NCBI RefSeq assembly: GCF_016865365.1
Contig: NZ_AP024469.1
Span: 1,665,001-1,729,000 of the forward strand
DNA: 64,000 bases
Origin: Geobacter sp. SVR
GTDB lineage: Bacteria; Desulfobacterota; Desulfuromonadia; Geobacterales; Pseudopelobacteraceae
Reading direction: 5' to 3'
Both the position numbers and the translations under genes were made by a program. This document shows, piece after piece, positions 1-64,000 of the stretch (within the stretch, counting starts at the first letter, position 1; every line of letters starts with the position of its first letter). Below the pieces are notes generated by a model. The model did no database searches, was not told the origin of the DNA, and saw only the letters and a list, made by a program, of their open reading frames with translations.

Positions 1-337
1 CGGTGCTGAGGAACAGTCCCTCGATGTAATTGCGGCGGTAAAAGTTCATGGTCAGGGCCACGATTTCGTCCGGGGTAAAGGTGGCGCGGGGGATGTCGTT
101 GGAGCGGCGGTTGAGGCAGTAGGCGCAATCGTACATGCAGACATTGGTGAGGAGGATCTTGAACAGCGAGATGCAGCGGCCGTCCGCGGTCCAGGTATGG
201 CAGATGCCGCCGGAAGCGGTATTGCCGAGGCCGCCTGGTCGAGCGGTGCGACTGCTGCCGCTGGACGAACAGGAAACGTCGTATTTGGCGCTGTCGGCCA
301 GGATTTCCAGGCGCTGTTCAAGGGGAAGTGCTGTCAT
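1..337 (-). CDS. Putative DNA modification/repair radical SAM protein, 3' end outside window
   Basis: The N-terminal 112 residues are visible; the rest lies before base 1. Two blocks identify it. A Ser/Cys-rich segment YDVSCSSSGSSR near residue 20 is followed by a radical SAM cluster written CMYDCAYCLNRRSNDIPRA (CxxxCxxC). Together these are characteristic of the radical SAM family usually encoded next to a uracil-DNA-glycosylase-like gene (TIGR03916 type). The role in DNA repair or modification is inferred from that known association; the partner gene would lie outside the window. The ATG at 337 starts MTALPLEQRLEILADSAKYD, typical of the family. Confidence 0.85.
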   Translation of the reverse strand, partial: MTALPLEQRLEILADSAKYDVSCSSSGSSRTARPGGLGNTASGGICHTWTADGRCISLFKILLTNVCMYDCAYCLNRRSNDIPRATFTPDEIVALTMNFYRRNYIEGLFLST

Positions 338-508
338 GGCGGCCAATATAGTTCATATGCACGACATAATATGTCGTACTCTGTTTGCAGTTCAAAATAG
401 CGGAAAAGTTTCATACGGCGTGCCCGGAATATGATAGCATTGCGCGACGCTCACGGTGGCGGAAATACTGCCCGAGAACAATCTCGGAAGGGAATATATC
501 ACACTCGT

Positions 509-1924
509 ATGGTGAACGGACGCAGGGAATCGATATCTGATCGTACCGGAAAAACGGTGTCCGCGCTGGTGGCAGTGGTGGTTGTGGCGGCCTGCGGTTT
601 ACTGGCAACGGTGCCCGAACTGCGCCTGGCGGTGCCGCTGCTGGTCGGGACCACGGCCGTCATGGTAATGGTGCTGGCGTTTCTGCTCTACCGGGGAGAA
701 CGAGGCACCCTGGCATGGCCGCCGGTCATGATCCTGGGCATTGCCCTGCTGCTGCGCCTGATGTTTGTGTTCTCACCACCGCAGCTCTCCGACGATCTTT
801 ACCGCTATCTGTGGGACGGCGGCAATCTGCTGCGGGGGATCAATCCCTATGCCGCGGCGCCGGCCGTTGTCCGGCCCCCTCCCGAACTGGCAGCCACGCA
901 TGCGTTGGTGAACCATCCCCAGTATGTCACCATCTACCCTCCGGCCGCCCAGGTGGTGTTTGCGGCCGGAGCCGCCTGCGGCGGTTCGCTCCTCGGGATC
1001 AAAAGCCTGCTGGTGACGCTGGACCTGGGATTGTGCGCCCTCATGATGGTGCTGCTGCGGCGCCTGGACCTGCCGGTCTGGCGGAGCGCGTTGTACGCCT
1101 GGAACCCGCTGCCGGTGCTGGAGATAGCCGGTTCCGGGCATATCGACGGGGCCGGGCTGACCATGGCAATGGGGGCCTTCTGCCTGATCTTCGGCAATCG
1201 GGACCGTGCGTCCGGTTCACGCTGGCGGCCGCTTCTGGCCGGAGCCCTGCTGGCGGCGGCCGGACTGGTGAAGCTGTTCCCGTTCCTGCTGGCACCAATA
1301 GCGTTCATGCTGCTCGCCAAACGGGAACGCGCCCTGTTTGCCGCCGGTTTTGGCACAGCCCTGGCAGCGCTTGTGCTGTCGTTCATGCCCCATCTGGCCA
1401 ATGGCCTGGCCACCCTGGAGGTATATGCGCGCAATTGGGAGTTTGCCGGCTTCGGATTCAACCTCCTGCGCCGGACGACCGGCTCGGGAACAACTGCCCG
1501 CCTGCTGCTTTCGGGATGCTTGCTGCTGATTGGCGTGGCGCTGTACGGCAGACTGTTGCGTATCCTGCAGCGGGAGCGGGATGCGATCACCGCACGGCGG
1601 CGGGCAATCGAAACCTGCTACGGCATTGCCCTGGCCCTGTTGCTGCTTACTCCCACACTGCAGCCCTGGTATGCGCTCTGTCTGGCGGCATTCCTCCCGT
1701 TCTGTGCCGGGCCTGCCGGGCTCGTGCTCTGCTGGACGGTCTTCCTGACCTATCAGGTGCAGATCCCGTATTTCATTCTGGGGGAGTGGATCGAAAACCC
1801 GGTTGTCACTGCCGCGGTATTCGCGGCACCGGTGACGGCCGGGGTGCTCGGCCGGATGATCGGCGGCGCGGGCGGCATATCTGCGGGGCGGATGAAAGCG
1901 GGTTGCGTCAGTCCGCCCAGTTGA
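509..1924 (+). CDS. Polytopic membrane glycosyltransferase-like protein (GT87/DUF2029 type)
   Basis: About 471 residues with roughly ten hydrophobic segments. An early loop carries LSDDLYRYLWDG and GINPYA, followed by YPPAAQ. This acidic-Asp loop plus YPP pattern is seen in polyprenyl-phosphate-sugar-dependent mannosyltransferases of the GT-C fold. It probably transfers a sugar from a lipid carrier on the periplasmic side; donor and acceptor are unknown. The reading frame stays open upstream to an ATG at 431, but the first 26 residues are polar and uncharacteristic, so the ATG at 509 is preferred. The 3' end overlaps the tail of the convergent vapC gene by 17 bp. Confidence 0.7.
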   Translation: MVNGRRESISDRTGKTVSALVAVVVVAACGLLATVPELRLAVPLLVGTTAVMVMVLAFLLYRGERGTLAWPPVMILGIALLLRLMFVFSPPQLSDDLYRYLWDGGNLLRGINPYAAAPAVVRPPPELAATHALVNHPQYVTIYPPAAQVVFAAGAACGGSLLGIKSLLVTLDLGLCALMMVLLRRLDLPVWRSALYAWNPLPVLEIAGSGHIDGAGLTMAMGAFCLIFGNRDRASGSRWRPLLAGALLAAAGLVKLFPFLLAPIAFMLLAKRERALFAAGFGTALAALVLSFMPHLANGLATLEVYARNWEFAGFGFNLLRRTTGSGTTARLLLSGCLLLIGVALYGRLLRILQRERDAITARRRAIETCYGIALALLLLTPTLQPWYALCLAAFLPFCAGPAGLVLCWTVFLTYQVQIPYFILGEWIENPVVTAAVFAAPVTAGVLGRMIGGAGGISAGRMKAGCVSPPS

Positions 1925-2309
1925 GAAGGGTAAGGGCAGGGATGCGCCCAAATTCGCGGGTGTTGTTGGTAACCAGGGGAATACCCAGGGACAGCGCGTG
2001 GGCAGCAATCAGCATATCCATGGCGCCGACCGGCGTGCCCGCTTTTTCCAGCGCAGCCCGGATCTCGCCATAGACGCGGGCTGCTTCCTCATCGAACGAC
2101 ACGACTTCCAGCGGAATGATGAACTCGTCCAGGGCCTGAGCGTTCTTCTCACGGTGGGCACTTTTGGCGACACCGTAGCGCAACTCCGCAACCGTAATGG
2201 AGGACAGTGCGATCTCTCCGACCTGATACCCCAGAAACCGTTCGAGCACGGCAGCCGGCTGCTGCTTGATAATGTAGATGCAGATATTGGTGTCGAGCAG
2301 CAGCTTCAT
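1908..2309 (-). CDS. vapC: VapC-type PIN-domain toxin ribonuclease
   Basis: 133 residues, normal for VapC. The PIN-domain acidic residues are visible: LLLDTNICIY at the N terminus (first Asp), VAELRYGVAKS (Glu near residue 42) and GAMDMLIAAHA (Asp near residue 97), ending with LVTNNTREF. Toxins of this family are Mg-dependent endoribonucleases that act on tRNA or rRNA in the cytoplasm. The start codon shares one base with the stop of the upstream antitoxin gene (TGATG), so the pair is translationally coupled. The target RNA cannot be read from the sequence. Confidence 0.93.
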   Translation of the reverse strand: MKLLLDTNICIYIIKQQPAAVLERFLGYQVGEIALSSITVAELRYGVAKSAHREKNAQALDEFIIPLEVVSFDEEAARVYGEIRAALEKAGTPVGAMDMLIAAHALSLGIPLVTNNTREFGRIPALTLLNWAD

Positions 2310-2536
2310 CAGAACTCGTCCCGTTTGTCGAACTCCGGTTGTATGCGTTCGGCCATGAAGTCGCCGGAAAATTTTTTCAGACTGTCGAACAGGGAGTTCC
2401 AGGAGCCGCTACGGGGGATCAACTGCACCACATTGCCGCTTTTTTTGATGAACACTTCGCTGTCGTCGAAGCGGAACTCCCTGGGAAGCCTGACAGCCTG
2501 ACTCTGGCCGTTCTGAAATATTTTCGCCGTCTTCAT
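2309..2536 (-). CDS. vapB: VapB-type antitoxin (AbrB/SpoVT fold)
   Basis: 75 residues. The N-terminal segment MKTAKIFQNGQSQAVRLPRE is the classic swapped-hairpin AbrB-like DNA-binding domain of VapB. The C-terminal half (SLKKFSGDFMAERIQPEFD) would wrap the toxin. The ATG at 2536 is chosen because GAGGAGG lies 6 bases upstream; an in-frame ATG at 2551 lacks this. It is expected to neutralise VapC and, with it, repress their shared promoter. Confidence 0.92.
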   Translation of the reverse strand: MKTAKIFQNGQSQAVRLPREFRFDDSEVFIKKSGNVVQLIPRSGSWNSLFDSLKKFSGDFMAERIQPEFDKRDEF

Positions 2537-2549
2537 CGTACGCCTCCTC

Positions 2550-2580
2550 ATGGTAATATATATTTAAAATATATACTGGT
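2550..2580 (-). promoter_or_regulatory. AT-rich near-palindrome upstream of vapBC, candidate promoter/operator
   Basis: Directly upstream of the vapB ribosome-binding site is a run centred on tatatatttaaaatatata, almost self-complementary and far more AT-rich than its surroundings. This is where VapBC complexes usually autoregulate. Assignment as operator is inferred from position and symmetry. Confidence 0.5.
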
Positions 2581-2649
2581 GCATTCGCAATGGCAAGCTG
2601 AGTTTGCACAAAATGTATGCCTGCCCCATTGAATCGCTATTCTCTGCCG

Positions 2650-4137
2650 CTACCGGGCTGCCAGAAAGGCTTCCCTGACATCCTTGACCACAACCAGGGC
2701 AAAGCCGAACGGAAAGACCAGGAACAGCGGAATGGCGGGCCAGGTTTCCCGCTGCCAGGCGAACGTCAGGGGCAGCAGGCAGTACAGGCAGAGCAGGGTG
2801 TTGATGAGGATATAGGGTAGATTTTTACGATGATAAAGAAAGGCCAGCCCCGGTATGCGTTCCCGCCCGAGAATGCCGAACTTGGGGGTTCGCTCGAATT
2901 CCCCCCCTCTGCTGAACATCCCCTTTAGAACCGAACACGAGATGCTGGGAGCCAGCCCGATGGTAAGGGCCGGGAGCAGCAGCACATGCCTGAGACTATG
3001 CCGCCTTCCGCTGCCGAAGGAGTAGACCAGGAAGTAGCCCATGATGGCGCCGCTGGTGGCCAGAAACAGGGGCAGGTCGATCCTCAGGATCTGGTGCAGG
3101 CCGATCCCGACCCGCCAGGTAACGGTCGGATAGAGTGTCAGCATGACGATCATGCCCAGCAGCCAGTAGACGTTGGCCATCAGGTGGGCGATCGCTTCGA
3201 GCTTGACCGCCAGCGGCAGGCGCTCCTTCAGCAGGCGGGGCAATATCTTGCGGGCGGTCTGGATGGAGCCCTTGGCCCAGCGCTGCTGCTGGCTGCGCAG
3301 TGCGGAGAGGGTGATCGGCAATTCGGAGGGCACCGGGCATTCTTCGCGGTAGATGAAGCGCCAGCCGGCCAGCTGCGCCCGGTAGCTCAGGTCGAGATCC
3401 TCGGTCACCGTGTCCGACTGCCAGCCCCCTGCCGTCTCTATGGCCTGTCTGCGCCACACCCCGGCTGTACCGTTGAAGTTGAAGAACAGCCCCTTCTGAT
3501 AGCGCAGGCGGTGTTCGATGCTGAAATGCGGCCCGAGCAGCAGGGACTGGATGCCGGTAAACCAGGAGTGCTCGGCATTGCAGAAACTCCAGCGGGTCTG
3601 GACCATGCCCACTCCCGGGGCGCGGAACCACGGCATGACCGATTGCAGAAAATCGGTCGGCGGGATGAAGTCGGCATCGAAAATCGCCACGAACTCCCCC
3701 CGTGCCAGCGTCAGCCCGTGCGCCAGAGCCCCGGCCTTGTAGCCTGCGCGGTTGTTCCTCCTCACCACGCCGATGGTCACCCCCTGGCGCTGCCACCAGG
3801 CAGCACGCTCGTCCACCAGTTGACAGGTGTCATCGTCCGAATCGTCCAGTACCTGGATCTCCAGCCGGCCGCAGGGCCAGTCGATCCGCGCGGCAGCGTC
3901 GATCAGGCGCCGGGCAACGAAACGTTCGTTGTAAAGCGGCAGCTGTACCGTGACAAAGGGGATGTCATCCGTAACGGAGGCTGGGGGGAACGGCGGCGGT
4001 TGGTCGGCATGTTTGTCGGCCCACAGGCAGAACATCAGCCAGACCCGGTGCAGGCCGTACAATGAGAGCCCCAGCAATGCGGCAAAGTGCAGCACGGTCA
4101 GGGCCGGTATCAGAAGTGTCGAAAATGGAATGGTCAT
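2650..4137 (-). CDS. Membrane-bound family 2 glycosyltransferase, cellulose-synthase-like
   Basis: 495 residues. An N-terminal membrane segment is followed by a GT2 domain beginning FVTVQLPLYNE. The catalytic signatures are in order: VLDDSDDDT, IFDADFIP (DxD), VTEDLDLSYR (ED base) and QQQRWAKGS (QxxRW, acceptor site). Several C-terminal membrane segments follow. This D,D,D,QxxRW layout belongs to processive glycosyltransferases that polymerise and export a glycan, or to glucomannan/ceramide-type transferases. Product unknown. It lies 36 bp after the preceding secreted-protein gene on the same strand and may be cotranscribed with it. Confidence 0.85.
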   Translation of the reverse strand: MTIPFSTLLIPALTVLHFAALLGLSLYGLHRVWLMFCLWADKHADQPPPFPPASVTDDIPFVTVQLPLYNERFVARRLIDAAARIDWPCGRLEIQVLDDSDDDTCQLVDERAAWWQRQGVTIGVVRRNNRAGYKAGALAHGLTLARGEFVAIFDADFIPPTDFLQSVMPWFRAPGVGMVQTRWSFCNAEHSWFTGIQSLLLGPHFSIEHRLRYQKGLFFNFNGTAGVWRRQAIETAGGWQSDTVTEDLDLSYRAQLAGWRFIYREECPVPSELPITLSALRSQQQRWAKGSIQTARKILPRLLKERLPLAVKLEAIAHLMANVYWLLGMIVMLTLYPTVTWRVGIGLHQILRIDLPLFLATSGAIMGYFLVYSFGSGRRHSLRHVLLLPALTIGLAPSISCSVLKGMFSRGGEFERTPKFGILGRERIPGLAFLYHRKNLPYILINTLLCLYCLLPLTFAWQRETWPAIPLFLVFPFGFALVVVKDVREAFLAAR

Positions 4138-4173
4138 GCTCCTGGTTCATGGGGGCGCACCGGCACGGTCTTG

Positions 4174-4677
4174 TTACGGTTCGTCCGGCTCCGGGCAGTC
4201 GCACGGTATACCGAGCTGCTTTTCCTCGAAAAGGTATCGCTCCGGCCGCCAGGCGGTCAGCGAGCCGGCCTCTCCCACCTTTCCCTTTACATCCTCGGCC
4301 GCTACCAGCCAGAATTTTTTGGTCCAGTTGTGCCAAGTACCTGCCAGTTCCAGACGCCCCTGCCGGTCGGCCTGGGCTTTGGCGAGAATTTCCACTTTCG
4401 GCGGAGTGTCGGCATATCTGACCAGGGCATAGGACGCGCGGGAGCGGAGTCCGGCGGCAGTCAGGGTGAACGCTCCCGTTGTTGCCCGGTACACCATTTT
4501 ACCGCTGCCGCCGTTTTTGATAATGCTCCAGGTGGCGGGGTTCTTGGCAAACAGCAGCAGTTTCTTTTTTCCGGTCGTGACCGGCGGGTTGGCCCCTGGT
4601 TTGGCTCCCGGTTCCGCTGCCAGACACGGCACAACGGACAGGAACAGGACAAGAATGATTGAAACAAGTGCAGGCAT
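4174..4677 (-). CDS. Exported protein of unknown function
   Basis: About 167 residues. The ATG at 4677 (MPALVSIILVLFLSVVPCLA) gives a clean Sec signal peptide with an alanine cleavage region and is preceded by TTGGAG; an in-frame start at 4713 would add an unlikely tail. The mature protein has no catalytic motif I recognise. It contains AGTWHNWTKKFWLVAAEDVKG and a C-terminal CDCPEPDEP. It sits between a rhodanese gene and a GT2 gene on the same strand. Confidence 0.6.
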   Translation of the reverse strand: MPALVSIILVLFLSVVPCLAAEPGAKPGANPPVTTGKKKLLLFAKNPATWSIIKNGGSGKMVYRATTGAFTLTAAGLRSRASYALVRYADTPPKVEILAKAQADRQGRLELAGTWHNWTKKFWLVAAEDVKGKVGEAGSLTAWRPERYLFEEKQLGIPCDCPEPDEP

Positions 4678-4779
4678 CGCATCTCCAATGGGTATGGCCG
4701 GACGAACCGGCAATCCCGACTCAAGCGTTATGTACCGTTGTGCATGTGTCTTCTGGGGCAGCCATCCGTTTATCCGGAA

Positions 4780-5658
4780 CTACCGGCCACTCCGTTTTTC
4801 CCAGGCAGCCCAGCTGCCCTTGTAATTGATCGCCTCCGACAGCCCGGAGAGCTGGTGCGCCATCCAGGCATACCCGGAACGCACGCCGCCGGTGCAGTAG
4901 TACACCACGGGCCGGGAAGTGTCCACGCCATGTTTTGTCAGCAGTTTTTTCAGCTCGGCCGCAGGGAGCGGCCGGCGTTCCTTGCCGGTGTAGAAATCAT
5001 CCCAGGGGATGTGCACCGCACCCGGTATCCTTCCCTTGAGCCATTCTAAGGTGGAGCGGACATCCACCAGCGTAAACGTTCCCCTGTGCTGCTGTATATC
5101 TTCGGTCGAAATAAGGTAGCGCGGCTTGAGATCCACCAGGTAGCGGGCTTTCGCGGCCGTTGCTTTTTCCTCCCCCTTGACCAGCGGCAGGTTCAGGGAG
5201 TTCCAGGCCTGGATGCCCCCTCCCAGCAGTCGGATCGGCCCCTTGTGACCCAGCCAGGAAAACAGCCAGATGTCATATCCCTCGCCCCCCCAGCTCTTGT
5301 CGGCATCGCCGTAGATCACCAGCGGAGTTTTCTCATCGATGCCCAGGCCGGCCAGAATGCGGGCCAGCTCCTGGGGAGGGAAGGAACTGAACTGTACCCC
5401 TTTTTCATCGGTGCGGGTGTAGTTGTCCCAGGAAAACGACAGGGCGCCCGGGATATGGCCCGCTTCCCAGGCCGACTTAGGACGGGCGTCCAGGATGACC
5501 CATTTGGTTGGGGTGCTCCGCAAGGCACCGGCCTCGATCACCCCCAGATCGGCAGCCGGAGCCACTGACGGCGATGCGAAGAAGATCGCCGCCAGCAGCA
5601 GGAACAGCGCCAGCGTGTTACGTACAAGAACTGTGTTCCAGCGTGTCATTGCTATCAT
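4780..5658 (-). CDS. Exported thiosulfate sulfurtransferase (tandem rhodanese)
   Basis: 292 residues: signal peptide, then two rhodanese domains. Domain one has ILDARPKSAWEAGHIPGA and a loop IYGDADKSWGG with no catalytic Cys, which is normal for the inactive N-terminal half. Domain two has LVDVRSTLEWLKGRIPGA and the active loop YYCTGGVRSGY, where the Cys would carry the persulfide. It probably transfers sulfane sulfur in the periplasm. The ATG at 5658 has AGGAG ten bases upstream. It follows the ArsS-like gene by 30 bp on the same strand. Confidence 0.9.
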   Translation of the reverse strand: MIAMTRWNTVLVRNTLALFLLLAAIFFASPSVAPAADLGVIEAGALRSTPTKWVILDARPKSAWEAGHIPGALSFSWDNYTRTDEKGVQFSSFPPQELARILAGLGIDEKTPLVIYGDADKSWGGEGYDIWLFSWLGHKGPIRLLGGGIQAWNSLNLPLVKGEEKATAAKARYLVDLKPRYLISTEDIQQHRGTFTLVDVRSTLEWLKGRIPGAVHIPWDDFYTGKERRPLPAAELKKLLTKHGVDTSRPVVYYCTGGVRSGYAWMAHQLSGLSEAINYKGSWAAWEKRSGR

Positions 5659-5688
5659 GTTTTCTTGTCTCCTGTGGATGTGGTACGC

Positions 5689-6639
5689 CTATGGAACGGT
5701 GCTGCCGCTGCAGGACGAACCTGAGCCGGCGGTGCAGGTAAAACAGTAATCGGCCGTGGCGATGGGGCTGCCCGGCTGCGGCAGTTCGCGCAGTTCCGTG
5801 ATGTGTCGCCGGGTTCCGCCGAGGGGGATTCCGGCGGCCAGGTTGAAATCGCAATCGTAGAGATGGCCGTTCCAGTCCACGGAGATGAAGGAACGGCACA
5901 TCAGTCCCTCCACTGCGCACGGGTTGAAACCGGCCTCCAGCTTCTCCAGATAAGGGGTCAGGTTGCCGGAGGACTCCAGCCATGACCGGAAGCGCCCCAG
6001 CGGCGCATTGGCCAGGGTGAAGAGTTTGCTGAAGGTGATGCCGTGACGCCGCTCCAGGTCCCGGTGGAAGCGCTGTTCGGCCTGGGCCTGGGCCGGGGAA
6101 AGAAACGCCCCGGCAGGATTGGAGATCAGGATCAGTTCCAGGCCGCTCCCCTCCCGGCCGTATCCCAGATCGTTCAGCCGGCGGAGCATGTCCAGGCTTG
6201 CGCTCCAGACGCCGCTTCCCCGCTGGGCCTCGGTCTGTTCCGGGTTAAGGGCCGGGAGCGAGGCGGCGACGGTCACGCCGCAGCTCCGGTACAGTTCCGG
6301 CAGGCTGCGGGCTTCCGGGCGGGCCAGGGCGGTCAGGTTCGTTCGCACGATCACCTTTGGCGTCGACTGCGCCAGGGCGGTCACCAGCCGTGACAGGCCG
6401 GGAAACAGCTCCGGCGCCCCGCCGGTGATATCCGCGGTTTCGAAGCGCAGCCGCCGGGCGCAGGCAATTACTTCATCAATAACGGCCGCAGACATCTGTT
6501 CCGGCCGGTGCGGTCCGGCCTGCTGATGGCAGTGGCGGCAGGTCAGGTCGCAGGTAAGTCCGACATTCACCTGCAGGGTGGTTGTCTGGCTGCGTTCGAG
6601 GAGCAGACCATGTTTCTTCACGGTATCGCTGAAAGTCAT
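5689..6639 (-). CDS. arsS: ArsS-type radical SAM protein (arsenosugar biosynthesis family)
   Basis: 316 residues. The radical SAM cluster is CDLTCRHCHQQAGP (CxxxCxxC), followed by ITGGAPELFP. The C-terminal Cys-rich region has CRSFISVDWNGHLYDCDFN and a final CFTCTAGSGSSCSG. This C-terminal block defines the ArsS family; in some members the last Cys position is selenocysteine, but here it is an ordinary Cys codon. ArsS proteins act in arsenosugar formation together with an ArsM methyltransferase, which is not seen in this window, so the arsenic link is inferred by family. The AhpD-like partner lies 14 bp upstream, as in other genomes. Confidence 0.88.
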   Translation of the reverse strand: MTFSDTVKKHGLLLERSQTTTLQVNVGLTCDLTCRHCHQQAGPHRPEQMSAAVIDEVIACARRLRFETADITGGAPELFPGLSRLVTALAQSTPKVIVRTNLTALARPEARSLPELYRSCGVTVAASLPALNPEQTEAQRGSGVWSASLDMLRRLNDLGYGREGSGLELILISNPAGAFLSPAQAQAEQRFHRDLERRHGITFSKLFTLANAPLGRFRSWLESSGNLTPYLEKLEAGFNPCAVEGLMCRSFISVDWNGHLYDCDFNLAAGIPLGGTRRHITELRELPQPGSPIATADYCFTCTAGSGSSCSGSTVP

Positions 6640-6653
6640 TTCGGCTCCGAGCG

Positions 6654-6986
6654 CTACAGTGAAATCTTCTCGGCCAGCTTGCGCATCTGCACGCCATGCA
6701 CCAAGGAGGCGCCGCCGCGGATGGCCGTGACCACATGCAGGGCTTCGGTCATCTCTTCGATGCTGGCCCCTTTTTCCAGGCTGTCCTTGGTGTAGGCATC
6801 AATGCAGTAGGGACACTGGACCGCATGGGCAACGGCCAGGGCGATCAGGGACTTTTCCCGCTGCGTCAGGGCGCCTTCCGCGAAAACGGCACCGTAATAT
6901 CCGAAAAACTTCTCGGCCAGTTCAGGGGCGCTTTTGCCGATATCGCCGAATTTGGCCAGGTCGGCCGGATCATAGTAGGTTTCCAT
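6654..6986 (-). CDS. AhpD-like carboxymuconolactone decarboxylase family protein, ArsS partner
   Basis: 110 residues. It has the AhpD-fold core LIALAVAHAVQCPYCIDAYTK with a CxxC redox pair, followed by MTEALHVVTAIRGGASLVHG. Proteins of this subfamily are the peroxidase-like neighbours of ArsS-type radical SAM genes. It may reduce a thiol or peroxide in the same pathway; no direct substrate evidence. The ATG at 6986 is preceded by AAAGGAG; the frame continues upstream without family features. Confidence 0.85.
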   Translation of the reverse strand: METYYDPADLAKFGDIGKSAPELAEKFFGYYGAVFAEGALTQREKSLIALAVAHAVQCPYCIDAYTKDSLEKGASIEEMTEALHVVTAIRGGASLVHGVQMRKLAEKISL

Positions 6987-7127
6987 CTGCGATGTCTCCT
7001 TTGTGTGTGGAATCGGCACCCGTGCAGGATACCGGAAAACTCGACGGGCCGCGGTTCTCGGTGATCGAACATCGCCGGAGCAGGCTCTGAATTCGTGGCG
7101 ATGCATTGCCGGAGCGCCGGGCAGATG

Positions 7128-8183
7128 TCAGGAGTTCAGAGTCTGCGGCCGCAGAGCCCTGAGCCGGTCAGGGCGGATATGCAGCGAAACCGTTTCGCCC
7201 ACCGTCGGGATGCTGTCGTTGGGGGCATCCACGGTCAGGGGACATCCGTCACAGGCAACGGTCAGGCTGGCCCGGCTGCCGAGAAAGAGCGAGGAGGTCA
7301 CCTGTGCCCGCAATTGTCCGCTCCCCTCCGGCACAATCAGGATATCCTCCGGACGGATCATGACCGCGCAGGGACCCGCTGCGGAGCCCGCCGGGGCCGG
7401 CAGTTCGGCGGTCAGGAAGCGCAGGCGCGGCCCCTCCGGGGCGGATATGCACTCGCCGGCCAGCAGGTTGGCCGAACCGAGAAAGTCGGCCACGAAGGGG
7501 CTGGCAGGGTGCCGGTAGACATCGAGCGGCGCGCCGGCCTGCTCGATACGCCCTTCCTGCATGATGATCAGTTCGTGTCCCAGGCTCATGGCCTCCACCT
7601 GATCGTGGGTGACGTAGACAGCGGTCAGCGACAGCTCGTTCAGCAGGCGCCACAGTTCCCCCCGCAGGCTTTCGCGCAGCTTGGCGTCCAGGGCCGAAAG
7701 CGGCTCGTCCAGCAGCAGCACGCGTGGATTGAAGGCCAGGGCCCGCGCCAGGGCCGTGCGCTGCTGCTCGCCGCCGGAAATCTGATGGATGCGGCGTGGG
7801 GCCAGGTGCACCATATGCACCTTTTCGAGCGCGGCCAGAGCTCGCTGGCGCCGTTCGCGCCGGCCAACGCCCCGCACTCTCAGGCCGAATTCGACATTTT
7901 CCAGCACGGACAGGTGCGGGAAGAGCGAGTAGTTCTGAAAGACCAGGCCGAAGTCGCGTTGTTCGGCCGGCCGACGGGTGATATCAGTTCCGTCCAGCAG
8001 GACCGAACCGGCATCCGGGTCAGTCAGGCCGGCCAGCATGGCCAGTGTCGTGGATTTGCCGGAACCGCTCGGGCCGAGCAGCGTGGTGATCTTGCCGGCT
8101 GCGAAACAATGGCTGAAACCGTGCACGGCAGCGACCGTGCCGTAATTTTTTCCGAGGCCGCGTGCCTCGAGGAATGCGTTCAT
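7128..8183 (-). CDS. ABC importer ATPase (PotA/FbpC/PhnT-like)
   Basis: 351 residues. Visible in order: Walker A GPSGSGKST, Q-loop VFQNYSLFPH, signature ISGGEQQRTALARAL, Walker B RVLLLDEPLSALD and H-loop VYVTHDQVEAMSLG. A C-terminal TOBE-like region (MIRPEDILIV, LHIRPDRLRAL) is typical of polyamine, ferric-iron and phosphonate importers. The ATG at 8183 overlaps the stop of the preceding permease by 4 bases, so the operon is tightly coupled. Substrate cannot be told from the ATPase. Confidence 0.93.
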   Translation of the reverse strand: MNAFLEARGLGKNYGTVAAVHGFSHCFAAGKITTLLGPSGSGKSTTLAMLAGLTDPDAGSVLLDGTDITRRPAEQRDFGLVFQNYSLFPHLSVLENVEFGLRVRGVGRRERRQRALAALEKVHMVHLAPRRIHQISGGEQQRTALARALAFNPRVLLLDEPLSALDAKLRESLRGELWRLLNELSLTAVYVTHDQVEAMSLGHELIIMQEGRIEQAGAPLDVYRHPASPFVADFLGSANLLAGECISAPEGPRLRFLTAELPAPAGSAAGPCAVMIRPEDILIVPEGSGQLRAQVTSSLFLGSRASLTVACDGCPLTVDAPNDSIPTVGETVSLHIRPDRLRALRPQTLNS

Positions 8184-8995
8184 GCTCCCTGCTCCAGGTC
8201 TGCCGTCTCCCGGTCGCCGAGCCATTGCACGGCAATCAGGGCAGGAATGACGATGGCAAGGAAAATGGTTGTGGCCGCGCTCGAAATCTGGATGCTCTGG
8301 TTGGTGTAGGTATCGTAGAGCACCGCCGGAAAGGTCTGGGGGCGGCCGCGGTTGAGCAGGAAACTCACGTTGAACTCGCCCCACGACACGGCAAAGACCA
8401 GCAGGCTGCCGATTGTCATGGCATGTCGCAGGTTTGGCAGGACCACCAGGAACAGCCGCTGGAAAAGCGAGGCCCCCAGGCTGCGGGCCGCGTCTTCCAG
8501 CCGGGCCACATCGAAGCTGCGCAAGGTGGCTGTCACGACCTTGAACATGAAGGGAATGGTGTAGAGCAGGTGACCCGCCAGGACCAGCAGGGGGCCGCGC
8601 AACTCGCCATAGGTCGACAACAGGGCGATGGACAGGGTGATGCCGGGCAGCGAGAGCGGCAGCAGCACCAGTTCCTCCAGCACCCCCGACCCGGGAAAGG
8701 GATGGCGCACAACGGCATATCCGGCCGGAACCGCGGCCAGCAGGCAGATAACCACGCAGGCCAGGGCCAGTTCCAGGCTGAAGAACGCCCAATCGCCATA
8801 GTGTTCCAGGATATAGCCGAAGGCGCTGAAGTCCAGCAGTTCGTGCCGGTTGCCGGACCACAGGTCGGACGAAAGCCCCAGCAGCGAAACATTCACGCAC
8901 GAACCGAGCACTACCGCCAGCAGCGGCAGCAGGATCAGCGCCATCAGGGCCGCGGTCACGGCCAGGCAGAACAGAAAGCCGGCATTCCTAGGCAT
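8180..8995 (-). CDS. ABC importer permease, second subunit
   Basis: About 271 residues with six predicted membrane segments. The cytoplasmic EAA-type loop ARLEDAARSLGASLFQRLFL contacts the ATPase. The ATG at 8995 (MPRNAGFLFCLAVTAALMAL) overlaps the end of the first permease gene by 8 bases. It belongs to the type I importer permeases of the Pot/Fbp/Phn group and would form a heterodimer with the neighbouring permease. Confidence 0.9.
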   Translation of the reverse strand: MPRNAGFLFCLAVTAALMALILLPLLAVVLGSCVNVSLLGLSSDLWSGNRHELLDFSAFGYILEHYGDWAFFSLELALACVVICLLAAVPAGYAVVRHPFPGSGVLEELVLLPLSLPGITLSIALLSTYGELRGPLLVLAGHLLYTIPFMFKVVTATLRSFDVARLEDAARSLGASLFQRLFLVVLPNLRHAMTIGSLLVFAVSWGEFNVSFLLNRGRPQTFPAVLYDTYTNQSIQISSAATTIFLAIVIPALIAVQWLGDRETADLEQGA

Positions 8996-9881
8996 GACGG
9001 ATCTCCCCGCGTCCGGCCAGCCGGCGCAGGCCATAGCCGGTGGCAAAGGCTATGGTCAGCAGCGTCAGCGACATGGCAGCCGCAATGCCGTGGTCGCTGG
9101 GCGGGGCCAGGTACTGGGTGAATATCTCCAGCGGCAGCAGGGTGAAGCGGCGGATGGAGAGGACCAGCAGCACTCCGAACGAGCCGAGCGAAACGCTGAA
9201 GGTGACCGCAAAGGTCGAGAGAAGGGCGGGCCATATGGTCGGCAGCACGACCAGGCGGAAGCGTTGCCAATGGCCGGCTCCCAGGCTGCGGGCGGCCTGT
9301 TCCAGGCGGCTGTCCAGCTTGGCCAGGGCCGACTCCAGGGTCAGGGTGGCGCGCGGGATCTCGAAATAGAGGTAAGCCAGCACCAGTCCCGGAAACTGGT
9401 AGCCGACCCCGCTCAGGAGCGGCCTGCCGGTCAGGCTCTCCAGAAATTGGGGGACAAAGCCGGCCCGTCCCAGCATGATCACCATCAGGAAGCCGACGAT
9501 CATCCCGGAGAAGGTCATCGGCAGGGTCAGGATGCCGCGCATCAGACGCTTGCCGGGAAAACGGTAGCGGGTGAAGAGCCAGGCCGGAGCAAGGCAGATG
9601 GCGGTGGAGCCGGCTGCCACTGCCAGGCTGAGTTCCAGCGACCACAGCAGGGCGCGGCGGTAGCGCGGAACCGCGGCGATCTCCAGGTAATTATGCAGGG
9701 TGATGCCGGCCGTGGGCGCATCTGTCAGCAGCAGGCTCTGATGGAGCAGATGCGCCAGGGGGCGCAGCAACAGCGCCAGCAGCAGCAGAAGCAGCGGAAG
9801 GCAGAGCAGGAGCGGCGCCACTGTGCGCCGCTCCCCGACCCGGTTGGCCGGCAGTGCGCATGAAGAATCCCGGATAGGCAC
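8988..9881 (-). CDS. ABC importer permease, first subunit
   Basis: 297 residues. A first membrane segment (LLLCLPLLLLLLALLL) follows a short cytoplasmic tail, then five more segments and the EAA loop SRLEQAARSLGAGHWQRFRL. The start codon is GTG at 9881, 6 bp after the binding-protein stop. It pairs with the second permease to form the transmembrane channel. Having two different permease genes fits the 2-aminoethylphosphonate, spermidine and iron importer layouts. Confidence 0.88.
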   Translation of the reverse strand: MPIRDSSCALPANRVGERRTVAPLLLCLPLLLLLLALLLRPLAHLLHQSLLLTDAPTAGITLHNYLEIAAVPRYRRALLWSLELSLAVAAGSTAICLAPAWLFTRYRFPGKRLMRGILTLPMTFSGMIVGFLMVIMLGRAGFVPQFLESLTGRPLLSGVGYQFPGLVLAYLYFEIPRATLTLESALAKLDSRLEQAARSLGAGHWQRFRLVVLPTIWPALLSTFAVTFSVSLGSFGVLLVLSIRRFTLLPLEIFTQYLAPPSDHGIAAAMSLTLLTIAFATGYGLRRLAGRGEIRHA

Positions 9882-9887
9882 CGCTCG

Positions 9888-10904
9888 TCACCGTCCCCCG
9901 TCGATCTCTTTTTCCCACCGTTTTTTGATCTCGTCGGCCTGGGCCGCCATGCGGTCCAGCGGAATGACCTTGGCCTTGGCATAGGCGCTCTTGGGGGGGA
10001 ACTTGGCCTGCAGCTCGGGGGAAAGCTTGACCGGCATGACCGGCTGGAAGAACGATTCGGCCATCAGGCTCTGGGCCTCGCTGCCCAGCAGCCAGTCCAG
10101 GTATTTCCTGGCTTCTTCCTTGTGGGGCGCACCTTTGACCAGCGCCATGACCAGCGGCATGGTAATGGTCCCTTCAGCCGGAATGACCACTTCGATGCTG
10201 CCTTTATCCACATGCTTGGCCTTCAGGCCGTTGCCGTCGGCATTGATCCAGATCGGCACTTCGCCGCGCAGCAGCTCGTTGTAGATGTTGTCCTTGTTGT
10301 ACTTGAGGATGTTGGCGTCCAGTTTTTTCAGGTAATCGAACCCGGCCGTGAGATCCTTGCCCCCCAGCACGCTGCTGATCCCGGCCACAAAGGTGAAGCC
10401 GGTGCCGTTGAAGCGGGGATCGTCATACACCACCATCCCCTTGTAGATCGGGTTGAGCAGGTCGGCAAAGGAGCGGGGAATGGGTTTTCCCTTCAGGGCC
10501 GCGGTGTTGACCAGGATGGCGATATGCCCGGTATGCACGGTCCACCAGGCGCCGTTGGGATCTTTCAGCCCGGCCGGGATCTTGTCCCACCCCTTGGGCT
10601 TGTAATGGTCGTGCAGCCCTTTGGTAGCCGCCTGATAGCCGATGGCCCCGGAATAATAGACGCAGTCGGCTTTGGGATTGTTCCGCTCGGCTTCCAGAGC
10701 GGCCATGCTGGGGCTGGAGCCTTTCATGTCCGGCGGCACCACCACGCCGGTCTTCTGCTGGTAGGCCTTGGTCACGCCCCCCCAGTTGGCGTAGTTGGGG
10801 ATGCAGTCATACTGGATCACAGTGGTTTGCGCCGCCAGGACGGGGACAGCGACCAGCAGGGCTGCTGCCAGGAATTTCACGATACGGTTCGGTTTCACGT
10901 ACAT
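9888..10904 (-). CDS. Periplasmic solute-binding protein of ABC importer
   Basis: 338 residues from the ATG at 10904 (MYVKPNRIVKFLAAALLVAV, Sec signal). An alternative ATG lies ten codons upstream. The mature protein has the bilobed PotD/IdiA/PhnS-like pattern, with WTVHTGHIAILVNTAALKG and GEVPIWINADGNG, and ends in a lysine-rich helix. It is first in a four-gene unit with the permeases and ATPase. Candidate ligands by family are phosphonate, polyamine, thiamine or ferric iron; none can be chosen from the sequence. Confidence 0.85.
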   Translation of the reverse strand: MYVKPNRIVKFLAAALLVAVPVLAAQTTVIQYDCIPNYANWGGVTKAYQQKTGVVVPPDMKGSSPSMAALEAERNNPKADCVYYSGAIGYQAATKGLHDHYKPKGWDKIPAGLKDPNGAWWTVHTGHIAILVNTAALKGKPIPRSFADLLNPIYKGMVVYDDPRFNGTGFTFVAGISSVLGGKDLTAGFDYLKKLDANILKYNKDNIYNELLRGEVPIWINADGNGLKAKHVDKGSIEVVIPAEGTITMPLVMALVKGAPHKEEARKYLDWLLGSEAQSLMAESFFQPVMPVKLSPELQAKFPPKSAYAKAKVIPLDRMAAQADEIKKRWEKEIDGGR

Positions 10905-10990
10905 TACCCCTTTCAGTTTCTTTACGGACAACAATGGATATAGGGCAACAAAAGTTTCTTTTCCTGAGCCCCTCTGGCAGTGAATGGTAT

Positions 10991-11163
10991 CTGAATCCGT
11001 GAAGCCTTCCAGCCTTCACTCGCTACCCATGCCTCTGCTCGTGCGTTTCCGGTATGAGAAACATTTCGCCGTAGATGAGACAGTTGGGCAGCATGAGACA
11101 GGGTCGGCGACGATCGAGCCCCGGCATGACGCTCGCTTCGGCTTCCAGGCTCCACGGATTCAG
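10991..11163. repeat. 173-bp interspersed repeat with terminal inverted repeats, full copy A
   Basis: The element begins ctgaatccgtgaagcc and ends ggctccacggattcag, so its ends are imperfect inverted repeats. A second full-length copy lies at 32489-32662, and partial copies at 29330-29374, 32404-32463 and 32687-32707. It has no convincing gene. It fills most of the 323-bp gap between the binding-protein gene and the upstream glycosyltransferase gene. Size and ends resemble a MITE or other small non-autonomous element. Confidence 0.75.
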
Positions 11164-11227
11164 ATAGAGCTCAAGAGCAACAGCCTGACTTTTCTCTGTG
11201 AACTCTGTGTCTCCGTGGCAAAGCCTT

Positions 11228-11917
11228 TTACGTTTGCAACGCCTCCCTACCAATCACCCACAGGATCTTGGCGCCGGCCCGGACAACTCCGGTCATGGTA
11301 CGGCTGATCTTGGACTCTCCGGCGATCCTGACAAAGTAGGGCAGGGGGATTTCGGTCACCCGCAATCCCGCTTTCAGGGCCCTGATCTGCATCTCCACGG
11401 TCCAGCCGAAGCTGCGGTCGTGCATCTGCAGACGTTTCAGGGCCTGCCAGGTAATGGCGCGCATCGGTCCCAGGTCGTGGTAGTCGTGCCGCCAGAACAG
11501 GCGGATCAGGCGCGTGGCCAGCCAGTTCCCGAAGCGCTGCTGCGGGCTCAGTGCCATCCCGGCCGCGGGCAACCGCCGGGAAAGGGCCAGGTCTGTCTCC
11601 CCGGCCAACAGCGGCTGCAGCAGCAACTCCAGGTTTTCCACGCCGTCGCTGCCGTCTGCATCGGCAAAGGCCACGATGTGCGGTGGATCGTGTTCGAGCG
11701 CCGCCAGCCCCGCCAGGCAGGCGCTGCCGTAACCGGCCCGTGGTTCGTGCACGACCTGTGCACCATGGGCAGCCGCGACCCCGGCGGTGTTATCGATGGA
11801 GCCGTTGTCCACCACGATCACGCGGCCTATTTTCCGGGGCACGCGTTCCAGCACCTGCGGGAGCGCGAGCTCTTCGTTGCGGGCTGGAATGATCAGGGCT
11901 ACGGAAGGGACCGTCAC
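11228..11917 (-). CDS. Family 2 glycosyltransferase (dolichol-phosphate-sugar synthase-like)
   Basis: 229 residues. It starts with VALIIPARNEELALPQVLE, then VVDNGSIDNT and AFADADGSDG (DxD-type metal site), and ends KISRTMTGVVRAGAKILW. This is the soluble polyprenyl-phosphate sugar transferase subgroup. The GTG start at 11917 overlaps the stop of the upstream Fe-S/TVP38 gene by four bases (GTGA), so the two are translationally coupled. GT2 genes of this type recur in arsenosugar-type clusters, which would fit the ArsS gene about 5 kb away; that link is inference. Confidence 0.85.
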   Translation of the reverse strand: MTVPSVALIIPARNEELALPQVLERVPRKIGRVIVVDNGSIDNTAGVAAAHGAQVVHEPRAGYGSACLAGLAALEHDPPHIVAFADADGSDGVENLELLLQPLLAGETDLALSRRLPAAGMALSPQQRFGNWLATRLIRLFWRHDYHDLGPMRAITWQALKRLQMHDRSFGWTVEMQIRALKAGLRVTEIPLPYFVRIAGESKISRTMTGVVRAGAKILWVIGREALQT

Positions 11918-13743
11918 AGGGGTGGCGTCCCGTTCCCGTTCCGCCGTGCCTTGAAGCGCCGGTACAAAAGCGGCAGCAGCGACACCAGCACTATCAGCCC
12001 GATGCCGATGATCGCCGCGGGCGATACTGTCCCCCGGATCAGCCCCAGCAGGGAGCTGGAAAAGACGATGAAGGCGATGCAGGCCGGCAGCATGCAGATG
12101 AACGTGGCAACCAGATAGTGGGTGAACGGGATCTTGGTCAGGCCAAAGGCGTAATTCAGCAGGTTGAAGGGAAAGGCGGGTATCAGCCGGGTGAAGGCCA
12201 CCACCTTCCAGCCGTGCAGGGCCACCTCGCTGTCCAGTTTCTCCCATTTGGGACCGGTCAGCTTGGCAGCAACCCAGTCGCGCGCCACGTAGCGCGCCAC
12301 AAGAAAGGCCAGGGACGCGCCGATGGTGGCGCCGGTAATGGCGTAGACCACGCCCCAGAAGGGCCCGAACAGGATGCCCCCCGCCACGGTGAGCGGCAGG
12401 CCGGGCAGGAACAGTACCGGCGCCAGGGCGTAGATCAGGATGTAGATGGCCGGGGCAAGCGCACCATAGGAGCCGATCAGTGCCTGCAGTTTTTCTTGCT
12501 GCAGGTAATGCGTTGCGCCGGAAAGATGCACGCCGATCACGGCAGCCACCAGTAACAGCGCGACGATCAGGGATCTGAACGGGCGTTTCTTTTTTTCTTT
12601 TTCCGGGGCAACGGTGCGTTCGCGGGTCACGGCGGTTCCTTTCATTATATTGTAGCGCTTTTTAAGCCTGAGGCGGTTCAGATAGGTAAACGGGGTGCGG
12701 GCGCCCCGGGTTTTGCCGGCCATGGTCCGGGCCGGCGCAAAGAGCAGATCCACCAGATGGCTGGTGGGGGTATGCGTTCCCAGGGCCTGGGTGCAGCCGG
12801 CACAATAGGTGACGATCCTCCGGCCCGCGGCCTCGCTTTTACGCAAGGCGCCCCAGGAAGCGGCCAATTCCGGGGCCAGCATGTCCACCGCCCCCCCTTT
12901 GCCGCAGCAGACGGTCGTTCGGCCGGAATGGGGCATTTCCTCCACTGTCAGCCCCTGGCGTGTGAGCAGGGTCCTGACCGCGCCGTGTACCGGCTCGGCG
13001 TAGCGGATCACGCACGGGTCATGAACCGTCACCGTACCGGTTGTTCGCTGCAGTTGAAGGCCTGACGCGGCCAGCGCCTCCCAGACCGTTTTCACGGCCA
13101 GGCCGGCTCCGAATTTCTCGAACATCACCTGGCAGTTGGGGCAGGCGACCAGCACCTCCCTGACCCCCTGTCCCAGCAGGTATTCCCGCATCTCTTCGAA
13201 CATGGCGCTCACGTACTGTTCGCGTCCCAGACTGTGGGACGGTTTCAGGCAGCAGTCGAAGACGATGCCGATATTCGGGTCACCCTCTTGGAGACGGGCA
13301 AAGACCTGGTTGACCCCTTCCGGCCGGGTGCCGGAAAGGGAACAGCCGGGAAAGAAGATGGTTGTACATCCCTGCGGCAGGCGGTAGAGGGTGAAGCGCC
13401 GGGAGGTTCCCAGCCGCTCGTAGGTTACGAGCGGCTGGTGTCCCGGGTATTCCCCGCAGCCGCGGTCGACCGCTTCGCGCCGCATCTCCAGAAACAGTGC
13501 GTCCAGTTCGAGCCGCTCCGGGCAGACGGCGGTGCAGAGACCGCACAGGCTGCATTCGAACGGACGGGAAAGGCTGGCGGCATTGCCCGGATCGAACGAG
13601 GCGGCGATGTCTTTCGGTGTGCCCTGTTTTTTCAGGAACGAGCACTCCCGGACGCACAGGCCGCACTCGCTGCAACCGGCAATTGTCGCTTCCCGCAGTT
13701 CTCTCAGTGCCGCACGTTCGGCGGGGATGCTGGTGGGGTTCAC
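11914..13743 (-). CDS. Fusion: Fe-S/CCG oxidoreductase half plus TVP38/DedA-like membrane half
   Basis: 609 residues in one uninterrupted frame. Residues 1 to about 330 resemble GlpC/HdrD/glycolate oxidase iron-sulfur subunits. Two ferredoxin clusters (CSECGLCVREC and CSLCGLCTAVCPE) are followed by cysteine-rich CCG-type blocks FFPGCSLSGT, FDCCLKPSHS, CPNCQ, VCCGKGG and CAGCTQ. After a basic linker (about 360-400) comes a polytopic TVP38/TMEM64 (VTT) domain with FLPGLPLTVAGGILFGPFWG and FTRLIPAFPFNLLNYAFGL. An internal Met before the linker could give a separate VTT protein. GTG start at 13743 with GAGGAG upstream. The function of the fusion is unknown; redox plus membrane transport is inference. 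Confidence 0.8.
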   Translation of the reverse strand: MNPTSIPAERAALRELREATIAGCSECGLCVRECSFLKKQGTPKDIAASFDPGNAASLSRPFECSLCGLCTAVCPERLELDALFLEMRREAVDRGCGEYPGHQPLVTYERLGTSRRFTLYRLPQGCTTIFFPGCSLSGTRPEGVNQVFARLQEGDPNIGIVFDCCLKPSHSLGREQYVSAMFEEMREYLLGQGVREVLVACPNCQVMFEKFGAGLAVKTVWEALAASGLQLQRTTGTVTVHDPCVIRYAEPVHGAVRTLLTRQGLTVEEMPHSGRTTVCCGKGGAVDMLAPELAASWGALRKSEAAGRRIVTYCAGCTQALGTHTPTSHLVDLLFAPARTMAGKTRGARTPFTYLNRLRLKKRYNIMKGTAVTRERTVAPEKEKKKRPFRSLIVALLLVAAVIGVHLSGATHYLQQEKLQALIGSYGALAPAIYILIYALAPVLFLPGLPLTVAGGILFGPFWGVVYAITGATIGASLAFLVARYVARDWVAAKLTGPKWEKLDSEVALHGWKVVAFTRLIPAFPFNLLNYAFGLTKIPFTHYLVATFICMLPACIAFIVFSSSLLGLIRGTVSPAAIIGIGLIVLVSLLPLLYRRFKARRNGNGTPPL

Positions 13744-13755
13744 GCTTCAGGCTCC

Positions 13756-14592
13756 TCAGGGACTCGTGTAGTACAGGGCAAAGGAATAGTTGGCGCCGGC
13801 AGCGGTGTTCTGTCCGTAGATGTCGGGCCGGTAGCCGATTTCAACGCCGAATTTCGGAGTGATCTTGTATCCGAATGCAACATCCAGCTTACCCAGGTCG
13901 AAGTTGTTGGTGGCCGTGGGATTACCGTTGCTGTCCTGTTTTTTCCCGTTGTCCATGCTATAGGTGCCATCCAGCTTGACCCGGCCGTAGATGTTTTTGG
14001 TGATATCCACGCCAAACTCGATCAGGTAGCGCAATTCGTCGGATGGATCCTGGGCGCGCCAGCGGTACCCGATTTCCACATTACCGTATCCGGGAATCAG
14101 CGGGTAGAGCGAACGACCGTACAATAGACGCAGTTCAGTGTCAAACTGACCATTGCCGAGGGGCAGGGGGTCGTTTTTGTCATAGGTGCCCGGCACTTTT
14201 ACCAGCAGTTGCGTGGAGACGATGCCGATCTTGTCGTGATCCAGCAGCTTGTAACGCAGCCCGAGGTCCACGTCGCCAAGCCCGTACCCTTTGCTGCGCA
14301 GGTTGTTGTCCTCGTTTTCCAGCCATTTGTAGGTCAGCGAATTGATTGCGGTCAGGTCGTCGGTCAGGCCGATCTCGAAATAGTTGCTGATGTCATAATC
14401 GGTGAACTTTCCGTTATTGGGTGTCCCTTCGCGATGCCCTGTGCTGCTGAAGTTTTCGTGGGCGTAATAATAGTTGAAGGAAGCCTTCTCGTAGAATCCC
14501 CCTTTAGGCGCTGTCCAGGCACCGGCAAAGGCGGTGGTGGCAGAGGCCAGCACTGCGGTCAGAGCAAGAAACGTGAATATCTGTTTTTTCAT
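13756..14592 (-). CDS. Outer-membrane beta-barrel protein
   Basis: 278 residues with a clear Sec signal (MKKQIFTFLALTAVLASATTAFA). The body is of alternating amphipathic strands, for example ISNYFEIGLTDDLTAINSLTYKW, and ends FALYYTSP. It resembles the phenol-pathway-like (MetA/PF13557) barrel family. It sits between a rhodanese lipoprotein gene (18 bp upstream) and the Fe-S/TVP38 fusion (12 bp downstream), suggesting one transcript. In known Geobacter systems, rhodanese lipoproteins accompany outer-membrane channels (Ext conduits); whether this small barrel plays such a role is unproven. Confidence 0.72.
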   Translation of the reverse strand: MKKQIFTFLALTAVLASATTAFAGAWTAPKGGFYEKASFNYYYAHENFSSTGHREGTPNNGKFTDYDISNYFEIGLTDDLTAINSLTYKWLENEDNNLRSKGYGLGDVDLGLRYKLLDHDKIGIVSTQLLVKVPGTYDKNDPLPLGNGQFDTELRLLYGRSLYPLIPGYGNVEIGYRWRAQDPSDELRYLIEFGVDITKNIYGRVKLDGTYSMDNGKKQDSNGNPTATNNFDLGKLDVAFGYKITPKFGVEIGYRPDIYGQNTAAGANYSFALYYTSP

Positions 14593-14609
14593 TGGTTCTC
14601 CTTGTTTGG

Positions 14610-15545
14610 CTACGGCTCAGTAGGCAGTGTCGCATCCGCATTCCATTCAGCCCAGGAACCATCGTAGTTGCTGACATCGTAACCCATGAGCCGGAATATG
14701 AAATACTCCTGCCCGGAACGGTATCCCACGTAGCAGTGGGTAATTACTTTTTTATCCAGGGTGATTCCTTTGCCGTTCAGCAGCGCCTTGAGATCGTCGT
14801 AGGATTTGACCGCGTTGTCGGCGTTCAGGAAATCACCGTTCAAAATATTGATGGCATTGGGGATATGCTTGGCACTATAGGGCAGCATGGTCCCGGTTTT
14901 GGTGCCGGTCGGGTCTGTGGCATCCCGGGAATCGACAATCGCATAGCTGCTTCTGTTACTGTAATTGGCCAGCACGATCGCCTTGGTGGCAAGTTTGGTG
15001 TCATCCACTGCCGGAACAAAGGTTGCTGCCGTCGGCACCGGCACCGTTGTCACCGTGGCCCTGATATCGCCGACCCAGTTGTCGTAACCGCCATTCAGGA
15101 TGTGTACATCCTTGGCCCCCAGGTACTCCAGCATCCAGAAAACACGGCCGGCACTGGCATCCACTGTTTTGCCGTACACCACAATACGGGAGTTGGCCGA
15201 GATTCCGGCATTACCAAGTATGGTGGCAATATCCGCGGGGGTTTTCAGGTCGCTGCTATCCACACCGGAGCCACCCTTGTCGAATGTCCCCGGGGTCAGG
15301 TTGACTGCTTTTGCGATATGTCCGGCAGCGTAATCGGTGGCACTTCTCACATCAATAACAACCAGGTTGACATCGTTGAGCCCCGCTGCCAATTCATCGA
15401 CACTGACCAGTAATGCGCTGTTTTTATACGTCTCCGGCGCCGATGTCAGTACTGTGGCACTGCTGCCGCACCCCGTAATCACTGCCATGCACAGGGTGAC
15501 ACTCGCAACCAGAACTACCCATCCAAATCGTGCTGCTGCCTTCAT
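14610..15545 (-). CDS. Rhodanese-domain lipoprotein
   Basis: 311 residues. The signal ends in the lipobox VITGCGSS. Two rhodanese domains follow: VIDVRSATDYAAGHI with the Cys-free loop VVYGKTVDASAGR, then IVDSRDATDPTG and the Cys loop THCYVGYRSGQEY. ATG at 15545 with GGAGG upstream; an in-frame extension to 15668 adds a non-signal tail and is not preferred. It is expected at a membrane face, possibly handling sulfane sulfur. Rhodanese lipoproteins are components of some Geobacter outer-membrane conduits (ExtF, ExtH); similarity of role is inferred. Confidence 0.85.
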   Translation of the reverse strand: MKAAARFGWVVLVASVTLCMAVITGCGSSATVLTSAPETYKNSALLVSVDELAAGLNDVNLVVIDVRSATDYAAGHIAKAVNLTPGTFDKGGSGVDSSDLKTPADIATILGNAGISANSRIVVYGKTVDASAGRVFWMLEYLGAKDVHILNGGYDNWVGDIRATVTTVPVPTAATFVPAVDDTKLATKAIVLANYSNRSSYAIVDSRDATDPTGTKTGTMLPYSAKHIPNAINILNGDFLNADNAVKSYDDLKALLNGKGITLDKKVITHCYVGYRSGQEYFIFRLMGYDVSNYDGSWAEWNADATLPTEP

Positions 15546-15779
15546 AACTGCCTCCTTCCAGTAATATCGGGTAATCCCCGGCAAAAGGGGGGTACGGTAG
15601 CAAAGCCCGAAACTGGAAGTCAAATTATCATTACCGCGTGTTTTGTCAGTTTTTATTGAAAATACCAATAGTTAAGCGTTTTAAATATGCGGTGTAAACA
15701 GTTTGTAGAGCAGTCAGCGATCGACATCCCACAGGATACGACCGTGGCGTATTGCCATTGTTTTCCCGTCGTCTGCACG

Positions 15780-16763
15780 TCAGGGATTGGTTCCTGTTGA
15801 GATGGGATATTTATAGGTAATTCCATCGGGTTTGAGAGCAGCGCTCCACTCACCCCATGAGCCGGTGTAATTTTTTACCCTGGTGAAGCCCAGCCCCAGC
15901 AACGTGTCGGATGTATAGGAGGAGCGCACCCCGGCCTGGCAATAGATGATGATTTCCTTGTCGGGAGTGATGCCATGCTGTTGCAGCAGTTCCAGTATCT
16001 CGGAAGGGCTCTTCAGGACATACACGCCATTGCTGGTCGGCTGCTGCAGATTCGTCCAGTCGAGGCTGACGGCATAGGGGATGTGGCCTCCTCTCGGGTT
16101 GGTGCGCAGGTCATAGCCGATATACTCCAACACCGAGCGGGAATCCCAGATTACGATTCCGGGGGTATTGATGCGGGCCAGGACGTAATCGGCGCTGACA
16201 TCGATGTCGGCTGTATTGGTGACCACGTACGAAGTTGCGTTGGGGATAGGCAGGTTTGCGGCGGTTTCGGTCGGGCGTCCCTCAGCTGCCCATTTCTGGT
16301 AGCCGCCGTCCAGTATGGCGACATTTTTATGTCCGTAGCGGAGCAGTGTCCAGACAAAGCGGCCGACCGAGGAGCTGTTGTCCGTATCGTAGGCAACGAC
16401 TTTTGTTGACGGGGTGATGCCCAGGGTGTCGGCCAGGGCAATGAATTCTGCCTGGGTCAGGCCGAGGGTTCCGGCAGAACCGGTTGCCGTGGGTGTAGTC
16501 GAGTTAATCGAAACGGTATTGCGGATGGCTCCCGGAATGTGCCCGGCATTATACAGGGCCGCAGAACGGACATCCACGACCAGAATGTTCTGCCGGTCAG
16601 CGCTCAGGGTATCGGTAGTGGTGAAGGTTTCGACGTTTTTGGCAACCGCTGCCGGTGCGTTTGTTGTGGACGTCGATTCCACCGAGCTTCCGCATCCTCC
16701 CAGGAGTGCCGAGCCAGAAAGGACTACTGCTGTCAGCATGGTGATTACTGCTCTTGATTTCAT
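15780..16763 (-). CDS. Rhodanese-domain lipoprotein, second copy
   Basis: 327 residues. Lipobox ALLGGCGSS. Domain one has VVDVRSAALYNAGHIPGAIR and a Cys-free loop VAYDTDNSSSVGRF. Domain two has WDSRSVLEYIGYD and the active loop IIYCQAGVRSSYTS. It is clearly paralogous in layout to the lipoprotein gene 234 bp downstream. The transcript begins about 300 bases upstream at a good sigma-70 promoter and includes a structured leader with a terminator (16941-17079), so expression is probably attenuated. Confidence 0.85.
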   Translation of the reverse strand: MKSRAVITMLTAVVLSGSALLGGCGSSVESTSTTNAPAAVAKNVETFTTTDTLSADRQNILVVDVRSAALYNAGHIPGAIRNTVSINSTTPTATGSAGTLGLTQAEFIALADTLGITPSTKVVAYDTDNSSSVGRFVWTLLRYGHKNVAILDGGYQKWAAEGRPTETAANLPIPNATSYVVTNTADIDVSADYVLARINTPGIVIWDSRSVLEYIGYDLRTNPRGGHIPYAVSLDWTNLQQPTSNGVYVLKSPSEILELLQQHGITPDKEIIIYCQAGVRSSYTSDTLLGLGFTRVKNYTGSWGEWSAALKPDGITYKYPISTGTNP

Positions 16764-16940
16764 TTGTGCTATTCTCTCCTTTAGCCGCGGTTCAGGCGGC
16801 GCCTGTATTTTTCTTCATTCATACCCGGTCATCCGAAAGACAGCACTTCCATGCAAATACACCATGCCGCCAGCTCCGGGGTTCTCCCTGTCATTTTCGC
16901 TCTCCTTTCCGATGGTCTTCAGCGGCCGCAAAAACAAAAA

Positions 16941-17079
16941 GGCCATGTTCTATCTCCCGGGGAGATAAACATGGCCTCCAGTTTTTCTGGTCAGCTGTGA
17001 ATATACGCGAGCGCAATCCCCATCCGTGAGGGAAGGAGTGCGGGTTCTGCCTTTCGGACGGGTGACCGACCGAAAAATA
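16941..17079 (-). promoter_or_regulatory. Leader RNA element with built-in terminator (copy 1), candidate riboswitch/attenuator
   Basis: Read on the minus strand: a 5' hairpin (17053-17074, TTCGG paired with CCGAA), a second hairpin CCC-TCACGG-GGG (17018-17032), then GCTGACCAGAAAAACTGGAG merging into a strong terminator stem (16941-16976) followed by a T-rich run. The same order, spacing and 3' module recur at 21415-21547, and the 3' module recurs at 19780-19835. The module's last bases (GGCC) are shared with the terminator stem, so alternative pairing is possible. No known riboswitch class was recognised. Confidence 0.6.
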
Positions 17080-17085
17080 TGGTGT

Positions 17086-17114
17086 TGTATAACAGACGCG
17101 AAATCGCCTGTCAA
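17086..17114 (-). promoter_or_regulatory. Sigma-70 promoter of leader copy 1
   Basis: Minus strand: TTGACA at 17114-17109, a 17-base spacer, then TATACA at 17091-17086. The predicted transcription start is near 17079, just before the first conserved hairpin. The homologous leader at 21547 has the same promoter with the same spacing. Confidence 0.75.
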
Positions 17115-17326
17115 TAAATTAAATATATTGTCTATTGATTTTGTAGTGTTTTTTAATGACCGGCAAAAGCTGGGTGCGCGGTAAAGTGGGGAAGCGCCGG
17201 AATGCGTGGCTTGGCATGGTTTGCCAGGTCGATAGGGTGTCCGGAAACATTTGTTTGGTATTGAGGAGAGAGCGAGGCTGAGAGTGGATTCCCAGTCTCG
17301 CGTTCCGGAAGGCAATTATCTTTGGA

Positions 17327-17893
17327 TCAATGGCAGGGCAGCATGTTGGCAATGGCAAGGATGGTGTCATCGGTCAGGTAGGAGAGCGTACCCATTCCCC
17401 CGGTGTTGCTCGCGATGGCCGCCTTGATGTTGTTGGGTGTGCCATTGGTGATGGAAGTGGCCGTAACCGGTCCATGACATCCTGCGCAGAGGGTGCTGTA
17501 GAGATTGGCACCATCCGTGGCAGCCACTGTCGCCGCCTGGCTCGATGCAGGGCTTTCCACACCGTGGCTGACGGCGGTAACAACATAGAAATATGTCTTG
17601 CTTACAAAAAGGCCCTCATGAACATAGGGGCTGGTAACCCCGGCGATTTTGGTCCCGGTTGCGGGTGACGGTCCGGGAGTGTCCGACCAGTAAATATTGT
17701 ATGAATCGGCACCGGCAACAGGATTCCAGGAAAGGGTGATCTTGTTGATGCCGCTTGTCGCCGTCACATCGGCCGGTGCAGCCGCAACCTTGGCGGCTGC
17801 TGCCGCTCCCCCGGAGCCGTCTCCACAGCCAGCCAGCATGAAAACGCTTAGCAGCAGGCAGGCCAGCGAGATGTGAATGATCGTTCTTTTCAT
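17327..17893 (-). CDS. FN3-domain monoheme cytochrome c lipoprotein
   Basis: 188 residues. Lipobox VFMLAGCGDG, one fibronectin type III domain (ITLSWNPVAGADSYNIYWSD to YFYVVTAVS), then a short cytochrome c domain with one heme site CAGCH and a distal GGMGTLSYLTDD segment, which may supply the Met ligand. ATG at 17893 chosen for the signal peptide. The heme domain matches the end of the larger lipoprotein at 19936-21366, so the two are paralogues. Likely an outer-surface or periplasmic electron carrier. Confidence 0.85.
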   Translation of the reverse strand: MKRTIIHISLACLLLSVFMLAGCGDGSGGAAAAAKVAAAPADVTATSGINKITLSWNPVAGADSYNIYWSDTPGPSPATGTKIAGVTSPYVHEGLFVSKTYFYVVTAVSHGVESPASSQAATVAATDGANLYSTLCAGCHGPVTATSITNGTPNNIKAAIASNTGGMGTLSYLTDDTILAIANMLPCH

Positions 17894-17946
17894 TACGCTT
17901 CCTTTCTCTGAAGTGAAAATTCCCTTCAACCTATGCCGGTTAAACG

Positions 17947-17985
17947 GTGCGCGCCCGTTCCCTTTTTCAGGAAGCGGGCGCGCGT
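17947..17985 (-). terminator. Rho-independent terminator after the propeller lipoprotein gene
   Basis: An inverted repeat of gcgcgcccg-type arms around a short A/T-rich loop lies 20-60 bases past the stop at 18004 on the minus strand. It separates that gene from the FN3-cytochrome gene. The T run after it is weak. Confidence 0.55.
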
Positions 17986-18003
17986 TTATCTACCCTGCGG
18001 GTG

Positions 18004-19713
18004 CTAATCTCCGTTCACACCGGGAAACAGGACACCGTGGGGGTTCCAGCCGATCTTGAGGCTGTCTCCGACCTTGGTGACGCTGGGGGTGGCATTGGAC
18101 AGACCGCTGGTGTCGAGCTTGATCAGCCATCCCTGGCCGTCGGCATCCGCGCTGACCGCATAGTACAACAGCCCTGTGGTCGGATCCCATCCGGCATGGC
18201 TGCCGCCGTATCCCGGGTGGTTATAGTGCAGGATATCCTTGATCTTGGTCGGATCGGGGGTGGCGGTGAGCAGGGTGGAGATGTCGATGAACTGCAGCAG
18301 GCTGGCCGGGTCGCCGGGGGTGATATCGCAATCCGCTGCGGTGGATTCCGTGGAAATCAGGTACTTGCCATCCGGAGAAATGGCGAAGTTATGCGGGCGA
18401 CCCGGTATGGTGGCGATGATCTTGGGCGGATTGGCGGTAAGATCGATGACGTTCACCCCTGAGGTGGAAGTCTTGCCGGTCGGTACCGGCCAGGTATTGT
18501 TCCCGGCAAACAGATACTTGCCGCTGGGGTGCAGACGCAGGGCATGGATGTTGCCGTAGCCGAAGTCCACATCCAGGACTTTGTTCAGATTGAGCGTGGT
18601 CCTGGTGGCGGTGTCCGTGGTGGACTCGGCCGCAGTGGCCAGGCCCGAGATATCGTAGCCCACCACATGGTAGGAACCGGCCGTGGAGGTGTAATAGGTC
18701 TTGTTGTCCGCGGAAACCGCGCCTACGTGGGGAGCGGTATTGCCATTGGTGATATTGCCCAGATAGGCCTTCTTTTCCACATCAAACACATTGACCCCTT
18801 TGGGGGACTGATCGGACGAGATAAAGACATACTTCCCGCTGGGGGACTGAACGTTCTGCACGCCGCATCCCACGGTCCAGGATTTCTTGATCAGCGTCGC
18901 CTTGTTGCTGTCGTTGAGGGTGCTGTAGTTCTTGAAGCCGACCAGATCGAATACGTTCACGTCGCCGGTGGCGCCGCCGGCCTTGTTGGTGCACAGCCAC
19001 AGCTCGGAGCCGTCGGTGTTGACGTTGCCGAAATGGTTGACCCTCACGCCGGGCAGATTGGTGAACCGGACGGTTTTTGTCACGGTTTTGGCTACACGGT
19101 CGATGATCGAGAAACCGGGCGTAGCGGTTCCGGAACCGCCGGTGTTGATCACGTAGCCGACGGCCAGATTGGGCAGCACTTCACCCTGCACATCGGCAAC
19201 CTTGGCAGCAACAGCGGCGAGGGTGGTACCATTGTGAAGCACGCCGCCGTCACCCAGTACACCGCCGTGAGCCAGATCAGCGGACACTTTGGTGACAACC
19301 ACATCCGAATTCGGACCGATGGCCTTGCCGGAAAGCGTAGCGCCAACCGTCAGCGTATCGGTGACCAGCAGACGGTAGGCTTTGCTGTTGGTGGTGAGGG
19401 TCGCTTTCAGAATGACCCCGGCTTGAGTGGTGGGAGGGGTGACATTGAGGCTGAAGGTTCCGTCGGCATTGATGTTGGCATCGGCGGTGCTGATCACGTT
19501 ACCGGTGGCGGCATCAATGGCCTTGACCGTGCCGATGGCGCCGGTCGCCGCTGCCGCCGTTTTCAGCGTAACCTTGCTGGCGCCCGGTTCCAAAGCCCCG
19601 CTGATAGTGGCGGTCTTTGCCGCTGCCGGTGCGGAGCTGGAACTGCCGCAACCGGCCAGGCCCAGGGACACCACGGCCATGGCTGCAAGTAACAATCGTG
19701 ATACCTTTTTCAT
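18004..19713 (-). CDS. Beta-propeller lipoprotein (YVTN/lactonase-like)
   Basis: 569 residues. Lipobox LGLAGCGSS, then a carboxypeptidase-regulatory-like region (VKAIDAATGNVISTADAN), then repeated blades such as SPSGKYVFISSDQSPKGVNVFD, LHPSGKYLFAGN and AISPDGKYLISTES. These are YVTN-type propeller repeats, usually a scaffold for protein or ligand binding. No catalytic residues were identified. It lies between two FN3-monoheme lipoprotein genes on the same strand, suggesting one surface assembly. Its leader carries the third copy of the GCTGACC module and a terminator. Confidence 0.8.
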   Translation of the reverse strand: MKKVSRLLLAAMAVVSLGLAGCGSSSSAPAAAKTATISGALEPGASKVTLKTAAAATGAIGTVKAIDAATGNVISTADANINADGTFSLNVTPPTTQAGVILKATLTTNSKAYRLLVTDTLTVGATLSGKAIGPNSDVVVTKVSADLAHGGVLGDGGVLHNGTTLAAVAAKVADVQGEVLPNLAVGYVINTGGSGTATPGFSIIDRVAKTVTKTVRFTNLPGVRVNHFGNVNTDGSELWLCTNKAGGATGDVNVFDLVGFKNYSTLNDSNKATLIKKSWTVGCGVQNVQSPSGKYVFISSDQSPKGVNVFDVEKKAYLGNITNGNTAPHVGAVSADNKTYYTSTAGSYHVVGYDISGLATAAESTTDTATRTTLNLNKVLDVDFGYGNIHALRLHPSGKYLFAGNNTWPVPTGKTSTSGVNVIDLTANPPKIIATIPGRPHNFAISPDGKYLISTESTAADCDITPGDPASLLQFIDISTLLTATPDPTKIKDILHYNHPGYGGSHAGWDPTTGLLYYAVSADADGQGWLIKLDTSGLSNATPSVTKVGDSLKIGWNPHGVLFPGVNGD

Positions 19714-19779
19714 CTGTTCCTCCTATGGTTGATTTTCCTCCGGCGAAACCGGGGTACTGTCATGTCAGAAAAACAAAAA

Positions 19780-19835
19780 GGCCGGGAATAGCGCGCTCAG
19801 GGCGCATTACTCTCGGCCTCCGGTTTTTCCGGTCA
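19780..19835 (-). promoter_or_regulatory. Leader terminator with conserved GCTGACC module (copy 3)
   Basis: Minus strand: GCTGACCGGAAAAACCGGAG running into a terminator stem (19780-19818) with a T-rich tail, 67 bases before the start of the propeller lipoprotein. The module differs from copies 1 and 2 by compensating changes (CCGG/CCGG versus CCAG/CTGG). The upstream part is not similar to the other two; instead a long hairpin with arms gtgaaac/gtttcac lies at 19846-19893. It could also serve as the terminator of the upstream gene. Confidence 0.5.
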
Positions 19836-19935
19836 GCAGATTGTCGTGAAACATCGGTTCCTGTTGGTCGGGGCAGTTGGTACCGGTTTCACATCCGTTT
19901 CCCCCTTTGCTGGAGGGACAACAGAATACGAGATT

Positions 19936-21366
19936 TTAAAAACCAAGCACCTCGGCAATTGCCTGGACCTGCTCCGCCGCAAGCGTAGACAGGCTGCCCA
20001 TTCCGCCCTTGTTGGCCGTTATTGCCGCCTGGATCTGGGTTGCGGTTCTCCCCTTCTTCTCGGAGATTGCCAGCGGATTGTGGCATGAGGCACATTTGGC
20101 ACTGTACAGGGCCAAACCGTCGACGGTCGAGGTTGTGGCCGAAGCGATCTCCGATTCGCCGCTTTCACCGATGCTGTTCACTGCCGTGACAACATAGGCG
20201 TACGGGAGACCGGCGGTCAGGTTGGTGTGGCGGTACGGACTGGTAACACCGGCAATCTTCGCGGCCCCCATTTCTTTCATCACGTGAGTCGGGTCGTTGG
20301 TCCAGTAGATATTGTACGAGGTTGCTCCGCTGACCGGGCTCCAGGTGATAGTTGTCTGGTTGATGCCTCTCGAGGCGGATACACCGGCCGGTATTGCCGG
20401 AACTGTGGGAACAGCGGCGGGCGTGCTTGCGGACACCTGGCTCGACGCGGCACTCTCGCCGGTGCTGTTGACCGCGGTGACGATGTAGTAGTACGTACTG
20501 CCGGCGTTCAAGCCGGTGTGCATGTAATGGTGATCGTCGACAGCGGCGATTTTGGTACCAGTGCTTTTGGTGACGCCGCTGGTGGTTGACCAGTAGATGT
20601 TGTATGAGGTGGCACCGCTGACTGCTCCCCATGACAGGTGAACTGCATTTTCTTCAGCGGTAGCGGATACGCCGGCAGGAGTGGCAGGGGCATTCGGGAT
20701 GCCGGTCAACACGGCGGAGGGACTTACTGAAGCGGCGGCAACGGAAAGCAGCGTTACCGGGATGGCATCCCTGTTGCTGACGGTGATCCCACTATCCGGC
20801 CTGACACTGATAGTGTAGGAATCGAATACTGCATCTATCCCCTTACCGGCGGTGATGGTTCCGGTAAAGAAATCCGAGGCTGAGGCGCCGGCTGGCAGGA
20901 TGGCGGCCAGGGCTGTGGTGACCTTGGCAGCCTGGGCGGCATAGGTGGCGTTGATGTCGGAGAGTTTCTGGGCGTTCAGTCCGCTGAACAGCGCCTCCGG
21001 ATCCGGGTTTCCGGCGGCCAGGGCCACGACCGCGGTCGTGACGGGGTTTATGTTGGCTGTTCCGGCTGTTGGTGCAAGGGAGACATAGGTGCCGTTGGTG
21101 CCGGTCACGGTTACCAGAAACGGGGCCTTGAGGCCCGAAACATCGATGGAATAGACGCCGGTTGCAGCATCGGTCGTAGCTGCAGGGGCGGTCTTGTTCT
21201 CCGCGTCCCTGAGCTGCACGGTCTTGCCTTTGATCAGTGCTCCTTCGGAAGCGGTACCGGTCACCTTCGGGCTCCCCGCCGTCCCGGAGCCGCCGCACCC
21301 TGCGATCAGCAGCGCCCCTCCGATGATGTATCCCGCTGCCAGCCTGAATACGGTTCTCCTTGTCAT
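19936..21366 (-). CDS. Lipoprotein with two FN3 domains and a monoheme cytochrome domain
   Basis: 476 residues. Lipobox ALLIAGCGG. Residues about 30-230 include a carboxypeptidase-regulatory-like start (GKTVQLRDAENKTAPAATT). Two FN3 domains follow (HLSWGAVSGATSYNIYWS and ITWSPVSGATSYNIYWTN), then one heme site CASCH with a distal GGMGSLSTL segment. The C-terminal third is homologous to the 188-residue protein at 17327-17893. Probably a surface-exposed electron carrier or redox adhesin. Expression is likely set by the leader element that ends 48 bases before its start. Confidence 0.85.
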   Translation of the reverse strand: MTRRTVFRLAAGYIIGGALLIAGCGGSGTAGSPKVTGTASEGALIKGKTVQLRDAENKTAPAATTDAATGVYSIDVSGLKAPFLVTVTGTNGTYVSLAPTAGTANINPVTTAVVALAAGNPDPEALFSGLNAQKLSDINATYAAQAAKVTTALAAILPAGASASDFFTGTITAGKGIDAVFDSYTISVRPDSGITVSNRDAIPVTLLSVAAASVSPSAVLTGIPNAPATPAGVSATAEENAVHLSWGAVSGATSYNIYWSTTSGVTKSTGTKIAAVDDHHYMHTGLNAGSTYYYIVTAVNSTGESAASSQVSASTPAAVPTVPAIPAGVSASRGINQTTITWSPVSGATSYNIYWTNDPTHVMKEMGAAKIAGVTSPYRHTNLTAGLPYAYVVTAVNSIGESGESEIASATTSTVDGLALYSAKCASCHNPLAISEKKGRTATQIQAAITANKGGMGSLSTLAAEQVQAIAEVLGF

Positions 21367-21414
21367 GCGTGTTCTCCTTCTCGTTGGTCTTCATCAACCG
21401 TAATAAATAAAAAA

Positions 21415-21547
21415 GGCCATGTTTATCTCGTGGGAGAGATAAACATGGCCTCCAGTTTTCTGGTCAGCTGTAAAGGTTCGTGAAAGCAATACCCGCCGTG
21501 AGGGGGAAGTGCGATCGGTCTTTCGTGCCGGGCACGGCCGAAGAATA
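21415..21547 (-). promoter_or_regulatory. Leader RNA element with built-in terminator (copy 2)
   Basis: Same layout as 16941-17079: 5' hairpin with GC-rich arms (21524-21536), hairpin CCC-TCACGGC-GGG (21492-21504), the GCTGACCAGAAAACTGGAGG module, then a terminator stem (21415-21450) with an A-rich plus strand giving a T-rich tail. The distance from the -10 box to the GCTGACC module is 86 bases here and 91 in copy 1. The upstream transporter gene has its own terminator at 21797-21840, so this one belongs to the downstream lipoprotein gene. Confidence 0.62.
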
Positions 21548-21553
21548 TGTGCT

Positions 21554-21582
21554 CGTATAGCAAATGAAAATTGCCGTGTCAA
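21554..21582 (-). promoter_or_regulatory. Sigma-70 promoter of leader copy 2
   Basis: Minus strand TTGACA (21582-21577), 17-base spacer, TATACG (21559-21554). The position relative to the conserved leader matches copy 1. Confidence 0.72.
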
Positions 21583-21796
21583 TAAATAAATATATTATCT
21601 GGTGATTTTATAGAATTATCTAACGGTAGCCACCTCGCCGCTCATGCTCTCCAATGCACGCTGGTGCAAACAGGCCCCGCATTCTTTTTCCCCGTGCTTC
21701 TCTTGTGCTGCATTGATGGATATGTCGAGCAAATACCACACGTTTCAGAAAACGATGAAGGGTCTAGGATCCGCCAACCAAAAGCATCCGGGGGTG

Positions 21797-21840
21797 AAAA
21801 AAGGACAGGCCGCTCTGCGCGGGAGCGGCCTGTCCTTTTG
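21797..21840 (-). terminator. Strong bidirectional terminator after the EamA gene
   Basis: Perfect 17-bp inverted repeat (aaaaggacaggccgctc and its complement) around an 8- to 10-base loop, with A and T runs on both sides. It lies about 57 bases past the transporter stop at 21897. Confidence 0.85.
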
Positions 21841-21896
21841 TGCAGCAGTCACGTTTGAAACGTGTCCGCAAATAACCGTGTTCAGGTATCGCGCCG

Positions 21897-22814
21897 CTAT
21901 CTGCCGGATGTCGTTCCAGCTTTGAAGAGCAGCGCCAGTGATCCGGCCAGCAGAACAACCCCGACGTAGCCCAGGGCACTGAACCGTTCGCCGAAAACCA
22001 TCCAGGCCAGTATGGTGGAGGTAAGCGGTTCCATGAGGGTCGCCACACTGGCGACGGTTGCCGTGGTATGACGTATTCCGGCGATGAAGAGCACATATGC
22101 CAGGGCCGTCGGGATCACCCCCAGGTAGAGCAGAAGCCCCCAGCCGACCGGGGAGTAGTGCAGGACAATCCCCTTGGCCAGGGCAACGAAAAACAGCAGC
22201 AGTGCGCCGATGCTGAAGCTGATGGCTATGGGCTGGATCGGGTGGTAACGACCGGACAGCCTGCGGGTGGTCAGGGTGATGACGGCATAGCCGAAGGCCG
22301 ACCCGAGCGCCAGGAACTTCCCGCTCATGCTCCGGCTCACGTCGCCGGTGCTCTCCTGGAAACCGACCAGGACGGCGGTACCGGCCAGTGCGCCTGCCAG
22401 AGCCAGAAGGACAGGGGCAGACAGCCGTTCCCCCGTTATTACCATGGAAAAGGCTGCCACCATGACCGGTGCGGTACAGAGCGTGATCAGCGTCGCCACT
22501 GCCACGCCGGTCCGTTCTACGGCAGCCAGATAGCAGAGCTGGTACAGTGCCGTCATCATGCCGGTCAGCAGCATCAACAGCAGGTCGTGCCGCGGTATGG
22601 CGAACATCCGGCCCCGCTGCGTGAGCCAGCAGGCCGACAGCAGTACCGGCACTGCCAGGGCCAGACGAAAGAAACCTACGGACAAGGGGGTCGTGGCTGC
22701 CACTCCGTAGAGGAATTTGCTCGTGATGCCGACGGTCCCCCACAGGACTCCGGCCAGCAGAATACAGGCGAGTCCGCGGCGTGATACCACGTGGTCGCGG
22801 GATAGGGAATGCAT
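21897..22814 (-). CDS. EamA-family (DMT) membrane transporter
   Basis: 305 residues with ten membrane segments and two internally repeated EamA halves (GVLWGTVGITSKFLYG in the first, SAFGYAVITLTTRRL in the second). These usually export amino acids, nucleobases or other metabolites. ATG at 22814 with AAGGAG upstream. It is divergent from bioA, and the 306-bp gap between them may carry promoters for both. Substrate unknown. Confidence 0.88.
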   Translation of the reverse strand: MHSLSRDHVVSRRGLACILLAGVLWGTVGITSKFLYGVAATTPLSVGFFRLALAVPVLLSACWLTQRGRMFAIPRHDLLLMLLTGMMTALYQLCYLAAVERTGVAVATLITLCTAPVMVAAFSMVITGERLSAPVLLALAGALAGTAVLVGFQESTGDVSRSMSGKFLALGSAFGYAVITLTTRRLSGRYHPIQPIAISFSIGALLLFFVALAKGIVLHYSPVGWGLLLYLGVIPTALAYVLFIAGIRHTTATVASVATLMEPLTSTILAWMVFGERFSALGYVGVVLLAGSLALLFKAGTTSGR

Positions 22815-22980
22815 GGAAGTATCTCCTTGTTCTCAAGATGAATTAACGGGTTACAGGAACAAGGCAGATAGGCGCAATTCAGGTGCGGTCGCGGAAAGGC
22901 GAGAGAGTGAAACGATGCCAGTCTGCCCTGTCAGGCGAGAATGGCTGGTGGAGGGGGAAGTATGCTAAAGGTAGGGTAGA

Positions 22981-23017
22981 ACATGGCGTGAACATATCAC
23001 GCAAAACCTGGCCATGT
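22981..23017. promoter_or_regulatory. Nested dyad in the EamA-bioA divergent gap
   Basis: Outer arms acatggc/gccatgt enclose inner arms gcgtga/tcacgc. The remaining 306-bp gap (22815-23120) shows no gene, and only one biotin-operator-like half site (tgtaaac near 23069). Role as operator for either gene is a guess from position and symmetry. Confidence 0.35.
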
Positions 23018-23120
23018 CATCTACTTTCGGTTCCCGAGTTCTCGAGGCCCGCTTCTGCGGATGCAAAGTGTAAACATTTTCTCTCCCCGCCTCACCCCAT
23101 TTCGTGCTAAATTTCCCGGC

Positions 23121-24488
23121 ATGAGCGATACGAACATAACAACCGAACAACTTCAGGAGTGGGATAAACGCTACGTCTGGCACCCCTTTACCCAGATGCA
23201 GGACTGGGAGCGGGAGGAGCCGATCGTGATCGTCAGGGGAGAGGGGAGCTGGCTGATCGACAGCGAGGGGCGCCGCTACCTGGACGGGGTGGCCTCCATG
23301 TGGACCAATGTCCACGGCCATTGCCGCAAGGAGCTGAACGAGGCGCTCAAGGCGCAGGTGGACCGGCTGGAGCATTCCACCCTGCTGGGGCTGGCCAGCG
23401 AGCAGAGCATCCTCCTGGCCCGCCGGCTGGCGGGGATCACGCCGCCGGGGCTGGACCGCTTCTTCTACTCCGACAACGGCTCCACCGCCATGGAAGTGGC
23501 GGTCAAGATGGCCTTCCAATATCAGGTGCACCGCGGCCGGCCCGAGCGGACCCGTTTCATCACCTTCAAAAACGCCTATCACGGCGATACCCTCGGCACG
23601 GTCAGCGTGGGGGGCATCGATATCTATCACGCCACCTTCCGCCCGCTCCTGTTCGAAACTATTCAGGCCCCGGCCCCCTATTGCTATCGCTGCGAACACG
23701 GCTGCGCCAGCCCGGCTGTCTGCGGCATGCAGTGCCTGTCCGCCCTGGAGGCGCTGATGGAAGAGCATGGCCCAGCCTGTGCCGGACTGGTGATCGAGCC
23801 GTTGGTGCAGGGCGCGGGGGGGATGCTGGTACAGCCTCCGGGATTCCTGCGCGGCGTGCGGGAACTGTGCGACCGTTATGGTCTGTTGATGATTGCCGAT
23901 GAGGTGGCCACCGGCTTCGGACGAACCGGCCGAATGTTCGCCTGCGAGCACGAAAACGTGGTGCCGGATATCATGGCCATCTCCAAGGGTATTGCGGCCG
24001 GCTACCTGCCGTTGGCGGTGACCGTCACCAATGACCAGGTTTACAACGCCTTCAGGGGCGATTATGCCGAACTGAAAACCTTCTTTCACGGTCACACCTT
24101 CACCGGCAACCCGCTGGCCTGTGCGGTGGCCCTGAAGAGCCTGGAGCTGTTCGAACGGGACAACCTGCTGGAAACGCTGCAGACCAGGATCATCAGGCTG
24201 GCCGAGCGCCTGGCCCGTCTTACGCAACTACCGCACGTGGGGGATATCCGCCAGTGCGGCCTGGCGGCAGGGATCGAACTGGTCGAGGACAAATCCACCA
24301 GGCGCCCCTATCCCTGGGAGCTCAAGACCGGCATCAGGGTCTGCCTGGAGGCGCGCAGGCACGGGGTGTTCTCGCGCCCGCTGGGGAACACGGTGGTGGT
24401 GTTCCCGCCGCTGGCGATCACGGAGGATGAGCTGGAATTGCTGATGGATGGACTGGAACGCTCCATCGTCGCGGTGACCGGTGAATGA
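23121..24488 (+). CDS. bioA: Adenosylmethionine-8-amino-7-oxononanoate aminotransferase
   Basis: 455 residues, normal for BioA. Family marks: WHPFTQMQDW at the N terminus, GSWLIDSEGRRYLDGVASMW, FFYSDNGSTAMEVAVKMAFQ (PLP phosphate site), NAYHGDTLG, LMIADEVATGFGRTG and the PLP lysine in ISKGIAAGYLPLAVT. It converts 7-keto-8-aminopelargonate to 7,8-diaminopelargonate in biotin synthesis, in the cytoplasm, with S-adenosylmethionine or lysine as amino donor. ATG at 23121 (MSDTNITTEQ); an in-frame ATG at 23061 adds 20 uncharacteristic residues. No other biotin gene is adjacent in the window. Confidence 0.95.
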   Translation: MSDTNITTEQLQEWDKRYVWHPFTQMQDWEREEPIVIVRGEGSWLIDSEGRRYLDGVASMWTNVHGHCRKELNEALKAQVDRLEHSTLLGLASEQSILLARRLAGITPPGLDRFFYSDNGSTAMEVAVKMAFQYQVHRGRPERTRFITFKNAYHGDTLGTVSVGGIDIYHATFRPLLFETIQAPAPYCYRCEHGCASPAVCGMQCLSALEALMEEHGPACAGLVIEPLVQGAGGMLVQPPGFLRGVRELCDRYGLLMIADEVATGFGRTGRMFACEHENVVPDIMAISKGIAAGYLPLAVTVTNDQVYNAFRGDYAELKTFFHGHTFTGNPLACAVALKSLELFERDNLLETLQTRIIRLAERLARLTQLPHVGDIRQCGLAAGIELVEDKSTRRPYPWELKTGIRVCLEARRHGVFSRPLGNTVVVFPPLAITEDELELLMDGLERSIVAVTGE

Positions 24489-24537
24489 TGCAGCTTTTTC
24501 CGGTCACCGGCCTCACATCCGTGAAGTGATCTCCCAT

Positions 24538-24562
24538 GAAACCCCGCCTCCAGCGGGGTTTC
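24538..24562 (+). terminator. Terminator after bioA
   Basis: Hairpin gaaaccccgc / gcggggtttc 50 bases past the bioA stop, ending in a short T run. It separates bioA from the response-regulator gene. Confidence 0.75.
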
Positions 24563-24647
24563 GCATTCCGGCCAATGATTTTCTGATTGCATTTCCCCTT
24601 GATTGCAGATTAAATGCCACACATCTGACCCGGCACGAGGTACGACA

Positions 24648-26027
24648 ATGACCCCTGAAACCCGTCTGCTGCTGGTTGACGATGACGATTCCGGCCGTGA
24701 AATGCTGGAATTGCTGCTCAAGGCCTCGGGCTATGCCGTCGTCTCGGTTGCCACCGGTGATGAGGCCTTCGAGGCCCTGGAGCGGGAGCAGTTCCACCTG
24801 ATCGTTTCCGACCTGTTCCTGCCGGACAGAAGCGGCATCGAGATCCTGCAGCATTCCCGCCGGATTTCCCCCACCACCGAGGTGATCGTACTGACCGGCT
24901 ACGCCTCGGCCGAAACCGCTGTCAGCGCCATGAAAGAGGGGGCCTTCGACTACATCACCAAGCCGGTCAACTTCGATGAATTGAAGATCCTCCTCAAGAA
25001 GGCGCTCGAAAAGCAGCAGCTTTTTCTGGAAAACGTTTACCTGCGCAATCAGCTCAAGGGACGTTTCGAATTCAGCAACATCATCGGCAGCTCGCCGGCC
25101 ATGAAGCTCGTTTTCGAGCGCATGTCTCGCATCGTAAAGACCGACTCGACCGTACTGATCACCGGCGAATCAGGCACCGGCAAGGAATTGGTCGCGCAGG
25201 CCATCCACCACAACGGCAGCCGCCAGAACAAACCCTTTATTGCCGTCAACTGCGGGGCGATCCCGGAGCAGTTGCTGGAAAGCGAGCTGTTCGGCCATGT
25301 GCGCGGCGCCTTCACCGGGGCTATCAGGGACAAGGCCGGCAAATTCGAGGCGGCCAATCAGGGCACCATCTTTCTGGACGAGATCGGCACCATGCCCATG
25401 CATCTGCAGACCAAGCTGCTGAGGGTGCTGCAGGAGCAGGAGGTGGAGCGGGTCGGTTCCTCGACCAGTCCCATCAAGCTGAATGTGCGGGTCCTCTCGG
25501 CTACCAATCTGGACCTGGAGCAACAGGTGCGGCAGGGGAACTTCCGCGAAGACCTGTTCTACCGCCTCAACGTCATTCCGCTGCACCTGCCCCCCCTCAG
25601 GGATCGCAAACAGGACATCATGCTGCTGGTGGGCACCTTCCTGGAAAAATACTGCCGGCTGATGGGACGAGGGCCCATGACCATCAGCAGACGGGCCCTG
25701 GAGGCGCTCGAACAGCATGCCTGGCCCGGCAACGTGCGCGAACTGGAGAACCTGGTGGAGCGCCTGGTGGCACTCACGGAGGGGGATGTCATCCATGTGG
25801 AGGACCTGCCGACCGAGATGTCGGGACAGCGGGGCATGCCGGGCGGCCCCAGCCTGGAGCTGACCGAGGCCGGGATCGATATGGTGGCGGCCCTGGCCGA
25901 GATCGAGCGCCAACTGGTAGCGCAGGCCATGGAGCTGGCCGGCGGGGTAAAGGCCAGGGCGGCCGCGCTGCTGGGGATCAACCGCACGACCCTCGTCGAG
26001 AAACTGAAACGGCTGGGAATGGGCTGA
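24648..26027 (+). CDS. Sigma-54-dependent response regulator (NtrC family)
   Basis: 459 residues: receiver domain ([10 protein letters not shown], phosphoacceptor Asp in [13 protein letters not shown], Lys in ITKPVNF), AAA+ domain (Walker A GESGTGKE, intact sigma-54 contact loop GAFTGA, Walker B FLDEIG, arginine region RNVREL as [13 protein letters not shown]), and a C-terminal Fis-type helix-turn-helix ([20 protein letters not shown]). ATG at 24648 has GAGG seven bases upstream. No kinase gene is adjacent, so it is an orphan regulator. Its targets may include the NrfJ/OmpA genes downstream or the sigma-54 promoter at 47819; both are inference. Confidence 0.93.
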
Positions 26028-26464
26028 ACCACCTGAAATCTTCTTTTCCTCGATCGATATTCCCGCCGAACAGCGCGGAGCCCGGGCGAGATCAACCCCT
26101 TGTCCGTGTTGGACGGGCGTGCCGGACACCCGGAACCGTGACAGTTCCCACCCTGAAGGCCTGAAAATCATCTGCTGCATTATTGCTCCCTACCGACTCC
26201 ATTCCTGAGCTTTTTCCCCATTATTCCCGTTATGATCGGGAATGCCCCGCAGTTGATGCTGCCACCCCACGGGATCTTCCCGGTACCACAAGCACCGCCC
26301 CCCATGAGCCCGCTACTGCCGGCGTCGCCGGTCTTTCCTTTCGTCCCGGACTCCATCCTCTTTTTTGACTAATGTAAAAAAAAACTTATGCGTCAGTTGA
26401 AAGATTAAAAAACGATGATACAAAGATAGGAATGTTGGGAGAACCTTCATGTAAAGGAGCGGGT
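26028..26464. other. Intergenic region between response regulator and NrfJ-domain gene
   Basis: 437 bases without a supported gene. It holds a small hairpin attcccg/cgggaat at 26223-26243 and an AT-rich stretch (26370-26420) that could house the promoter of the next gene. AAAGGAG lies before the start at 26465. No sigma-54 consensus was found. Confidence 0.5.
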
Positions 26465-26989
26465 ATGAACGGAAATGCCAAGCTGGTGATGGGGGGTATC
26501 GTGCTGTCAATTGCTGTCGTGTGCCTCGGCGGCTGCAGCAATTCCTCGAAAGCTGAGCCAGAAGCCAAGATCGCCAAAAGCGGCGCCAAACAAATGGCCA
26601 TGGCCGCACAGGGGGAGGGCAAACCGGCGGTTGCCGCGGCTGCCCAGGTCGGCGATCAGCCCTCGGGCGCAGTGGCAGCCAAAGAGGATTCGAAATCCGC
26701 AGCCGGCGAGGCGGTCACCGAAATCAGCAGCATTTCCGGAAAGGTCGTGGAGACCATGTCCGTCAGCAATTACAGCTATGTATACCTGGATAACAACGGC
26801 AAAAAAGAGTGGGCAGCCATTCCGCTCGGGAAGATCCAGGTCGGCGCCGTCATGAACCTGCGTCCCGGCATGGTCATGCATGACTTCCATAGCAAGAGCC
26901 TCAACCGGACCTTCGACAGGATCGTCTTTTCGGAGGGACCCATGGTGACCGCTCAAGCCCAGCCGGTAGCGCACGGCGGCAAGCAATAA
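26465..26989 (+). CDS. Lipoprotein with one NrfJ-like domain
   Basis: 174 residues. Lipobox VCLGGCSNS, then an Ala/Lys-rich linker, then one NrfJ-like domain from about residue 90. Its landmarks are GKVVETMSVSNYSYVYLDN, KKEWAAIPLGKIQVGA and the ending FHSKSLNRTFDRIVF. NrfJ-type domains are small beta-rich modules found near cytochrome c nitrite reductase genes. Their function is poorly known and no nrfA gene is visible here. ATG at 26465 follows AAAGGAGCGGGT. The same domain appears twice in the protein at 28439-29230. Confidence 0.82.
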   Translation: MNGNAKLVMGGIVLSIAVVCLGGCSNSSKAEPEAKIAKSGAKQMAMAAQGEGKPAVAAAAQVGDQPSGAVAAKEDSKSAAGEAVTEISSISGKVVETMSVSNYSYVYLDNNGKKEWAAIPLGKIQVGAVMNLRPGMVMHDFHSKSLNRTFDRIVFSEGPMVTAQAQPVAHGGKQ

Positions 26990-27034
26990 CTGTCATTTCT
27001 GTTCTGTCATGGCGTCGTAATCCGGGAGAGGGCG

Positions 27035-28378
27035 ATGGGAAAAACGGCTGTGTGCCGCCTGATTGTCATGCTGGGCGTGTGGGGATTGCTCGCTTTTCCG
27101 GCGGGCGCTGCGGAAACGGGCAAAAAAAAGCAGAACTCCAGGGATGGCTCGTTCTCATTGACCGCTACCGTTGGCGGCTACCTGTTTGCCGGATCGGAAA
27201 ACCTCCGGGCAACCCCGCTGTACGGGGTCAAGCTGGGCTATGACATGCAAGGGCGCTCCATTGCCGACAGTCTCGGCATCGAGGTTTCCTACAGCTATCT
27301 TTCGACCTCTTCGACAAAATCTTCCGACGACACCCGGGGCCATCTCGTCCGTCTTGACGTCACCTACCCGTTTACCCCGGGAGCGCGCCTGGTTCCCTTC
27401 ATCGCTGTCGGGGGCGGGGCCCTCGACCTGATCACCGCTTCCCGTTCCAACGTTGATCCGTTGCTGAATTACGGCGGCGGCCTGAAGTACCTGATTGAGG
27501 ACTACCTGGCCGTGAGGGGTGATGTGCGTCAGCTGCTGGTCTATCATGAGTCCCATTTTCGGAACAACTTCGAATTCGTTGCCGGGTTGACCTACTATTT
27601 CGGCAAGGAGCGCAAGAAAAAAGCAGTCACGCCGCCGCCCCCCCCAAAGCCGGACAAGGGGGCCGGTTCAGGGAAGGTTTCGGGGACCGGGGGAGCGTCT
27701 GCAGTGCCGGTCTGGCCGACAGAGGGCAGCCTGCCTGAAAAGCTCGAAAAAGCCGGAGTAGTTGGGATAGGCGTGCTCTATCCCCCTGCTGACAAAATCC
27801 CGCCACCGCCGGCTCCCCCTCTTGCCCCCCCCGCGCCGGCTGCTCCGGCAATCCCGGCCGATCCGTCTGCCGGGGGTGACGGCAGCGCTGCGGCCAAGAT
27901 GTCGGAACAGGCTGCGACCGGAGGAAGCACGGATGCCGCGGCACCGGGCACTGTCGCAGAAGGGCCCGGCGGGGGCGCTCCGTCATCCGCCCCGGAGACG
28001 GCCTCTGCCGCACCCGTTGCGCCGCCGCCGGAGCGGCCGATCGAGCAGCGGGTTTCGAAAGTGACGGAGATCGATTTCGACAAGGGCAGCAGCTTCATAA
28101 AGCCGGAGTACTACCGGGATCTGATCGATCTCTCGCTCTACCTCAAGGCATACCCGGATGCCTTCCTGACCATCGAAGGACAGGGAGATCTCCCCGACAG
28201 CCGGGAAGCGGAAGAAGGGCTCTCCCGGGAGCGGGCCGACAGCGTCAGGCAGAAGCTGCTTCTGTTCGGCATCGAGCCGGAGCGGCTCATCATCAGGGAG
28301 GGCAAGGCCAGGCATCAGAGCAGGCAGGGCAAGCACCGGGCCATCATTACCATCGACCCGTTCGATGGTCAGCAGTGA
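27035..28378 (+). CDS. OmpA-like outer-membrane protein with proline-rich linker
   Basis: 447 residues: signal peptide, an eight-strand-like barrel (residues 40-190, ending FVAGLTYYFGKE), a long Pro/Ala/Gly linker (about 200-340), then an OmpA-type C-terminal domain (EIDFDKGSSFIKPEYYRDL, LTIEGQGD, SRERADSVRQKLLLFGIEPERL). The C-terminal domain should bind peptidoglycan, though the usual NxxLSxxRA motif is altered to EGLSRERA. It is flanked on the same strand by two NrfJ-domain genes, 45 and 60 bp away, so the three probably form one operon. Confidence 0.82.
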   Translation: MGKTAVCRLIVMLGVWGLLAFPAGAAETGKKKQNSRDGSFSLTATVGGYLFAGSENLRATPLYGVKLGYDMQGRSIADSLGIEVSYSYLSTSSTKSSDDTRGHLVRLDVTYPFTPGARLVPFIAVGGGALDLITASRSNVDPLLNYGGGLKYLIEDYLAVRGDVRQLLVYHESHFRNNFEFVAGLTYYFGKERKKKAVTPPPPPKPDKGAGSGKVSGTGGASAVPVWPTEGSLPEKLEKAGVVGIGVLYPPADKIPPPPAPPLAPPAPAAPAIPADPSAGGDGSAAAKMSEQAATGGSTDAAAPGTVAEGPGGGAPSSAPETASAAPVAPPPERPIEQRVSKVTEIDFDKGSSFIKPEYYRDLIDLSLYLKAYPDAFLTIEGQGDLPDSREAEEGLSRERADSVRQKLLLFGIEPERLIIREGKARHQSRQGKHRAIITIDPFDGQQ

Positions 28379-28438
28379 ATGCGGACCCCCAGCGGAAGCG
28401 CTATGAATCACATCACACCACCAAAGGAGAGCTTCGCC

Positions 28439-29230
28439 ATGAAAAGAAGAGAGCTGTTGACCATCGGCGCCATAGCTGTCTGTATTGCCGCCGGAGAGGC
28501 TTTGGCAATCACCGAAGCGGACCTGCTCAGGGATCTGGCCGAGCCGGCTGCCGGGCCATCCGCGGCCGTCAAGGAAGTTCGGCCGCTCGAAGCAGCTTCC
28601 GGAGCGCCGGAGGCCAGTGCCGCCCGGCTGCCGGATGCGCCGCTTCTGGCGGGGAAGGTCGCGGAGACGATGGATGCCGGCGGATATACCTACATCCTGC
28701 TGGAAAAAGATGGCAGGAAAAAGTGGGTGGCCATCCCGGAGGCCAAGGTTGCAGTGGGGCAGGAGGTTCAGGTTGCGCCGGGGATGGAAATGGGGCGCTT
28801 TACGAGCAAGAGCCTGGGGCGCAGCTTTGACGATATCCTGTTCTCCGTGGGACTGGTTGCGGATACGGAGCAGAAAAAACCGGACGGACACATGCAGATG
28901 CCTCCGGGCCATCCCGGCGGAGAGGTCCAGGCCATGCCCAAGGGGATGTCCGCCATGCTGGCGGCCGGCGGCGGAGCACAGGATGCTGCGGCACTTGCCG
29001 GTAAGGTGGTGGAAACCATGGATGGCGGCGGCTATACCTATCTCTGCCTTGAAAAGGAGGGGGGTAAAACCTGGGCTGCGGTGCCGCCTATGAAAGTCGC
29101 GGTCGGCGATGTGATTGAACTGCAGCCGGGCAATGTCATGACCAATTTCACCAGCAAGAGCCTGAACCGTACCTTCGAGCGCGTCGTGTTCTCGGCCGGC
29201 CCTGCCCCTAAAAAGCAGGAGCAACGCTGA
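28439..29230 (+). CDS. Exported protein with two NrfJ-like domains
   Basis: 263 residues from the ATG at 28439 (MKRRELLTIGAIAVCIAAGEALA, signal peptide; AAAGGAGAG upstream). Domain one: GKVAETMDAGGYTYILLEKD to FTSKSLGRSFDDILF. Domain two: GKVVETMDGGGYTYLCLEKE to FTSKSLNRTFERVVF. Domain two is closer to the single domain of the protein at 26465-26989. Between them is a Met/Gly/Pro-rich linker. The domain arrangement suggests internal duplication. Function unknown. Confidence 0.82.
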   Translation: MKRRELLTIGAIAVCIAAGEALAITEADLLRDLAEPAAGPSAAVKEVRPLEAASGAPEASAARLPDAPLLAGKVAETMDAGGYTYILLEKDGRKKWVAIPEAKVAVGQEVQVAPGMEMGRFTSKSLGRSFDDILFSVGLVADTEQKKPDGHMQMPPGHPGGEVQAMPKGMSAMLAAGGGAQDAAALAGKVVETMDGGGYTYLCLEKEGGKTWAAVPPMKVAVGDVIELQPGNVMTNFTSKSLNRTFERVVFSAGPAPKKQEQR

Positions 29231-29272
29231 CGGGGGCAGTGCTTCCCGGAATAACAGGGAAGGCATATCTAA

Positions 29273-29314
29273 AGGGGCTTGGGGAATCGATTTCGATCCC
29301 TCAAGCCCCTTTTT
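29273..29314 (+). terminator. Terminator after the NrfJ/OmpA operon
   Basis: Long inverted repeat aggggcttg...caagcccct with a T run, 43 bases past the stop of the double-NrfJ gene. The central tcgatttcgat part is itself near-palindromic. Confidence 0.85.
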
Positions 29315-29329
29315 CAGAAACTCCGGCAG

Positions 29330-29374
29330 CTGAATCCGTGAATCCTTCCAGCCTTCACTCGCTACCCATGCCTT
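29330..29374. repeat. Partial copy (left end) of the 173-bp repeat
   Basis: Matches the first 45 bases of the element at 10991-11163 (ctgaatccgtg, then ccttccagccttcactcgct), then similarity stops. The rest of the gap to 29792 shows no gene or clear signal apart from AAGGAGG before the next start. Confidence 0.7.
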
Positions 29375-29792
29375 GTACGATACCAGAGACTTATGTTGTA
29401 AAGCTGTTTACTCCAGGACGCTGAAGTAATAGGGAGAGGTGAATCTGTCACATGCCTGTGGTTTTGAACCTGTAGTAGAGATGAGATCCCTTTCCCATGC
29501 GCTTTGTTCAAAGTTTGGAAAATTCTATTCTTAATGGCCTTTATCTTTACTGTCTTATTCGGCTGACTCACCAAGAGACTGAAAACAGCAGACATCCGAA
29601 CAGGTTTCGTTGAAGCAGATTTTCAATTTCTAAAGGACGGCTTCAGCGTGGGCATCCTAAATCATGTTCAGAGAGAGGAGGTGAGCCCAGATAAGAAAAA
29701 GTGCAAAATCCCCTGCACATCCGCATTGTAAGCAAGCTTCCCGGCAATGAAAGTCCAAACATTTTCTGAATCCAACCAAGGAGGGAATAAGA

Positions 29793-31967
29793 ATGATCCG
29801 TTTAGCTTCTCTCGGAATTCTGCAGTACCTTTTGAGGATAACGTTGATTATCTGTGCAACAGTGGGGTTGAGTGGAACGGGACGTGCCGTATGGGCATTA
29901 TCGGTTCAGTGGACAGAACAGGCAGATTTTGAAACCAATGCTGTAACCACCGGTACGCCAACCACTCGCGTAAATATCGATACAGCGACAACTCCTGGTG
30001 ACATCAAGATCGGTGTCACAAAAGACTTTGTCACCACCGCGACCATTACGTATGGTACCTCGCATAACAAGATCTATACCACTGGAGTTGATCGCACCTC
30101 TATTGCCGTCATCGATGCCGCAACGAATACAATGATCGGAATGATACCCCTTCAGGCGCGGCCGGCAGGCGTCATCTACAACTCTGCAGGCAACAAGCTG
30201 TACGTGGGACAGTACAACGAGAACAAGGTCTCAGTGATAGACCTCAACTCCGAGCCACCCGGCGTCTATACCCTCACAAGCCCCATCGTCGGCAACGGCG
30301 CCTATGCCGCAGCCTACAACCCGATAAACAACAAGGTCTACATCGCCAATACCGGCGATCAGACCGTTTCGATTCTTGATGGAGTTTCCGACTCTCTTCT
30401 CGCTACCGTGCCGGTAGCAGCAGGGGCCACGACCGCTTCCTTCGATTCCGCCACCGGAAAGATCTATCTGACGAGTATGGTTAATCAGTCAGTTACTATA
30501 CTAGATGGTGCCACGGATCAGGTGGTCAAAAACTTCGAAATCGACCCGGCACTGAACCTCCTTGGCGGGCAAGACCCCGGAAAGGTCGGGTTGCGGGTGT
30601 ATGCTCCGGCAAAAGGAATCACCGGAGCCGATGCCCTGCGTCTGTCATGGAATCACGACCCTCTCGGGCCACACCAGGACATCCAGTTCCAGGTTCGAAC
30701 GGCGCAGGATATCCAGTCCCTCGACAATGCCACGTATGTAGGGCCAGACGGTACGGCCAACAGTTGGTATGTCACCGTAGCAGGTGGCTCGGAGACGACC
30801 GTTGATCTCAATGTTCCCTATTCCCCTGCTGTGGAGATCCAGGGGAAGTTAATTTCCGATGGGTCCGGTACACCGGTACTGCATGAGGTGAGACTGGAAT
30901 TTATATTCTACGCCGACCTCGTTGTTTCCAACGTCAGCGGACCATCCTCCGCTGAGATAGGGGCCGTCGTGCCAGTGTCTGTGACCGTTGCAAATCAGGG
31001 GGAAGGGACTGCGGCTCCGTCCAAACTTGGATTGTTCCTTCATAACGAATCCACTGGTGCGTCCTACCTCCTTGGTGAGCAGGCAATAGGGGCACTTGCG
31101 TCAGGCGCAACCGCACCGGGTACCTTGCAGGTCACAATTCCATCGATCCCGCCCGGTAATTACGAGTTCAAAGCGTGCGCCGATTATCTAATGGAAGTGA
31201 TGGAAGGGCCCAATGAAAACAATAACTGTAGCACGAGTCCGATAACTATTCAGGGAACTGATTTAGTCGTTACAAGTGCATCAGGAACGGTAAGCGGTGG
31301 AGCCCTCACATATTCGATTACAGTAAAGAATCAAGGCAACCTAGCTACCAACAAGACTTTTTACGTTACAATCTATCTTTCTACTGACGACGTGATCACA
31401 ACATCTGACAGCCGCTTTAACGTAACTCCGGCCGTATACGGCTTGGCAGCAGGGGCAAGCAAGACGCTCACGGGGACAATAGTAATTCCTGTACGTCTAC
31501 CTGTGGGGCATTATTATATAGGTGCAATTGTGGACAGCAATCCATTACCCACCAGCAATAATCTGGTCAAAGAATCGGATGAAACAAATAATGCTTTGAG
31601 CAGCACAGCTACCCAATACATTTACAATGATTTGGTCGTTACATCAGTCGAAGGGACATTCGTTAACGGACAGTTACAATATTCGGCAACCATCAAAAAT
31701 AATGGCAATGGCTCAATGGCGGCGACAAATTACTCCTTTAAACTTTCTCAGGATCAAGTCATCGAAGAGGGAGATATTACGGTAAAGGCGGGGCAATACC
31801 TTGTTCTTGATGGCGGCGAAGAACACGTAATTTCCGGAACAACCCCCGTCTCTGGTTCGCTTCATGGCCCGTATTATATTGGAATTATTGTAAAACCATC
31901 GGATACGATTTATGAGGATAATCCGCTAAACAATACGCTTGTAGGCAATCAAGTTGTCATTCCCTAA
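29793..31967 (+). CDS. Secreted propeller plus CARDB-domain protein
   Basis: 724 residues with a Sec signal. The N-terminal half carries YVTN-like blades (SAGNKLYVGQYNENKVSVID, NPINNKVYIANTGDQTVSILD, FDSATGKIYLTS). The C-terminal half has three CARDB-type adhesion domains, each starting ADLVVSNV, TDLVVTSA or NDLVVTSV and containing NQGEG/NQGNL/NNGNG and DETNN/DNPLNN turns. It is probably surface-exposed and adhesive. AAGGAGG precedes the ATG. Base use is more AT-rich in the last third than in neighbouring genes. Confidence 0.8.
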   Translation: MIRLASLGILQYLLRITLIICATVGLSGTGRAVWALSVQWTEQADFETNAVTTGTPTTRVNIDTATTPGDIKIGVTKDFVTTATITYGTSHNKIYTTGVDRTSIAVIDAATNTMIGMIPLQARPAGVIYNSAGNKLYVGQYNENKVSVIDLNSEPPGVYTLTSPIVGNGAYAAAYNPINNKVYIANTGDQTVSILDGVSDSLLATVPVAAGATTASFDSATGKIYLTSMVNQSVTILDGATDQVVKNFEIDPALNLLGGQDPGKVGLRVYAPAKGITGADALRLSWNHDPLGPHQDIQFQVRTAQDIQSLDNATYVGPDGTANSWYVTVAGGSETTVDLNVPYSPAVEIQGKLISDGSGTPVLHEVRLEFIFYADLVVSNVSGPSSAEIGAVVPVSVTVANQGEGTAAPSKLGLFLHNESTGASYLLGEQAIGALASGATAPGTLQVTIPSIPPGNYEFKACADYLMEVMEGPNENNNCSTSPITIQGTDLVVTSASGTVSGGALTYSITVKNQGNLATNKTFYVTIYLSTDDVITTSDSRFNVTPAVYGLAAGASKTLTGTIVIPVRLPVGHYYIGAIVDSNPLPTSNNLVKESDETNNALSSTATQYIYNDLVVTSVEGTFVNGQLQYSATIKNNGNGSMAATNYSFKLSQDQVIEEGDITVKAGQYLVLDGGEEHVISGTTPVSGSLHGPYYIGIIVKPSDTIYEDNPLNNTLVGNQVVIP

Positions 31968-31981
31968 TTGACGGGAGCGGT

Positions 31982-32041
31982 GCGGCCAAAAGGCCGCCCC
32001 AGACCATTGGCAACCCCGTCTTCTCAGGCGGGGTTGTCAAT
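31982..32041 (+). terminator. Double hairpin terminator after the CARDB gene
   Basis: gcggcc/ggccgc at 31982-31997, then caacccc/ggggttg at 32011-32037 followed by a T run. Confidence 0.75.
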
Positions 32042-32118
32042 TTTATGCGTGTTGCAGTGTTCAAGGCTTGTTTCTTTGAACCTTGATATTATCGCCACCA
32101 GCTTCTTGGCACGGTCTT

Positions 32119-32390
32119 TTATAGAACTCCCATGGCTGCCAACTCTGCTGCAACAGCTTCAAAGCGCAACAAATCGTCCCAGGCATTGCTCAAAGCCTTG
32201 CTGATACCCCGCAGTCGCGCATATCGATGATCATGGAGTTGTTTGGAATCGACAAAGCTCCGCTCGACAGTTTCTTTTCGTCTCCGGTAGATCGCTTTAC
32301 CCTGTTCCGTATCGCGATGTTCGTTGATCCGGTCTTTATGGTTCTGCCAGATGTGGCGGATAAATATTCTGGTGGAATTGGGACGTGCCG
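32119..32390 (-). pseudogene. C-terminal remnant of an IS1182/IS5-like DDE transposase
   Basis: The minus-strand frame reads INEHRDTEQGKAIYRRRKET, then VERSFVDSKQLHDHRYARLR and a helix-rich end. This matches the C-terminal part of IS1182-type transposases (the Glu in VERSF is the catalytic E). The catalytic Asp residues and the N-terminal two thirds are missing. The fragment is bordered on one side by pieces of the 173-bp repeat, marking a hot spot for insertion and decay. Confidence 0.75.
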
Positions 32391-32403
32391 CTAAAAAATG
32401 GAA

Positions 32404-32463
32404 CCGGCGACGATCAAGCCCCGGCATGACGCTCGCTCCGGCTTCTATGCTTCACGGATTCAG
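32404..32463. repeat. Partial copy (right end) of the 173-bp repeat
   Basis: Matches the last 60 bases of the element (ccggcgacgatc to cacggattcag). It lies 25 bp from the full copy starting at 32489. Confidence 0.7.
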
Positions 32464-32488
32464 GCTGTGTAGCAGAACTCACCGATAG

Positions 32489-32662
32489 CTGAATCCGCAA
32501 AGCCTTCCAGCCTGCACTCACTATCCATGCCTCTTGCTCGTACATTTCCGCATGATAAGCATTTCTTTGCCGGTGGGGCAATGCTGCCGGGATGAAACTG
32601 AGCCGGCGACGATCGAGCCCTGGCATGACGCTCACTCCGGCTTCCATGCTTCACGGATTCAG
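32489..32662. repeat. 173-bp interspersed repeat, full copy B
   Basis: 174 bases beginning ctgaatccgcaaagcc and ending gcttcacggattcag. It is collinear with copy A at 10991-11163 over its whole length with scattered changes. Another degenerate left end follows at 32687-32707. Confidence 0.75.
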
Positions 32663-32757
32663 GCCGTATGACAGAACTTCCGATAGCCGAACCCGTGAAG
32701 CCTTTCACCCCGTCTCCGCTCACAAAGCCTCCTGTCCCATGAGCCTCCATTCCTGTT

Positions 32758-35700
32758 TCAGATCGTCAGAAGCATGGAAGTCTTATAGGTGCTGTCGTCA
32801 TAGTCGGTCCTGGTTGCCTTCACCCGGAAGGTGTAGGTGCCTGGAGCCAGGCCGGTAATGGTGGTGCTGGTGGAACGGCCGCCGTAAGCCGGGGTCCACT
32901 CGCCACCGTTCAGGCTGTACTCCAGGATGTAGGTCACGCCGCTGACAGTGCTGTTGCCCCAGCTTATGAAAATGCTGCCCGGGCCGTTGGCGGCCGGAGC
33001 GGAAATGGAGTCCGGCATTCCGCAGGCAAGCGCTACCGTGCAACTGCCGGAGACCGTGCTGGCGCTGTCCGCAAAAGCCGGTTTGGTTGCCCTGACCCGG
33101 AACACATAGGAGCCGCTGACCGGGACGGTGATGGTGGCGCTGGTGGATGGCCCGCTGTAGGCCCGGGTCCAGGCGCCGCCATCGGCGCTGTACTCGATAA
33201 CATAGGTTGCGCCGCTGACAGTGCTGTTGCCCCAGTTCAGGTAGATGCTGCCGGTGCTGTTGGCGGCGGGGGCATTGATGGAATCGGGCGTGCCGCAGAC
33301 CAGTGCTACCGCACAGGTGCCGGAGAGGGTGTTGCCGCTGTCCGCAAAGGCGGCCTTGGTTGCCCGCACCCGAAACACATAGGAGCCGCTGGCCAGGGCG
33401 GCGATGGTGGCGCTGGTGGACGGTCCGCTGTAGGCCTGGGTCCAGGCGCCGCCATCGGCGCTGTATTCAACGATGTAGGTGGCGCCGCTGACGGTACTGT
33501 TGCCCCAGCTCAGGTAGATGTTGCCGGTGCTGTTGGCAACAGGAGCGCTGATGGAGGCCGGGGCGCCGCAGACCAGCGTGACCGCGCAGGAACCGGAGGT
33601 GGTAAAGGCGCTGTCCGGGAAGCCGGCCTTGGTGGCCTTGACCCGGAACGTATAGGTTCCGTTGATCGGCACCGCAATGGTAGCACTGGTGGATGGCCCG
33701 CTGTAGGCCGGTGTCCAGGCGCCGCCGTCTGCACTGTATTCCACGACGTAGGTGACGCCGCTGACGGTGCTGTTGCCCCAGCTTACGAAGATGCTGCCGC
33801 TGCTGTTGGCAGCGGGAGCGCTGATGGAGGCGGGTGCGCCGCAAACCAGCGTCACTGTGCAACTGCCGGAGCTGGTATAGCTGCTGTCGGGAAAGCCGGC
33901 TTTGATTGCCTTGACCCGGAAGAGATAGATTCCGTCGGCAGGGGCATTGAATACGGTGCTGATGGATGTGCCGCTGTAGGCCGGGAGCCAGGCTCCGCCA
34001 TTCGTGCTGTACTCCAGAATGTAGGTGACGCCGCTGATGGTGCTGCTGCCCCAGTTCACGGTGATGCTGCCGGTGCTGTTGACGGCGGGCACGCTGATGG
34101 AATCGGGAGCGCCGCACAGCAGCGTTACCACGCAATTTCCGGAGACCTTGGCGGCGCTGTCGGCATAGCCGGCCTTGGATGCCCTGACCCGGAACAGATA
34201 AGTTCCGTTGGTGAGCCCGTTAATGATGGCGTTGGTGGCCGGCCCGGTGTAGGCCGGGCTCCAGGCGCCGCCGTCCATGCTGTACTCGAGCAGATAGGTG
34301 GCGCCGCTGACGTCGCTGCTGCCCCAGCTTACGTTGATACTGCCGGTGCTGTTAGCGGCAGGTACGGTAATGGTGGCCGAGGGGCCGCAGGCGAGCGTCA
34401 CCGCACAGGGGCCGGATGTCGTGTAGGCGCTGTCGGGGAAGTCCGCCTTGGTCGCCTTGACCCGGAAGGTATAGGTGCCGTTGGCAAGGCCGGCGATGCT
34501 GGTGCCGGTGGCGGTTCCGCTGTAGGCCTGAATCCAGGTGCTGCCGTCGCTGCTGTACTCGAGCGTGTAACCCGCCCCGGAAAGAGTGCTGCCGGACCAG
34601 GTTACGGCGACGGTTCCGGTGTTGTTTGCGGAGGGTACGTTGAGGGAGGCGGGAGCGCCGCAGACCAGCGTTACCGCACAACTGCCGGAGACCCTGGCGG
34701 CGCTGTCGGCATACCCTTCCTTGACCGCCTTGACCCGGAAGGTGTAGGTCCCGTTGCCCGGCACCGTAATAGTGGTGCTGTTGGTTGTCCCGCTGTAGGC
34801 CGAGGTCCAGTTGGCGCCGTCCGTGCTGTAGTCGAGGATATAGGTAACGCCGCCGATAGTGCTGCTGCTCCAGGTTATGGCGATGCTGCCGGTGGTGTTG
34901 GTGGCCGAAACCGAGATGGTGGCCGGTGTGCCGCACGTCAGGGTGACCAGGCAGGTTTCGGAAGTCTTGGCAGGACTGTCGGCATACCCTGATTTGGTGG
35001 CCTTGACCCGGAAGGTGTAGGCGCCGTTGGCGAGTCCGCCGATGGTAGTGCTGTTGACTGTGCCGCTGTAGGCCTGGATCCAGGTTGCACCGTCGGTGCT
35101 GTACTCGAGAATGTAGGTAACGCCGCTGACGTTGCTGCTGCTCCAGTTTATGCCGATATTGCCGGTGCTGCTGGTTGCCGGAACGGTGATGGTGGCCGAG
35201 GCGCCGCAGGCGAGCGATACCACGCAATTCCCCGAAACCTTGATCGCACTGTCGGCATACCCTGCCTTGGTGGCCTTGACCCGGAAGGTATAGGTGCCGT
35301 TGGCGAGTCCGCTGACGGTGGTGCTGTTGAGCGTGCCGCTGTAAGCCTGAGTCCAGGTTGAGCCGTCGGTGCTGTACTCAAGGATGTAGGTAACGCCGCT
35401 GACGTTGCTGCTGCTCCAGTTTATGGCGACATTCCCGGTACTGTTGGCGGCCGGCACGGTGATCGTAGCCGAGGCGCCGCAGACCAGGGTTACCGCACAG
35501 GCAGCCGAGGTCTTGGCAGTGCTGTCGGCATATCCCGCCTTGGTGGCCTTGACCCGGAAGATATATGCCCCATCGGTGGAAACGGTAACAGCGGTACTGG
35601 TTGCCGTTCCGTTGTAAGCCTGGGTCCAGGCGCCGCCATTCAGGCTGTACTCCAGGATATAGACTGCTCCACCGGTACTGCTGGCACCCCAACTGGCAGT

Positions 35701-38700
35701 GATCGTGCCCGTGCTGTTCGTGGCAGGAACGCTGATGTTTCCGGGAGTTGCACAGGGGCCCAGTACTGTGACGTTAACGCTGCCGGTAACGGTGGCGTAG
35801 TTTGCGGCATCGGTCGGGGTAAAGATCACTCCTGCACTGTAGACGCCCGGCTCGGGCGTGACCGAAGGCGTCGTGAAAGCGAAGCTGCCCGCAACCGACG
35901 CCGATCCGCCGCTGAGCGCGGCTGTCGCAAGCGTCTGGCCATAACCCACAGTACCGGCAACCGGCCATGCGGTGACGCTGGGAGTGGCCTTGATGACGCT
36001 GATCGTGACGGACTTGGTGGCTGTGGTGTAGTTGGAGGAGTCGGTCGGCGTGAAGGTCGCCGAGATGGTCTGGCTGTTGCCTGCGCCCAGCACGGTTCCT
36101 GCGGCAGGCTGGTAGACGAAGCTGCCGGCCACTATTGAGGCGGCATTAAGCTGGGCAGCTCCCAGAGTCGCTCCATAGCTGATGTCGGCGGGATTGCTCC
36201 AGGTGATGACCGGTGCCGCCTTGAGGACATTGATCGTAACGGCCTTGGTAACGCTGCCGTAGTTGGCCGGGTCTTCCGGTGTGAAGGTGACGGACAGGGA
36301 CTGGCCATTGCCGGTGTTCGGTACGGTGCCGGCAGCCGGCGTATAGGCGAAGCTGCCGGGCGCGGGGGCAGCGGCGTTGAGCTGTAAAGCCCCCAGTGTC
36401 GCGCCATAGGTGATATCTGCCGGGTTGGCCCAGGTGATGGCGGGGGTCCCCTTGAGGACAGTGATCGTCACGGTGGCAGTGGCCGTATCGTAATTGGCGG
36501 TGTCGGCCGGCGTGAAAATCACTGACAGGCTCTGGCCGCTGCCGGCCTTTGGCATGGTGCCGGCAGCCGGCGTATAGGCGAAGCTGCCGGGCACCGTGGC
36601 AACGGCGTTGAGCTGTGCTGCCCCCAGTGTCGCGCCATAGGTAATGTCGGCCGGGTTGGCCCAGGTGATGGCAGGGGCTCCCTTGAGCACGTTGATCGTT
36701 GCGTTGGCGGTGGCAGTACCGTAATTGGTACTATCGGCCGGCATGAAGGTCGCGGACAGGGTCTGGCCGTTGCCTGCGTTCAGCATGGCGCCGGCCGCCG
36801 GCGTGTAGGTGAAGCTGCCGGGCACCGTGGCAACGGCAGTGAGCTGAGCTGCCCCCAGCGGCGTGCCGTAGCCGATGTCAACGGGATTATTCCAGGAAAC
36901 TGTCGGCAGTGCCTTGAGGACGTTGATCGCTACGGTTTTGGTTGCGCTGTTGTAATTGAGCGTGTCGGCCGGCGTGAAGGCCACCGACAGGGTCTGGGCA
37001 TTGCCTGCGCCCAGCACGGTGCCGGCAGCCGGCGTATAGGCGAAGCTGCCGGCCACGGTGGCGGCGGCGTTAAGCTGGACGGCTCCCAGAGCCGTACCAT
37101 AGGTCGCATCGGCGGGGGTGGCCCAGGTAATGACCGGTGTCGCCTTGAGAACATTGAGGGTCACGGTCTTGGTGGCCGTAGTGTAATTGGCCGCGTCAGC
37201 CGGTGTAAAGGTAACCGAAAGGGTCTGGCCGCTGCCGGCATTCAGTACGGCCCCGGCCGCCGGGGTGTACTCGAAGCTGCCCGGCAGGGGGGCGGCTGCA
37301 TTGAGCTGTGCTGCTCCCAGGGCGGTTCCGTAAAGGATATCGGCAGGATTGTCCCAGGTGACGGTATGGCTGGCCTTGGCGATGGTCAGGGTGTCGGTGG
37401 CGCTTCCCTGGTACCTGGCGTCGGCGATGGCCGCTGACACGGCATAGCTGCCGGCAGTGGTGGGGAGCGTGGCAGAGCCGTTATAGGTTATGGCGACATT
37501 CAGGCCCGCCGGGGTCGTTCCGGCTGAAACGGCCTTGGCAGTGCCGTCGTAGATGGCCGAAAGACCGGCCAGGGTGACTGTTGCCACGGCTTTTTGGGCA
37601 GTGGTGGTGCTTGTCACCTGGCTGGCCGGATTATAGTTGCCGTTGCCCGCCTGGTCGTACAGCACGATGCAGGCGCCGCTGCCGCTTACCATGGTGAATT
37701 GCGGACCGATGTTGGTGCACACCTCCGGGGAACCGCTGCCGTAGGTTACCGGCAGGCCGGAGGCGGCTGTTGCCGCCACGGTGAAGGTGGTGTTCGCGGT
37801 GGCATTCACCGGTGCCGGAGCAGTCACGGTAATGGATTGATTGGCCTTGGCGATGGTGAAGCTGCCGCTGGCGCTTCCCTGGTAGTTGGGATCGTTGATC
37901 GTGGCTGTCACTTGATAGATGCCGGCATTGGTCTGCGGTGCGTTGGTCCAGGTGATGCCGAGGTTGTCGGGATTGGTGGCAACGGTCGGGCTCAGGGGGG
38001 TGCCCGAGTAAGTCTGGGTCAGATTACCCAGGGTCAGGGTTGCCGCGGGCCTGTCGATCGTCAGCGTGCCGGTGCCGGTAACGGCATTGACACTGTTGCG
38101 CACCGTAAAGGTGAAGCTCCCGGCAGGGGTCGTCGGCATGGTGACGATCGTTAAAACGGTATCCTGGGTGTATTTGAGGTTGAACCAGTTGGGGTAAAAC
38201 AGGACCATGGCACCGGCGGGCAAGCCGGTGACCGACAGTCCGACGGTCTGGCTGCCATTGCCCACGGTGGTGATCGAGGTGGTGTAATTCGCGCTGTCCA
38301 CGGTCCCGTATCTGAGAGTACCGTTCTGTATGCCGACGGTGATTCTGTATGGCTGGGTATTGCTGTCCGCGGCAGTGTACGGTCCCAGGTACGGCCCGCC
38401 GCTGCCGACAGGTGCCGCGCCGGCCGGCTGGACCGGTTCGGTCGAGGTATCGGCAAGGGCGTTGGCCATGTTGATGCGGCCGTTGCCGAACATCGCGGTG
38501 TTGTCGGCATCACCGGAAGCCCCCACGGCATCGGCCGATTTCGCCAGGCGCCCGACGATGACGCCGTTGGTGAGCGTGGGATCGGCTGCTTTCATGAAGG
38601 CGGCCACACCGCCGACGATGGCCGATGAGGTGGATGTGCCGCTGACGTATGCATAGGAACCGTTCAGGCCGGTGGTATAGATGTCGGTACCCGGGGCGGC

Positions 38701-39624
38701 CAGGAACACATCCTGGCCGTAATTGCTGAAGGGGGCCAGGAGGTCGTTCGCATCGGTGGCGGAAACTCCGATGACCCCCCTGTCGCCGGCGGGGAAGGTG
38801 GGGGCGGCGAGGCTGTCATTGCCGGCTGCTGCCACCAGGACCGCTCCTTTCGACCAGGCATAATCCACGGCGTCCTGAAGGTTCTGACTGAAGCCGGGGT
38901 TGCTGAAACCCATGACAATGACATCGGCGCCGTTATCGGCTGCCCAGACGATACCCGCGATGATGGCGCCGTCATCGCCGTTGGCGCCGGAATCCAGCAC
39001 GGTCACCGGCATGATGGTGACCCCCTGGTACGCAATGCCGGCAATGCCGCTGCCGTTGTCGGTCAGGGCTGCAATGATCCCGGCCATGGCGGTGCCGTGT
39101 CCGTTGGGATCGGCCAGGCCCTGGGAACCGTCCAGCATCGAGGTGCCGGCAACCACCGTGCCGAGCAGGTCGGGGTGGGAAGCATCGATGCCGGTGTCGA
39201 GCAGTGCCACCCTGGCTGAACCTTTAGCCGTTATGGTGCCGAAAACCTTGTCATATCCGATTTTGGGCAGCGCCCACTGGACCCCGTAATGGAGATCGCC
39301 AGGAATGCCTTCCGCTTTTCTGGTCCTGTTCTGCTCGACCCGTTCCACCTGGGGATCAGACTGGTAATTCTGCAGGACCAGAGGCAGGCTGGCCAGCGGG
39401 ACCGTTACAACGTGCAGACGCAGTGCCGGCATGGAGGACACCTCGCTGCCTCCGTTCCGGTCGATGATCATCGCCTGTTCCACGCCGGAAAGTCCGCTTG
39501 CCGTTTTGACGATCAGGGAAGCGGTGGCTGGCTGGTCGGCGCCACGGGCGGGAGAAAAGCCGGCGCCGGTCATTACCATGGTGAACAACAGGACGAAAAA
39601 CAGCCGTACGATGAGCCTGTTCAT
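32758..39624 (-). CDS. Giant subtilisin-family protein with MBG and FN3-like repeat arrays
   Basis: 2288 residues: signal peptide, propeptide (30-110), S8 subtilase domain with catalytic D143 (ALLDTGIDASHPDL), H176 (DPNGHGTAMAG), N269 and S331 (SGTSTSSAIVGG). Then comes a region with GSFTFTV and MBG-type domains. Next are seven tandem repeats of about 77 residues (pattern ITWANPADITYGATLGAAQL to VTINVLK), and finally eleven tandem repeats of about 91 residues. Each of the latter opens with CGAP-type Cys, holds SGVTYILEYS and FRVKATKAGYADS, and ends before the next Cys; pairs of Cys could form disulfides. There is no obvious anchor or sorting signal. Probably a surface or secreted protease with adhesive stalk. 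DNA repeats: about 32770-35760 (273-bp unit) and 35790-37370 (231-bp unit). Confidence 0.85.
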   Translation of the reverse strand: MNRLIVRLFFVLLFTMVMTGAGFSPARGADQPATASLIVKTASGLSGVEQAMIIDRNGGSEVSSMPALRLHVVTVPLASLPLVLQNYQSDPQVERVEQNRTRKAEGIPGDLHYGVQWALPKIGYDKVFGTITAKGSARVALLDTGIDASHPDLLGTVVAGTSMLDGSQGLADPNGHGTAMAGIIAALTDNGSGIAGIAYQGVTIMPVTVLDSGANGDDGAIIAGIVWAADNGADVIVMGFSNPGFSQNLQDAVDYAWSKGAVLVAAAGNDSLAAPTFPAGDRGVIGVSATDANDLLAPFSNYGQDVFLAAPGTDIYTTGLNGSYAYVSGTSTSSAIVGGVAAFMKAADPTLTNGVIVGRLAKSADAVGASGDADNTAMFGNGRINMANALADTSTEPVQPAGAAPVGSGGPYLGPYTAADSNTQPYRITVGIQNGTLRYGTVDSANYTTSITTVGNGSQTVGLSVTGLPAGAMVLFYPNWFNLKYTQDTVLTIVTMPTTPAGSFTFTVRNSVNAVTGTGTLTIDRPAATLTLGNLTQTYSGTPLSPTVATNPDNLGITWTNAPQTNAGIYQVTATINDPNYQGSASGSFTIAKANQSITVTAPAPVNATANTTFTVAATAASGLPVTYGSGSPEVCTNIGPQFTMVSGSGACIVLYDQAGNGNYNPASQVTSTTTAQKAVATVTLAGLSAIYDGTAKAVSAGTTPAGLNVAITYNGSATLPTTAGSYAVSAAIADARYQGSATDTLTIAKASHTVTWDNPADILYGTALGAAQLNAAAPLPGSFEYTPAAGAVLNAGSGQTLSVTFTPADAANYTTATKTVTLNVLKATPVITWATPADATYGTALGAVQLNAAATVAGSFAYTPAAGTVLGAGNAQTLSVAFTPADTLNYNSATKTVAINVLKALPTVSWNNPVDIGYGTPLGAAQLTAVATVPGSFTYTPAAGAMLNAGNGQTLSATFMPADSTNYGTATANATINVLKGAPAITWANPADITYGATLGAAQLNAVATVPGSFAYTPAAGTMPKAGSGQSLSVIFTPADTANYDTATATVTITVLKGTPAITWANPADITYGATLGALQLNAAAPAPGSFAYTPAAGTVPNTGNGQSLSVTFTPEDPANYGSVTKAVTINVLKAAPVITWSNPADISYGATLGAAQLNAASIVAGSFVYQPAAGTVLGAGNSQTISATFTPTDSSNYTTATKSVTISVIKATPSVTAWPVAGTVGYGQTLATAALSGGSASVAGSFAFTTPSVTPEPGVYSAGVIFTPTDAANYATVTGSVNVTVLGPCATPGNISVPATNSTGTITASWGASSTGGAVYILEYSLNGGAWTQAYNGTATSTAVTVSTDGAYIFRVKATKAGYADSTAKTSAACAVTLVCGASATITVPAANSTGNVAINWSSSNVSGVTYILEYSTDGSTWTQAYSGTLNSTTVSGLANGTYTFRVKATKAGYADSAIKVSGNCVVSLACGASATITVPATSSTGNIGINWSSSNVSGVTYILEYSTDGATWIQAYSGTVNSTTIGGLANGAYTFRVKATKSGYADSPAKTSETCLVTLTCGTPATISVSATNTTGSIAITWSSSTIGGVTYILDYSTDGANWTSAYSGTTNSTTITVPGNGTYTFRVKAVKEGYADSAARVSGSCAVTLVCGAPASLNVPSANNTGTVAVTWSGSTLSGAGYTLEYSSDGSTWIQAYSGTATGTSIAGLANGTYTFRVKATKADFPDSAYTTSGPCAVTLACGPSATITVPAANSTGSINVSWGSSDVSGATYLLEYSMDGGAWSPAYTGPATNAIINGLTNGTYLFRVRASKAGYADSAAKVSGNCVVTLLCGAPDSISVPAVNSTGSITVNWGSSTISGVTYILEYSTNGGAWLPAYSGTSISTVFNAPADGIYLFRVKAIKAGFPDSSYTSSGSCTVTLVCGAPASISAPAANSSGSIFVSWGNSTVSGVTYVVEYSADGGAWTPAYSGPSTSATIAVPINGTYTFRVKATKAGFPDSAFTTSGSCAVTLVCGAPASISAPVANSTGNIYLSWGNSTVSGATYIVEYSADGGAWTQAYSGPSTSATIAALASGSYVFRVRATKAAFADSGNTLSGTCAVALVCGTPDSINAPAANSTGSIYLNWGNSTVSGATYVIEYSADGGAWTRAYSGPSTSATITVPVSGSYVFRVRATKPAFADSASTVSGSCTVALACGMPDSISAPAANGPGSIFISWGNSTVSGVTYILEYSLNGGEWTPAYGGRSTSTTITGLAPGTYTFRVKATRTDYDDSTYKTSMLLTI

Positions 39625-39676
39625 CTTTCCCTCCTTGGGATATCCGGATTACATGGAATGGTTGCGGTGGTTGCGT

Positions 39677-40075
39677 TTACTCGTCGTCTTCTCCGCTGCC
39701 TGGCTGGCGCAGCCGGCGCGCCATTCTCTCCGCCTGCTGTTTCCGGCGCAGTTCCAGCGCTTGTTCCCGTTGGATCGCTCGCTGGCTCGGCTGGGCCGGC
39801 TCGGCCTGCTGCGGCCGTGCGACCGCCCTCTCCGCGTCTGTCTGTGCCGGGGGCTGTGCAACCGCAACGGTCTGCAGGGGGACGGCAGGCGGCTGGACCG
39901 GCGATTGGGCCGGCTGATCCGGCGACGATGCCGGTTGGGCATCGTATTTGTCGGAGGCGTCGCCGTAGTATTCGACTATGATCTGCGTTTCAGTCTCCCG
40001 GATGGTCCCGTGACCGGCATAGGCCGGAGCGGCACCGCAGGTCAGCAGGGTGCCCCAAAGTACGAATCCTCTCAT
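39677..40075 (-). CDS. Small exported Pro/Gln-rich protein of unknown function
   Basis: 132 residues. Signal peptide MRGFVLWGTLLTCGAAPAYA. A short conserved-looking segment TETQIIVEYYGDASD is followed by a Pro/Gln/Ala-rich, highly basic C-terminal helix (EQALELRRKQQAERMARRLR). It lies between a decaheme cytochrome gene and the giant subtilase gene, 52 bp before the latter, so it may be coexpressed. No family recognised. Confidence 0.6.
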   Translation of the reverse strand: MRGFVLWGTLLTCGAAPAYAGHGTIRETETQIIVEYYGDASDKYDAQPASSPDQPAQSPVQPPAVPLQTVAVAQPPAQTDAERAVARPQQAEPAQPSQRAIQREQALELRRKQQAERMARRLRQPGSGEDDE

Positions 40076-40117
40076 ACCTGTCTCCTTGTCGATCGGTCTC
40101 CCCTCGGGCGGTGCGTC

Positions 40118-40148
40118 GCTCTCCTGCGGCTGAATGCCGCAGGAGAGC
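40118..40148. other. Perfect 13-bp stem-loop after the decaheme gene
   Basis: gctctcctgcggc, loop tgaat, gccgcaggagagc, 38-68 bases past the cytochrome stop on the minus strand. There is no T run on either side, so it is more likely an mRNA 3' stabiliser or processing hairpin than a classical terminator. Confidence 0.6.
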
Positions 40149-40185
40149 CCTTCTCATGTGAGACCGGTATTCTTTCTCCTGCCTT

Positions 40186-42645
40186 TTATGGACGTACCCC
40201 AATGTATTGCAGTGCCTTGTCTTTTAAATCCTGTGTAAATGTGGCGGTAAGCGGCATGTTCTGAATCGTGGTCTGCACGCTGCTGTTGTTCGGGTTGCCG
40301 TCATCAAGAAAATCGACGGTGTCGTACAGCAATCGCTTGGTGTAGAAGCTGTTGTGGGCCCACGATCCCGCATCGGCCTGCAGCAGTTTGAGGTTGAAGG
40401 CCGCGCCCATCATGTCGGCCCCCTTGAAGGTCGGGGCACCGGCATCCCAGTTCACGGTGCGGGTGGCAAACGATTGCTGGGACGGGTTCGGAGCCGTGAA
40501 GAAGTAAGGGTAGGCATCCCGGTTGAAGTAAATGCCTTTGGCTGCCAGGAGTTCGGCTACTGCCTGCAGGGAAGCCTCGTAGCCCTGGCGGAATGCTTCC
40601 AGCGCCGCACCGTCCGGTATCGGGTGCAGACCGCCGGCATGGCAGTCGTTGCACCGTGCAGAGGTAATGGCGTTGATGACGCCGTTTGCATCCTTGGTGA
40701 CCGGTGAGTAGGAGTGCTTCTCGGGTGAGCTCATGTGGCAGATGATGCAGTTGCCGGTTTCGCCGTCCCCGATGCCGTTATGGTTGTATGCACCCGGATT
40801 GCTGTAGTCGCTTGCACCGGTGCGGTAGGTGTATCCCGTGAGGCGATACATAACACCCGCTGCACCCATGTAATGCGGGTTGATGAAGGTGACGTTCTGC
40901 CAGAAGGCTCCCGTTCCCTGACCGCCGGGAGTTGCCAGAGCCGCAGCCTTGATGGTGACACCGGCTGCCCTGCCCGTGTGACACGCCACGCAGATATTGG
41001 ACTTGCCGAGCGATTGGGGGAGATCCCTCTTGATCAGGATCTTTCCGGTGGCCGGCGAGGAATAGTTGTAGTATCCGGATGGCGGAGGCAGTGGTCCCCA
41101 GGTTGCAACGTCGCCAAACTGATCCCTTACAAAGCCTCGCGTGCTGTAATCCGCATCGAAAGGGGTATTGTGACAGGCGTTGCAGGCAATCATCTCCCTG
41201 GTGCGGTCGCCGCCGGGGGCGAGGCCGGAGGTTCCCCACGGCTTGATGTCGGTGTAGCCGGAGGTCATGAAGTTGATGTATCCGGTTGTGGTATGGCACC
41301 TTACGCAGTCGTCACCGGTGGAATTTGCCGGAGTGGCGGGCCCCGGTGTGCCGCGGGTCTTGAAGTCGTAGGCGGTCCATGACGGCGATTTCGGATTGGC
41401 CTTGCCGCTCTGCGCCCACTCCCCGTTGGCCGGGTAAATATGGAAGTCGCTGTCTGTTTTCGAAGCATGGCAATTGTCGCAGGTGATGTTGGTGGTGACG
41501 TACTGGGCCGTGCTGAAGCTGCTGAAGTGGGGATAGGGCATTCCGGTGATTATTCCCGGGTTATGTACATCGTGGCATCCCATGCACTGGTTGGTGGTGG
41601 AATAGGCGGTGTGGAACGACAGTCCCGCCGGCGGCCAGGGGAGGCCGTACGAATTGCCGGGAGTGTGGCAGGCGGCGCAGGCCGGCTGCAGGTCGTTGTG
41701 CGGCGTGTCGGTATGGCAGGACTGACAGCTGATGTGGTTTGCCTTGTGGTCTGAGTCGTCATAGGCAGAGACCACCTGGGGAGTGTTCAGCGAATGGCAG
41801 CCGGTACAGAGGTTCTCCAGGTATTGGGTATGGTCGAAAACGGTCACGATGGCGCTGTCCTGACGCACGATCCCCCCCGAGGTAACCGTGAGGGTTGCCG
41901 TGTAGGTGCCGGGGATCGCAGCAAAGACGGTGGTTACGGCGGCATTGGGGGTTCCGAAGCTCAGGCCGGTGCCGGTCCAGGCATAGCTGATGCTGCCCTG
42001 GTTGCTGGTGGCTGAGCCATAGAGGGTCGTGGCATACTCAGCACCGGCGCCATTGGCGGTGACATCCGCGCCGGCATTGGCCGTGACCATCGCTGCCGGT
42101 GAAAAGGTGGCCGATACGGACTGGTTGGCCTGCAGGTTGTTGAAGATGACGATCTTGCTGCCATCCGTATTGGTGGTGATGCTGGTGGCCCCGGGTGCCG
42201 TCAGCGCTGAAATCATATACCCCGGATTCGGCTGGACCAGGAGCTGCCGGTTTGAGCCGACCGGAATGTTGGTAAGAGACTCGTTGGTATCTTCGCGGAT
42301 CGCGCCGCTCCCGGTCACGCTGGTCGTGATGGATACGGTACTGGCGGTAAAATAGGCCACGATGTAACGCGTAGTCTTGGCGGGATCGTACGGTGCGACA
42401 TACTTGCCGTTCGCGTTGGCACTGATGGCCAGGCCGTCCAGGGTCACGCGCGAGATCTTATATCCCGTTGCTGGCGATACGGTGTACTCGCCGCTGTCGG
42501 AGCCGGCTGCATAGGTCTGGGTGCCGGCCGGACTGATGGTGCCCTGTCCGGTGAGCGGCGATGTTTTCGAATTCACGTACCAAGCATTTGCAAAGGCGGG
42601 TATTGCCAACAGCATGGCCAGGATGAGGAACAGCTTTCTGATCAT
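40186..42645 (-). CDS. Exported decaheme cytochrome c with N-terminal beta-repeat domains
   Basis: 819 residues from the ATG at 42645 (MIRKLFLILAMLLAIPAFANA). Residues 25-260 are repeat/PKD-like beta domains (ISRVTLDGLAISANANGKYV, VTANAGADVTANG). Then ten CxxCH heme sites: CTGCH, CQSCH, CAACH, CMGCH, CDNCH, CVRCH, CNACH, CVACH, CIICH, CNDCH. No lipobox. It is paralogous to 43960-46845, from the N-terminal repeats to the end (YTKRLLYDTVDFLDD here, YARRLLYDTIDFLDD there). Likely secreted or surface-exposed and used in extracellular electron transfer. Confidence 0.9.
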   Translation of the reverse strand: MIRKLFLILAMLLAIPAFANAWYVNSKTSPLTGQGTISPAGTQTYAAGSDSGEYTVSPATGYKISRVTLDGLAISANANGKYVAPYDPAKTTRYIVAYFTASTVSITTSVTGSGAIREDTNESLTNIPVGSNRQLLVQPNPGYMISALTAPGATSITTNTDGSKIVIFNNLQANQSVSATFSPAAMVTANAGADVTANGAGAEYATTLYGSATSNQGSISYAWTGTGLSFGTPNAAVTTVFAAIPGTYTATLTVTSGGIVRQDSAIVTVFDHTQYLENLCTGCHSLNTPQVVSAYDDSDHKANHISCQSCHTDTPHNDLQPACAACHTPGNSYGLPWPPAGLSFHTAYSTTNQCMGCHDVHNPGIITGMPYPHFSSFSTAQYVTTNITCDNCHASKTDSDFHIYPANGEWAQSGKANPKSPSWTAYDFKTRGTPGPATPANSTGDDCVRCHTTTGYINFMTSGYTDIKPWGTSGLAPGGDRTREMIACNACHNTPFDADYSTRGFVRDQFGDVATWGPLPPPSGYYNYSSPATGKILIKRDLPQSLGKSNICVACHTGRAAGVTIKAAALATPGGQGTGAFWQNVTFINPHYMGAAGVMYRLTGYTYRTGASDYSNPGAYNHNGIGDGETGNCIICHMSSPEKHSYSPVTKDANGVINAITSARCNDCHAGGLHPIPDGAALEAFRQGYEASLQAVAELLAAKGIYFNRDAYPYFFTAPNPSQQSFATRTVNWDAGAPTFKGADMMGAAFNLKLLQADAGSWAHNSFYTKRLLYDTVDFLDDGNPNNSSVQTTIQNMPLTATFTQDLKDKALQYIGVRP

Positions 42646-42770
42646 GTGAGCTCCTTTCAATGCGTTATTGGTACCTTCGAGAAAAAGACCCCGATACTGC
42701 GCTTCTGCAGCACTAACGCTCCCTCCTGGATATCACTGCTCATGGCTGACGGCCTGCATGGCGGAGGCTT

Positions 42771-43673
42771 TCAAGGCACTTCCCTGGCGGTGGGAATATT
42801 CACGCTGACCCCACCAAAAACATCCAGAGGTACCTTGACCAGATCGATACTGTCGCCGAAATCGGGATTGGGATAATTGAACGTCCAGCTCGTATTTTTC
42901 TCAGCCGAGTGAGGTACACTGTCCAGGGTAGTGGGCTCATAGATAGTGAGGGTTCCTGTGGTATCAAGCAGAGCGCTGTTAATGTAGAACTCTCCTTGGC
43001 CATACAACGTTCCGACTTTCAGGACATTGGGAACCTTGACGGAGATATGGGCGGCCGATTGCCCGCTGGTGGCGTGCAGCGCGGAACTGACCTGGGTGGC
43101 GTCGGTTTTCAGGAAGAGGTTCCAAGCCACCTGCAAAGGAGTAGGCTTTTGCAGATCGGCGTTGATGGCATCGAGTGTGGCCCCGGAATAGACGGTCTCG
43201 GTCGGGAAGTTGAAGCCGGCTGTGATCGTGTCCAGGTTCAGGTCGATACTGGTGTCGGTTGCGCTGACGTTCACATTGCTGACCCTGGCGTATTTCAGCA
43301 TCCTGTTCACGGTTGTTGCAGTGGTTCCGACCGGAAGAGGCACATAGGTTATCAAGTCGAAGGCATACCCGTTGGCGATCGGAAATTTGAGCCCAGTGAT
43401 CTTGTTTCCGGCCGGTGGGGTGCCATCGATGATGTATTTGAACGGTGCGCCGTTGATGTTCAGGTTGGGATTGGTGATGACCAGGCGTACCCTGGTTGCT
43501 GCCGGTGCTGCAGCAACACTCTTGGCCGTATTTTCCCTGATGGTGATTTCAACCTTCCCTGTTGAGTTCGGGACCCCGGAAGCGCTGCTGGCGGTGCTGC
43601 CGGTGCCGGTGCTCCCTCCCATGCCGCAGGCGCTCAAAAGCAGCATCACGAACCAGGCCGCTATCTTTTTCAT
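42771..43673 (-). CDS. Lipoprotein of unknown function between two decaheme genes
   Basis: 300 residues. Lipobox MLLLSACGMG. Beta-rich mature part with TRVRLVITNPNLNINGAPFK and a C-terminal DVFGGVSVNIPTAREVP. GGGAG lies six bases before the ATG at 43673, which is preferred over the ATG at 43679. Similar lipoproteins with DUF4382-like folds occur beside multiheme cytochromes in Geobacter; membership here is tentative. It sits between the two paralogous decaheme genes, suggesting a shared surface complex. Confidence 0.65.
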   Translation of the reverse strand: MKKIAAWFVMLLLSACGMGGSTGTGSTASSASGVPNSTGKVEITIRENTAKSVAAAPAATRVRLVITNPNLNINGAPFKYIIDGTPPAGNKITGLKFPIANGYAFDLITYVPLPVGTTATTVNRMLKYARVSNVNVSATDTSIDLNLDTITAGFNFPTETVYSGATLDAINADLQKPTPLQVAWNLFLKTDATQVSSALHATSGQSAAHISVKVPNVLKVGTLYGQGEFYINSALLDTTGTLTIYEPTTLDSVPHSAEKNTSWTFNYPNPDFGDSIDLVKVPLDVFGGVSVNIPTAREVP

Positions 43674-43895
43674 GCTCATCTCCCACTTTTTAGGTTGAAT
43701 GCTACCGGTTGGTCGTTCTCTTCGTTACTGAGGCGGGCTGTCGGCCTGGAAACACAGGGGTCTGCAAAATAGGCGGGAAGATGGTGGATGTCTGTCGCGC
43801 AAGTATTGCAGATCGAGGCATGCTGCCTCGCGGAACGTGCCGATTATGTGCGGATGGTATTTCCGCGTTCTGAAACAGCCGGCAGGGTCAATAAA

Positions 43896-43919
43896 GCCCC
43901 GTCTCTTGCGAGACGGGGC
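43896..43919 (-). terminator. Terminator after the first decaheme gene
   Basis: gccccgtct/agacggggc hairpin 40 bases past the stop at 43960, followed on the minus strand by TTTATTG. It closes the tetraheme-decaheme unit. Confidence 0.85.
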
Positions 43920-43959
43920 ATGTTCTGCATTGAAATTGCACAGATGTCAGAGCGTCATG

Positions 43960-46845
43960 TTACGGGCGCTCGTAAGCATTCCAGGCACCGGTGGTACGGC
44001 TCCAGCCGAGGAGGTAGACCATGCTGTCGGTCGTACCTGCGGCGAGGGTTTTCAGAGTGCTGTCGGTGTAAGCAGTTGCACCCTTGCCGAAATGGGCCGG
44101 ATCTGTAGCGATGGCAGTCGTACCGGCCGACTGGTTGATGATATTGTCATCAAGGAAGTCGATCGTGTCATAGAGCAGGCGGCGAGCATACGAACGGGCG
44201 TGTACGTAAGCAGCCGGATCACGCTTCAGCAGGTTGATGTTGAAGCAGGCACCCATCAGCTTCTCGGCATTGGCGGCGGAGAGCGCATTAGCTCCGAGGG
44301 CTACCGGGCGGGTCCAGTTCTTCACTGCACCGTTGGAGGCATCCTGATCATAGAAATACGGGTAGACCGACTGGTCGTAGGTGATGTGATACTTGGACTG
44401 CAGCAAGCTGAGAGCCAGCGCCAGGGAATTCTGGAATCCAACGGCCTGCTCTTCGATGAAATTCTGAAGCCCGGCAACGTCGGCAGCCTCAGAAGCGTGG
44501 CACTGACCGCAAACGTTGGTCAACTGTGCCTGACCCATTTCCAGAGTGTGATCCTTGGCTGTTACGGGAGCCGGTCCGCCTGCTACCTGTACCTTGATGG
44601 TTCCGGCATAGTGGCAGGTGACGCAGGGACCATCGGAATCGAGGTTGCCAGCGACGAAGAAGGCTGGGTTATGAGAGTCGCCATTCATTTTAACTGTCCC
44701 AAGATTGCGATGGGTGCTGGTGAGCTTGCCGGCCACGGTGGCGCCGGTGATGTCCTTGGTAGTGTCGGCATCGGAGGTCATTGTCTGGCCGTAGGAAACG
44801 ATGCCGGTACCGGTCGTGCCGGCGACCTGTGTCTGTGCCGGTACGAAGTTGGTGTAGCCGATCTTGGCGTAGGTCAGGCCGGCGGCTGCCATGTAGTGCG
44901 AGTTGACGAAGCTTACGTTGGTGAAGTTGTTGCCGGCGGCGGTCAGGTCGGTGATGGAGTTGCCGCTGGCCTGGCCGTCATGGCAGGTGATGCAGACGTT
45001 GGTTGCACCGACGTTCGGATAGACAGCAGGTGCGCCGTTGAATTTATAATCGGCAACGACTGCGCCGGGATTGCGCATGGCGCCAGTCTGGCTGTCACTG
45101 TGGCAGCCCCAGCAGTAAAGCAGTTCGTTCTGCGGCGAACCGGCGGTCGGGGTCCAACCGGAGAGGTGGGAGAAGTCGTTGTTGGCCGGGTTGTAGTTGG
45201 CCGGGTCGTTCATGTAGTTTGCTGCGCCGGTGGAGGTGTGGCACTTCTCGCAGGTGGCGCGGTTGCCGGTACCCTGAGTCTGATCCCAGTTGTAGTGCAC
45301 CCAGGCGGCGCCGCTGGTTTCGTCAACGCCGGCAGCCTTGCGGGCAGTGATGGCAGCAGCACCGGAAAGGCCTGTTCCGGCGGTGTCCTTCTGTGTTGCA
45401 ATTTTGCCGGCATGACCCGATGTGGCCCATTCATCCTGGATGTCCACATTGGCCTGGTGAAGGTTGTGGCAATCGGCGCAGGGGGTGTCGGACTTGGTAC
45501 GAACGACATAGCCTTCGATGATGGCAGTGGTGGTCGGGTTGTCGTAATGGCTGTCTGAGATGGTACGTGCGTAATTTACGACGCTGCCGTCATGGTAGTT
45601 GCCTACCAGGGCGCCGGTGCTGTCGGTCAGCGTGTGGCAGGAGGTGCAGACGTCATATTGATCGACTTTGCCGTTTGCGTTGGGGTCCCAGGCAACTTTT
45701 GCGCCGGATACGTAGGTATTGACCGGGCGCAGGCCGTTGTGGGAGTCGTGGCAGACGATACAGCCGACGCCGGCTGCCGACACGGTCGGTTGAACCGGGT
45801 TCCAGACAGCCGTCTGATTGGCGACGAGTACTGGTTGGCTGCCGGTCCAGCCGGCAGCTGCGCCGGCAATTGCGCCGTCCGTGGCGTGGCAGCGCTGGCA
45901 GGTGCCGGTGGTGTGGCCTGAGGCGGTGCCGTGGGCGCCGGCGGTGTAGTCGGCCACCAGGTTGGGGTTGTTCTGGCTGTGGCAGCTGGTGCACTGGTTC
46001 AGATAGAAAGTCTTGCCGTCAAGAACCGTAACCGTGGCGGTAGCGGTTTGGGTCACACCGTTGGAGACTGCCGAAAGCTTGGCGGTGTAGGTACCGGCAG
46101 CATTGGCATACACGGTGGTGCTGGAAGCGTTGGGGGTGCCGAAGATCAGAGCGGTGCCGCTGTTGTTGCTCCAGGTATAGGCGATGGAACCCTGGTTGCT
46201 GGTGGCGGAGCCGACCAGGTTGACGGCATAGGCGGCGCCGGGGGCATTGAGCGTTACGTTGCTGCCTGCGGACACGTCAAAGACCGGAATCAGCGAGAAG
46301 GTAGCCGATACTGTCTTGTTTGCCTGCAGGTTGGTAAAAGAAACCAGTTTCGAACCGGGCGCGAATCCGAGCGGGTTGTCGGTCACGGTGCCGTCAGCCG
46401 GATCGAATGCGGAGATTTGATAGCCGGGATTGGGCAGGATCACGATCTGGCGGGCCGATCCCGCCGGGACGTTGGTCAGCGACTCGAAGGTATCCTCGCG
46501 GACTGCACCGCTGCCGGTGGCTGAGGTTGTGATGTTGACGGTCTTGGTGGCGAAATAGGCCACCATGTAGCGGGTGGATTTGGCGGCATCATAGGGGGCA
46601 ACATACTTGCCGTTGCCGTTGGGCGCGGCCTGGAGTCCGTCCAGAGTGACGCGGGATATCGTATATCCCACCGCCGGGCTGACAGCATACTCGCCGCTGT
46701 CCTGTCCAGCCACATAGGTCTGGGTTCCGGAGGGGGTGATGGTGCCCTGGCCGGTGGTGGATGTCTTCGCGTTCACGGACCAGGCATTGGCAAAGGCCGG
46801 CAGCGCGAGCAGCGTAGTCATGACCATAAGGGATTTCTTAAACAT
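43960..46845 (-). CDS. Exported decaheme cytochrome c, large paralogue
   Basis: 961 residues from the ATG at 46845 (MFKKSLMVMTTLLALPAFANA). The N-terminal beta-repeat region matches that of the protein at 40186 (SVNAKTSTTGQGTITPSGTQ). Ten CxxCH sites: CTSCH, CQRCH, CIVCH, CTSCH, CADCH, CEKCH, CWGCH, CITCH, CVTCH, CGQCH. No lipobox. It follows the tetraheme gene by 107 bp and probably shares its sigma-54 promoter. Expected to be an extracellular or outer-surface electron carrier. Confidence 0.9.
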   Translation of the reverse strand: MFKKSLMVMTTLLALPAFANAWSVNAKTSTTGQGTITPSGTQTYVAGQDSGEYAVSPAVGYTISRVTLDGLQAAPNGNGKYVAPYDAAKSTRYMVAYFATKTVNITTSATGSGAVREDTFESLTNVPAGSARQIVILPNPGYQISAFDPADGTVTDNPLGFAPGSKLVSFTNLQANKTVSATFSLIPVFDVSAGSNVTLNAPGAAYAVNLVGSATSNQGSIAYTWSNNSGTALIFGTPNASSTTVYANAAGTYTAKLSAVSNGVTQTATATVTVLDGKTFYLNQCTSCHSQNNPNLVADYTAGAHGTASGHTTGTCQRCHATDGAIAGAAAGWTGSQPVLVANQTAVWNPVQPTVSAAGVGCIVCHDSHNGLRPVNTYVSGAKVAWDPNANGKVDQYDVCTSCHTLTDSTGALVGNYHDGSVVNYARTISDSHYDNPTTTAIIEGYVVRTKSDTPCADCHNLHQANVDIQDEWATSGHAGKIATQKDTAGTGLSGAAAITARKAAGVDETSGAAWVHYNWDQTQGTGNRATCEKCHTSTGAANYMNDPANYNPANNDFSHLSGWTPTAGSPQNELLYCWGCHSDSQTGAMRNPGAVVADYKFNGAPAVYPNVGATNVCITCHDGQASGNSITDLTAAGNNFTNVSFVNSHYMAAAGLTYAKIGYTNFVPAQTQVAGTTGTGIVSYGQTMTSDADTTKDITGATVAGKLTSTHRNLGTVKMNGDSHNPAFFVAGNLDSDGPCVTCHYAGTIKVQVAGGPAPVTAKDHTLEMGQAQLTNVCGQCHASEAADVAGLQNFIEEQAVGFQNSLALALSLLQSKYHITYDQSVYPYFYDQDASNGAVKNWTRPVALGANALSAANAEKLMGACFNINLLKRDPAAYVHARSYARRLLYDTIDFLDDNIINQSAGTTAIATDPAHFGKGATAYTDSTLKTLAAGTTDSMVYLLGWSRTTGAWNAYERP

Positions 46846-46952
46846 TGGCACTCCTTTCACATATTTTGTTTAAATTGGTGTGACCCCGAGGGTGTCCGGA
46901 GCACGCTCCGAATCAGGCCGTGTCCGGAACCCCTGGAAATGCATGGTGACGA

Positions 46953-47702
46953 TTAGGGGGTCTCGCTGCCTTTGGCATGGCAGGTCAGACAGAGCGAAGA
47001 ACCGGCCTGGTCGGAGTAAACGAAATAGTTCAGACCACCCTGGGAGTTGGTGGCGTTGTCTTTGTTGTGGACGTCGTGGCAGGTTGCGCAGGTCATGGTT
47101 TCGCCATTGAGCAGCACGTCCTTGACCGTCAGGGTGGAGTTGTTGTTGTTGCTCTTGAAGGTGCGGCCCAGAGCGGGGAAGAGTCCGCCGCCGATGTCGG
47201 CAGCCTGGGCTTCGTTGTAGTTGAATCCGATCGGATGGTCATTGCTGAAGTCGGCACTGCCGCTGGTTGCCTTGCCGATGGCTGCACCATTCCAGCTGTC
47301 GCTCTGGAGACGTGCGTTGGTGTTGCCGCCGACGCTGCCATAGTGCTGGTCAGCAGCGACCACGCCGTCGTGGCAGCTCATGCAGAGACGGCTTGGTCCC
47401 TTGAGGGGATCTTCGATGTTGGCTTGGAGCGTGGGGGACTGATAGGGAATCCAGTTGTTTATGTACTGAGTGTACTGGTGGGACCAGAGCGGCTGTTGTT
47501 CGTTGTTGGTCGGGTCGGGCATGGCGTGGTGAGGCGTGTGGCAGAAGGCGCAGACGCGGCCCTGGGCATCCTTGGTGAGGCCGGTGATAGTATTCATGTC
47601 ATGGGCCGAGCCGACAACACCTGTCCCGGGGGCGGTACCGGCAATTGCGGCTCCGGCGGCAAAAGAAGCGAGGAAGATTGCTGCGAGAATTTTGCTTTTC
47701 AT
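46953..47702 (-). CDS. Exported tetraheme cytochrome c
   Basis: 249 residues with a Sec signal (MKSKILAAIFLASFAAGAAIA). Four heme sites: CAFCHTPHH, CMSCHDG, CATCHDVH, CLTCHAKG. The CxFCHTPHH start is typical of exported Geobacter cytochromes and is also seen in the first heme of the protein at 49827-51590 (CVFCHTPHH). Probably periplasmic. It is the first gene after a sigma-54 promoter at 47819-47834, so it is likely activated by an NtrC-type regulator. Confidence 0.9.
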   Translation of the reverse strand: MKSKILAAIFLASFAAGAAIAGTAPGTGVVGSAHDMNTITGLTKDAQGRVCAFCHTPHHAMPDPTNNEQQPLWSHQYTQYINNWIPYQSPTLQANIEDPLKGPSRLCMSCHDGVVAADQHYGSVGGNTNARLQSDSWNGAAIGKATSGSADFSNDHPIGFNYNEAQAADIGGGLFPALGRTFKSNNNNSTLTVKDVLLNGETMTCATCHDVHNKDNATNSQGGLNYFVYSDQAGSSLCLTCHAKGSETP

Positions 47703-47818
47703 GTTTGTCTTCTCCTTTGTATTGTTGTTTTGCTGCCTGAGTGACTGATACTTCCTGCCTGAAAACGTCCTGCCTCCTCCTTTCGTTTAATTTTAAAAAA
47801 ATAATTAATTTTTATTAA

Positions 47819-47834
47819 AGCAATGGCCGTGCCA
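47819..47834 (-). promoter_or_regulatory. Sigma-54 (RpoN) promoter for the tetraheme-decaheme unit
   Basis: Minus strand TGGCACGGCCATTGCT matches the -24/-12 consensus TGGCACG-N4-TTGCW at every defined position, with GG and GC in the required spacing. It lies 117 bases before the start codon at 47702. Downstream is an AT-rich initiation region. It is the only such match I found in the intergenic parts of the window. Confidence 0.85.
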
Positions 47835-47913
47835 TTTTTGAAGCAACGCTTTCGCAACCACTCATTCGCGCAGTCGATATCCTGCAATGAAGCCAGTGAC
47901 TGATCCGATCGAT

Positions 47914-47931
47914 GTTACGAATTGGGAACAT
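47914..47931. promoter_or_regulatory. 18-bp dyad, candidate activator site (copy 1)
   Basis: tgttacgaattgggaaca, with the inverted arms TGTT and AACA. It is centred about 90 bases upstream of the -24 box, a usual distance for sigma-54 activator sites. Copies at 48380-48397 and 48468-48485. Confidence 0.6.
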
Positions 47932-47975
47932 GTCGGTGCTATCACGCCATGGTCCCCAGTGGCTGATCCCGGAGG

Positions 47976-48215
47976 CTACCATCCCATTCCCAGGGTCTTT
48001 CTGCGGATCCTGCGGGAGGTTATTGCCAGCGGAAGAAGGTTGTTGTGCTTTTCCAGCACCTCTTCCAGGGAAGAGCCGTCATTGATGATGATGTCGTCTA
48101 TGCCGAGTGGCGTTTCGGCAAACATCCGCCCGTTCGTGCATTCATAGACAAGGACTTGGTATGTCTGGCCTTCGTGGTTCATGTGCCCTTTGTGCACCAG
48201 TTTCTTCTTGGCCAT
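47976..48215 (-). CDS. Small conserved-looking protein of unknown function
   Basis: 79 residues (MAKKKLVHKGHMNHEGQTYQ, CTNGRMFAETPLGIDDIII, ending RRIRRKTLGMGW). ATG at 48215 with a strong GGAGG. It has no signal peptide, so it is cytoplasmic, and no recognised domain. It lies between dyad copy 1 and copies 2-3, 270 bp upstream of the tetraheme gene. Confidence 0.55.
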   Translation of the reverse strand: MAKKKLVHKGHMNHEGQTYQVLVYECTNGRMFAETPLGIDDIIINDGSSLEEVLEKHNNLLPLAITSRRIRRKTLGMGW

Positions 48216-48379
48216 GGCCCCCTCCGAGCATGTGATGAGCCTGCCCGCAATCGAACAGGGCAGGAGATGTGCTTAAAGAGCACTAATGATGCCATCATGT
48301 TCGAGCCTGCTTTTGATGGGGGAGATGAGGGGCGTTACAGGCGAAGCAGCGTGGGGGGAAGCTGAAAAGTGGTTTCCGG

Positions 48380-48397
48380 TGTTACGAAATGGGAACA
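48380..48397. promoter_or_regulatory. 18-bp dyad (copy 2)
   Basis: tgttacgaaatgggaaca, identical to copies 1 and 3 outside the central bases. It lies in the 318-bp gap between the small gene and the IS3 end, which holds no gene. It is 88 bp from copy 3 in the same orientation. Confidence 0.55.
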
Positions 48398-48467
48398 AAA
48401 ACGGCGATAGGACGGTATCGATGAGAGGGGCAGACAACGTGAGCCGGAGGGGAGGAAGAACGCTCGA

Positions 48468-48485
48468 TGTTACGTTTTGGGAACA
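48468..48485. promoter_or_regulatory. 18-bp dyad (copy 3)
   Basis: tgttacgttttgggaaca. The surrounding tcgatgttacg context is shared with copy 1, so similarity extends a few bases beyond the dyad. Confidence 0.55.
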
Positions 48486-48593
48486 ACCCGGTGTTTAGAC
48501 GGTGAGACCGGGGAGAGGCAGGCCGAGGTTAAGTTGAGCTATCTTCACATTTGAGGACACACCTTATATCCTAACGGACCAGGAGGGTGTGTC

Positions 48594-48893
48594 ATGAGAA
48601 TGAACCGAAAATACGATGCCGAGTTTAAAGCTGAAGCGGTGAAGCTGGTTTTGGAAGACAACCGCACCATTCGCGAAGTTGAAAGCAGTCTCGGGATCAC
48701 GCATGGAGTCTTAAAAGGATGGATCCGGAAACACCGTGACCAGCAGGATCCGGCTATAGCCAGTCAAATATCTGCCGAAGCAGAGCTTAAGCAACTCCGC
48801 AAAGAGAACGAGCAACTCCGTCGGGAGCGTGAAATCCTAAAAAAAGCTGTGGCCATCTTCTCAACGGATCCGCATCGTTATTCGGGTTCATAA
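48594..48893 (+). CDS. IS3 transposase OrfA
   Basis: 99 residues. N-terminal helix-turn-helix (MRMNRKYDAEFKAEAVKLVL, REVESSLGITHGVLKGWIRK) followed by a leucine-zipper-like coil (AEAELKQLRKENEQLRRERE). It binds the IS ends. An A7 run at 48838-48844, in the context A-AAA-AAG, sits where IS3 elements shift frame by -1 to make the OrfAB transposase. Confidence 0.93.
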   Translation: MRMNRKYDAEFKAEAVKLVLEDNRTIREVESSLGITHGVLKGWIRKHRDQQDPAIASQISAEAELKQLRKENEQLRREREILKKAVAIFSTDPHRYSGS

Positions 48894-48916
48894 CCGAGCA
48901 CCGCTCCGAATTCGGA

Positions 48917-49744
48917 GTGAAGGAGATGTGCCGAGTTCTGGGAGTGACTCGGAGTTGGTACTACGCCCATGCGGCCGGCCGAGTAACGAATCGGCAGCGC
49001 GAAGACCAGGCGTTGTTGCCAACGATCAAATCAGCCTTCGAAGAGAGCGACAAAACATATGGCGCGAAACGGATTACCCATAACCTACGGCAGTTAGGGC
49101 GGCGCGTCGGTAAAAACCGCATCTGGCGCCTGATGCGAGAAAACGGCCTTAAAGTCAAGACGACGCGGAAGTTCAAGGTTACAACGAATTCAGATCACAA
49201 GCGTCCTGTAGCGGACAATCTGGTGAAGCGTCAATTCTCCGCTGACGCTCCCAATCGGCTCTGGACCGGCGACATAACGTACATTGAAACGGTCCAGGGC
49301 TGGCTGTACTTGGCAGTGGTCCTCGATGTATTCTCCCGCCGGATCGTGGGCTGGAGCATGAACAAACGCATGACGGATGATCTTGTTATAGCTGCCCTTA
49401 CCAATGCGATAGTCAGGCGTCGGCCGTCACCAGGATTCATCTTTCACACGGATCGTGGTTCGCAATATTGCAGCAAACGGTTTCGTGCCGTGGTCGGGAA
49501 AGCAGCTGGCATCCAAAGCATGAGCGGAACCGGATGCTGCTATGACAATGCAATTACGGAGACCTTTTTCTCCACATTGAAGAGAGAACTGATTTACCAC
49601 TGCTCCTTCACGACCCGGCAAGAAGCACAGAGCCGGATATTTCGTTACATCGAAGGTTTCTACAACCGCAAGAGGATTCACTCTGCGATTGGCTATCTCA
49701 CTCCTGAACAGTTTGAGCAGCAGGAGCTAAAGATGGCAGCATAG
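48917..49744 (+). CDS. IS3 transposase OrfB (DDE integrase domain)
   Basis: 275 residues from the GTG at 48917; the frame is open further upstream and reads FITEHRSEFGVKEMCRVLGV, so it is normally made as a fusion by -1 frameshifting in orfA. Catalytic triad: first Asp in WTGDITYIET, second Asp in FHTDRGSQY, Glu in NAITETFFSTLKRE. Intact, so the element may still be active. Confidence 0.93.
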   Translation: MKEMCRVLGVTRSWYYAHAAGRVTNRQREDQALLPTIKSAFEESDKTYGAKRITHNLRQLGRRVGKNRIWRLMRENGLKVKTTRKFKVTTNSDHKRPVADNLVKRQFSADAPNRLWTGDITYIETVQGWLYLAVVLDVFSRRIVGWSMNKRMTDDLVIAALTNAIVRRRPSPGFIFHTDRGSQYCSKRFRAVVGKAAGIQSMSGTGCCYDNAITETFFSTLKRELIYHCSFTTRQEAQSRIFRYIEGFYNRKRIHSAIGYLTPEQFEQQELKMAA

Positions 49745-49779
49745 AATTTTGAGTGTGTCCTCTATTGCGAAGACAGGTC

Positions 49780-49813
49780 AAGGTTGAGGATTTTTCCTTA
49801 GCCTCAACCTTAA
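49780..49813. terminator. Hairpin past the end of the 10-heme cytochrome gene
   Basis: aaggttgagg / cctcaacctt around an A/T-rich loop, 14-47 bases past the stop at 49827 on the minus strand and touching the IS3 right end. It is plausible as the terminator of the conduit unit. Confidence 0.6.
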
Positions 49814-49826
49814 CATCAACCTGGTC

Positions 49827-51590
49827 CTAATAAGCCGGGTAGGGCTGGGGGCCGGTATGGCAGGCGCCGTTGACCAGACAGGTCCTGCTCGTCGCGTTGT
49901 AGGCGGTGCCGGCCACCAGATTGGCTCCGGCATAGATCTTGTCGAAATTGATCAGGTGGCCGGCATTGATGGAGTCGGCGCCGGTACTGGCGGGTATGCC
50001 GTGGGGATCGTGACAGTTGGAGCAGGAGGCTTTTTTGTTGTGCTGTTGCATATGGGAGCGGTGCAGGTTTGCCGATGAAGAGTTGTTCATGAGGTAGAAT
50101 TCGTCATGACACCGGTAACAAAGGGGATAGGTGATGGCGAGGGAAGGGAAGGTATCGCTGTTCTGACCGCGCAGCATGTGCGGTTCGTTGGAGCCGTGCG
50201 GATCATGGCAGTCGTTGCAATAGATCCTGATCATCTTTGCCTGGTATTGGCTCAGCAGGCTGCGCCCGTTTCCCTTGCGGTCGACCGTAATGGGATGGAA
50301 CGAGGGATTGGCGGGATTAAAGCGCTCGCTCTCGTCGTAGGAGCTGAAGAGGCGGGCCGGAAGCTGGGCGGAGAGGCTGGTGAAGTAATCGGAACTCGCC
50401 CCGGAATGACACCGGTAACAGATCTCGTACTCATAGCGCGCTACTGCCACTACTGCCGTGCCGGACATATCCACCCCCCGCACCCCGTACAGCGGGCCGT
50501 TGACATTCGGAGCAACGGACGCGGGGCCGAGTCGCGGAAAGGGATCGCCGAGCGGGAAGCCCTGCGATCCTGCCTGGTGTGGATTGTGGCAATCGACGCA
50601 TTCCACATGTTTCCTGTTCAGATTGAGCGGCAACGTCTCATTGGGCTCATGGGTGCCGTAGTAAGCCTGGACCGGATGCCGGTAGAGGGACGAGTTGAAT
50701 TTGCTCCAGATGTCGCCATAGGGGGCCTCGCGATGGCATGAGATATAGCAGTTGGTCTCCTCTCCGGCGCCCGCCACCGGCAACTTCAGCAGATACTCCG
50801 CTTTTTGCGCGTTGTGCGGAAGGTGGCAGCTGGTGCAGCCATCGGCCGCCACTTTGCCCGACACGCCGGCAAGTCCCCCGCCGGTGCGGTGGGCATTGTC
50901 CGGGTTGCTCCAGCCCTGCTTGTTGTGGCACTCGGTGCAGAGCGCATCATGCTGGACGCTCACGTCCCTGACCAGAAAGTTGCCGTACTGGTTGTTGTGC
51001 GGCTCGTGGCACGAGGTGCATTCCACGTATTGACCCTGCTCCAGTTTGATTCCCCTGGATTGCAGCGTCAGCGGATCGTTCAATTCCTGGTTGATGCCGT
51101 AGGAGTAGCCGAATGAAATGGGATGGTCGTCGGAAAGATCGGTTCCGAGGTTCGGGTTTTTCCGGGGATCGCTTTCCTGGGGCATGTCCCGGAAAGCCCG
51201 GAGCCCGGGATCGAGGACATAATCCCTGGCCAGGTGTCCGAGCGCAATTGTGCCGTCGTGGCAGCTCAGGCAGAGGCGCGAAGTTCCCATGGGCTGCTGG
51301 GGGTTGGCCTTGATCGTCGGCGATTTGTACGGCACGTAGACTGTCAGGGAGGAAACCTCGCGGCTCCACAACGGGGTGACGGAGGTGGCATGATGGGGGG
51401 TGTGGCAGAAAACGCAGATCCTGGTTTCCGTGGCGGATTTGATGTCGTGGGCCCCGCCGCCGCCGCTGGCGGAGAGGTTGTGCGGAGTTTGCGCGATGTC
51501 CCGGCTGAGGGGTTTTGCCAGCCCGGCGCCGGAGGAAAGCATGCCCATGATGACTGCCGCGAATACGAGAAGGGGTCTGCCGATATTCAT
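49827..51590 (-). CDS. Exported multiheme cytochrome c (10 canonical plus 2 atypical heme sites)
   Basis: 587 residues from the ATG at 51590 (MNIGRPLLVFAAVIMGMLSS, signal peptide). Ten CxxCH sites: CVFCH, CLSCH, CTSCH, CTECH, CTSCH, CVDCH, CYRCH, CNDCH, CYRCH, CSNCH. In addition there are a CX3CH site (CYISCHREA) and, near the C terminus, CX5CH (CLVNGACHTG). Several doubled CxxCH-PH units (CHDPHG, CHLPH) are present. It starts 4 bases after the NHL lipoprotein stop and is the last gene of the nine-gene set. Probably periplasmic or extracellular. Confidence 0.9.
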   Translation of the reverse strand: MNIGRPLLVFAAVIMGMLSSGAGLAKPLSRDIAQTPHNLSASGGGGAHDIKSATETRICVFCHTPHHATSVTPLWSREVSSLTVYVPYKSPTIKANPQQPMGTSRLCLSCHDGTIALGHLARDYVLDPGLRAFRDMPQESDPRKNPNLGTDLSDDHPISFGYSYGINQELNDPLTLQSRGIKLEQGQYVECTSCHEPHNNQYGNFLVRDVSVQHDALCTECHNKQGWSNPDNAHRTGGGLAGVSGKVAADGCTSCHLPHNAQKAEYLLKLPVAGAGEETNCYISCHREAPYGDIWSKFNSSLYRHPVQAYYGTHEPNETLPLNLNRKHVECVDCHNPHQAGSQGFPLGDPFPRLGPASVAPNVNGPLYGVRGVDMSGTAVVAVARYEYEICYRCHSGASSDYFTSLSAQLPARLFSSYDESERFNPANPSFHPITVDRKGNGRSLLSQYQAKMIRIYCNDCHDPHGSNEPHMLRGQNSDTFPSLAITYPLCYRCHDEFYLMNNSSSANLHRSHMQQHNKKASCSNCHDPHGIPASTGADSINAGHLINFDKIYAGANLVAGTAYNATSRTCLVNGACHTGPQPYPAY

Positions 51591-51594
51591 GTGT

Positions 51595-52719
51595 TCACCG
51601 CCGTTCGTCAGATGGGCCGGTACCATCCGCCGTCTGCCTGTCTGCTGCATTGTCCTCTTGTCCGGGGGAAGCATCCCCGGCATCCAGGTACTTGAACACC
51701 TGTATCCTGCGGTTGTAGGAGTCTGCCACGAAGATGGTGTCGTTTCTGTCGATGTAGATGCCGGCCGGCATCCAGAACTGGCCGTTGGCAGTGCCGTTGC
51801 TGCCGAAGGTCAGCAGCAGGTCGCCCCGGTCGTTGAATATCTGGACCGCATCGAGCAGGGCATCGCAGACATAGATGTTGCCTTTGCTGTCCACCGCGAC
51901 CCCCTTGGGCTTGGCAAAGCTGCCGCCGCTGTCGCCGGGGCTTCCGAAGCTCTTCAGGTAAGCGCCCTGAGGGGAAAAGATCGATATGCGGGAATTCAGC
52001 GAGTCGGTCACATACAGCAGGCCATGCTCGTCCACGAACAGGTCGGTCGGAAAGTTGAACTGACCCGGCCCGTCTCCGCGGCGGCCGATGCTGAAGCACT
52101 GTTTGCCGCGCACATCATAGGCCGCCACCTGATGCTCGGTGGTATTGCTGACATACAGCAGCTGGTTGACCCTGTTGTAGGCGATGCCGGTCGGCCGGCC
52201 GAAATCGTAGACAACGAAAGGCTCCAGCAGTTGTCTCCTCAGACTGTACCGGTAGATCGTTCCGGCTCCCGAGTCGGTGATATACAGATTCTCCGCATCA
52301 TCCATGGCGATTCCTATCGGCGAGCGGAGTATTCCTTCACCGATAACAGAGTAGGCATTTTCCCTGCTGTCCATGACATGGAGCCGCGCCTGGCTGACAT
52401 CCGCGATGAACAGGCGCTGCTGCTCGTCGGACAACACTCCGTACGGCTTGCCTATATGCGTATCCGGTTCCCCGGTGAAGAATTCAGCGAATCGTTTCCA
52501 GAAACCCTTGCGTATGGAGGCATCGTGATAGTCCCGGATGCTTCTCACCCAGGCAATGCGGGGTTTTACGGCAGGCCATTGCAGGTCCCGATCCGACAGG
52601 GGGGCTGCTGCAGGGGGGGCGGATGCGCAGGAGGCCAGCAAAAGCGGAATGAAGAGCAGTACGGCGCCGAAGCCTTTCCATGACCGAAAATGTACGCTCA
52701 CCGATCTGTTGATTGACAT
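51595..52719 (-). CDS. NHL-repeat beta-propeller lipoprotein
   Basis: 374 residues. Lipobox LLLASCASA. About six NHL blades: KPYGVLSDEQQRLFIADVSQ, SPIGIAMDDAENLYITDSG, RPTGIAYNRVNQLLYVSN, FPTDLFVDEHGLLYVTDS, KPKGVAVDSKGNIYVCD, MPAGIYIDRNDTIFVADS. NHL propellers mediate protein-protein contact; here the protein lies between an outer-membrane barrel gene and a multiheme cytochrome gene with gaps of 9 and 4 bases, so it may dock cytochromes to the barrel. Paralogue at 55380-56543. Confidence 0.88.
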   Translation of the reverse strand: MSINRSVSVHFRSWKGFGAVLLFIPLLLASCASAPPAAAPLSDRDLQWPAVKPRIAWVRSIRDYHDASIRKGFWKRFAEFFTGEPDTHIGKPYGVLSDEQQRLFIADVSQARLHVMDSRENAYSVIGEGILRSPIGIAMDDAENLYITDSGAGTIYRYSLRRQLLEPFVVYDFGRPTGIAYNRVNQLLYVSNTTEHQVAAYDVRGKQCFSIGRRGDGPGQFNFPTDLFVDEHGLLYVTDSLNSRISIFSPQGAYLKSFGSPGDSGGSFAKPKGVAVDSKGNIYVCDALLDAVQIFNDRGDLLLTFGSNGTANGQFWMPAGIYIDRNDTIFVADSYNRRIQVFKYLDAGDASPGQEDNAADRQTADGTGPSDERR

Positions 52720-52728
52720 GTGTGCTCC

Positions 52729-54741
52729 TTAAAAGGCCCGGATCAGATGAAGCCGGATGGACTGATCCGCTGTGGAGGTTCCCGGCAGTATTTTCCAATT
52801 CATCTGGGACACAAGCGACAGGGAGAGTTTGCCGTAACTCCAGCGCAGGTTGGCCCCCAGGCAGATATCGTCCCTGTCGACCGTATCCCCGCGAAGATTA
52901 ATGTATTTTGTCGTCAATATCAATTGCGCGGTGCTGAAGAGCAGGGAACTGTACGTTCCCCCGGCAGAGAAGCTGGTGACTTTACTCTCCGGCAGCTGGA
53001 CATCGCTGATGGGGGGCTTGGATACGGTATAGGAATCGGTCAGGTACAGTGCCAGAGAGCTGCGGTAAAAATTCTTGGTGTACCGTACGAAACCTAATAT
53101 CGTCTGATGCCTGTCGATATCAGAATCTATGTTTTCGTATTCGCCGCCATACGAGAAGAAGTTGTACTTGCCCTCGAATCCCAGGAAATAGCGTATATCG
53201 TTGGTCAGGCGGACATTGTCGGCTCTCCCCGATATCAGGTTCTGATTGGAGGCGGACCAACTGCCGGTGAGGCTGTAGGTGTTTCTGAACAGCGTCAGGT
53301 TGAAGCCCACCCTCTGGCTGTTGGTGGAATACTTTATCTGCGGATTGGCCTGGTATGAGTAGGAGATGAAAAGGGCATTGCCCGGATTTATTTCCGATCC
53401 CGGGAGGATGACTATCAGGGTCGTAAGCCCTGATTGCCTGATGGCGTAATCCACATTCGGCACATACGGCAGCAGCCGGATTCGCGGGTCGGCGTTGGTG
53501 ACAATGATCGTTTCGGGCAGCACCGCCATGTTGCGCAGGGGGATGTCGGTAAACAGGCTCGGAATCTGGGGGTCGGTAGCGGCGGTATGCGCTTCATTCA
53601 GTACCGCTACGGTACTGTTCAACAGGGATCGGTCAGTCACCTGATACTGTTCGATAAAATTGAGCCGGAGCTTCGAATCTGAGGGGAGATCCTTCTGGTA
53701 GAGCAGATCGATGGCGCCGATCACGTTTTGCTCGCTCCCCCCGATCAGCCTGTCCTTGCTGAACTCTCCGTTCAGCACCGTTGAAAGACTGTTAAAGAGT
53801 CGATGCTGGAGCCACAGCCTGCTATCCTGGTGATTCTCCGTTCCGACGGTGCCGTCGCGGTTTGTATAGAGGAAGCTGGCACCGCTCGTGAGGGCTTTTC
53901 CTAAAGGCCACAAGAACTGTTCGTCCAGTGTCACGGTTTTGAAATCCTGGTCCGGGGTAGCGACCTCTTCCCGCAACTCCACTCTGCTGGACAATACACG
54001 CCCCGGCACGGTTTCGGACAGACGAAGCTGATTGTGCAGGGTCATACTGGAGGTTCTGTTTTCGGATTCGATGCCGCCGTCTTTCGGCTTGGAGGTGACC
54101 CGCAGGATAGAAATCAGCATATCCGTATCTGAAACGGGCATCCTGTGGTTCAGACTCAAGGTTGCGGTGTCGCTCGTCTGTGCGCGGCCGCCGGTTCCCG
54201 TTTCGGAGGTTTCCGAGGTTGAACGGCTGTAATCGAACTTGACGGGCAAAATCCTGTTCTTCAGCATGAAGATGAAGCCGTTTCTGGCCACGTCGATATC
54301 AGTGGAACGACCGAATTCCCGTTGCGCATGGACCGTTTCATACTGGCTGAAAAAATGGAGCGGGTAGGGGGATCTTTCCAGCACCGCTCCGGTCAGGTTG
54401 TACTGAATGTCCGTTCCGGCTTTGAACTGGCTGGGGGTATTGGTGGCGGTAAAGAAGTCCTGATCCGTGCCGAGCCCGACGTTCAGCTTGCCGCGCAGGA
54501 TGCGGGGGTCCAAAAGGGCATAGGCGGTGCTGAAATGGTATTCCTCCCTCAGGTAGTGCTGAGCGGTGGATAAGGAGTTTCTTGATTCGGCAGTCTGGCG
54601 ATCGAAAGTATATAAAAGATCCACCCACTGCTCGAAATCCCCCAGCAGGAGCAGGGCACGACCGGCAGCCAGGGCTTCGCCAGCCGGAATCAGGAGGGCT
54701 GGGAGAAGCACCGACAGAAGGAGGGCAAGTCTGATCCGCAT
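52729..54741 (-). CDS. Large outer-membrane beta-barrel, candidate conduit porin
   Basis: About 670 residues: signal peptide (MRIRLALLLSVLLPALLIPAGEALA), then long amphipathic strand repeats (LSLNHRMPVSDTDMLISILR, RVGFNLTLFRNTYSLTGSW) and a C-terminal Phe (IRLHLIRAF), as in barrels inserted by the Bam machinery. No clear family match by eye. Its size and position among four lipoprotein or multiheme genes fit a porin-cytochrome conduit, where such a barrel holds a cytochrome wire through the outer membrane. ATG at 54741; a GTG lies one codon upstream. Confidence 0.78.
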   Translation of the reverse strand: MRIRLALLLSVLLPALLIPAGEALAAGRALLLLGDFEQWVDLLYTFDRQTAESRNSLSTAQHYLREEYHFSTAYALLDPRILRGKLNVGLGTDQDFFTATNTPSQFKAGTDIQYNLTGAVLERSPYPLHFFSQYETVHAQREFGRSTDIDVARNGFIFMLKNRILPVKFDYSRSTSETSETGTGGRAQTSDTATLSLNHRMPVSDTDMLISILRVTSKPKDGGIESENRTSSMTLHNQLRLSETVPGRVLSSRVELREEVATPDQDFKTVTLDEQFLWPLGKALTSGASFLYTNRDGTVGTENHQDSRLWLQHRLFNSLSTVLNGEFSKDRLIGGSEQNVIGAIDLLYQKDLPSDSKLRLNFIEQYQVTDRSLLNSTVAVLNEAHTAATDPQIPSLFTDIPLRNMAVLPETIIVTNADPRIRLLPYVPNVDYAIRQSGLTTLIVILPGSEINPGNALFISYSYQANPQIKYSTNSQRVGFNLTLFRNTYSLTGSWSASNQNLISGRADNVRLTNDIRYFLGFEGKYNFFSYGGEYENIDSDIDRHQTILGFVRYTKNFYRSSLALYLTDSYTVSKPPISDVQLPESKVTSFSAGGTYSSLLFSTAQLILTTKYINLRGDTVDRDDICLGANLRWSYGKLSLSLVSQMNWKILPGTSTADQSIRLHLIRAF

Positions 54742-54751
54742 CACTTCACCG

Positions 54752-55330
54752 TTATTTCAGGAAGAACGGGGCATTGCCAAAATGCGGATCATGGCAATCG
54801 GTACACCCGATTCTCTGGGCGGCGAGTTTGTCATGCATGGCCGAAGCGGTGCGCTTTTCGCGGTGGCATGTCAAACAGATGGCATTTTTATCGGCCCTGA
54901 GCAGTGACGGGTAGTTGGAGCTGTGCGGCAGATGGCAGGCCGAACAGTCTCCGACCGCAACAGGACCATGGACATAGAGCCCCTTGACGAACCCGGTATG
55001 GCAGACCATGCACAACTCGGTACGGGAGGTGATCAGGCCGTTCTGATTTTTTTTGTCATGGCAGTCGTTGCACCTCTTCTCCAGGTACGGGGCATGTTGG
55101 GATTTCGAATCAACCACGGCGGACGGCACGCTCTTTTTTCCGGAAAGCTCATCCCTGACCTCTGCGACCCGTATCGCCGCATACTGCTCACAAATCTCTT
55201 CGGGGGGGGGCAGGCTTGGCACCCCGTCAAAAATAACCGATAGAGCCTTGTGCCTGCCGACGGCGTCACACCCCGCCGACGCAATGACAGCGAGCACGAG
55301 TAAAGATGCACCGAGCACTGTTTTTCTCAT
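54752..55330 (-). CDS. Pentaheme cytochrome c lipoprotein
   Basis: 192 residues. Lipobox AVIASAGCDA. Five heme sites: CNDCH, CMVCH, CSACH, CLTCH, CTDCH, arranged with CHLPHS and CHDPHF as in doubled-CxxCH proteins. It ends 10 bp before the barrel gene. A lipid-anchored small cytochrome next to an outer-membrane barrel is typical of porin-cytochrome modules. Its position relative to the membrane is inferred. Confidence 0.9.
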   Translation of the reverse strand: MRKTVLGASLLVLAVIASAGCDAVGRHKALSVIFDGVPSLPPPEEICEQYAAIRVAEVRDELSGKKSVPSAVVDSKSQHAPYLEKRCNDCHDKKNQNGLITSRTELCMVCHTGFVKGLYVHGPVAVGDCSACHLPHSSNYPSLLRADKNAICLTCHREKRTASAMHDKLAAQRIGCTDCHDPHFGNAPFFLK

Positions 55331-55379
55331 CTGCTCCCCTGGATCGTTTCCACCCGGGAAAACCCTGGATGTGAAACCG

Positions 55380-56543
55380 TTATTTCTTGGCCGTGTCCGC
55401 TGTGCCGGCCACCTTTGTCTCAGTGGTTCCCTCCCCGTTGGCCGCTGCCCCTTTCATCTGCCCCAGGCCGTAAATCGAGATTTTCTCGGCTCCATACTGA
55501 TTGGTGACGAAAATAACCGCTTCCAGGATGAAGTCCGGTTCCGCCAACGTTTGATAATATTCAAGATTGTCCCGGCTCACCGAGACGCTGACCGGAAGGT
55601 TGAGCGAGCCGCGCACCAGGCCGGGATCGCCGAAAAAGATCAGGAGGCGCCCCTTTTCATTGAACACCTGCACGTTCTGGTTGCCCCCGTCCACTACGTA
55701 GATGCGATTCTCATGGTCGACCGCTATGCCTTTGGGACGGGAAAATTTCCCGATGATGTCGCCCATTTCGCCAAATGAAAGCAGGATGTGTCCATCAGGG
55801 TCGAACTTGATGACTTTGCCGCTGCCGGAATTGGTCGTATAAATGAAACCCTTGTCGTCCAGAGCAAAGTTGGTCGGCATCGCCAGCCCTTCGCTTTCTG
55901 ACGTCCATTTGCCGAAGCTGTTCCTGAACTGCCCGCTTTTGCGGTCGAAGACCTTGATTTCGTTGTTTCCTTTCTGCAGATCGAGTACATAGACCGATTC
56001 GCCCTCAACGGCCACATCAGTGGGCTTCATGTCGACTTCCCTGCCAAAGGCCCGAATGTATTCCCCGGCCGGGTTGTACACGACGATCTCTCTCCTGGCC
56101 ACATCCGCCACATACAGGTTTTCTTCCGCATCTACAGCGATGTTGGCGGGTTTTTTGAGCTTTCCGACGTTGTTATTGCCCTTCAGAAAATTGAAGCTCT
56201 TCTTGACCGGGTCGATGATGGCCACATTGCCCACCCCGATATCGCAGACGTAGATCTTGCCCTTGTGAGTCATGACGCCATAGGGCTTCATGATCGATTT
56301 CACTTCGTCGAGTTCTTCCTTGCCGGTCATGATCAGTGAAAAGGTGCTTTTCTTTCCCTCGATATCGCTCGACCTGGAAATACCCATCAGATGCTGGATC
56401 CTGGGCGGATTGGGGGCAGGTGGGAAGAACACGGGAGTGGGTTTGACGGCCTGTCCGCCGCAGCCTGCGAGAACCAGCGCCAGCAGTGATATCAGGAAGT
56501 TTTTGAGGTTTTTTTCGAACATCTGCGGGATGAAATTGAACAT
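55380..56543 (-). CDS. NHL-repeat beta-propeller lipoprotein, second copy
   Basis: 387 residues from the ATG at 56543. Lipobox LVLAGCGGQ. Blades include KPYGVMTHKGKIYVCDIGVG, KPANIAVDAEENLYVADVAR, MPTNFALDDKGFIYTTNSGS and RPKGIAVDHENRIYVVDGGN. The C-terminal tail (about 40 residues) is Thr/Ala-rich. Same layout as the protein at 51595-52719, so the conduit has two NHL lipoproteins. It lies 52 bp after the 13-heme cytochrome gene and 49 bp before the pentaheme gene. Confidence 0.88.
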   Translation of the reverse strand: MFNFIPQMFEKNLKNFLISLLALVLAGCGGQAVKPTPVFFPPAPNPPRIQHLMGISRSSDIEGKKSTFSLIMTGKEELDEVKSIMKPYGVMTHKGKIYVCDIGVGNVAIIDPVKKSFNFLKGNNNVGKLKKPANIAVDAEENLYVADVARREIVVYNPAGEYIRAFGREVDMKPTDVAVEGESVYVLDLQKGNNEIKVFDRKSGQFRNSFGKWTSESEGLAMPTNFALDDKGFIYTTNSGSGKVIKFDPDGHILLSFGEMGDIIGKFSRPKGIAVDHENRIYVVDGGNQNVQVFNEKGRLLIFFGDPGLVRGSLNLPVSVSVSRDNLEYYQTLAEPDFILEAVIFVTNQYGAEKISIYGLGQMKGAAANGEGTTETKVAGTADTAKK

Positions 56544-56595
56544 TCTGTTATCTCCCTTCGATTGAAATCCAGCGTGAGTCTGCGTACATTCCGGC

Positions 56596-58053
56596 TCAAT
56601 GTTCCTGTTCCTCGGTGCCATAAGACTGAGGAGTGTTGCGGTCATAGGTGAAGGCACGGTGACAGCCAGGCGCACAGCTTCCCCCGGTCGGAGTTATCTG
56701 GAAGTTCAGGGGGATTTTCCAGTCGCCGAATTGGCTGCCCTCCTTGCTGATCAATTTTTCTCCGTTGCTGGCGTGGGCTTCGTGGCAGACCCGGCAGGTG
56801 CGACCTTTCCGTTTGATGGCCACATGCACGTAATGGAGATTGCGGTTGCCGTTTCTGAATTTGGTGTAGACGGTCGTATCGGCGAAGCGCAGCAGATTCT
56901 TCTCATGACAGTTCAAACAGGCGCCATAGATCCCATCCCGGTAGGGCGCGTACAAATCGGCCGGATAGCTTCCGCGCAGCAGGCGGAAATTCTGCGAGCC
57001 GTGCGGGTCGTGGCAGCCCCTGCATTCCCCCTCCCGCAGCGGGCCGTGCAGGAATTTTTTCCCCTCGATCTCCTTTTTTATGTTCCGCAGGGGAGGGGAG
57101 CCGAGTTTGTCGGTTCCATGGCAGTCCAGACATAATCCCTTCGCATCGGCCGGAAACAGCCCCTTGACCTTTCCGAAATGGGCTGAATGGCAGTTGCCGC
57201 ACCCTTTTCCCTCCTGGACCGGTTTGTGCGGCGTTTTCAGGTCAGCCAGATGCTTCCCGATTTTCTGGTGGCATCCCACGCACAGGTCCGGCATCTTTTT
57301 CTTGAGGAACATGTTGTTGGGGGCTCCGTGCGGATTGTGGCAGGAGGTGCAGGCATCGTTTCGAACGGGTGCGTGCACGATGGGAGACTCCTGGATCAAG
57401 CGGGAAAAATCGACATGGCATCTCAGGCACAGCTCCCGGCTGGGCTGCGTGAGCAGCGCATTTTCGGCAGAGCTGTGCGGGTGATGGCATTCCGCGCATT
57501 GGCCCACAGCCACCGGACCATGCATGAACTGCTGCTTGAAGGGAGCACTGTCATGACAGCCGGTACAGGTGGCCGTGAGATTCTTGTTGTCGTCCAGAAG
57601 GTTGCGCCCTTCCGCCCCGTGCGGTCTGTGGCAGCCGGTGCATTCTCCGCTCTTGACCGGTGAATGCACGACCTTCTTGAGAACCAGAGGGGAATGGCAT
57701 TGTTCGCAGAATGCTGCCCCTTTGGCGGTCAGTTCCCAGCTTTTGCCGCCGATCAGGGGATGGGCGGCGGAGCGCCTGACGTGGCAGGCAGTGCAGTTCT
57801 CCTCTCTGACCGGCTGATGCATGTGTTTCTTCCCGAAAAGGGCTTTATGGCACGAAAGCATGCAGTCATCGGCCAGGCTTGCTGAAGCGGCCGAAACGAT
57901 CCAGAGGAAGACCGCCATCCTGAAGAGGGTGAGCAGTCCCCCCGGCCTCGGGGATGCGGAGGACCCCACACCTCCACCGGGCCTCCGTGAACGGCCGGCA
58001 GACCGGATTTGGGAAGTTTCCGCTGTGCGGAAGAGTTTCATGGTTGCACTCAT
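56596..58053 (-). CDS. Exported multiheme cytochrome c (13 canonical plus 2 CX3CH sites)
   Basis: 485 residues from the ATG at 58053 (AGAGG six bases upstream). A signal/anchor segment FRMAVFLWIVSAASASLA follows an unusually long basic N terminus of about 40 residues. Thirteen CxxCH sites (CTACH to CRVCH), many as doubled CxxCH-PH units with HxPV spacers (MHGPVAVGQ, VHAPVRNDA). In addition there is a CX3CH site at each end: CMLSCHKALFG at the N terminus and CAPGCHRAF at the C terminus. A long periplasmic wire is likely. First cytochrome gene after the regulator gene, 35 bp downstream. Confidence 0.9.
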   Translation of the reverse strand: MSATMKLFRTAETSQIRSAGRSRRPGGGVGSSASPRPGGLLTLFRMAVFLWIVSAASASLADDCMLSCHKALFGKKHMHQPVREENCTACHVRRSAAHPLIGGKSWELTAKGAAFCEQCHSPLVLKKVVHSPVKSGECTGCHRPHGAEGRNLLDDNKNLTATCTGCHDSAPFKQQFMHGPVAVGQCAECHHPHSSAENALLTQPSRELCLRCHVDFSRLIQESPIVHAPVRNDACTSCHNPHGAPNNMFLKKKMPDLCVGCHQKIGKHLADLKTPHKPVQEGKGCGNCHSAHFGKVKGLFPADAKGLCLDCHGTDKLGSPPLRNIKKEIEGKKFLHGPLREGECRGCHDPHGSQNFRLLRGSYPADLYAPYRDGIYGACLNCHEKNLLRFADTTVYTKFRNGNRNLHYVHVAIKRKGRTCRVCHEAHASNGEKLISKEGSQFGDWKIPLNFQITPTGGSCAPGCHRAFTYDRNTPQSYGTEEQEH

Positions 58054-58088
58054 ATGATTCCTCTGATCCTGCCCGTGTAGTGCCCGCT

Positions 58089-59444
58089 TCATGGCAACGG
58101 CCGGTTGATCCGCTCCCAGAGCACCTTCCGTGAAAGCCCCAGTATCTTGGCGCTCAGGGATTTGCGCCCCCCTACGCTCCGCATGACCTTTTCTATGTAT
58201 CGTTTTTCGAATTCGGCCACCGCAATCTTGAGAGGTTTGCCGACCGGGAACGATTCGAACAGGGCCCCGGCGATGCTGGCATCGTTCAGGGGTACGATCA
58301 GGTGCCGGCGGGAGATCTTTTCGCCCGGGTACATGACCGAGATCTGTTCGATGATGTTTTTCAGTTCGCGGATATTGCCGGGGTAGTTGTACTGGCAAAG
58401 GGCATCGAAGGCGTCCGGCGAAAGGCTCACCTGGCGGCGCTCGGTGCTGGGCTTGAACAGTTTGACGAAGTAGGCGATCAGCAGCGGTATGTCTTCACGC
58501 CGTTCACGCAAGGGGGGAATGGTGATGGGCACCACGTTGAGCCGGTAAAAGAGATCGGAGCGGAACTCTCTGGCTTCCACCATCTGGTGCAGGTCCCGAT
58601 TCGTGGCTACCACCAGGCGGAAATCGACCCTGCGCGGCTGGTTGCCGCCGACCCGGTAGATGGTGCGCTCATCCAGGGCGCGCAGAAGCTTGGCCTGAAC
58701 AGCCAGTGGCAGTTCTCCCACTTCGTCCAGGAACAGTGTCCCTTTGTCCGCCATTTCGATATACCCTTTGCGGGTCTGGTGGGCATCGGTATACGCTCCA
58801 CGCTCGGCCCCGAACAATTCGCTTTCCAGGAGTGATTCCGGGATGGCGGCGCAGTTGACCTTGACGCAGTCCTTGTCGCGCCGTGCACTGTGGGCATGGA
58901 TGAAGTCGGTCAGGAGCTCCTTGCCGGTACCGCTTTCGCCGGTAATCATTACCGTTGCATCCGTGCCGGCCACAATGCCCGCTTTCTTCAAAATTTCCTG
59001 CATGGCTTTGCTGCGAGCGACCAGGGGCCTCTCTGCCGAAGCGCCGGCATCGGTTGCGCTCACATCGGCCTCGAACTGCTTCAGGTTGAGCACCCGCTGC
59101 AGTTTGACGAGCAGCGACTCCAGAGAGAACGGCTTGGTCAGGAAATCGAACGCCCCGATCTTCATGGCCTCCACGGCATTCTCGATGGTCCCGAAACCGG
59201 TCATGACCAGTGCCTTGCATTCGGGATTTTTGGTCAGCATCTCCTTGAGTATGTCCAGGCCGCCGGCATCCGGCAGATGCAGGTCCTCCAGCAGTATGTC
59301 GAAGCGCTCCTCGTGGATCGCTTCGACGGCTGCGCTGCCGTTTTCGGCATACCGCACGCCGAAGCCTGCATTCTCAAGCGCCCTTTTGAGCGGCGTGGCG
59401 AACAAGGGCTCGTCATCGACGATGAGGATCTTAACTGATTGCAT
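58089..59444 (-). CDS. Sigma-54-dependent response regulator beside the conduit genes
   Basis: 451 residues. Receiver domain (ILIVDDEPLF, phosphoacceptor Asp in DILLEDLHLPDAGG), AAA+ domain (Walker A GESGTGKE, contact loop GAYTDA in place of GAFTGA, Walker B LFLDEVGELP, YPGNIRELKNIIEQI) and C-terminal Fis-like helix-turn-helix (SLSAKILGLSRKVLWERI). GAFTDA/GAYTDA variants are common in this family, so it should still contact sigma-54. ATG at 59444; the gene overlaps the kinase gene by 14 bases. It probably regulates the cytochromes downstream or the sigma-54 promoter at 47819. Confidence 0.93.
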   Translation of the reverse strand: MQSVKILIVDDEPLFATPLKRALENAGFGVRYAENGSAAVEAIHEERFDILLEDLHLPDAGGLDILKEMLTKNPECKALVMTGFGTIENAVEAMKIGAFDFLTKPFSLESLLVKLQRVLNLKQFEADVSATDAGASAERPLVARSKAMQEILKKAGIVAGTDATVMITGESGTGKELLTDFIHAHSARRDKDCVKVNCAAIPESLLESELFGAERGAYTDAHQTRKGYIEMADKGTLFLDEVGELPLAVQAKLLRALDERTIYRVGGNQPRRVDFRLVVATNRDLHQMVEAREFRSDLFYRLNVVPITIPPLRERREDIPLLIAYFVKLFKPSTERRQVSLSPDAFDALCQYNYPGNIRELKNIIEQISVMYPGEKISRRHLIVPLNDASIAGALFESFPVGKPLKIAVAEFEKRYIEKVMRSVGGRKSLSAKILGLSRKVLWERINRPLP

Positions 59445-60870
59445 GCTGTTTCTCCCCGTCAAGAGGAATGATCACCGTAAAGGTAGTCTCGCCCGGCCTG
59501 CTTTCGAGCAGGATGGCGCCGCAGTGCATGTCCACGATGTTTCTGCTGATGGCCAGGCCGATGCCGTTTCCTTTTCGGTTCGATTTGAGGGTGTAGAAGA
59601 GTTCGAAAATCTTTTCCTGCAACTCCGGAGGGATCCCCATGCCGTGGTCTTTGATGGCCAGACAGTAAGCGCCCTCTTCCGTATATGCCGATACCTCCAC
59701 GCTCTCTCCCGGCGGGGATGCCTCGGCCGCATTCATCAGAAGGTTGAGAGCCACCTGCGTCAGTTTCCACTTGTCGATCGTCAGTTGCAGCGGAGGGCTG
59801 CAGCGGTCGTTGATCGAAAAGACAACCCCCTTTTTTTTGAGGGCCATCTCGGACATTGCAGTGATTTCCCGGAAGAAGGCATCGCTCTGGACAGGCTCCA
59901 GTATCAATTGGCCTGCCCGGTTGAAGTCCAGCAATTGCTGGACAATGTTTTCGATCTGCCTGCAGGCCTGCGTGAGTATGTCGATGTCGGGCGAGGTCTC
60001 ACCGGTTGCCGTCTGCTTCAGGTTGAAAATACAGTTATTCATTGCCGCCAGCGGATTGTTGACCTCGTGGGCCACTCCGGCGGCCAGCTTGCCGACGATG
60101 GCCAGTTTCTCGCTCTGGACCAGCGAGTTGACGGCCCGCTGCCGTTCGGACTCGCTCTGTTTCAATTTGTCGAGCATCAGACGGAAGCTTTTCTGAAGGG
60201 TACCGATCTCGTCTCTACGATTGACTTTGAGAGGAGAGGTGAGGTTGACCGGGTCCACAGCCGCCATTGCTCCGGCCAATTCCTTCAGAGGCCGGGTCAG
60301 GCTGAGCCCGACCACAAAGAAGACCCCCATCTGGATCAGGCAGATGATGAAGGTCAGGGTGAGGATGACCCCCTTCAATTCGGCCAGCTGCTTATGGAGA
60401 GGACGCAGGGGGAAGCTGACCCTGAAAACCCCCCACTTCTTGCCGTGTACGTTCAGCGGCATGGCAATGTCCAGCAGGCCGGTATCATCCCAGCGGTCTC
60501 CGACTATCCGCTGTTTGAAATCCCCCTGTTTCAGGGCTTCCGCTGCGAAGGCATCGCCGTTTCTCCTGCCATATTCATCGAGTTTGTCGCTGACCACGAC
60601 CGTTCCGGAAGGGTCGGTGATGTAGGCATACAGGGCTGGCAATTCGCTGTTGTGGACCAGCTCGTCTACGATGTTTTCCAGGGTTTCGCGGCCGATCAGA
60701 TTTTCCAGTTCCACTTCGAGAATTGCATCGATTACCGGGTCCTTGTACGAGGTGACGATCAGCCTGGCCTTGCTTTCGAGCTTTTCGAAAAGCAGGTGGC
60801 TGGCCATGTGCTGGAACCAGCTGCCCCAGACCACCGCAGAGGTGATTACGATGATGGCAGCCACCATCAT
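59431..60870 (-). CDS. Membrane sensor histidine kinase
   Basis: About 479 residues. First membrane segment (MMVAAIIVITSAVVWGSWFQ), a periplasmic sensor region of about 170 residues, second membrane segment (VILTLTFIICLIQMGVFFVV), HAMP (RPLKELAGAM), H-box GVAHEVNNPLAAM, N-box LLMNAAEAS, G1 KDHGMGIPPE, G2 GNGIGLAIS. The frame is open upstream to an in-frame ATG at 60990 that would overlap the sensor gene by 95 bases; the start is placed at 60870, but a TTG near 60890 is also possible. Coupled to the response regulator gene. Confidence 0.85.
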   Translation of the reverse strand: MMVAAIIVITSAVVWGSWFQHMASHLLFEKLESKARLIVTSYKDPVIDAILEVELENLIGRETLENIVDELVHNSELPALYAYITDPSGTVVVSDKLDEYGRRNGDAFAAEALKQGDFKQRIVGDRWDDTGLLDIAMPLNVHGKKWGVFRVSFPLRPLHKQLAELKGVILTLTFIICLIQMGVFFVVGLSLTRPLKELAGAMAAVDPVNLTSPLKVNRRDEIGTLQKSFRLMLDKLKQSESERQRAVNSLVQSEKLAIVGKLAAGVAHEVNNPLAAMNNCIFNLKQTATGETSPDIDILTQACRQIENIVQQLLDFNRAGQLILEPVQSDAFFREITAMSEMALKKKGVVFSINDRCSPPLQLTIDKWKLTQVALNLLMNAAEASPPGESVEVSAYTEEGAYCLAIKDHGMGIPPELQEKIFELFYTLKSNRKGNGIGLAISRNIVDMHCGAILLESRPGETTFTVIIPLDGEKQHAIS

Positions 60871-60895
60871 GAATTTGCCTTTGACTCCCAGCAAA

Positions 60896-61789
60896 TCAGC
60901 TACCTGCTTTCGGATGGCAACGTTGTCCGCATCCTGCCGGAATGGATCGGTACATCCTGATGACCTGCTGGTAATCGGAGGTTCTGGCATTGGTAAAGCC
61001 GTACCTCAGACCAGGGTCCCACTGTTTCATCGTTTCTTCATGCCGGGGATTGTTGCGATCGAGGTTCAGCAATGCCGATGAGACCGTTCGGACCAGTTCC
61101 CGGGAAGCATCTTTGCGGACCAGGATGGGAAGGGAAGGGAGAGGATGGGAACTTGCCAGGATGCGCAGTCCGAGATGCGCGTATTTTTCAGCGACCCCCT
61201 CGGCCAGAGCGCCGGCGTCACAGGTCCCCGACAAAACTGCCTTGACCACTTCCGACTGATTGCCGATGTTCTTGACGGACTCGATTTCGGAGAGGTCAAT
61301 GCCGTTTTTCCACAGGAGATAATGCGGCAGCAGGTTTCTGGTTGTTGAGTGGTGCGGGCCAAAGGCCACACGTTTGCCGCGCAGATCGCCCAAGGTGCGG
61401 ATGGGAGACCGGCTGGACACCACGATGGTACTCCGTATCACTGGGGCACCTTCTGCATTGAGAGGTTTCAGGATGGGCAGTGCCTTGAATTTCTCGCTGG
61501 CCTCCATAAAGGAGATATCATCCAGCAGGGCAATCTGAGCTTTTCCTCTGCCAAAGGCATGCAGCGCTTCCCTGTTGCTGCGGCAGAGGATCAGGTCGAA
61601 CTGGTAAGGGGTATGTTCTGTCAGGTAATCCATTAATGGTTGGTAGCGCTTGTACATGAGCAGGGGACTGTAAATCATGCTCACACAGAACCCGATCCGG
61701 GGTTTTTCCGTCGACTGACCGGCCCGTGGGCTGGGAACGAATGACAGAACCAGAATGAGAATCATCACTGTCAGCTTCTGTGGTGCCAC
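60896..61789 (-). CDS. PhnD-like periplasmic binding protein, likely kinase input
   Basis: 297 residues from a GTG at 61789 with GGGAG seven bases upstream. Signal peptide (MILILVLSFVPSPRAG), then PhnD/PBP2 features: IGFCVSMIYSPLLMYKRYQP, QIALLDDISFMEAS, LGDLRGKRVAFGPHHSTTRN, GTCDAGALAEGV. No transporter genes accompany it; instead the kinase gene follows directly. Such lone PhnD-like proteins commonly serve as the ligand-binding arm of a kinase. Ligand unknown (phosphonate, phosphite or an oxyanion are family precedents). Confidence 0.85.
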   Translation of the reverse strand: MAPQKLTVMILILVLSFVPSPRAGQSTEKPRIGFCVSMIYSPLLMYKRYQPLMDYLTEHTPYQFDLILCRSNREALHAFGRGKAQIALLDDISFMEASEKFKALPILKPLNAEGAPVIRSTIVVSSRSPIRTLGDLRGKRVAFGPHHSTTRNLLPHYLLWKNGIDLSEIESVKNIGNQSEVVKAVLSGTCDAGALAEGVAEKYAHLGLRILASSHPLPSLPILVRKDASRELVRTVSSALLNLDRNNPRHEETMKQWDPGLRYGFTNARTSDYQQVIRMYRSIPAGCGQRCHPKAGS

Positions 61790-62136
61790 GTGAATGCTCC
61801 CTGTACCGTTCTTTATCCCTCTCTACGATGAGATGGATCGAAAACGTAACGCCAAATGACCGGTTACCCCGTTTTTTGAACATGCGTCGGCAGCGCCATT
61901 GATTGCCGTTGATGAATGGCGCTTGTTTCCGGATACAATGGATGATGGTGAGAGCCTGCGGCAGACCGGGAATCCAATTTTGGAATACCGTCATTCGCCG
62001 GTCCGCTGCATTAGAAATACCTACGAGAAAAAGTGTACTACAGAAGTTGCTGTTGTCTAATTTTGTGAAATGTATGGTGGGAAAAAATGGAGAAGTAGAG
62101 TGAGGTTCTGTCTGAAAGGCTGCTTTCGGGAGGTGT
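61790..62136. other. Upstream region of the sensor-conduit gene set
   Basis: 347 bases without a gene. It holds a dyad gtaac-N12-gttac at 61846-61867, which could be a regulator site. No sigma-54 consensus was found on the minus strand. Otherwise nothing recognised. Confidence 0.5.
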
Positions 62137-62583
62137 CTAAACGGCGCGCTTGACTCTGAAAACCGCCTGAAAGGAGGCGGCTTTGACACCATCTTCGGTT
62201 ATGATGTCGACCTTTCCGCTGATGTCCCTGTCTTTTCTTTCCAGAACGCGGGCGTGGGCCGAAACGGTACCCCATTGCACCGGCGAATGAAAGGTGAGTT
62301 TCATCTCGATGGTGGCGAAGTGGGTTCCTTCGGGCAGCAGGGTTTTGATGGCGATTGCCAGTGCCGTATCGGCCAGCGAAGTGACGGCGCCGCCGTGCAT
62401 CAGGCCGGCCCCCTGGCAGTGGAGGACACGAAACGGCATGATGAGCAGGGCTCGACCATCACAGGCCTCCCTGATTTCCATGCCGAGGTATTCCTCGAAC
62501 GGGGCCAGTGCAATCCAGGCGGGGAGAGAGAAGGGCAGGCGGCTGTTTTGGGTCATATGCTGCTGGAGCGGGATAGTAGACAT
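62137..62583 (-). CDS. PaaI-type hotdog thioesterase
   Basis: 148 residues from the ATG at 62583. Hotdog-fold marks: LGMEIREACDGRALLIMPFR, HCQGAGLMHGGAVTSLADTA (HGG motif with the catalytic-loop Asp), FATIEMKLTFHSPVQWGTVSAHARVL. These hydrolyse acyl- or aryl-CoA thioesters, often as housekeeping for trapped CoA. Substrate unknown. It lies upstream of the sensor-conduit set on the same strand but is separated by 347 bp, so it is probably independent. Confidence 0.88.
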   Translation of the reverse strand: MSTIPLQQHMTQNSRLPFSLPAWIALAPFEEYLGMEIREACDGRALLIMPFRVLHCQGAGLMHGGAVTSLADTALAIAIKTLLPEGTHFATIEMKLTFHSPVQWGTVSAHARVLERKDRDISGKVDIITEDGVKAASFQAVFRVKRAV

Positions 62584-62691
62584 GTGATGCTCTCCGTCAT
62601 CGGTTTCTGTCGAGAAGGTGCTGAAGTGGGCCGGTGAGATGACCAAATGGAAAAAGGGCATCCGCTGTGAAGCAGATGCCCTTTTTCATGA

Positions 62692-62768
62692 TGGCGGGGT
62701 TGACGGGGCTCGAACCCGCGACTTCCAGCGTGACAGGCTGGCACTCTAACCGACTGAGCTACAACCCC
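62692..62768 (-). tRNA. tRNA-Asp(GTC)
   Basis: 77 nt on the minus strand: acceptor GGGGTTG/CAACCCC, anticodon loop CTGTCAC (GTC), T arm GGTTCGAG, encoded CCA. Identical to the copy at 62919-62995. Confidence 0.96.
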
Positions 62769-62833
62769 TTATTCAGAGTTTACCTCTGATTTCGGAAAAA
62801 ACAGGGAAAGAGTTTTTCTTTCCCTGTGGTGTA

Positions 62834-62909
62834 TGGTGGGCGAAACAGGGATCGAACCTGTGACATCCAGCTTGTAAGGCTGGCGCTCTCCCAGCTGAGC
62901 TATTCGCCC
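62834..62909 (-). tRNA. tRNA-Val(TAC)
   Basis: 76 nt on the minus strand: acceptor GGGCGAA/TTCGCCC, anticodon loop CTTACAA (TAC), T arm GGTTCGAT, encoded CCA. Confidence 0.96.
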
Positions 62910-62918
62910 TTAAATTTA

Positions 62919-62995
62919 TGGCGGGGTTGACGGGGCTCGAACCCGCGACTTCCAGCGTGACAGGCTGGCACTCTAACCGACTGAGCTACAACCCC
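62919..62995 (-). tRNA. tRNA-Asp(GTC), second copy
   Basis: 77 nt, same as 62692-62768. The Asp-Val-Asp cluster is probably one transcript. Confidence 0.96.
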
Positions 62996-63018
62996 GCAAT
63001 CACAAAATTAACGTTTTA

Positions 63019-63300
63019 CTACTTTTTGCTATTTACAGCTTCCTTCAGAGTTTTGCCCGGCTTGAACTTGGGTACAGTGGCAGCAGGGATGCTGATTTTT
63101 TTGCCGGTCTGCGGATTCTGACCTTTCCTGGCAGCACGCTTGGCGGTGGTGAAGGTGCCGAAGCCAACCAGGCTCAATTTGTCGCCTTTTTTGAGAGCTG
63201 CAGTTACAGAGGAGATAAAGGCACTAACTGCTTTTTCAGCTTCAACCTTTTTCAGCCCAGACTGCTCTGCTACTGCGCTAATCAGTTCAGCTTTTGTCAC
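63019..63300 (-). CDS. hup: DNA-binding protein HU
   Basis: 93 residues. Full HU sequence: MTKAELISAVAEQSGLKKVE, VGFGTFTTAKRAARKGQNPQ, TGKKISIPAATVPKFKPGK. The arm residues around RKGQNPQTG are normal. It compacts and bends DNA. GTG start at 63300 with AGGAGG upstream. clpX is the next gene upstream; in many bacteria lon lies between clpX and hup, but here only 210 bp separate them. Confidence 0.95.
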   Translation of the reverse strand: MTKAELISAVAEQSGLKKVEAEKAVSAFISSVTAALKKGDKLSLVGFGTFTTAKRAARKGQNPQTGKKISIPAATVPKFKPGKTLKEAVNSKK

Positions 63301-63343
63301 AATACACCTCCTGAAGCTTTAGTGTGATAACAAGGCGACACAC

Positions 63344-63373
63344 TGTTTATCAAATTCACGCAGAAGGTGTCAA
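63344..63373 (-). promoter_or_regulatory. Promoter of the HU gene
   Basis: Minus strand TTGACA (63373-63368), 18-base spacer, TAAACA, then the AGGAGG-GTG start about 40 bases later. Confidence 0.6.
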
Positions 63374-63510
63374 GAAAAAATATCTCGCAAACGTACAGTC
63401 TATGGGCAGTTGAAGGTTTTTTTGCTAGATTGCCAAGTATTACAACAGGAGATGCACAAGTTTTACTTTACTATCATACTGTTTTTACTGAACTTGTTCT
63501 TTTGGGTCGA

Positions 63511-64000
63511 TCAGGCCGCATCACTTACTTGTTGCTCGTAGACAACAATTGGTTTTTCCTTGTGATAGATCACATCTTCGCTGATTACAACTTCTTTGAC
63601 ATTCGGCTGTGATGGCACTTCGTACATAATGTCGAGCATCGAGTTTTCGAGGATCGAACGGAGGCCGCGGGCGCCGGTGTTGCGTTTGAGAGCCTCTTTG
63701 GCAATGGCGATCAGTGAGCCGTCTGTAAAGCGCAGACGCACGTTTTCGAGGTCGAACAGTTTCTGGTACTGTTTTACCAGAGAGTTCTTCGGTTCCTTCA
63801 AGATCTGCACCATGGCATCTTCATCCAGTTCGGTCAGCGTGGCGAGCATGGGCAATCTGCCGACGAACTCGGGAATGTAGCCGTATTTCAGCAGATCGTC
63901 AGGCGTCACGTTATTGAGTAGTTCGCCGAGCTTCTTTTCCGAGCGTTTCTTGACGTCAGCGCCGAATCCGAGGCTCTTCATACCGATTCGCTGCTGGATC
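63511..64000 (-). CDS. clpX: ATP-dependent Clp protease ATP-binding subunit ClpX, 5' end outside window
   Basis: C-terminal 162 residues are visible, starting [16 protein letters not shown] (the frame is open to the window edge at 64000). Marks: [20 protein letters not shown] (sensor/C domain), [40 protein letters not shown]. ClpX unfolds tagged proteins and feeds them to ClpP. The gene runs into the window on the minus strand, so its AAA+ core and zinc-binding N domain lie beyond base 64000. Confidence 0.95.

Follow-up and report, generated by a model that had tools for sequence, protein, structure and literature searches.

Relation to described RNA switches and sulfur-starvation proteins

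In RAT/LicT-SacY-BglG antitermination, a small RNA-binding protein stabilizes a short, imperfect hairpin overlapping the 5' foot of an intrinsic terminator. The ANTAR-target RNAs (such as the targets of NasR, EutV, and GnfR) mediate protein-dependent antitermination via a hairpin adjoining the terminator and consist of two hairpins, each with a hexaloop of fixed bases. The SAM-I (S-box) riboswitch, which is far larger and different in structure, controls termination at methionine and sulfur genes and in Geobacter regulates metX and metIC (PMC545781). The metXZ element of beta-proteobacteria has been put forward as a terminator/antiterminator RNA of methionine genes (PMC4239095), and the HMP-PP (thiS) riboswitch, whose ligand is a thiamin precursor, carries its recognition part inside the terminator (PMC6478431). 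OscA/YezD (DUF2292, PF10055) is a small sulfur-starvation protein whose gene precedes those for sulfate uptake (PMC2996968, PMC3596284); oscA lies in one transcription unit with sbp, and the function of OscA is unknown (PMC2996968).

The element described here occurs three times in a 64,000-nucleotide stretch of the Geobacter sp. SVR genome (the window). It resembles the RAT in overlapping a terminator foot but differs in its unrelated RNA sequence and in preceding sulfur rather than sugar genes; stabilization by a small RNA-binding protein, established for the RAT, is only proposed for our element. CAT/LicT regulators were ruled out, as CAT_RBD (PF03123) was found in 0/12 element-positive genomes, with E. 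coli and B. subtilis controls positive. Unlike the ANTAR-target RNAs, the element has a single hairpin with a loop of mostly 4 to 5 nt, and the metXZ element differs from it in having six conserved regions and a pseudoknot, a single copy per genome, and only metX/metZ as targets. Neither SAM-I nor thiS was matched at the elements by cmscan; in one genome (L196), an S-box is present as a separate feature, 1.4 kb away from an element. The OscA/YezD literature shares with our system a sulfur-starvation protein ahead of sulfate uptake, but no RNA partner was reported in the literature searched, where we also found no sulfur antiterminator or DUF2292 mechanism. Judging from comparative sequence evidence, each leader probably carries a sulfur-regulon antitermination element, with DUF2292 as candidate effector.

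Leaders and elements in the window

The window contains two full leaders (L1 and L2), a third copy of the element (L3), and their downstream genes, as follows.

14610..15668, minus strand: second rhodanese-like lipoprotein gene (ORF; similarity judged by eye)
15780..16763, minus strand: rhodanese-domain lipoprotein gene, 3' of L1 (ORF; Pfam PF00581, 8e-35)
16932..16998, minus strand: element L1, imperfect hairpin (16995-16973) overlapping the terminator foot (terminator stem ~16977-16940, U-tract 16940-16931) (covariance model R2, 64.3 bits, E 2e-17; direct reading)
16999..17079, minus strand: 5' part of leader L1, the two hairpins of the initial annotation, conserved in this genome only
17086..17114, minus strand: promoter-like TTGACA-N17-TATACA of leader L1 (sequence, consensus match only)
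18004..19713, minus strand: lipoprotein gene with repeated beta-propeller-like sequence (by eye), 3' of L3 (ORF)
19771..19840, minus strand: element L3, the module with a compensated CCGG/CCGG stem plus its terminator, lacking the two-hairpin 5' domain (covariance model R2, 60.7 bits, E 3e-16)
19936..21366, minus strand: FN3/monoheme-type lipoprotein gene, 3' of L2 (ORF; domains read by eye)
21406..21471, minus strand: element L2, imperfect hairpin (21468-21447) overlapping the terminator foot (covariance model R2, 62.0 bits, E 1e-16; direct reading)
21472..21547, minus strand: 5' part of leader L2, homologue in 0/75 family genomes
21554..21582, minus strand: promoter-like TTGACA-N17-TATACG of leader L2 (sequence, consensus match only)

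The TTGACA-N17-TATAC promoters reported in the initial annotation are present on the minus strand at 17114-17086 and 21582-21554, and we infer the transcription start sites of both leaders from this promoter-like sequence alone. The shared 3' module and strong terminator were likewise confirmed on the minus strand in both leaders; direct reading of all three copies gives GCTGACC-RG-AAAA(A)-CYGG-AGGCC with a strong U-tailed hairpin. The third copy, before ORF 19713..18004, carries the compensating change that had been noted (CCAG/CTGG to CCGG/CCGG). With the final covariance model, scores of the three copies range from 60.7 to 64.3 bits, and the module pattern TGACCNGAAAAAC (at most 1 mismatch) occurs 3 times in the window versus 0.23 expected, with 2 of the 3 occurrences inside these modules. 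The gene at 14610..15668 is probably in one transcription unit with the 15780..16763 rhodanese lipoprotein gene, and a Pfam search with the 18004..19713 lipoprotein gave no match.

The two 5' hairpins did not hold up as an aptamer-like domain. Folded alone, the upstream part is weak (z scores of -2.1 and -1.3), the hairpins are not part of the L1 minimum-energy fold, and a search of 75 other family genomes found the domain absent, on which ground the aptamer reading was rejected. Rfam 15 (GEMM/c-di-GMP, SAM, T-box, cobalamin, and others) was compared at relaxed as well as gathering thresholds; none of its families reached the gathering score at the elements, in agreement with the initial view that they are not GEMM, and the element region of the window had no match up to E<=10.

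Architecture and covariation of the element

The conserved signal is the 3' module, a 22-nt imperfect hairpin plus terminator, and not the upstream hairpins. The initial reading as a covarying attenuator therefore stands for the covariation and the terminator, with the conserved unit relocated to the 3' end. The hairpin has the form R1Y2Y3-G4A5-(4-bp P1 and A-rich loop of 4 to 5 nt)-A19-G20R21Y22, in which a GA·A internal loop separates the lower R-Y-Y strand from the P1 stem and its loop. The internal-loop bases and a U-G wobble are conserved in both phyla, while the apical loop is variable (mostly 4 to 5 nt and A-rich in alignment A6) and no conserved sequence was seen upstream.

The elements are rho-independent attenuators, with a GC-rich hairpin and U-tract before a gene. 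Bases A19 to Y22 of the 22-nt hairpin double as the first pairs of the terminator adjoining its U-tract, so the lower pairing of the hairpin (P0, positions 1 to 3 with 20 to 22) and the terminator foot are mutually exclusive. The conserved alternative pairing (1-22, 2-21, and 3-20) is thus predicted to exclude the terminator, as in a terminator/antiterminator switch. In a 101-member alignment (0/500 shuffles), P1 is 100% paired with 3/4 pairs compensated and the terminator helix is 92.9% paired with 6/10 pairs compensated. The R1-Y22 pair of P0, whose pairing was no selection criterion, is GC80/AU15/GU4/AC2, and P0 takes part in a three-way covariation with the terminator arm. In a held-out Bacillota set (n = 71), with the P0 pairs left out of the model, P0 pairs were paired in 67/71 and 71/71 members, with U-A compensation at Y2-R21. 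Over 134 members, the P0 state is less stable than the terminated state by 6.5 +/- 1.8 kcal/mol.

Distribution and regulon

Covariance searches, a check proposed at the outset, recovered homologues with covarying stems in 34/76 family genomes (14 copies in the Geobacter sp. SVR genome), in other families of the phylum, and in ~10% of sampled Bacillota genomes. Matches below ~30 bits in the phylum scan were mostly plain terminators and were left out of the counts.

The 135 downstream ORFs include rhodanese (16), NifH-like (14), metK (9), NifB-like (9), and Rrf2/CymR (6) genes, followed by OAH sulfhydrylase (5), sulfonate-type SBP (5), DsrE (4), and cysK-type (3) genes. Overall, genes after elements also include metY, sat, and sulfate-binding proteins, and in Bacillota they comprise cysK, sat, a sulfate-binding protein, and cystine- and methionine-type ABC ATPases. 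These are sulfur genes, which argues for a sulfur regulon and not for cyclic-dinucleotide control of cytochromes; the link initially drawn to c-type cytochrome and lipoprotein genes thus gives way to sulfur acquisition and assimilation. Because the NifB/NifH-like genes cluster with cysK, metY, and sulfonate transporters, we read them as sulfur-salvage nitrogenase-like systems. The nitrogen-fixation/ANTAR (GnfR) idea that they prompted was rejected on this clustering and on the lack of ANTAR features in the element.

DUF2292 as candidate effector

DUF2292 is present in 38/40 element-positive versus 3/40 element-negative genomes (Fisher 1.5e-16). In element-positive Geobacterales, 21 of the 27 DUF2292 genes have an element 51 to 103 nt downstream on the same strand. 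An independent test was a Cytobacillus yezD-cysH-sat-cysC locus picked by protein alone; there, an element scoring 35.3 bits (E 1e-8) lies at the stop codon of yezD. DUF2292 proteins score under the cut-off of the NCBIfam model that they match, "sulfur starvation response protein OscA"; their predicted fold is alpha-beta-beta, for which neither sequence nor fold comparison gave a significant PDB match, and no relative is known to bind RNA. We regard DUF2292 (OscA/YezD) as the likely effector. Of the metabolite- or signal-controlled attenuator suggested initially, the transcription attenuator is retained, and the evidence favors a small protein over a metabolite aptamer or cyclic dinucleotide.

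The association is incomplete in both directions: two element-positive genomes (G034 and G546) have no DUF2292 match, two to three genomes have DUF2292 and no clear element, and scans of the Novosphingobium and Paenibacillus cellulosilyticus DUF2292 loci found none. A yezD gene lies within 300 nt of 35/222 elements; for most, including all three in the window, none is close, and action in trans is thus an assumption. The co-occurrence could also stem from joint inheritance of a sulfur module.

Alternatively, the hairpin could be a minimal riboswitch to which a sulfur metabolite (O-acetylserine, cysteine, or SAM, for example) binds directly, no protein being involved and DUF2292 merely sharing the regulon. 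A sulfur regulon with a terminator, the internal-loop bases and wobble kept in both phyla, and the precedent of terminator-embedded aptamers (HMP-PP class; PMC6478431) are consistent with this, but a length of just 22 nt, the variable apical loop, and the unconserved upstream sequence make it unlikely, and it leaves the DUF2292 co-occurrence and gene adjacency unexplained.

An effector role of a different RNA-binding protein, be it ANTAR, Rrf2/CymR-like, or unknown, is somewhat less likely still. ANTAR domains occur in 11/12 genomes, all element positive, and six elements precede Rrf2/CymR-like genes; however, the element has no paired-hexaloop signature, Rrf2 proteins are known as DNA-binding regulators, and CAT_RBD is absent from 12/12 genomes. 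On inspection, the observed variants of the hairpin do not fit a K-turn, a PyrR site, or a T-box-like structure.

A DNA operator role of the CCRG-N5-CYGG palindrome, bound by a dimeric repressor, is very improbable: P1 is palindromic at the DNA level, but G-U is tolerated and A-C never observed (pair 8-16: AU 65, GC 31, GU 6, AC 0), the asymmetric flanks covary with the terminator arm, and nearly every copy adjoins a terminator. Practically negligible is control of the terminator by a cyclic-dinucleotide or other signal aptamer in the two upstream hairpins, which are partly common to L1 and L2 but missing before the third copy and in relatives, match no Rfam family, and would serve a sulfur regulon.

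Proposed mechanism and implications

In the proposed DUF2292-dependent mechanism, the terminator would form by default, because P0 costs ~6.5 kcal/mol. When sulfur is short, DUF2292 (YezD/OscA, 55 to 65 aa) would bind the hairpin and keep P0 closed, removing the terminator base so that RNA polymerase may continue into genes for the uptake, assimilation, and salvage of sulfur. The protein would act in trans on many operons, the window's three among them; in many operons yezD itself is the first gene, directly upstream of an element.

With slightly less confidence than for the leaders themselves, we favor the broader view that DUF2292/OscA/YezD proteins constitute a new family of antiterminators, very small and RNA binding, which together with the hairpin form a global trans-acting sulfur-starvation switch common to the Geobacter phylum and Bacillota. 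If so, OscA, a sulfur-starvation protein without known function, would be assigned a molecular activity that is directly testable. A single RNA-based switch absent from Rfam would control up to ~20 operons in a genome, their functions spanning sulfate, sulfonate, methionine, cysteine, methyl-sulfur salvage, and sulfur transfer. The architecture suggests that 3 to 4 base pairs at the terminator base can suffice to switch a gene. From the element alone, new sulfur genes would also be predictable, the rhodanese and heme lipoprotein genes of the window being examples.

Paired leaders in the window

Three lipoprotein genes in the window are preceded by the element, a 22-nt imperfect hairpin whose 3' side doubles as the foot of a rho-independent terminator. 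Sequence reading gave the following arrangement:

Element 16932-16998, minus strand: in leader L1, 5' of the rhodanese lipoprotein gene (16763..15780)
Element 21406-21471, minus strand: in leader L2, 5' of the FN3/monoheme lipoprotein gene (21366..19936)
Element 19771-19840, minus strand: third copy, without the 5' domain, 5' of a lipoprotein gene (19713..18004)

The initial annotation described paired leaders with a shared promoter-like start, module, and strong terminator, and we observed these at both minus-strand sites: TTGACA-N17-TATACA/G heads L1 and L2, and at the 3' end both carry GCTGACCAG-AAAA(A)-CTGG-AGGCC and then a long hairpin with a U tail. The compensating change reported for a third gene is also present (CCGG/CCGG where L1 and L2 carry CCAG/CTGG). 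The covariance model recovered exactly three copies in the window, and an Rfam search gave no match to them.

The sequence 5' of the module in L1 and L2 (78% identity across 191 nt) has no counterpart in any of the 75 other family genomes and folds weakly, and the 5' domain was therefore rejected as the signal. Other copies share no common domain in this position, just AT-rich, partly promoter-like sequence. The two upstream hairpins thus lose their earlier reading as an aptamer-like region through which a metabolite or signal acts; the sulfur regulon and DUF2292 association were found with the 3' module instead.

A 21-codon ORF lying 3' of the L1 element and 5' of the rhodanese gene (16894-16829, minus) has a Shine-Dalgarno-like GGAGAG and encodes MTGRTPELAAWCICMEVLSFG; it contains two Cys codons and an additional Met codon and is a possible leader peptide. 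Three adjacent tRNA genes lie at 62695-62995 (minus; Rfam).

Structure and covariation

The hairpin is conserved. Among 101 members, the upper helix P1 (positions 6-9 with 15-18) was paired in every one, with compensatory change in three of four pairs, and the terminator helix was 93% paired; slid and shuffled alignment controls paired far below this. The lower helix P0 (1-3 with 20-22) comprised GC80/AU15/GU4/AC2 at R1-Y22 and CG96/UG5 at Y2-R21. Broader sampling added CG-to-UA changes in the Y2-R21 pair, as well as UA at the base of P1, with pairing percentages that are biased because pairing partly guided the choice of members. In an independent set of 71 Bacillota members, collected with a model devoid of P0 pairs, P0 pairing was 67/71 and 71/71, above shuffles, and P0 was longer by one further pair.

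P0 and the terminator arm have Y22 and R21 in common, and these positions covary with their partners in each. The attenuator first proposed for the leaders is upheld, with P0 and the terminator foot as mutually exclusive alternatives. P0 closure lies 6.5 +/- 1.8 kcal/mol above the terminated fold (134 members), and therefore the terminator is expected to win unaided.

Distribution

A module pattern search was positive in 37 of the 76 family genomes (almost none with a reversed-pattern control), and the covariance model in 34 (E<=1e-7). A genome-contig scan was positive in Geobacter, Geomonas, Oryzomonas, and Citrifermentans. Unexpected positives were Heliobacterium chlorum, Heliobacterium mobile, Syntrophomonas, and Thermacetogenium. 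Homologues with covarying stems, which the initial annotation had proposed seeking with covariance models, occur in the family, in several further families of the same phylum, and in Bacillota (43/398 genomes, E<=1e-6), with 14 copies in Geobacter sp. SVR, 17 to 19 in each Heliobacterium, and up to 11 in Thermacetogenium. A strict structural pattern gave 231 distinct copies across the fetched DNA, although gathering by pattern or model skews toward canonical copies.

One subgroup (L046:7393-7452, L079:1637-1697, L086:11563-11623) has an additional stretch, CCGGGGTGAC...GCACCCACGGTG, directly 5' of the hairpin, and some of its members sit just 3' of metY. In Syntrophomonas (L045), a divergent back-to-back pair occurs at 190-255 (minus) and 416-480 (plus), one preceding a NifB-like gene.

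A sulfur regulon

The genes downstream of the element make up a regulon for sulfur acquisition and salvage, which it is predicted to control. Among 135 downstream ORFs (starts approximate) scanned for protein families, the commonest were rhodanese, NifH-like, MetK, NifB-like, URO-D/MtaA methyltransferase, Rrf2/CymR, O-acetylhomoserine sulfhydrylase, sulfonate-type binding proteins, DsrE, and cysteine synthase-type enzymes. Downstream genes in Bacillota encode the enzymes cysteine synthase and sulfate adenylyltransferase, enzymes of sulfhydrylase type, a sulfate-binding protein, ABC ATPases of cystine and methionine type, and a NifB-like protein. In both phyla, the neighborhoods include genes for nitrogenase-like proteins, corrinoid methyltransferases, and sulfonate transport. 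The S-boxes described in Geobacter (PMC545781) are separate from this element, though both coexist.

In Heliobacterium mobile (L166-L168, 53 kb), a cluster beside cysK, metY, and sulfonate transporters contains several genes for nitrogenase-like component 1, of which several have an element each, possibly representing several methylthio-alkane-reductase-like systems. A divergent radical-SAM-like protein (weak Pfam match) with a small PNPOx-like partner (L181:829-2106; Geobacter homologues, e.g., L092:10826-12100) is under the element in Geobacter and adjoins metK in Syntrophomonas; the pair is probably sulfur related.

Association with DUF2292 (YezD/OscA)

Neighborhood comparison revealed a gene for a 55-65-aa protein, DUF2292 (PF10055), just 5' of many elements. 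It matches the NCBIfam model "sulfur starvation response protein OscA" with a score under that model's cut-off. In the literature, OscA is a small, functionally uncharacterized protein whose gene shares a transcription unit with sbp; its loss affects chromate resistance, and it is linked to the sulfur-starvation response (PMC2996968, PMC3596284).

The association is close. In 80 genomes picked by element status ahead of the DUF2292 search, DUF2292 was present in 19/20 element-positive versus 1/20 element-negative Geobacterales and 19/20 versus 2/20 Bacillota (Fisher 1.5e-16, not a strict probability, as the genomes are related). Among the exceptions, G610 carries an element scoring 33.5 bits at a distance of 1.3 kb from its DUF2292 gene. 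In element-positive Geobacterales, 21/27 DUF2292 genes have a same-strand element beginning 51-103 nt past the domain; Geobacter sp. SVR has two DUF2292 genes, both outside the window. At a Cytobacillus spongiae locus picked by YezD protein match alone, yezD is the first gene of a cysH-sat-cysC-sulfite reductase operon, and the element lies exactly at its stop codon (35.3 bits), as predicted from the protein.

No element was found at two DUF2292 loci on alphaproteobacterial plasmids or at one in Paenibacillus, and therefore DUF2292 is wider in range than the element. These Novosphingobium and Paenibacillus genes (L257:3926-4108, L256:3935-4096, L258:3938-4207) adjoin sulfate ABC transporter genes and may depend on a different RNA or work by a different mechanism.

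Proposed mechanism

From this computational analysis, DUF2292 is the likely effector of the element. By default the terminator would form; when sulfur is short, YezD may bind the hairpin and allow read-through. Loss of pairs beside the U-tract should abolish termination at intrinsic terminators, and such pairs would be lost with P0 held closed. YezD would act in trans, because most copies have no adjoining yezD (35/222 do).

It is possible that the hairpin itself binds a ligand or that another protein is the effector. ANTAR proteins are present in 11 of the 12 element-positive genomes examined, but the element RNA is without ANTAR-target features; CAT_RBD regulators are absent from all 12 and were excluded.

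In some species a single protein contains two DUF2292 repeats, which suggests that DUF2292 acts as a dimer. AlphaFold predicted an alpha-beta-beta unit for the single form (pLDDT 81; tandem form, 70), for which no PDB relative was found. Two-repeat proteins occur in some Bacillota (L232:4961-5374, L238:2664-3062, L222:1929-2309, L239, L240, L241) and share with single-domain Geobacterales proteins a C-terminal tail ending DGxGI.
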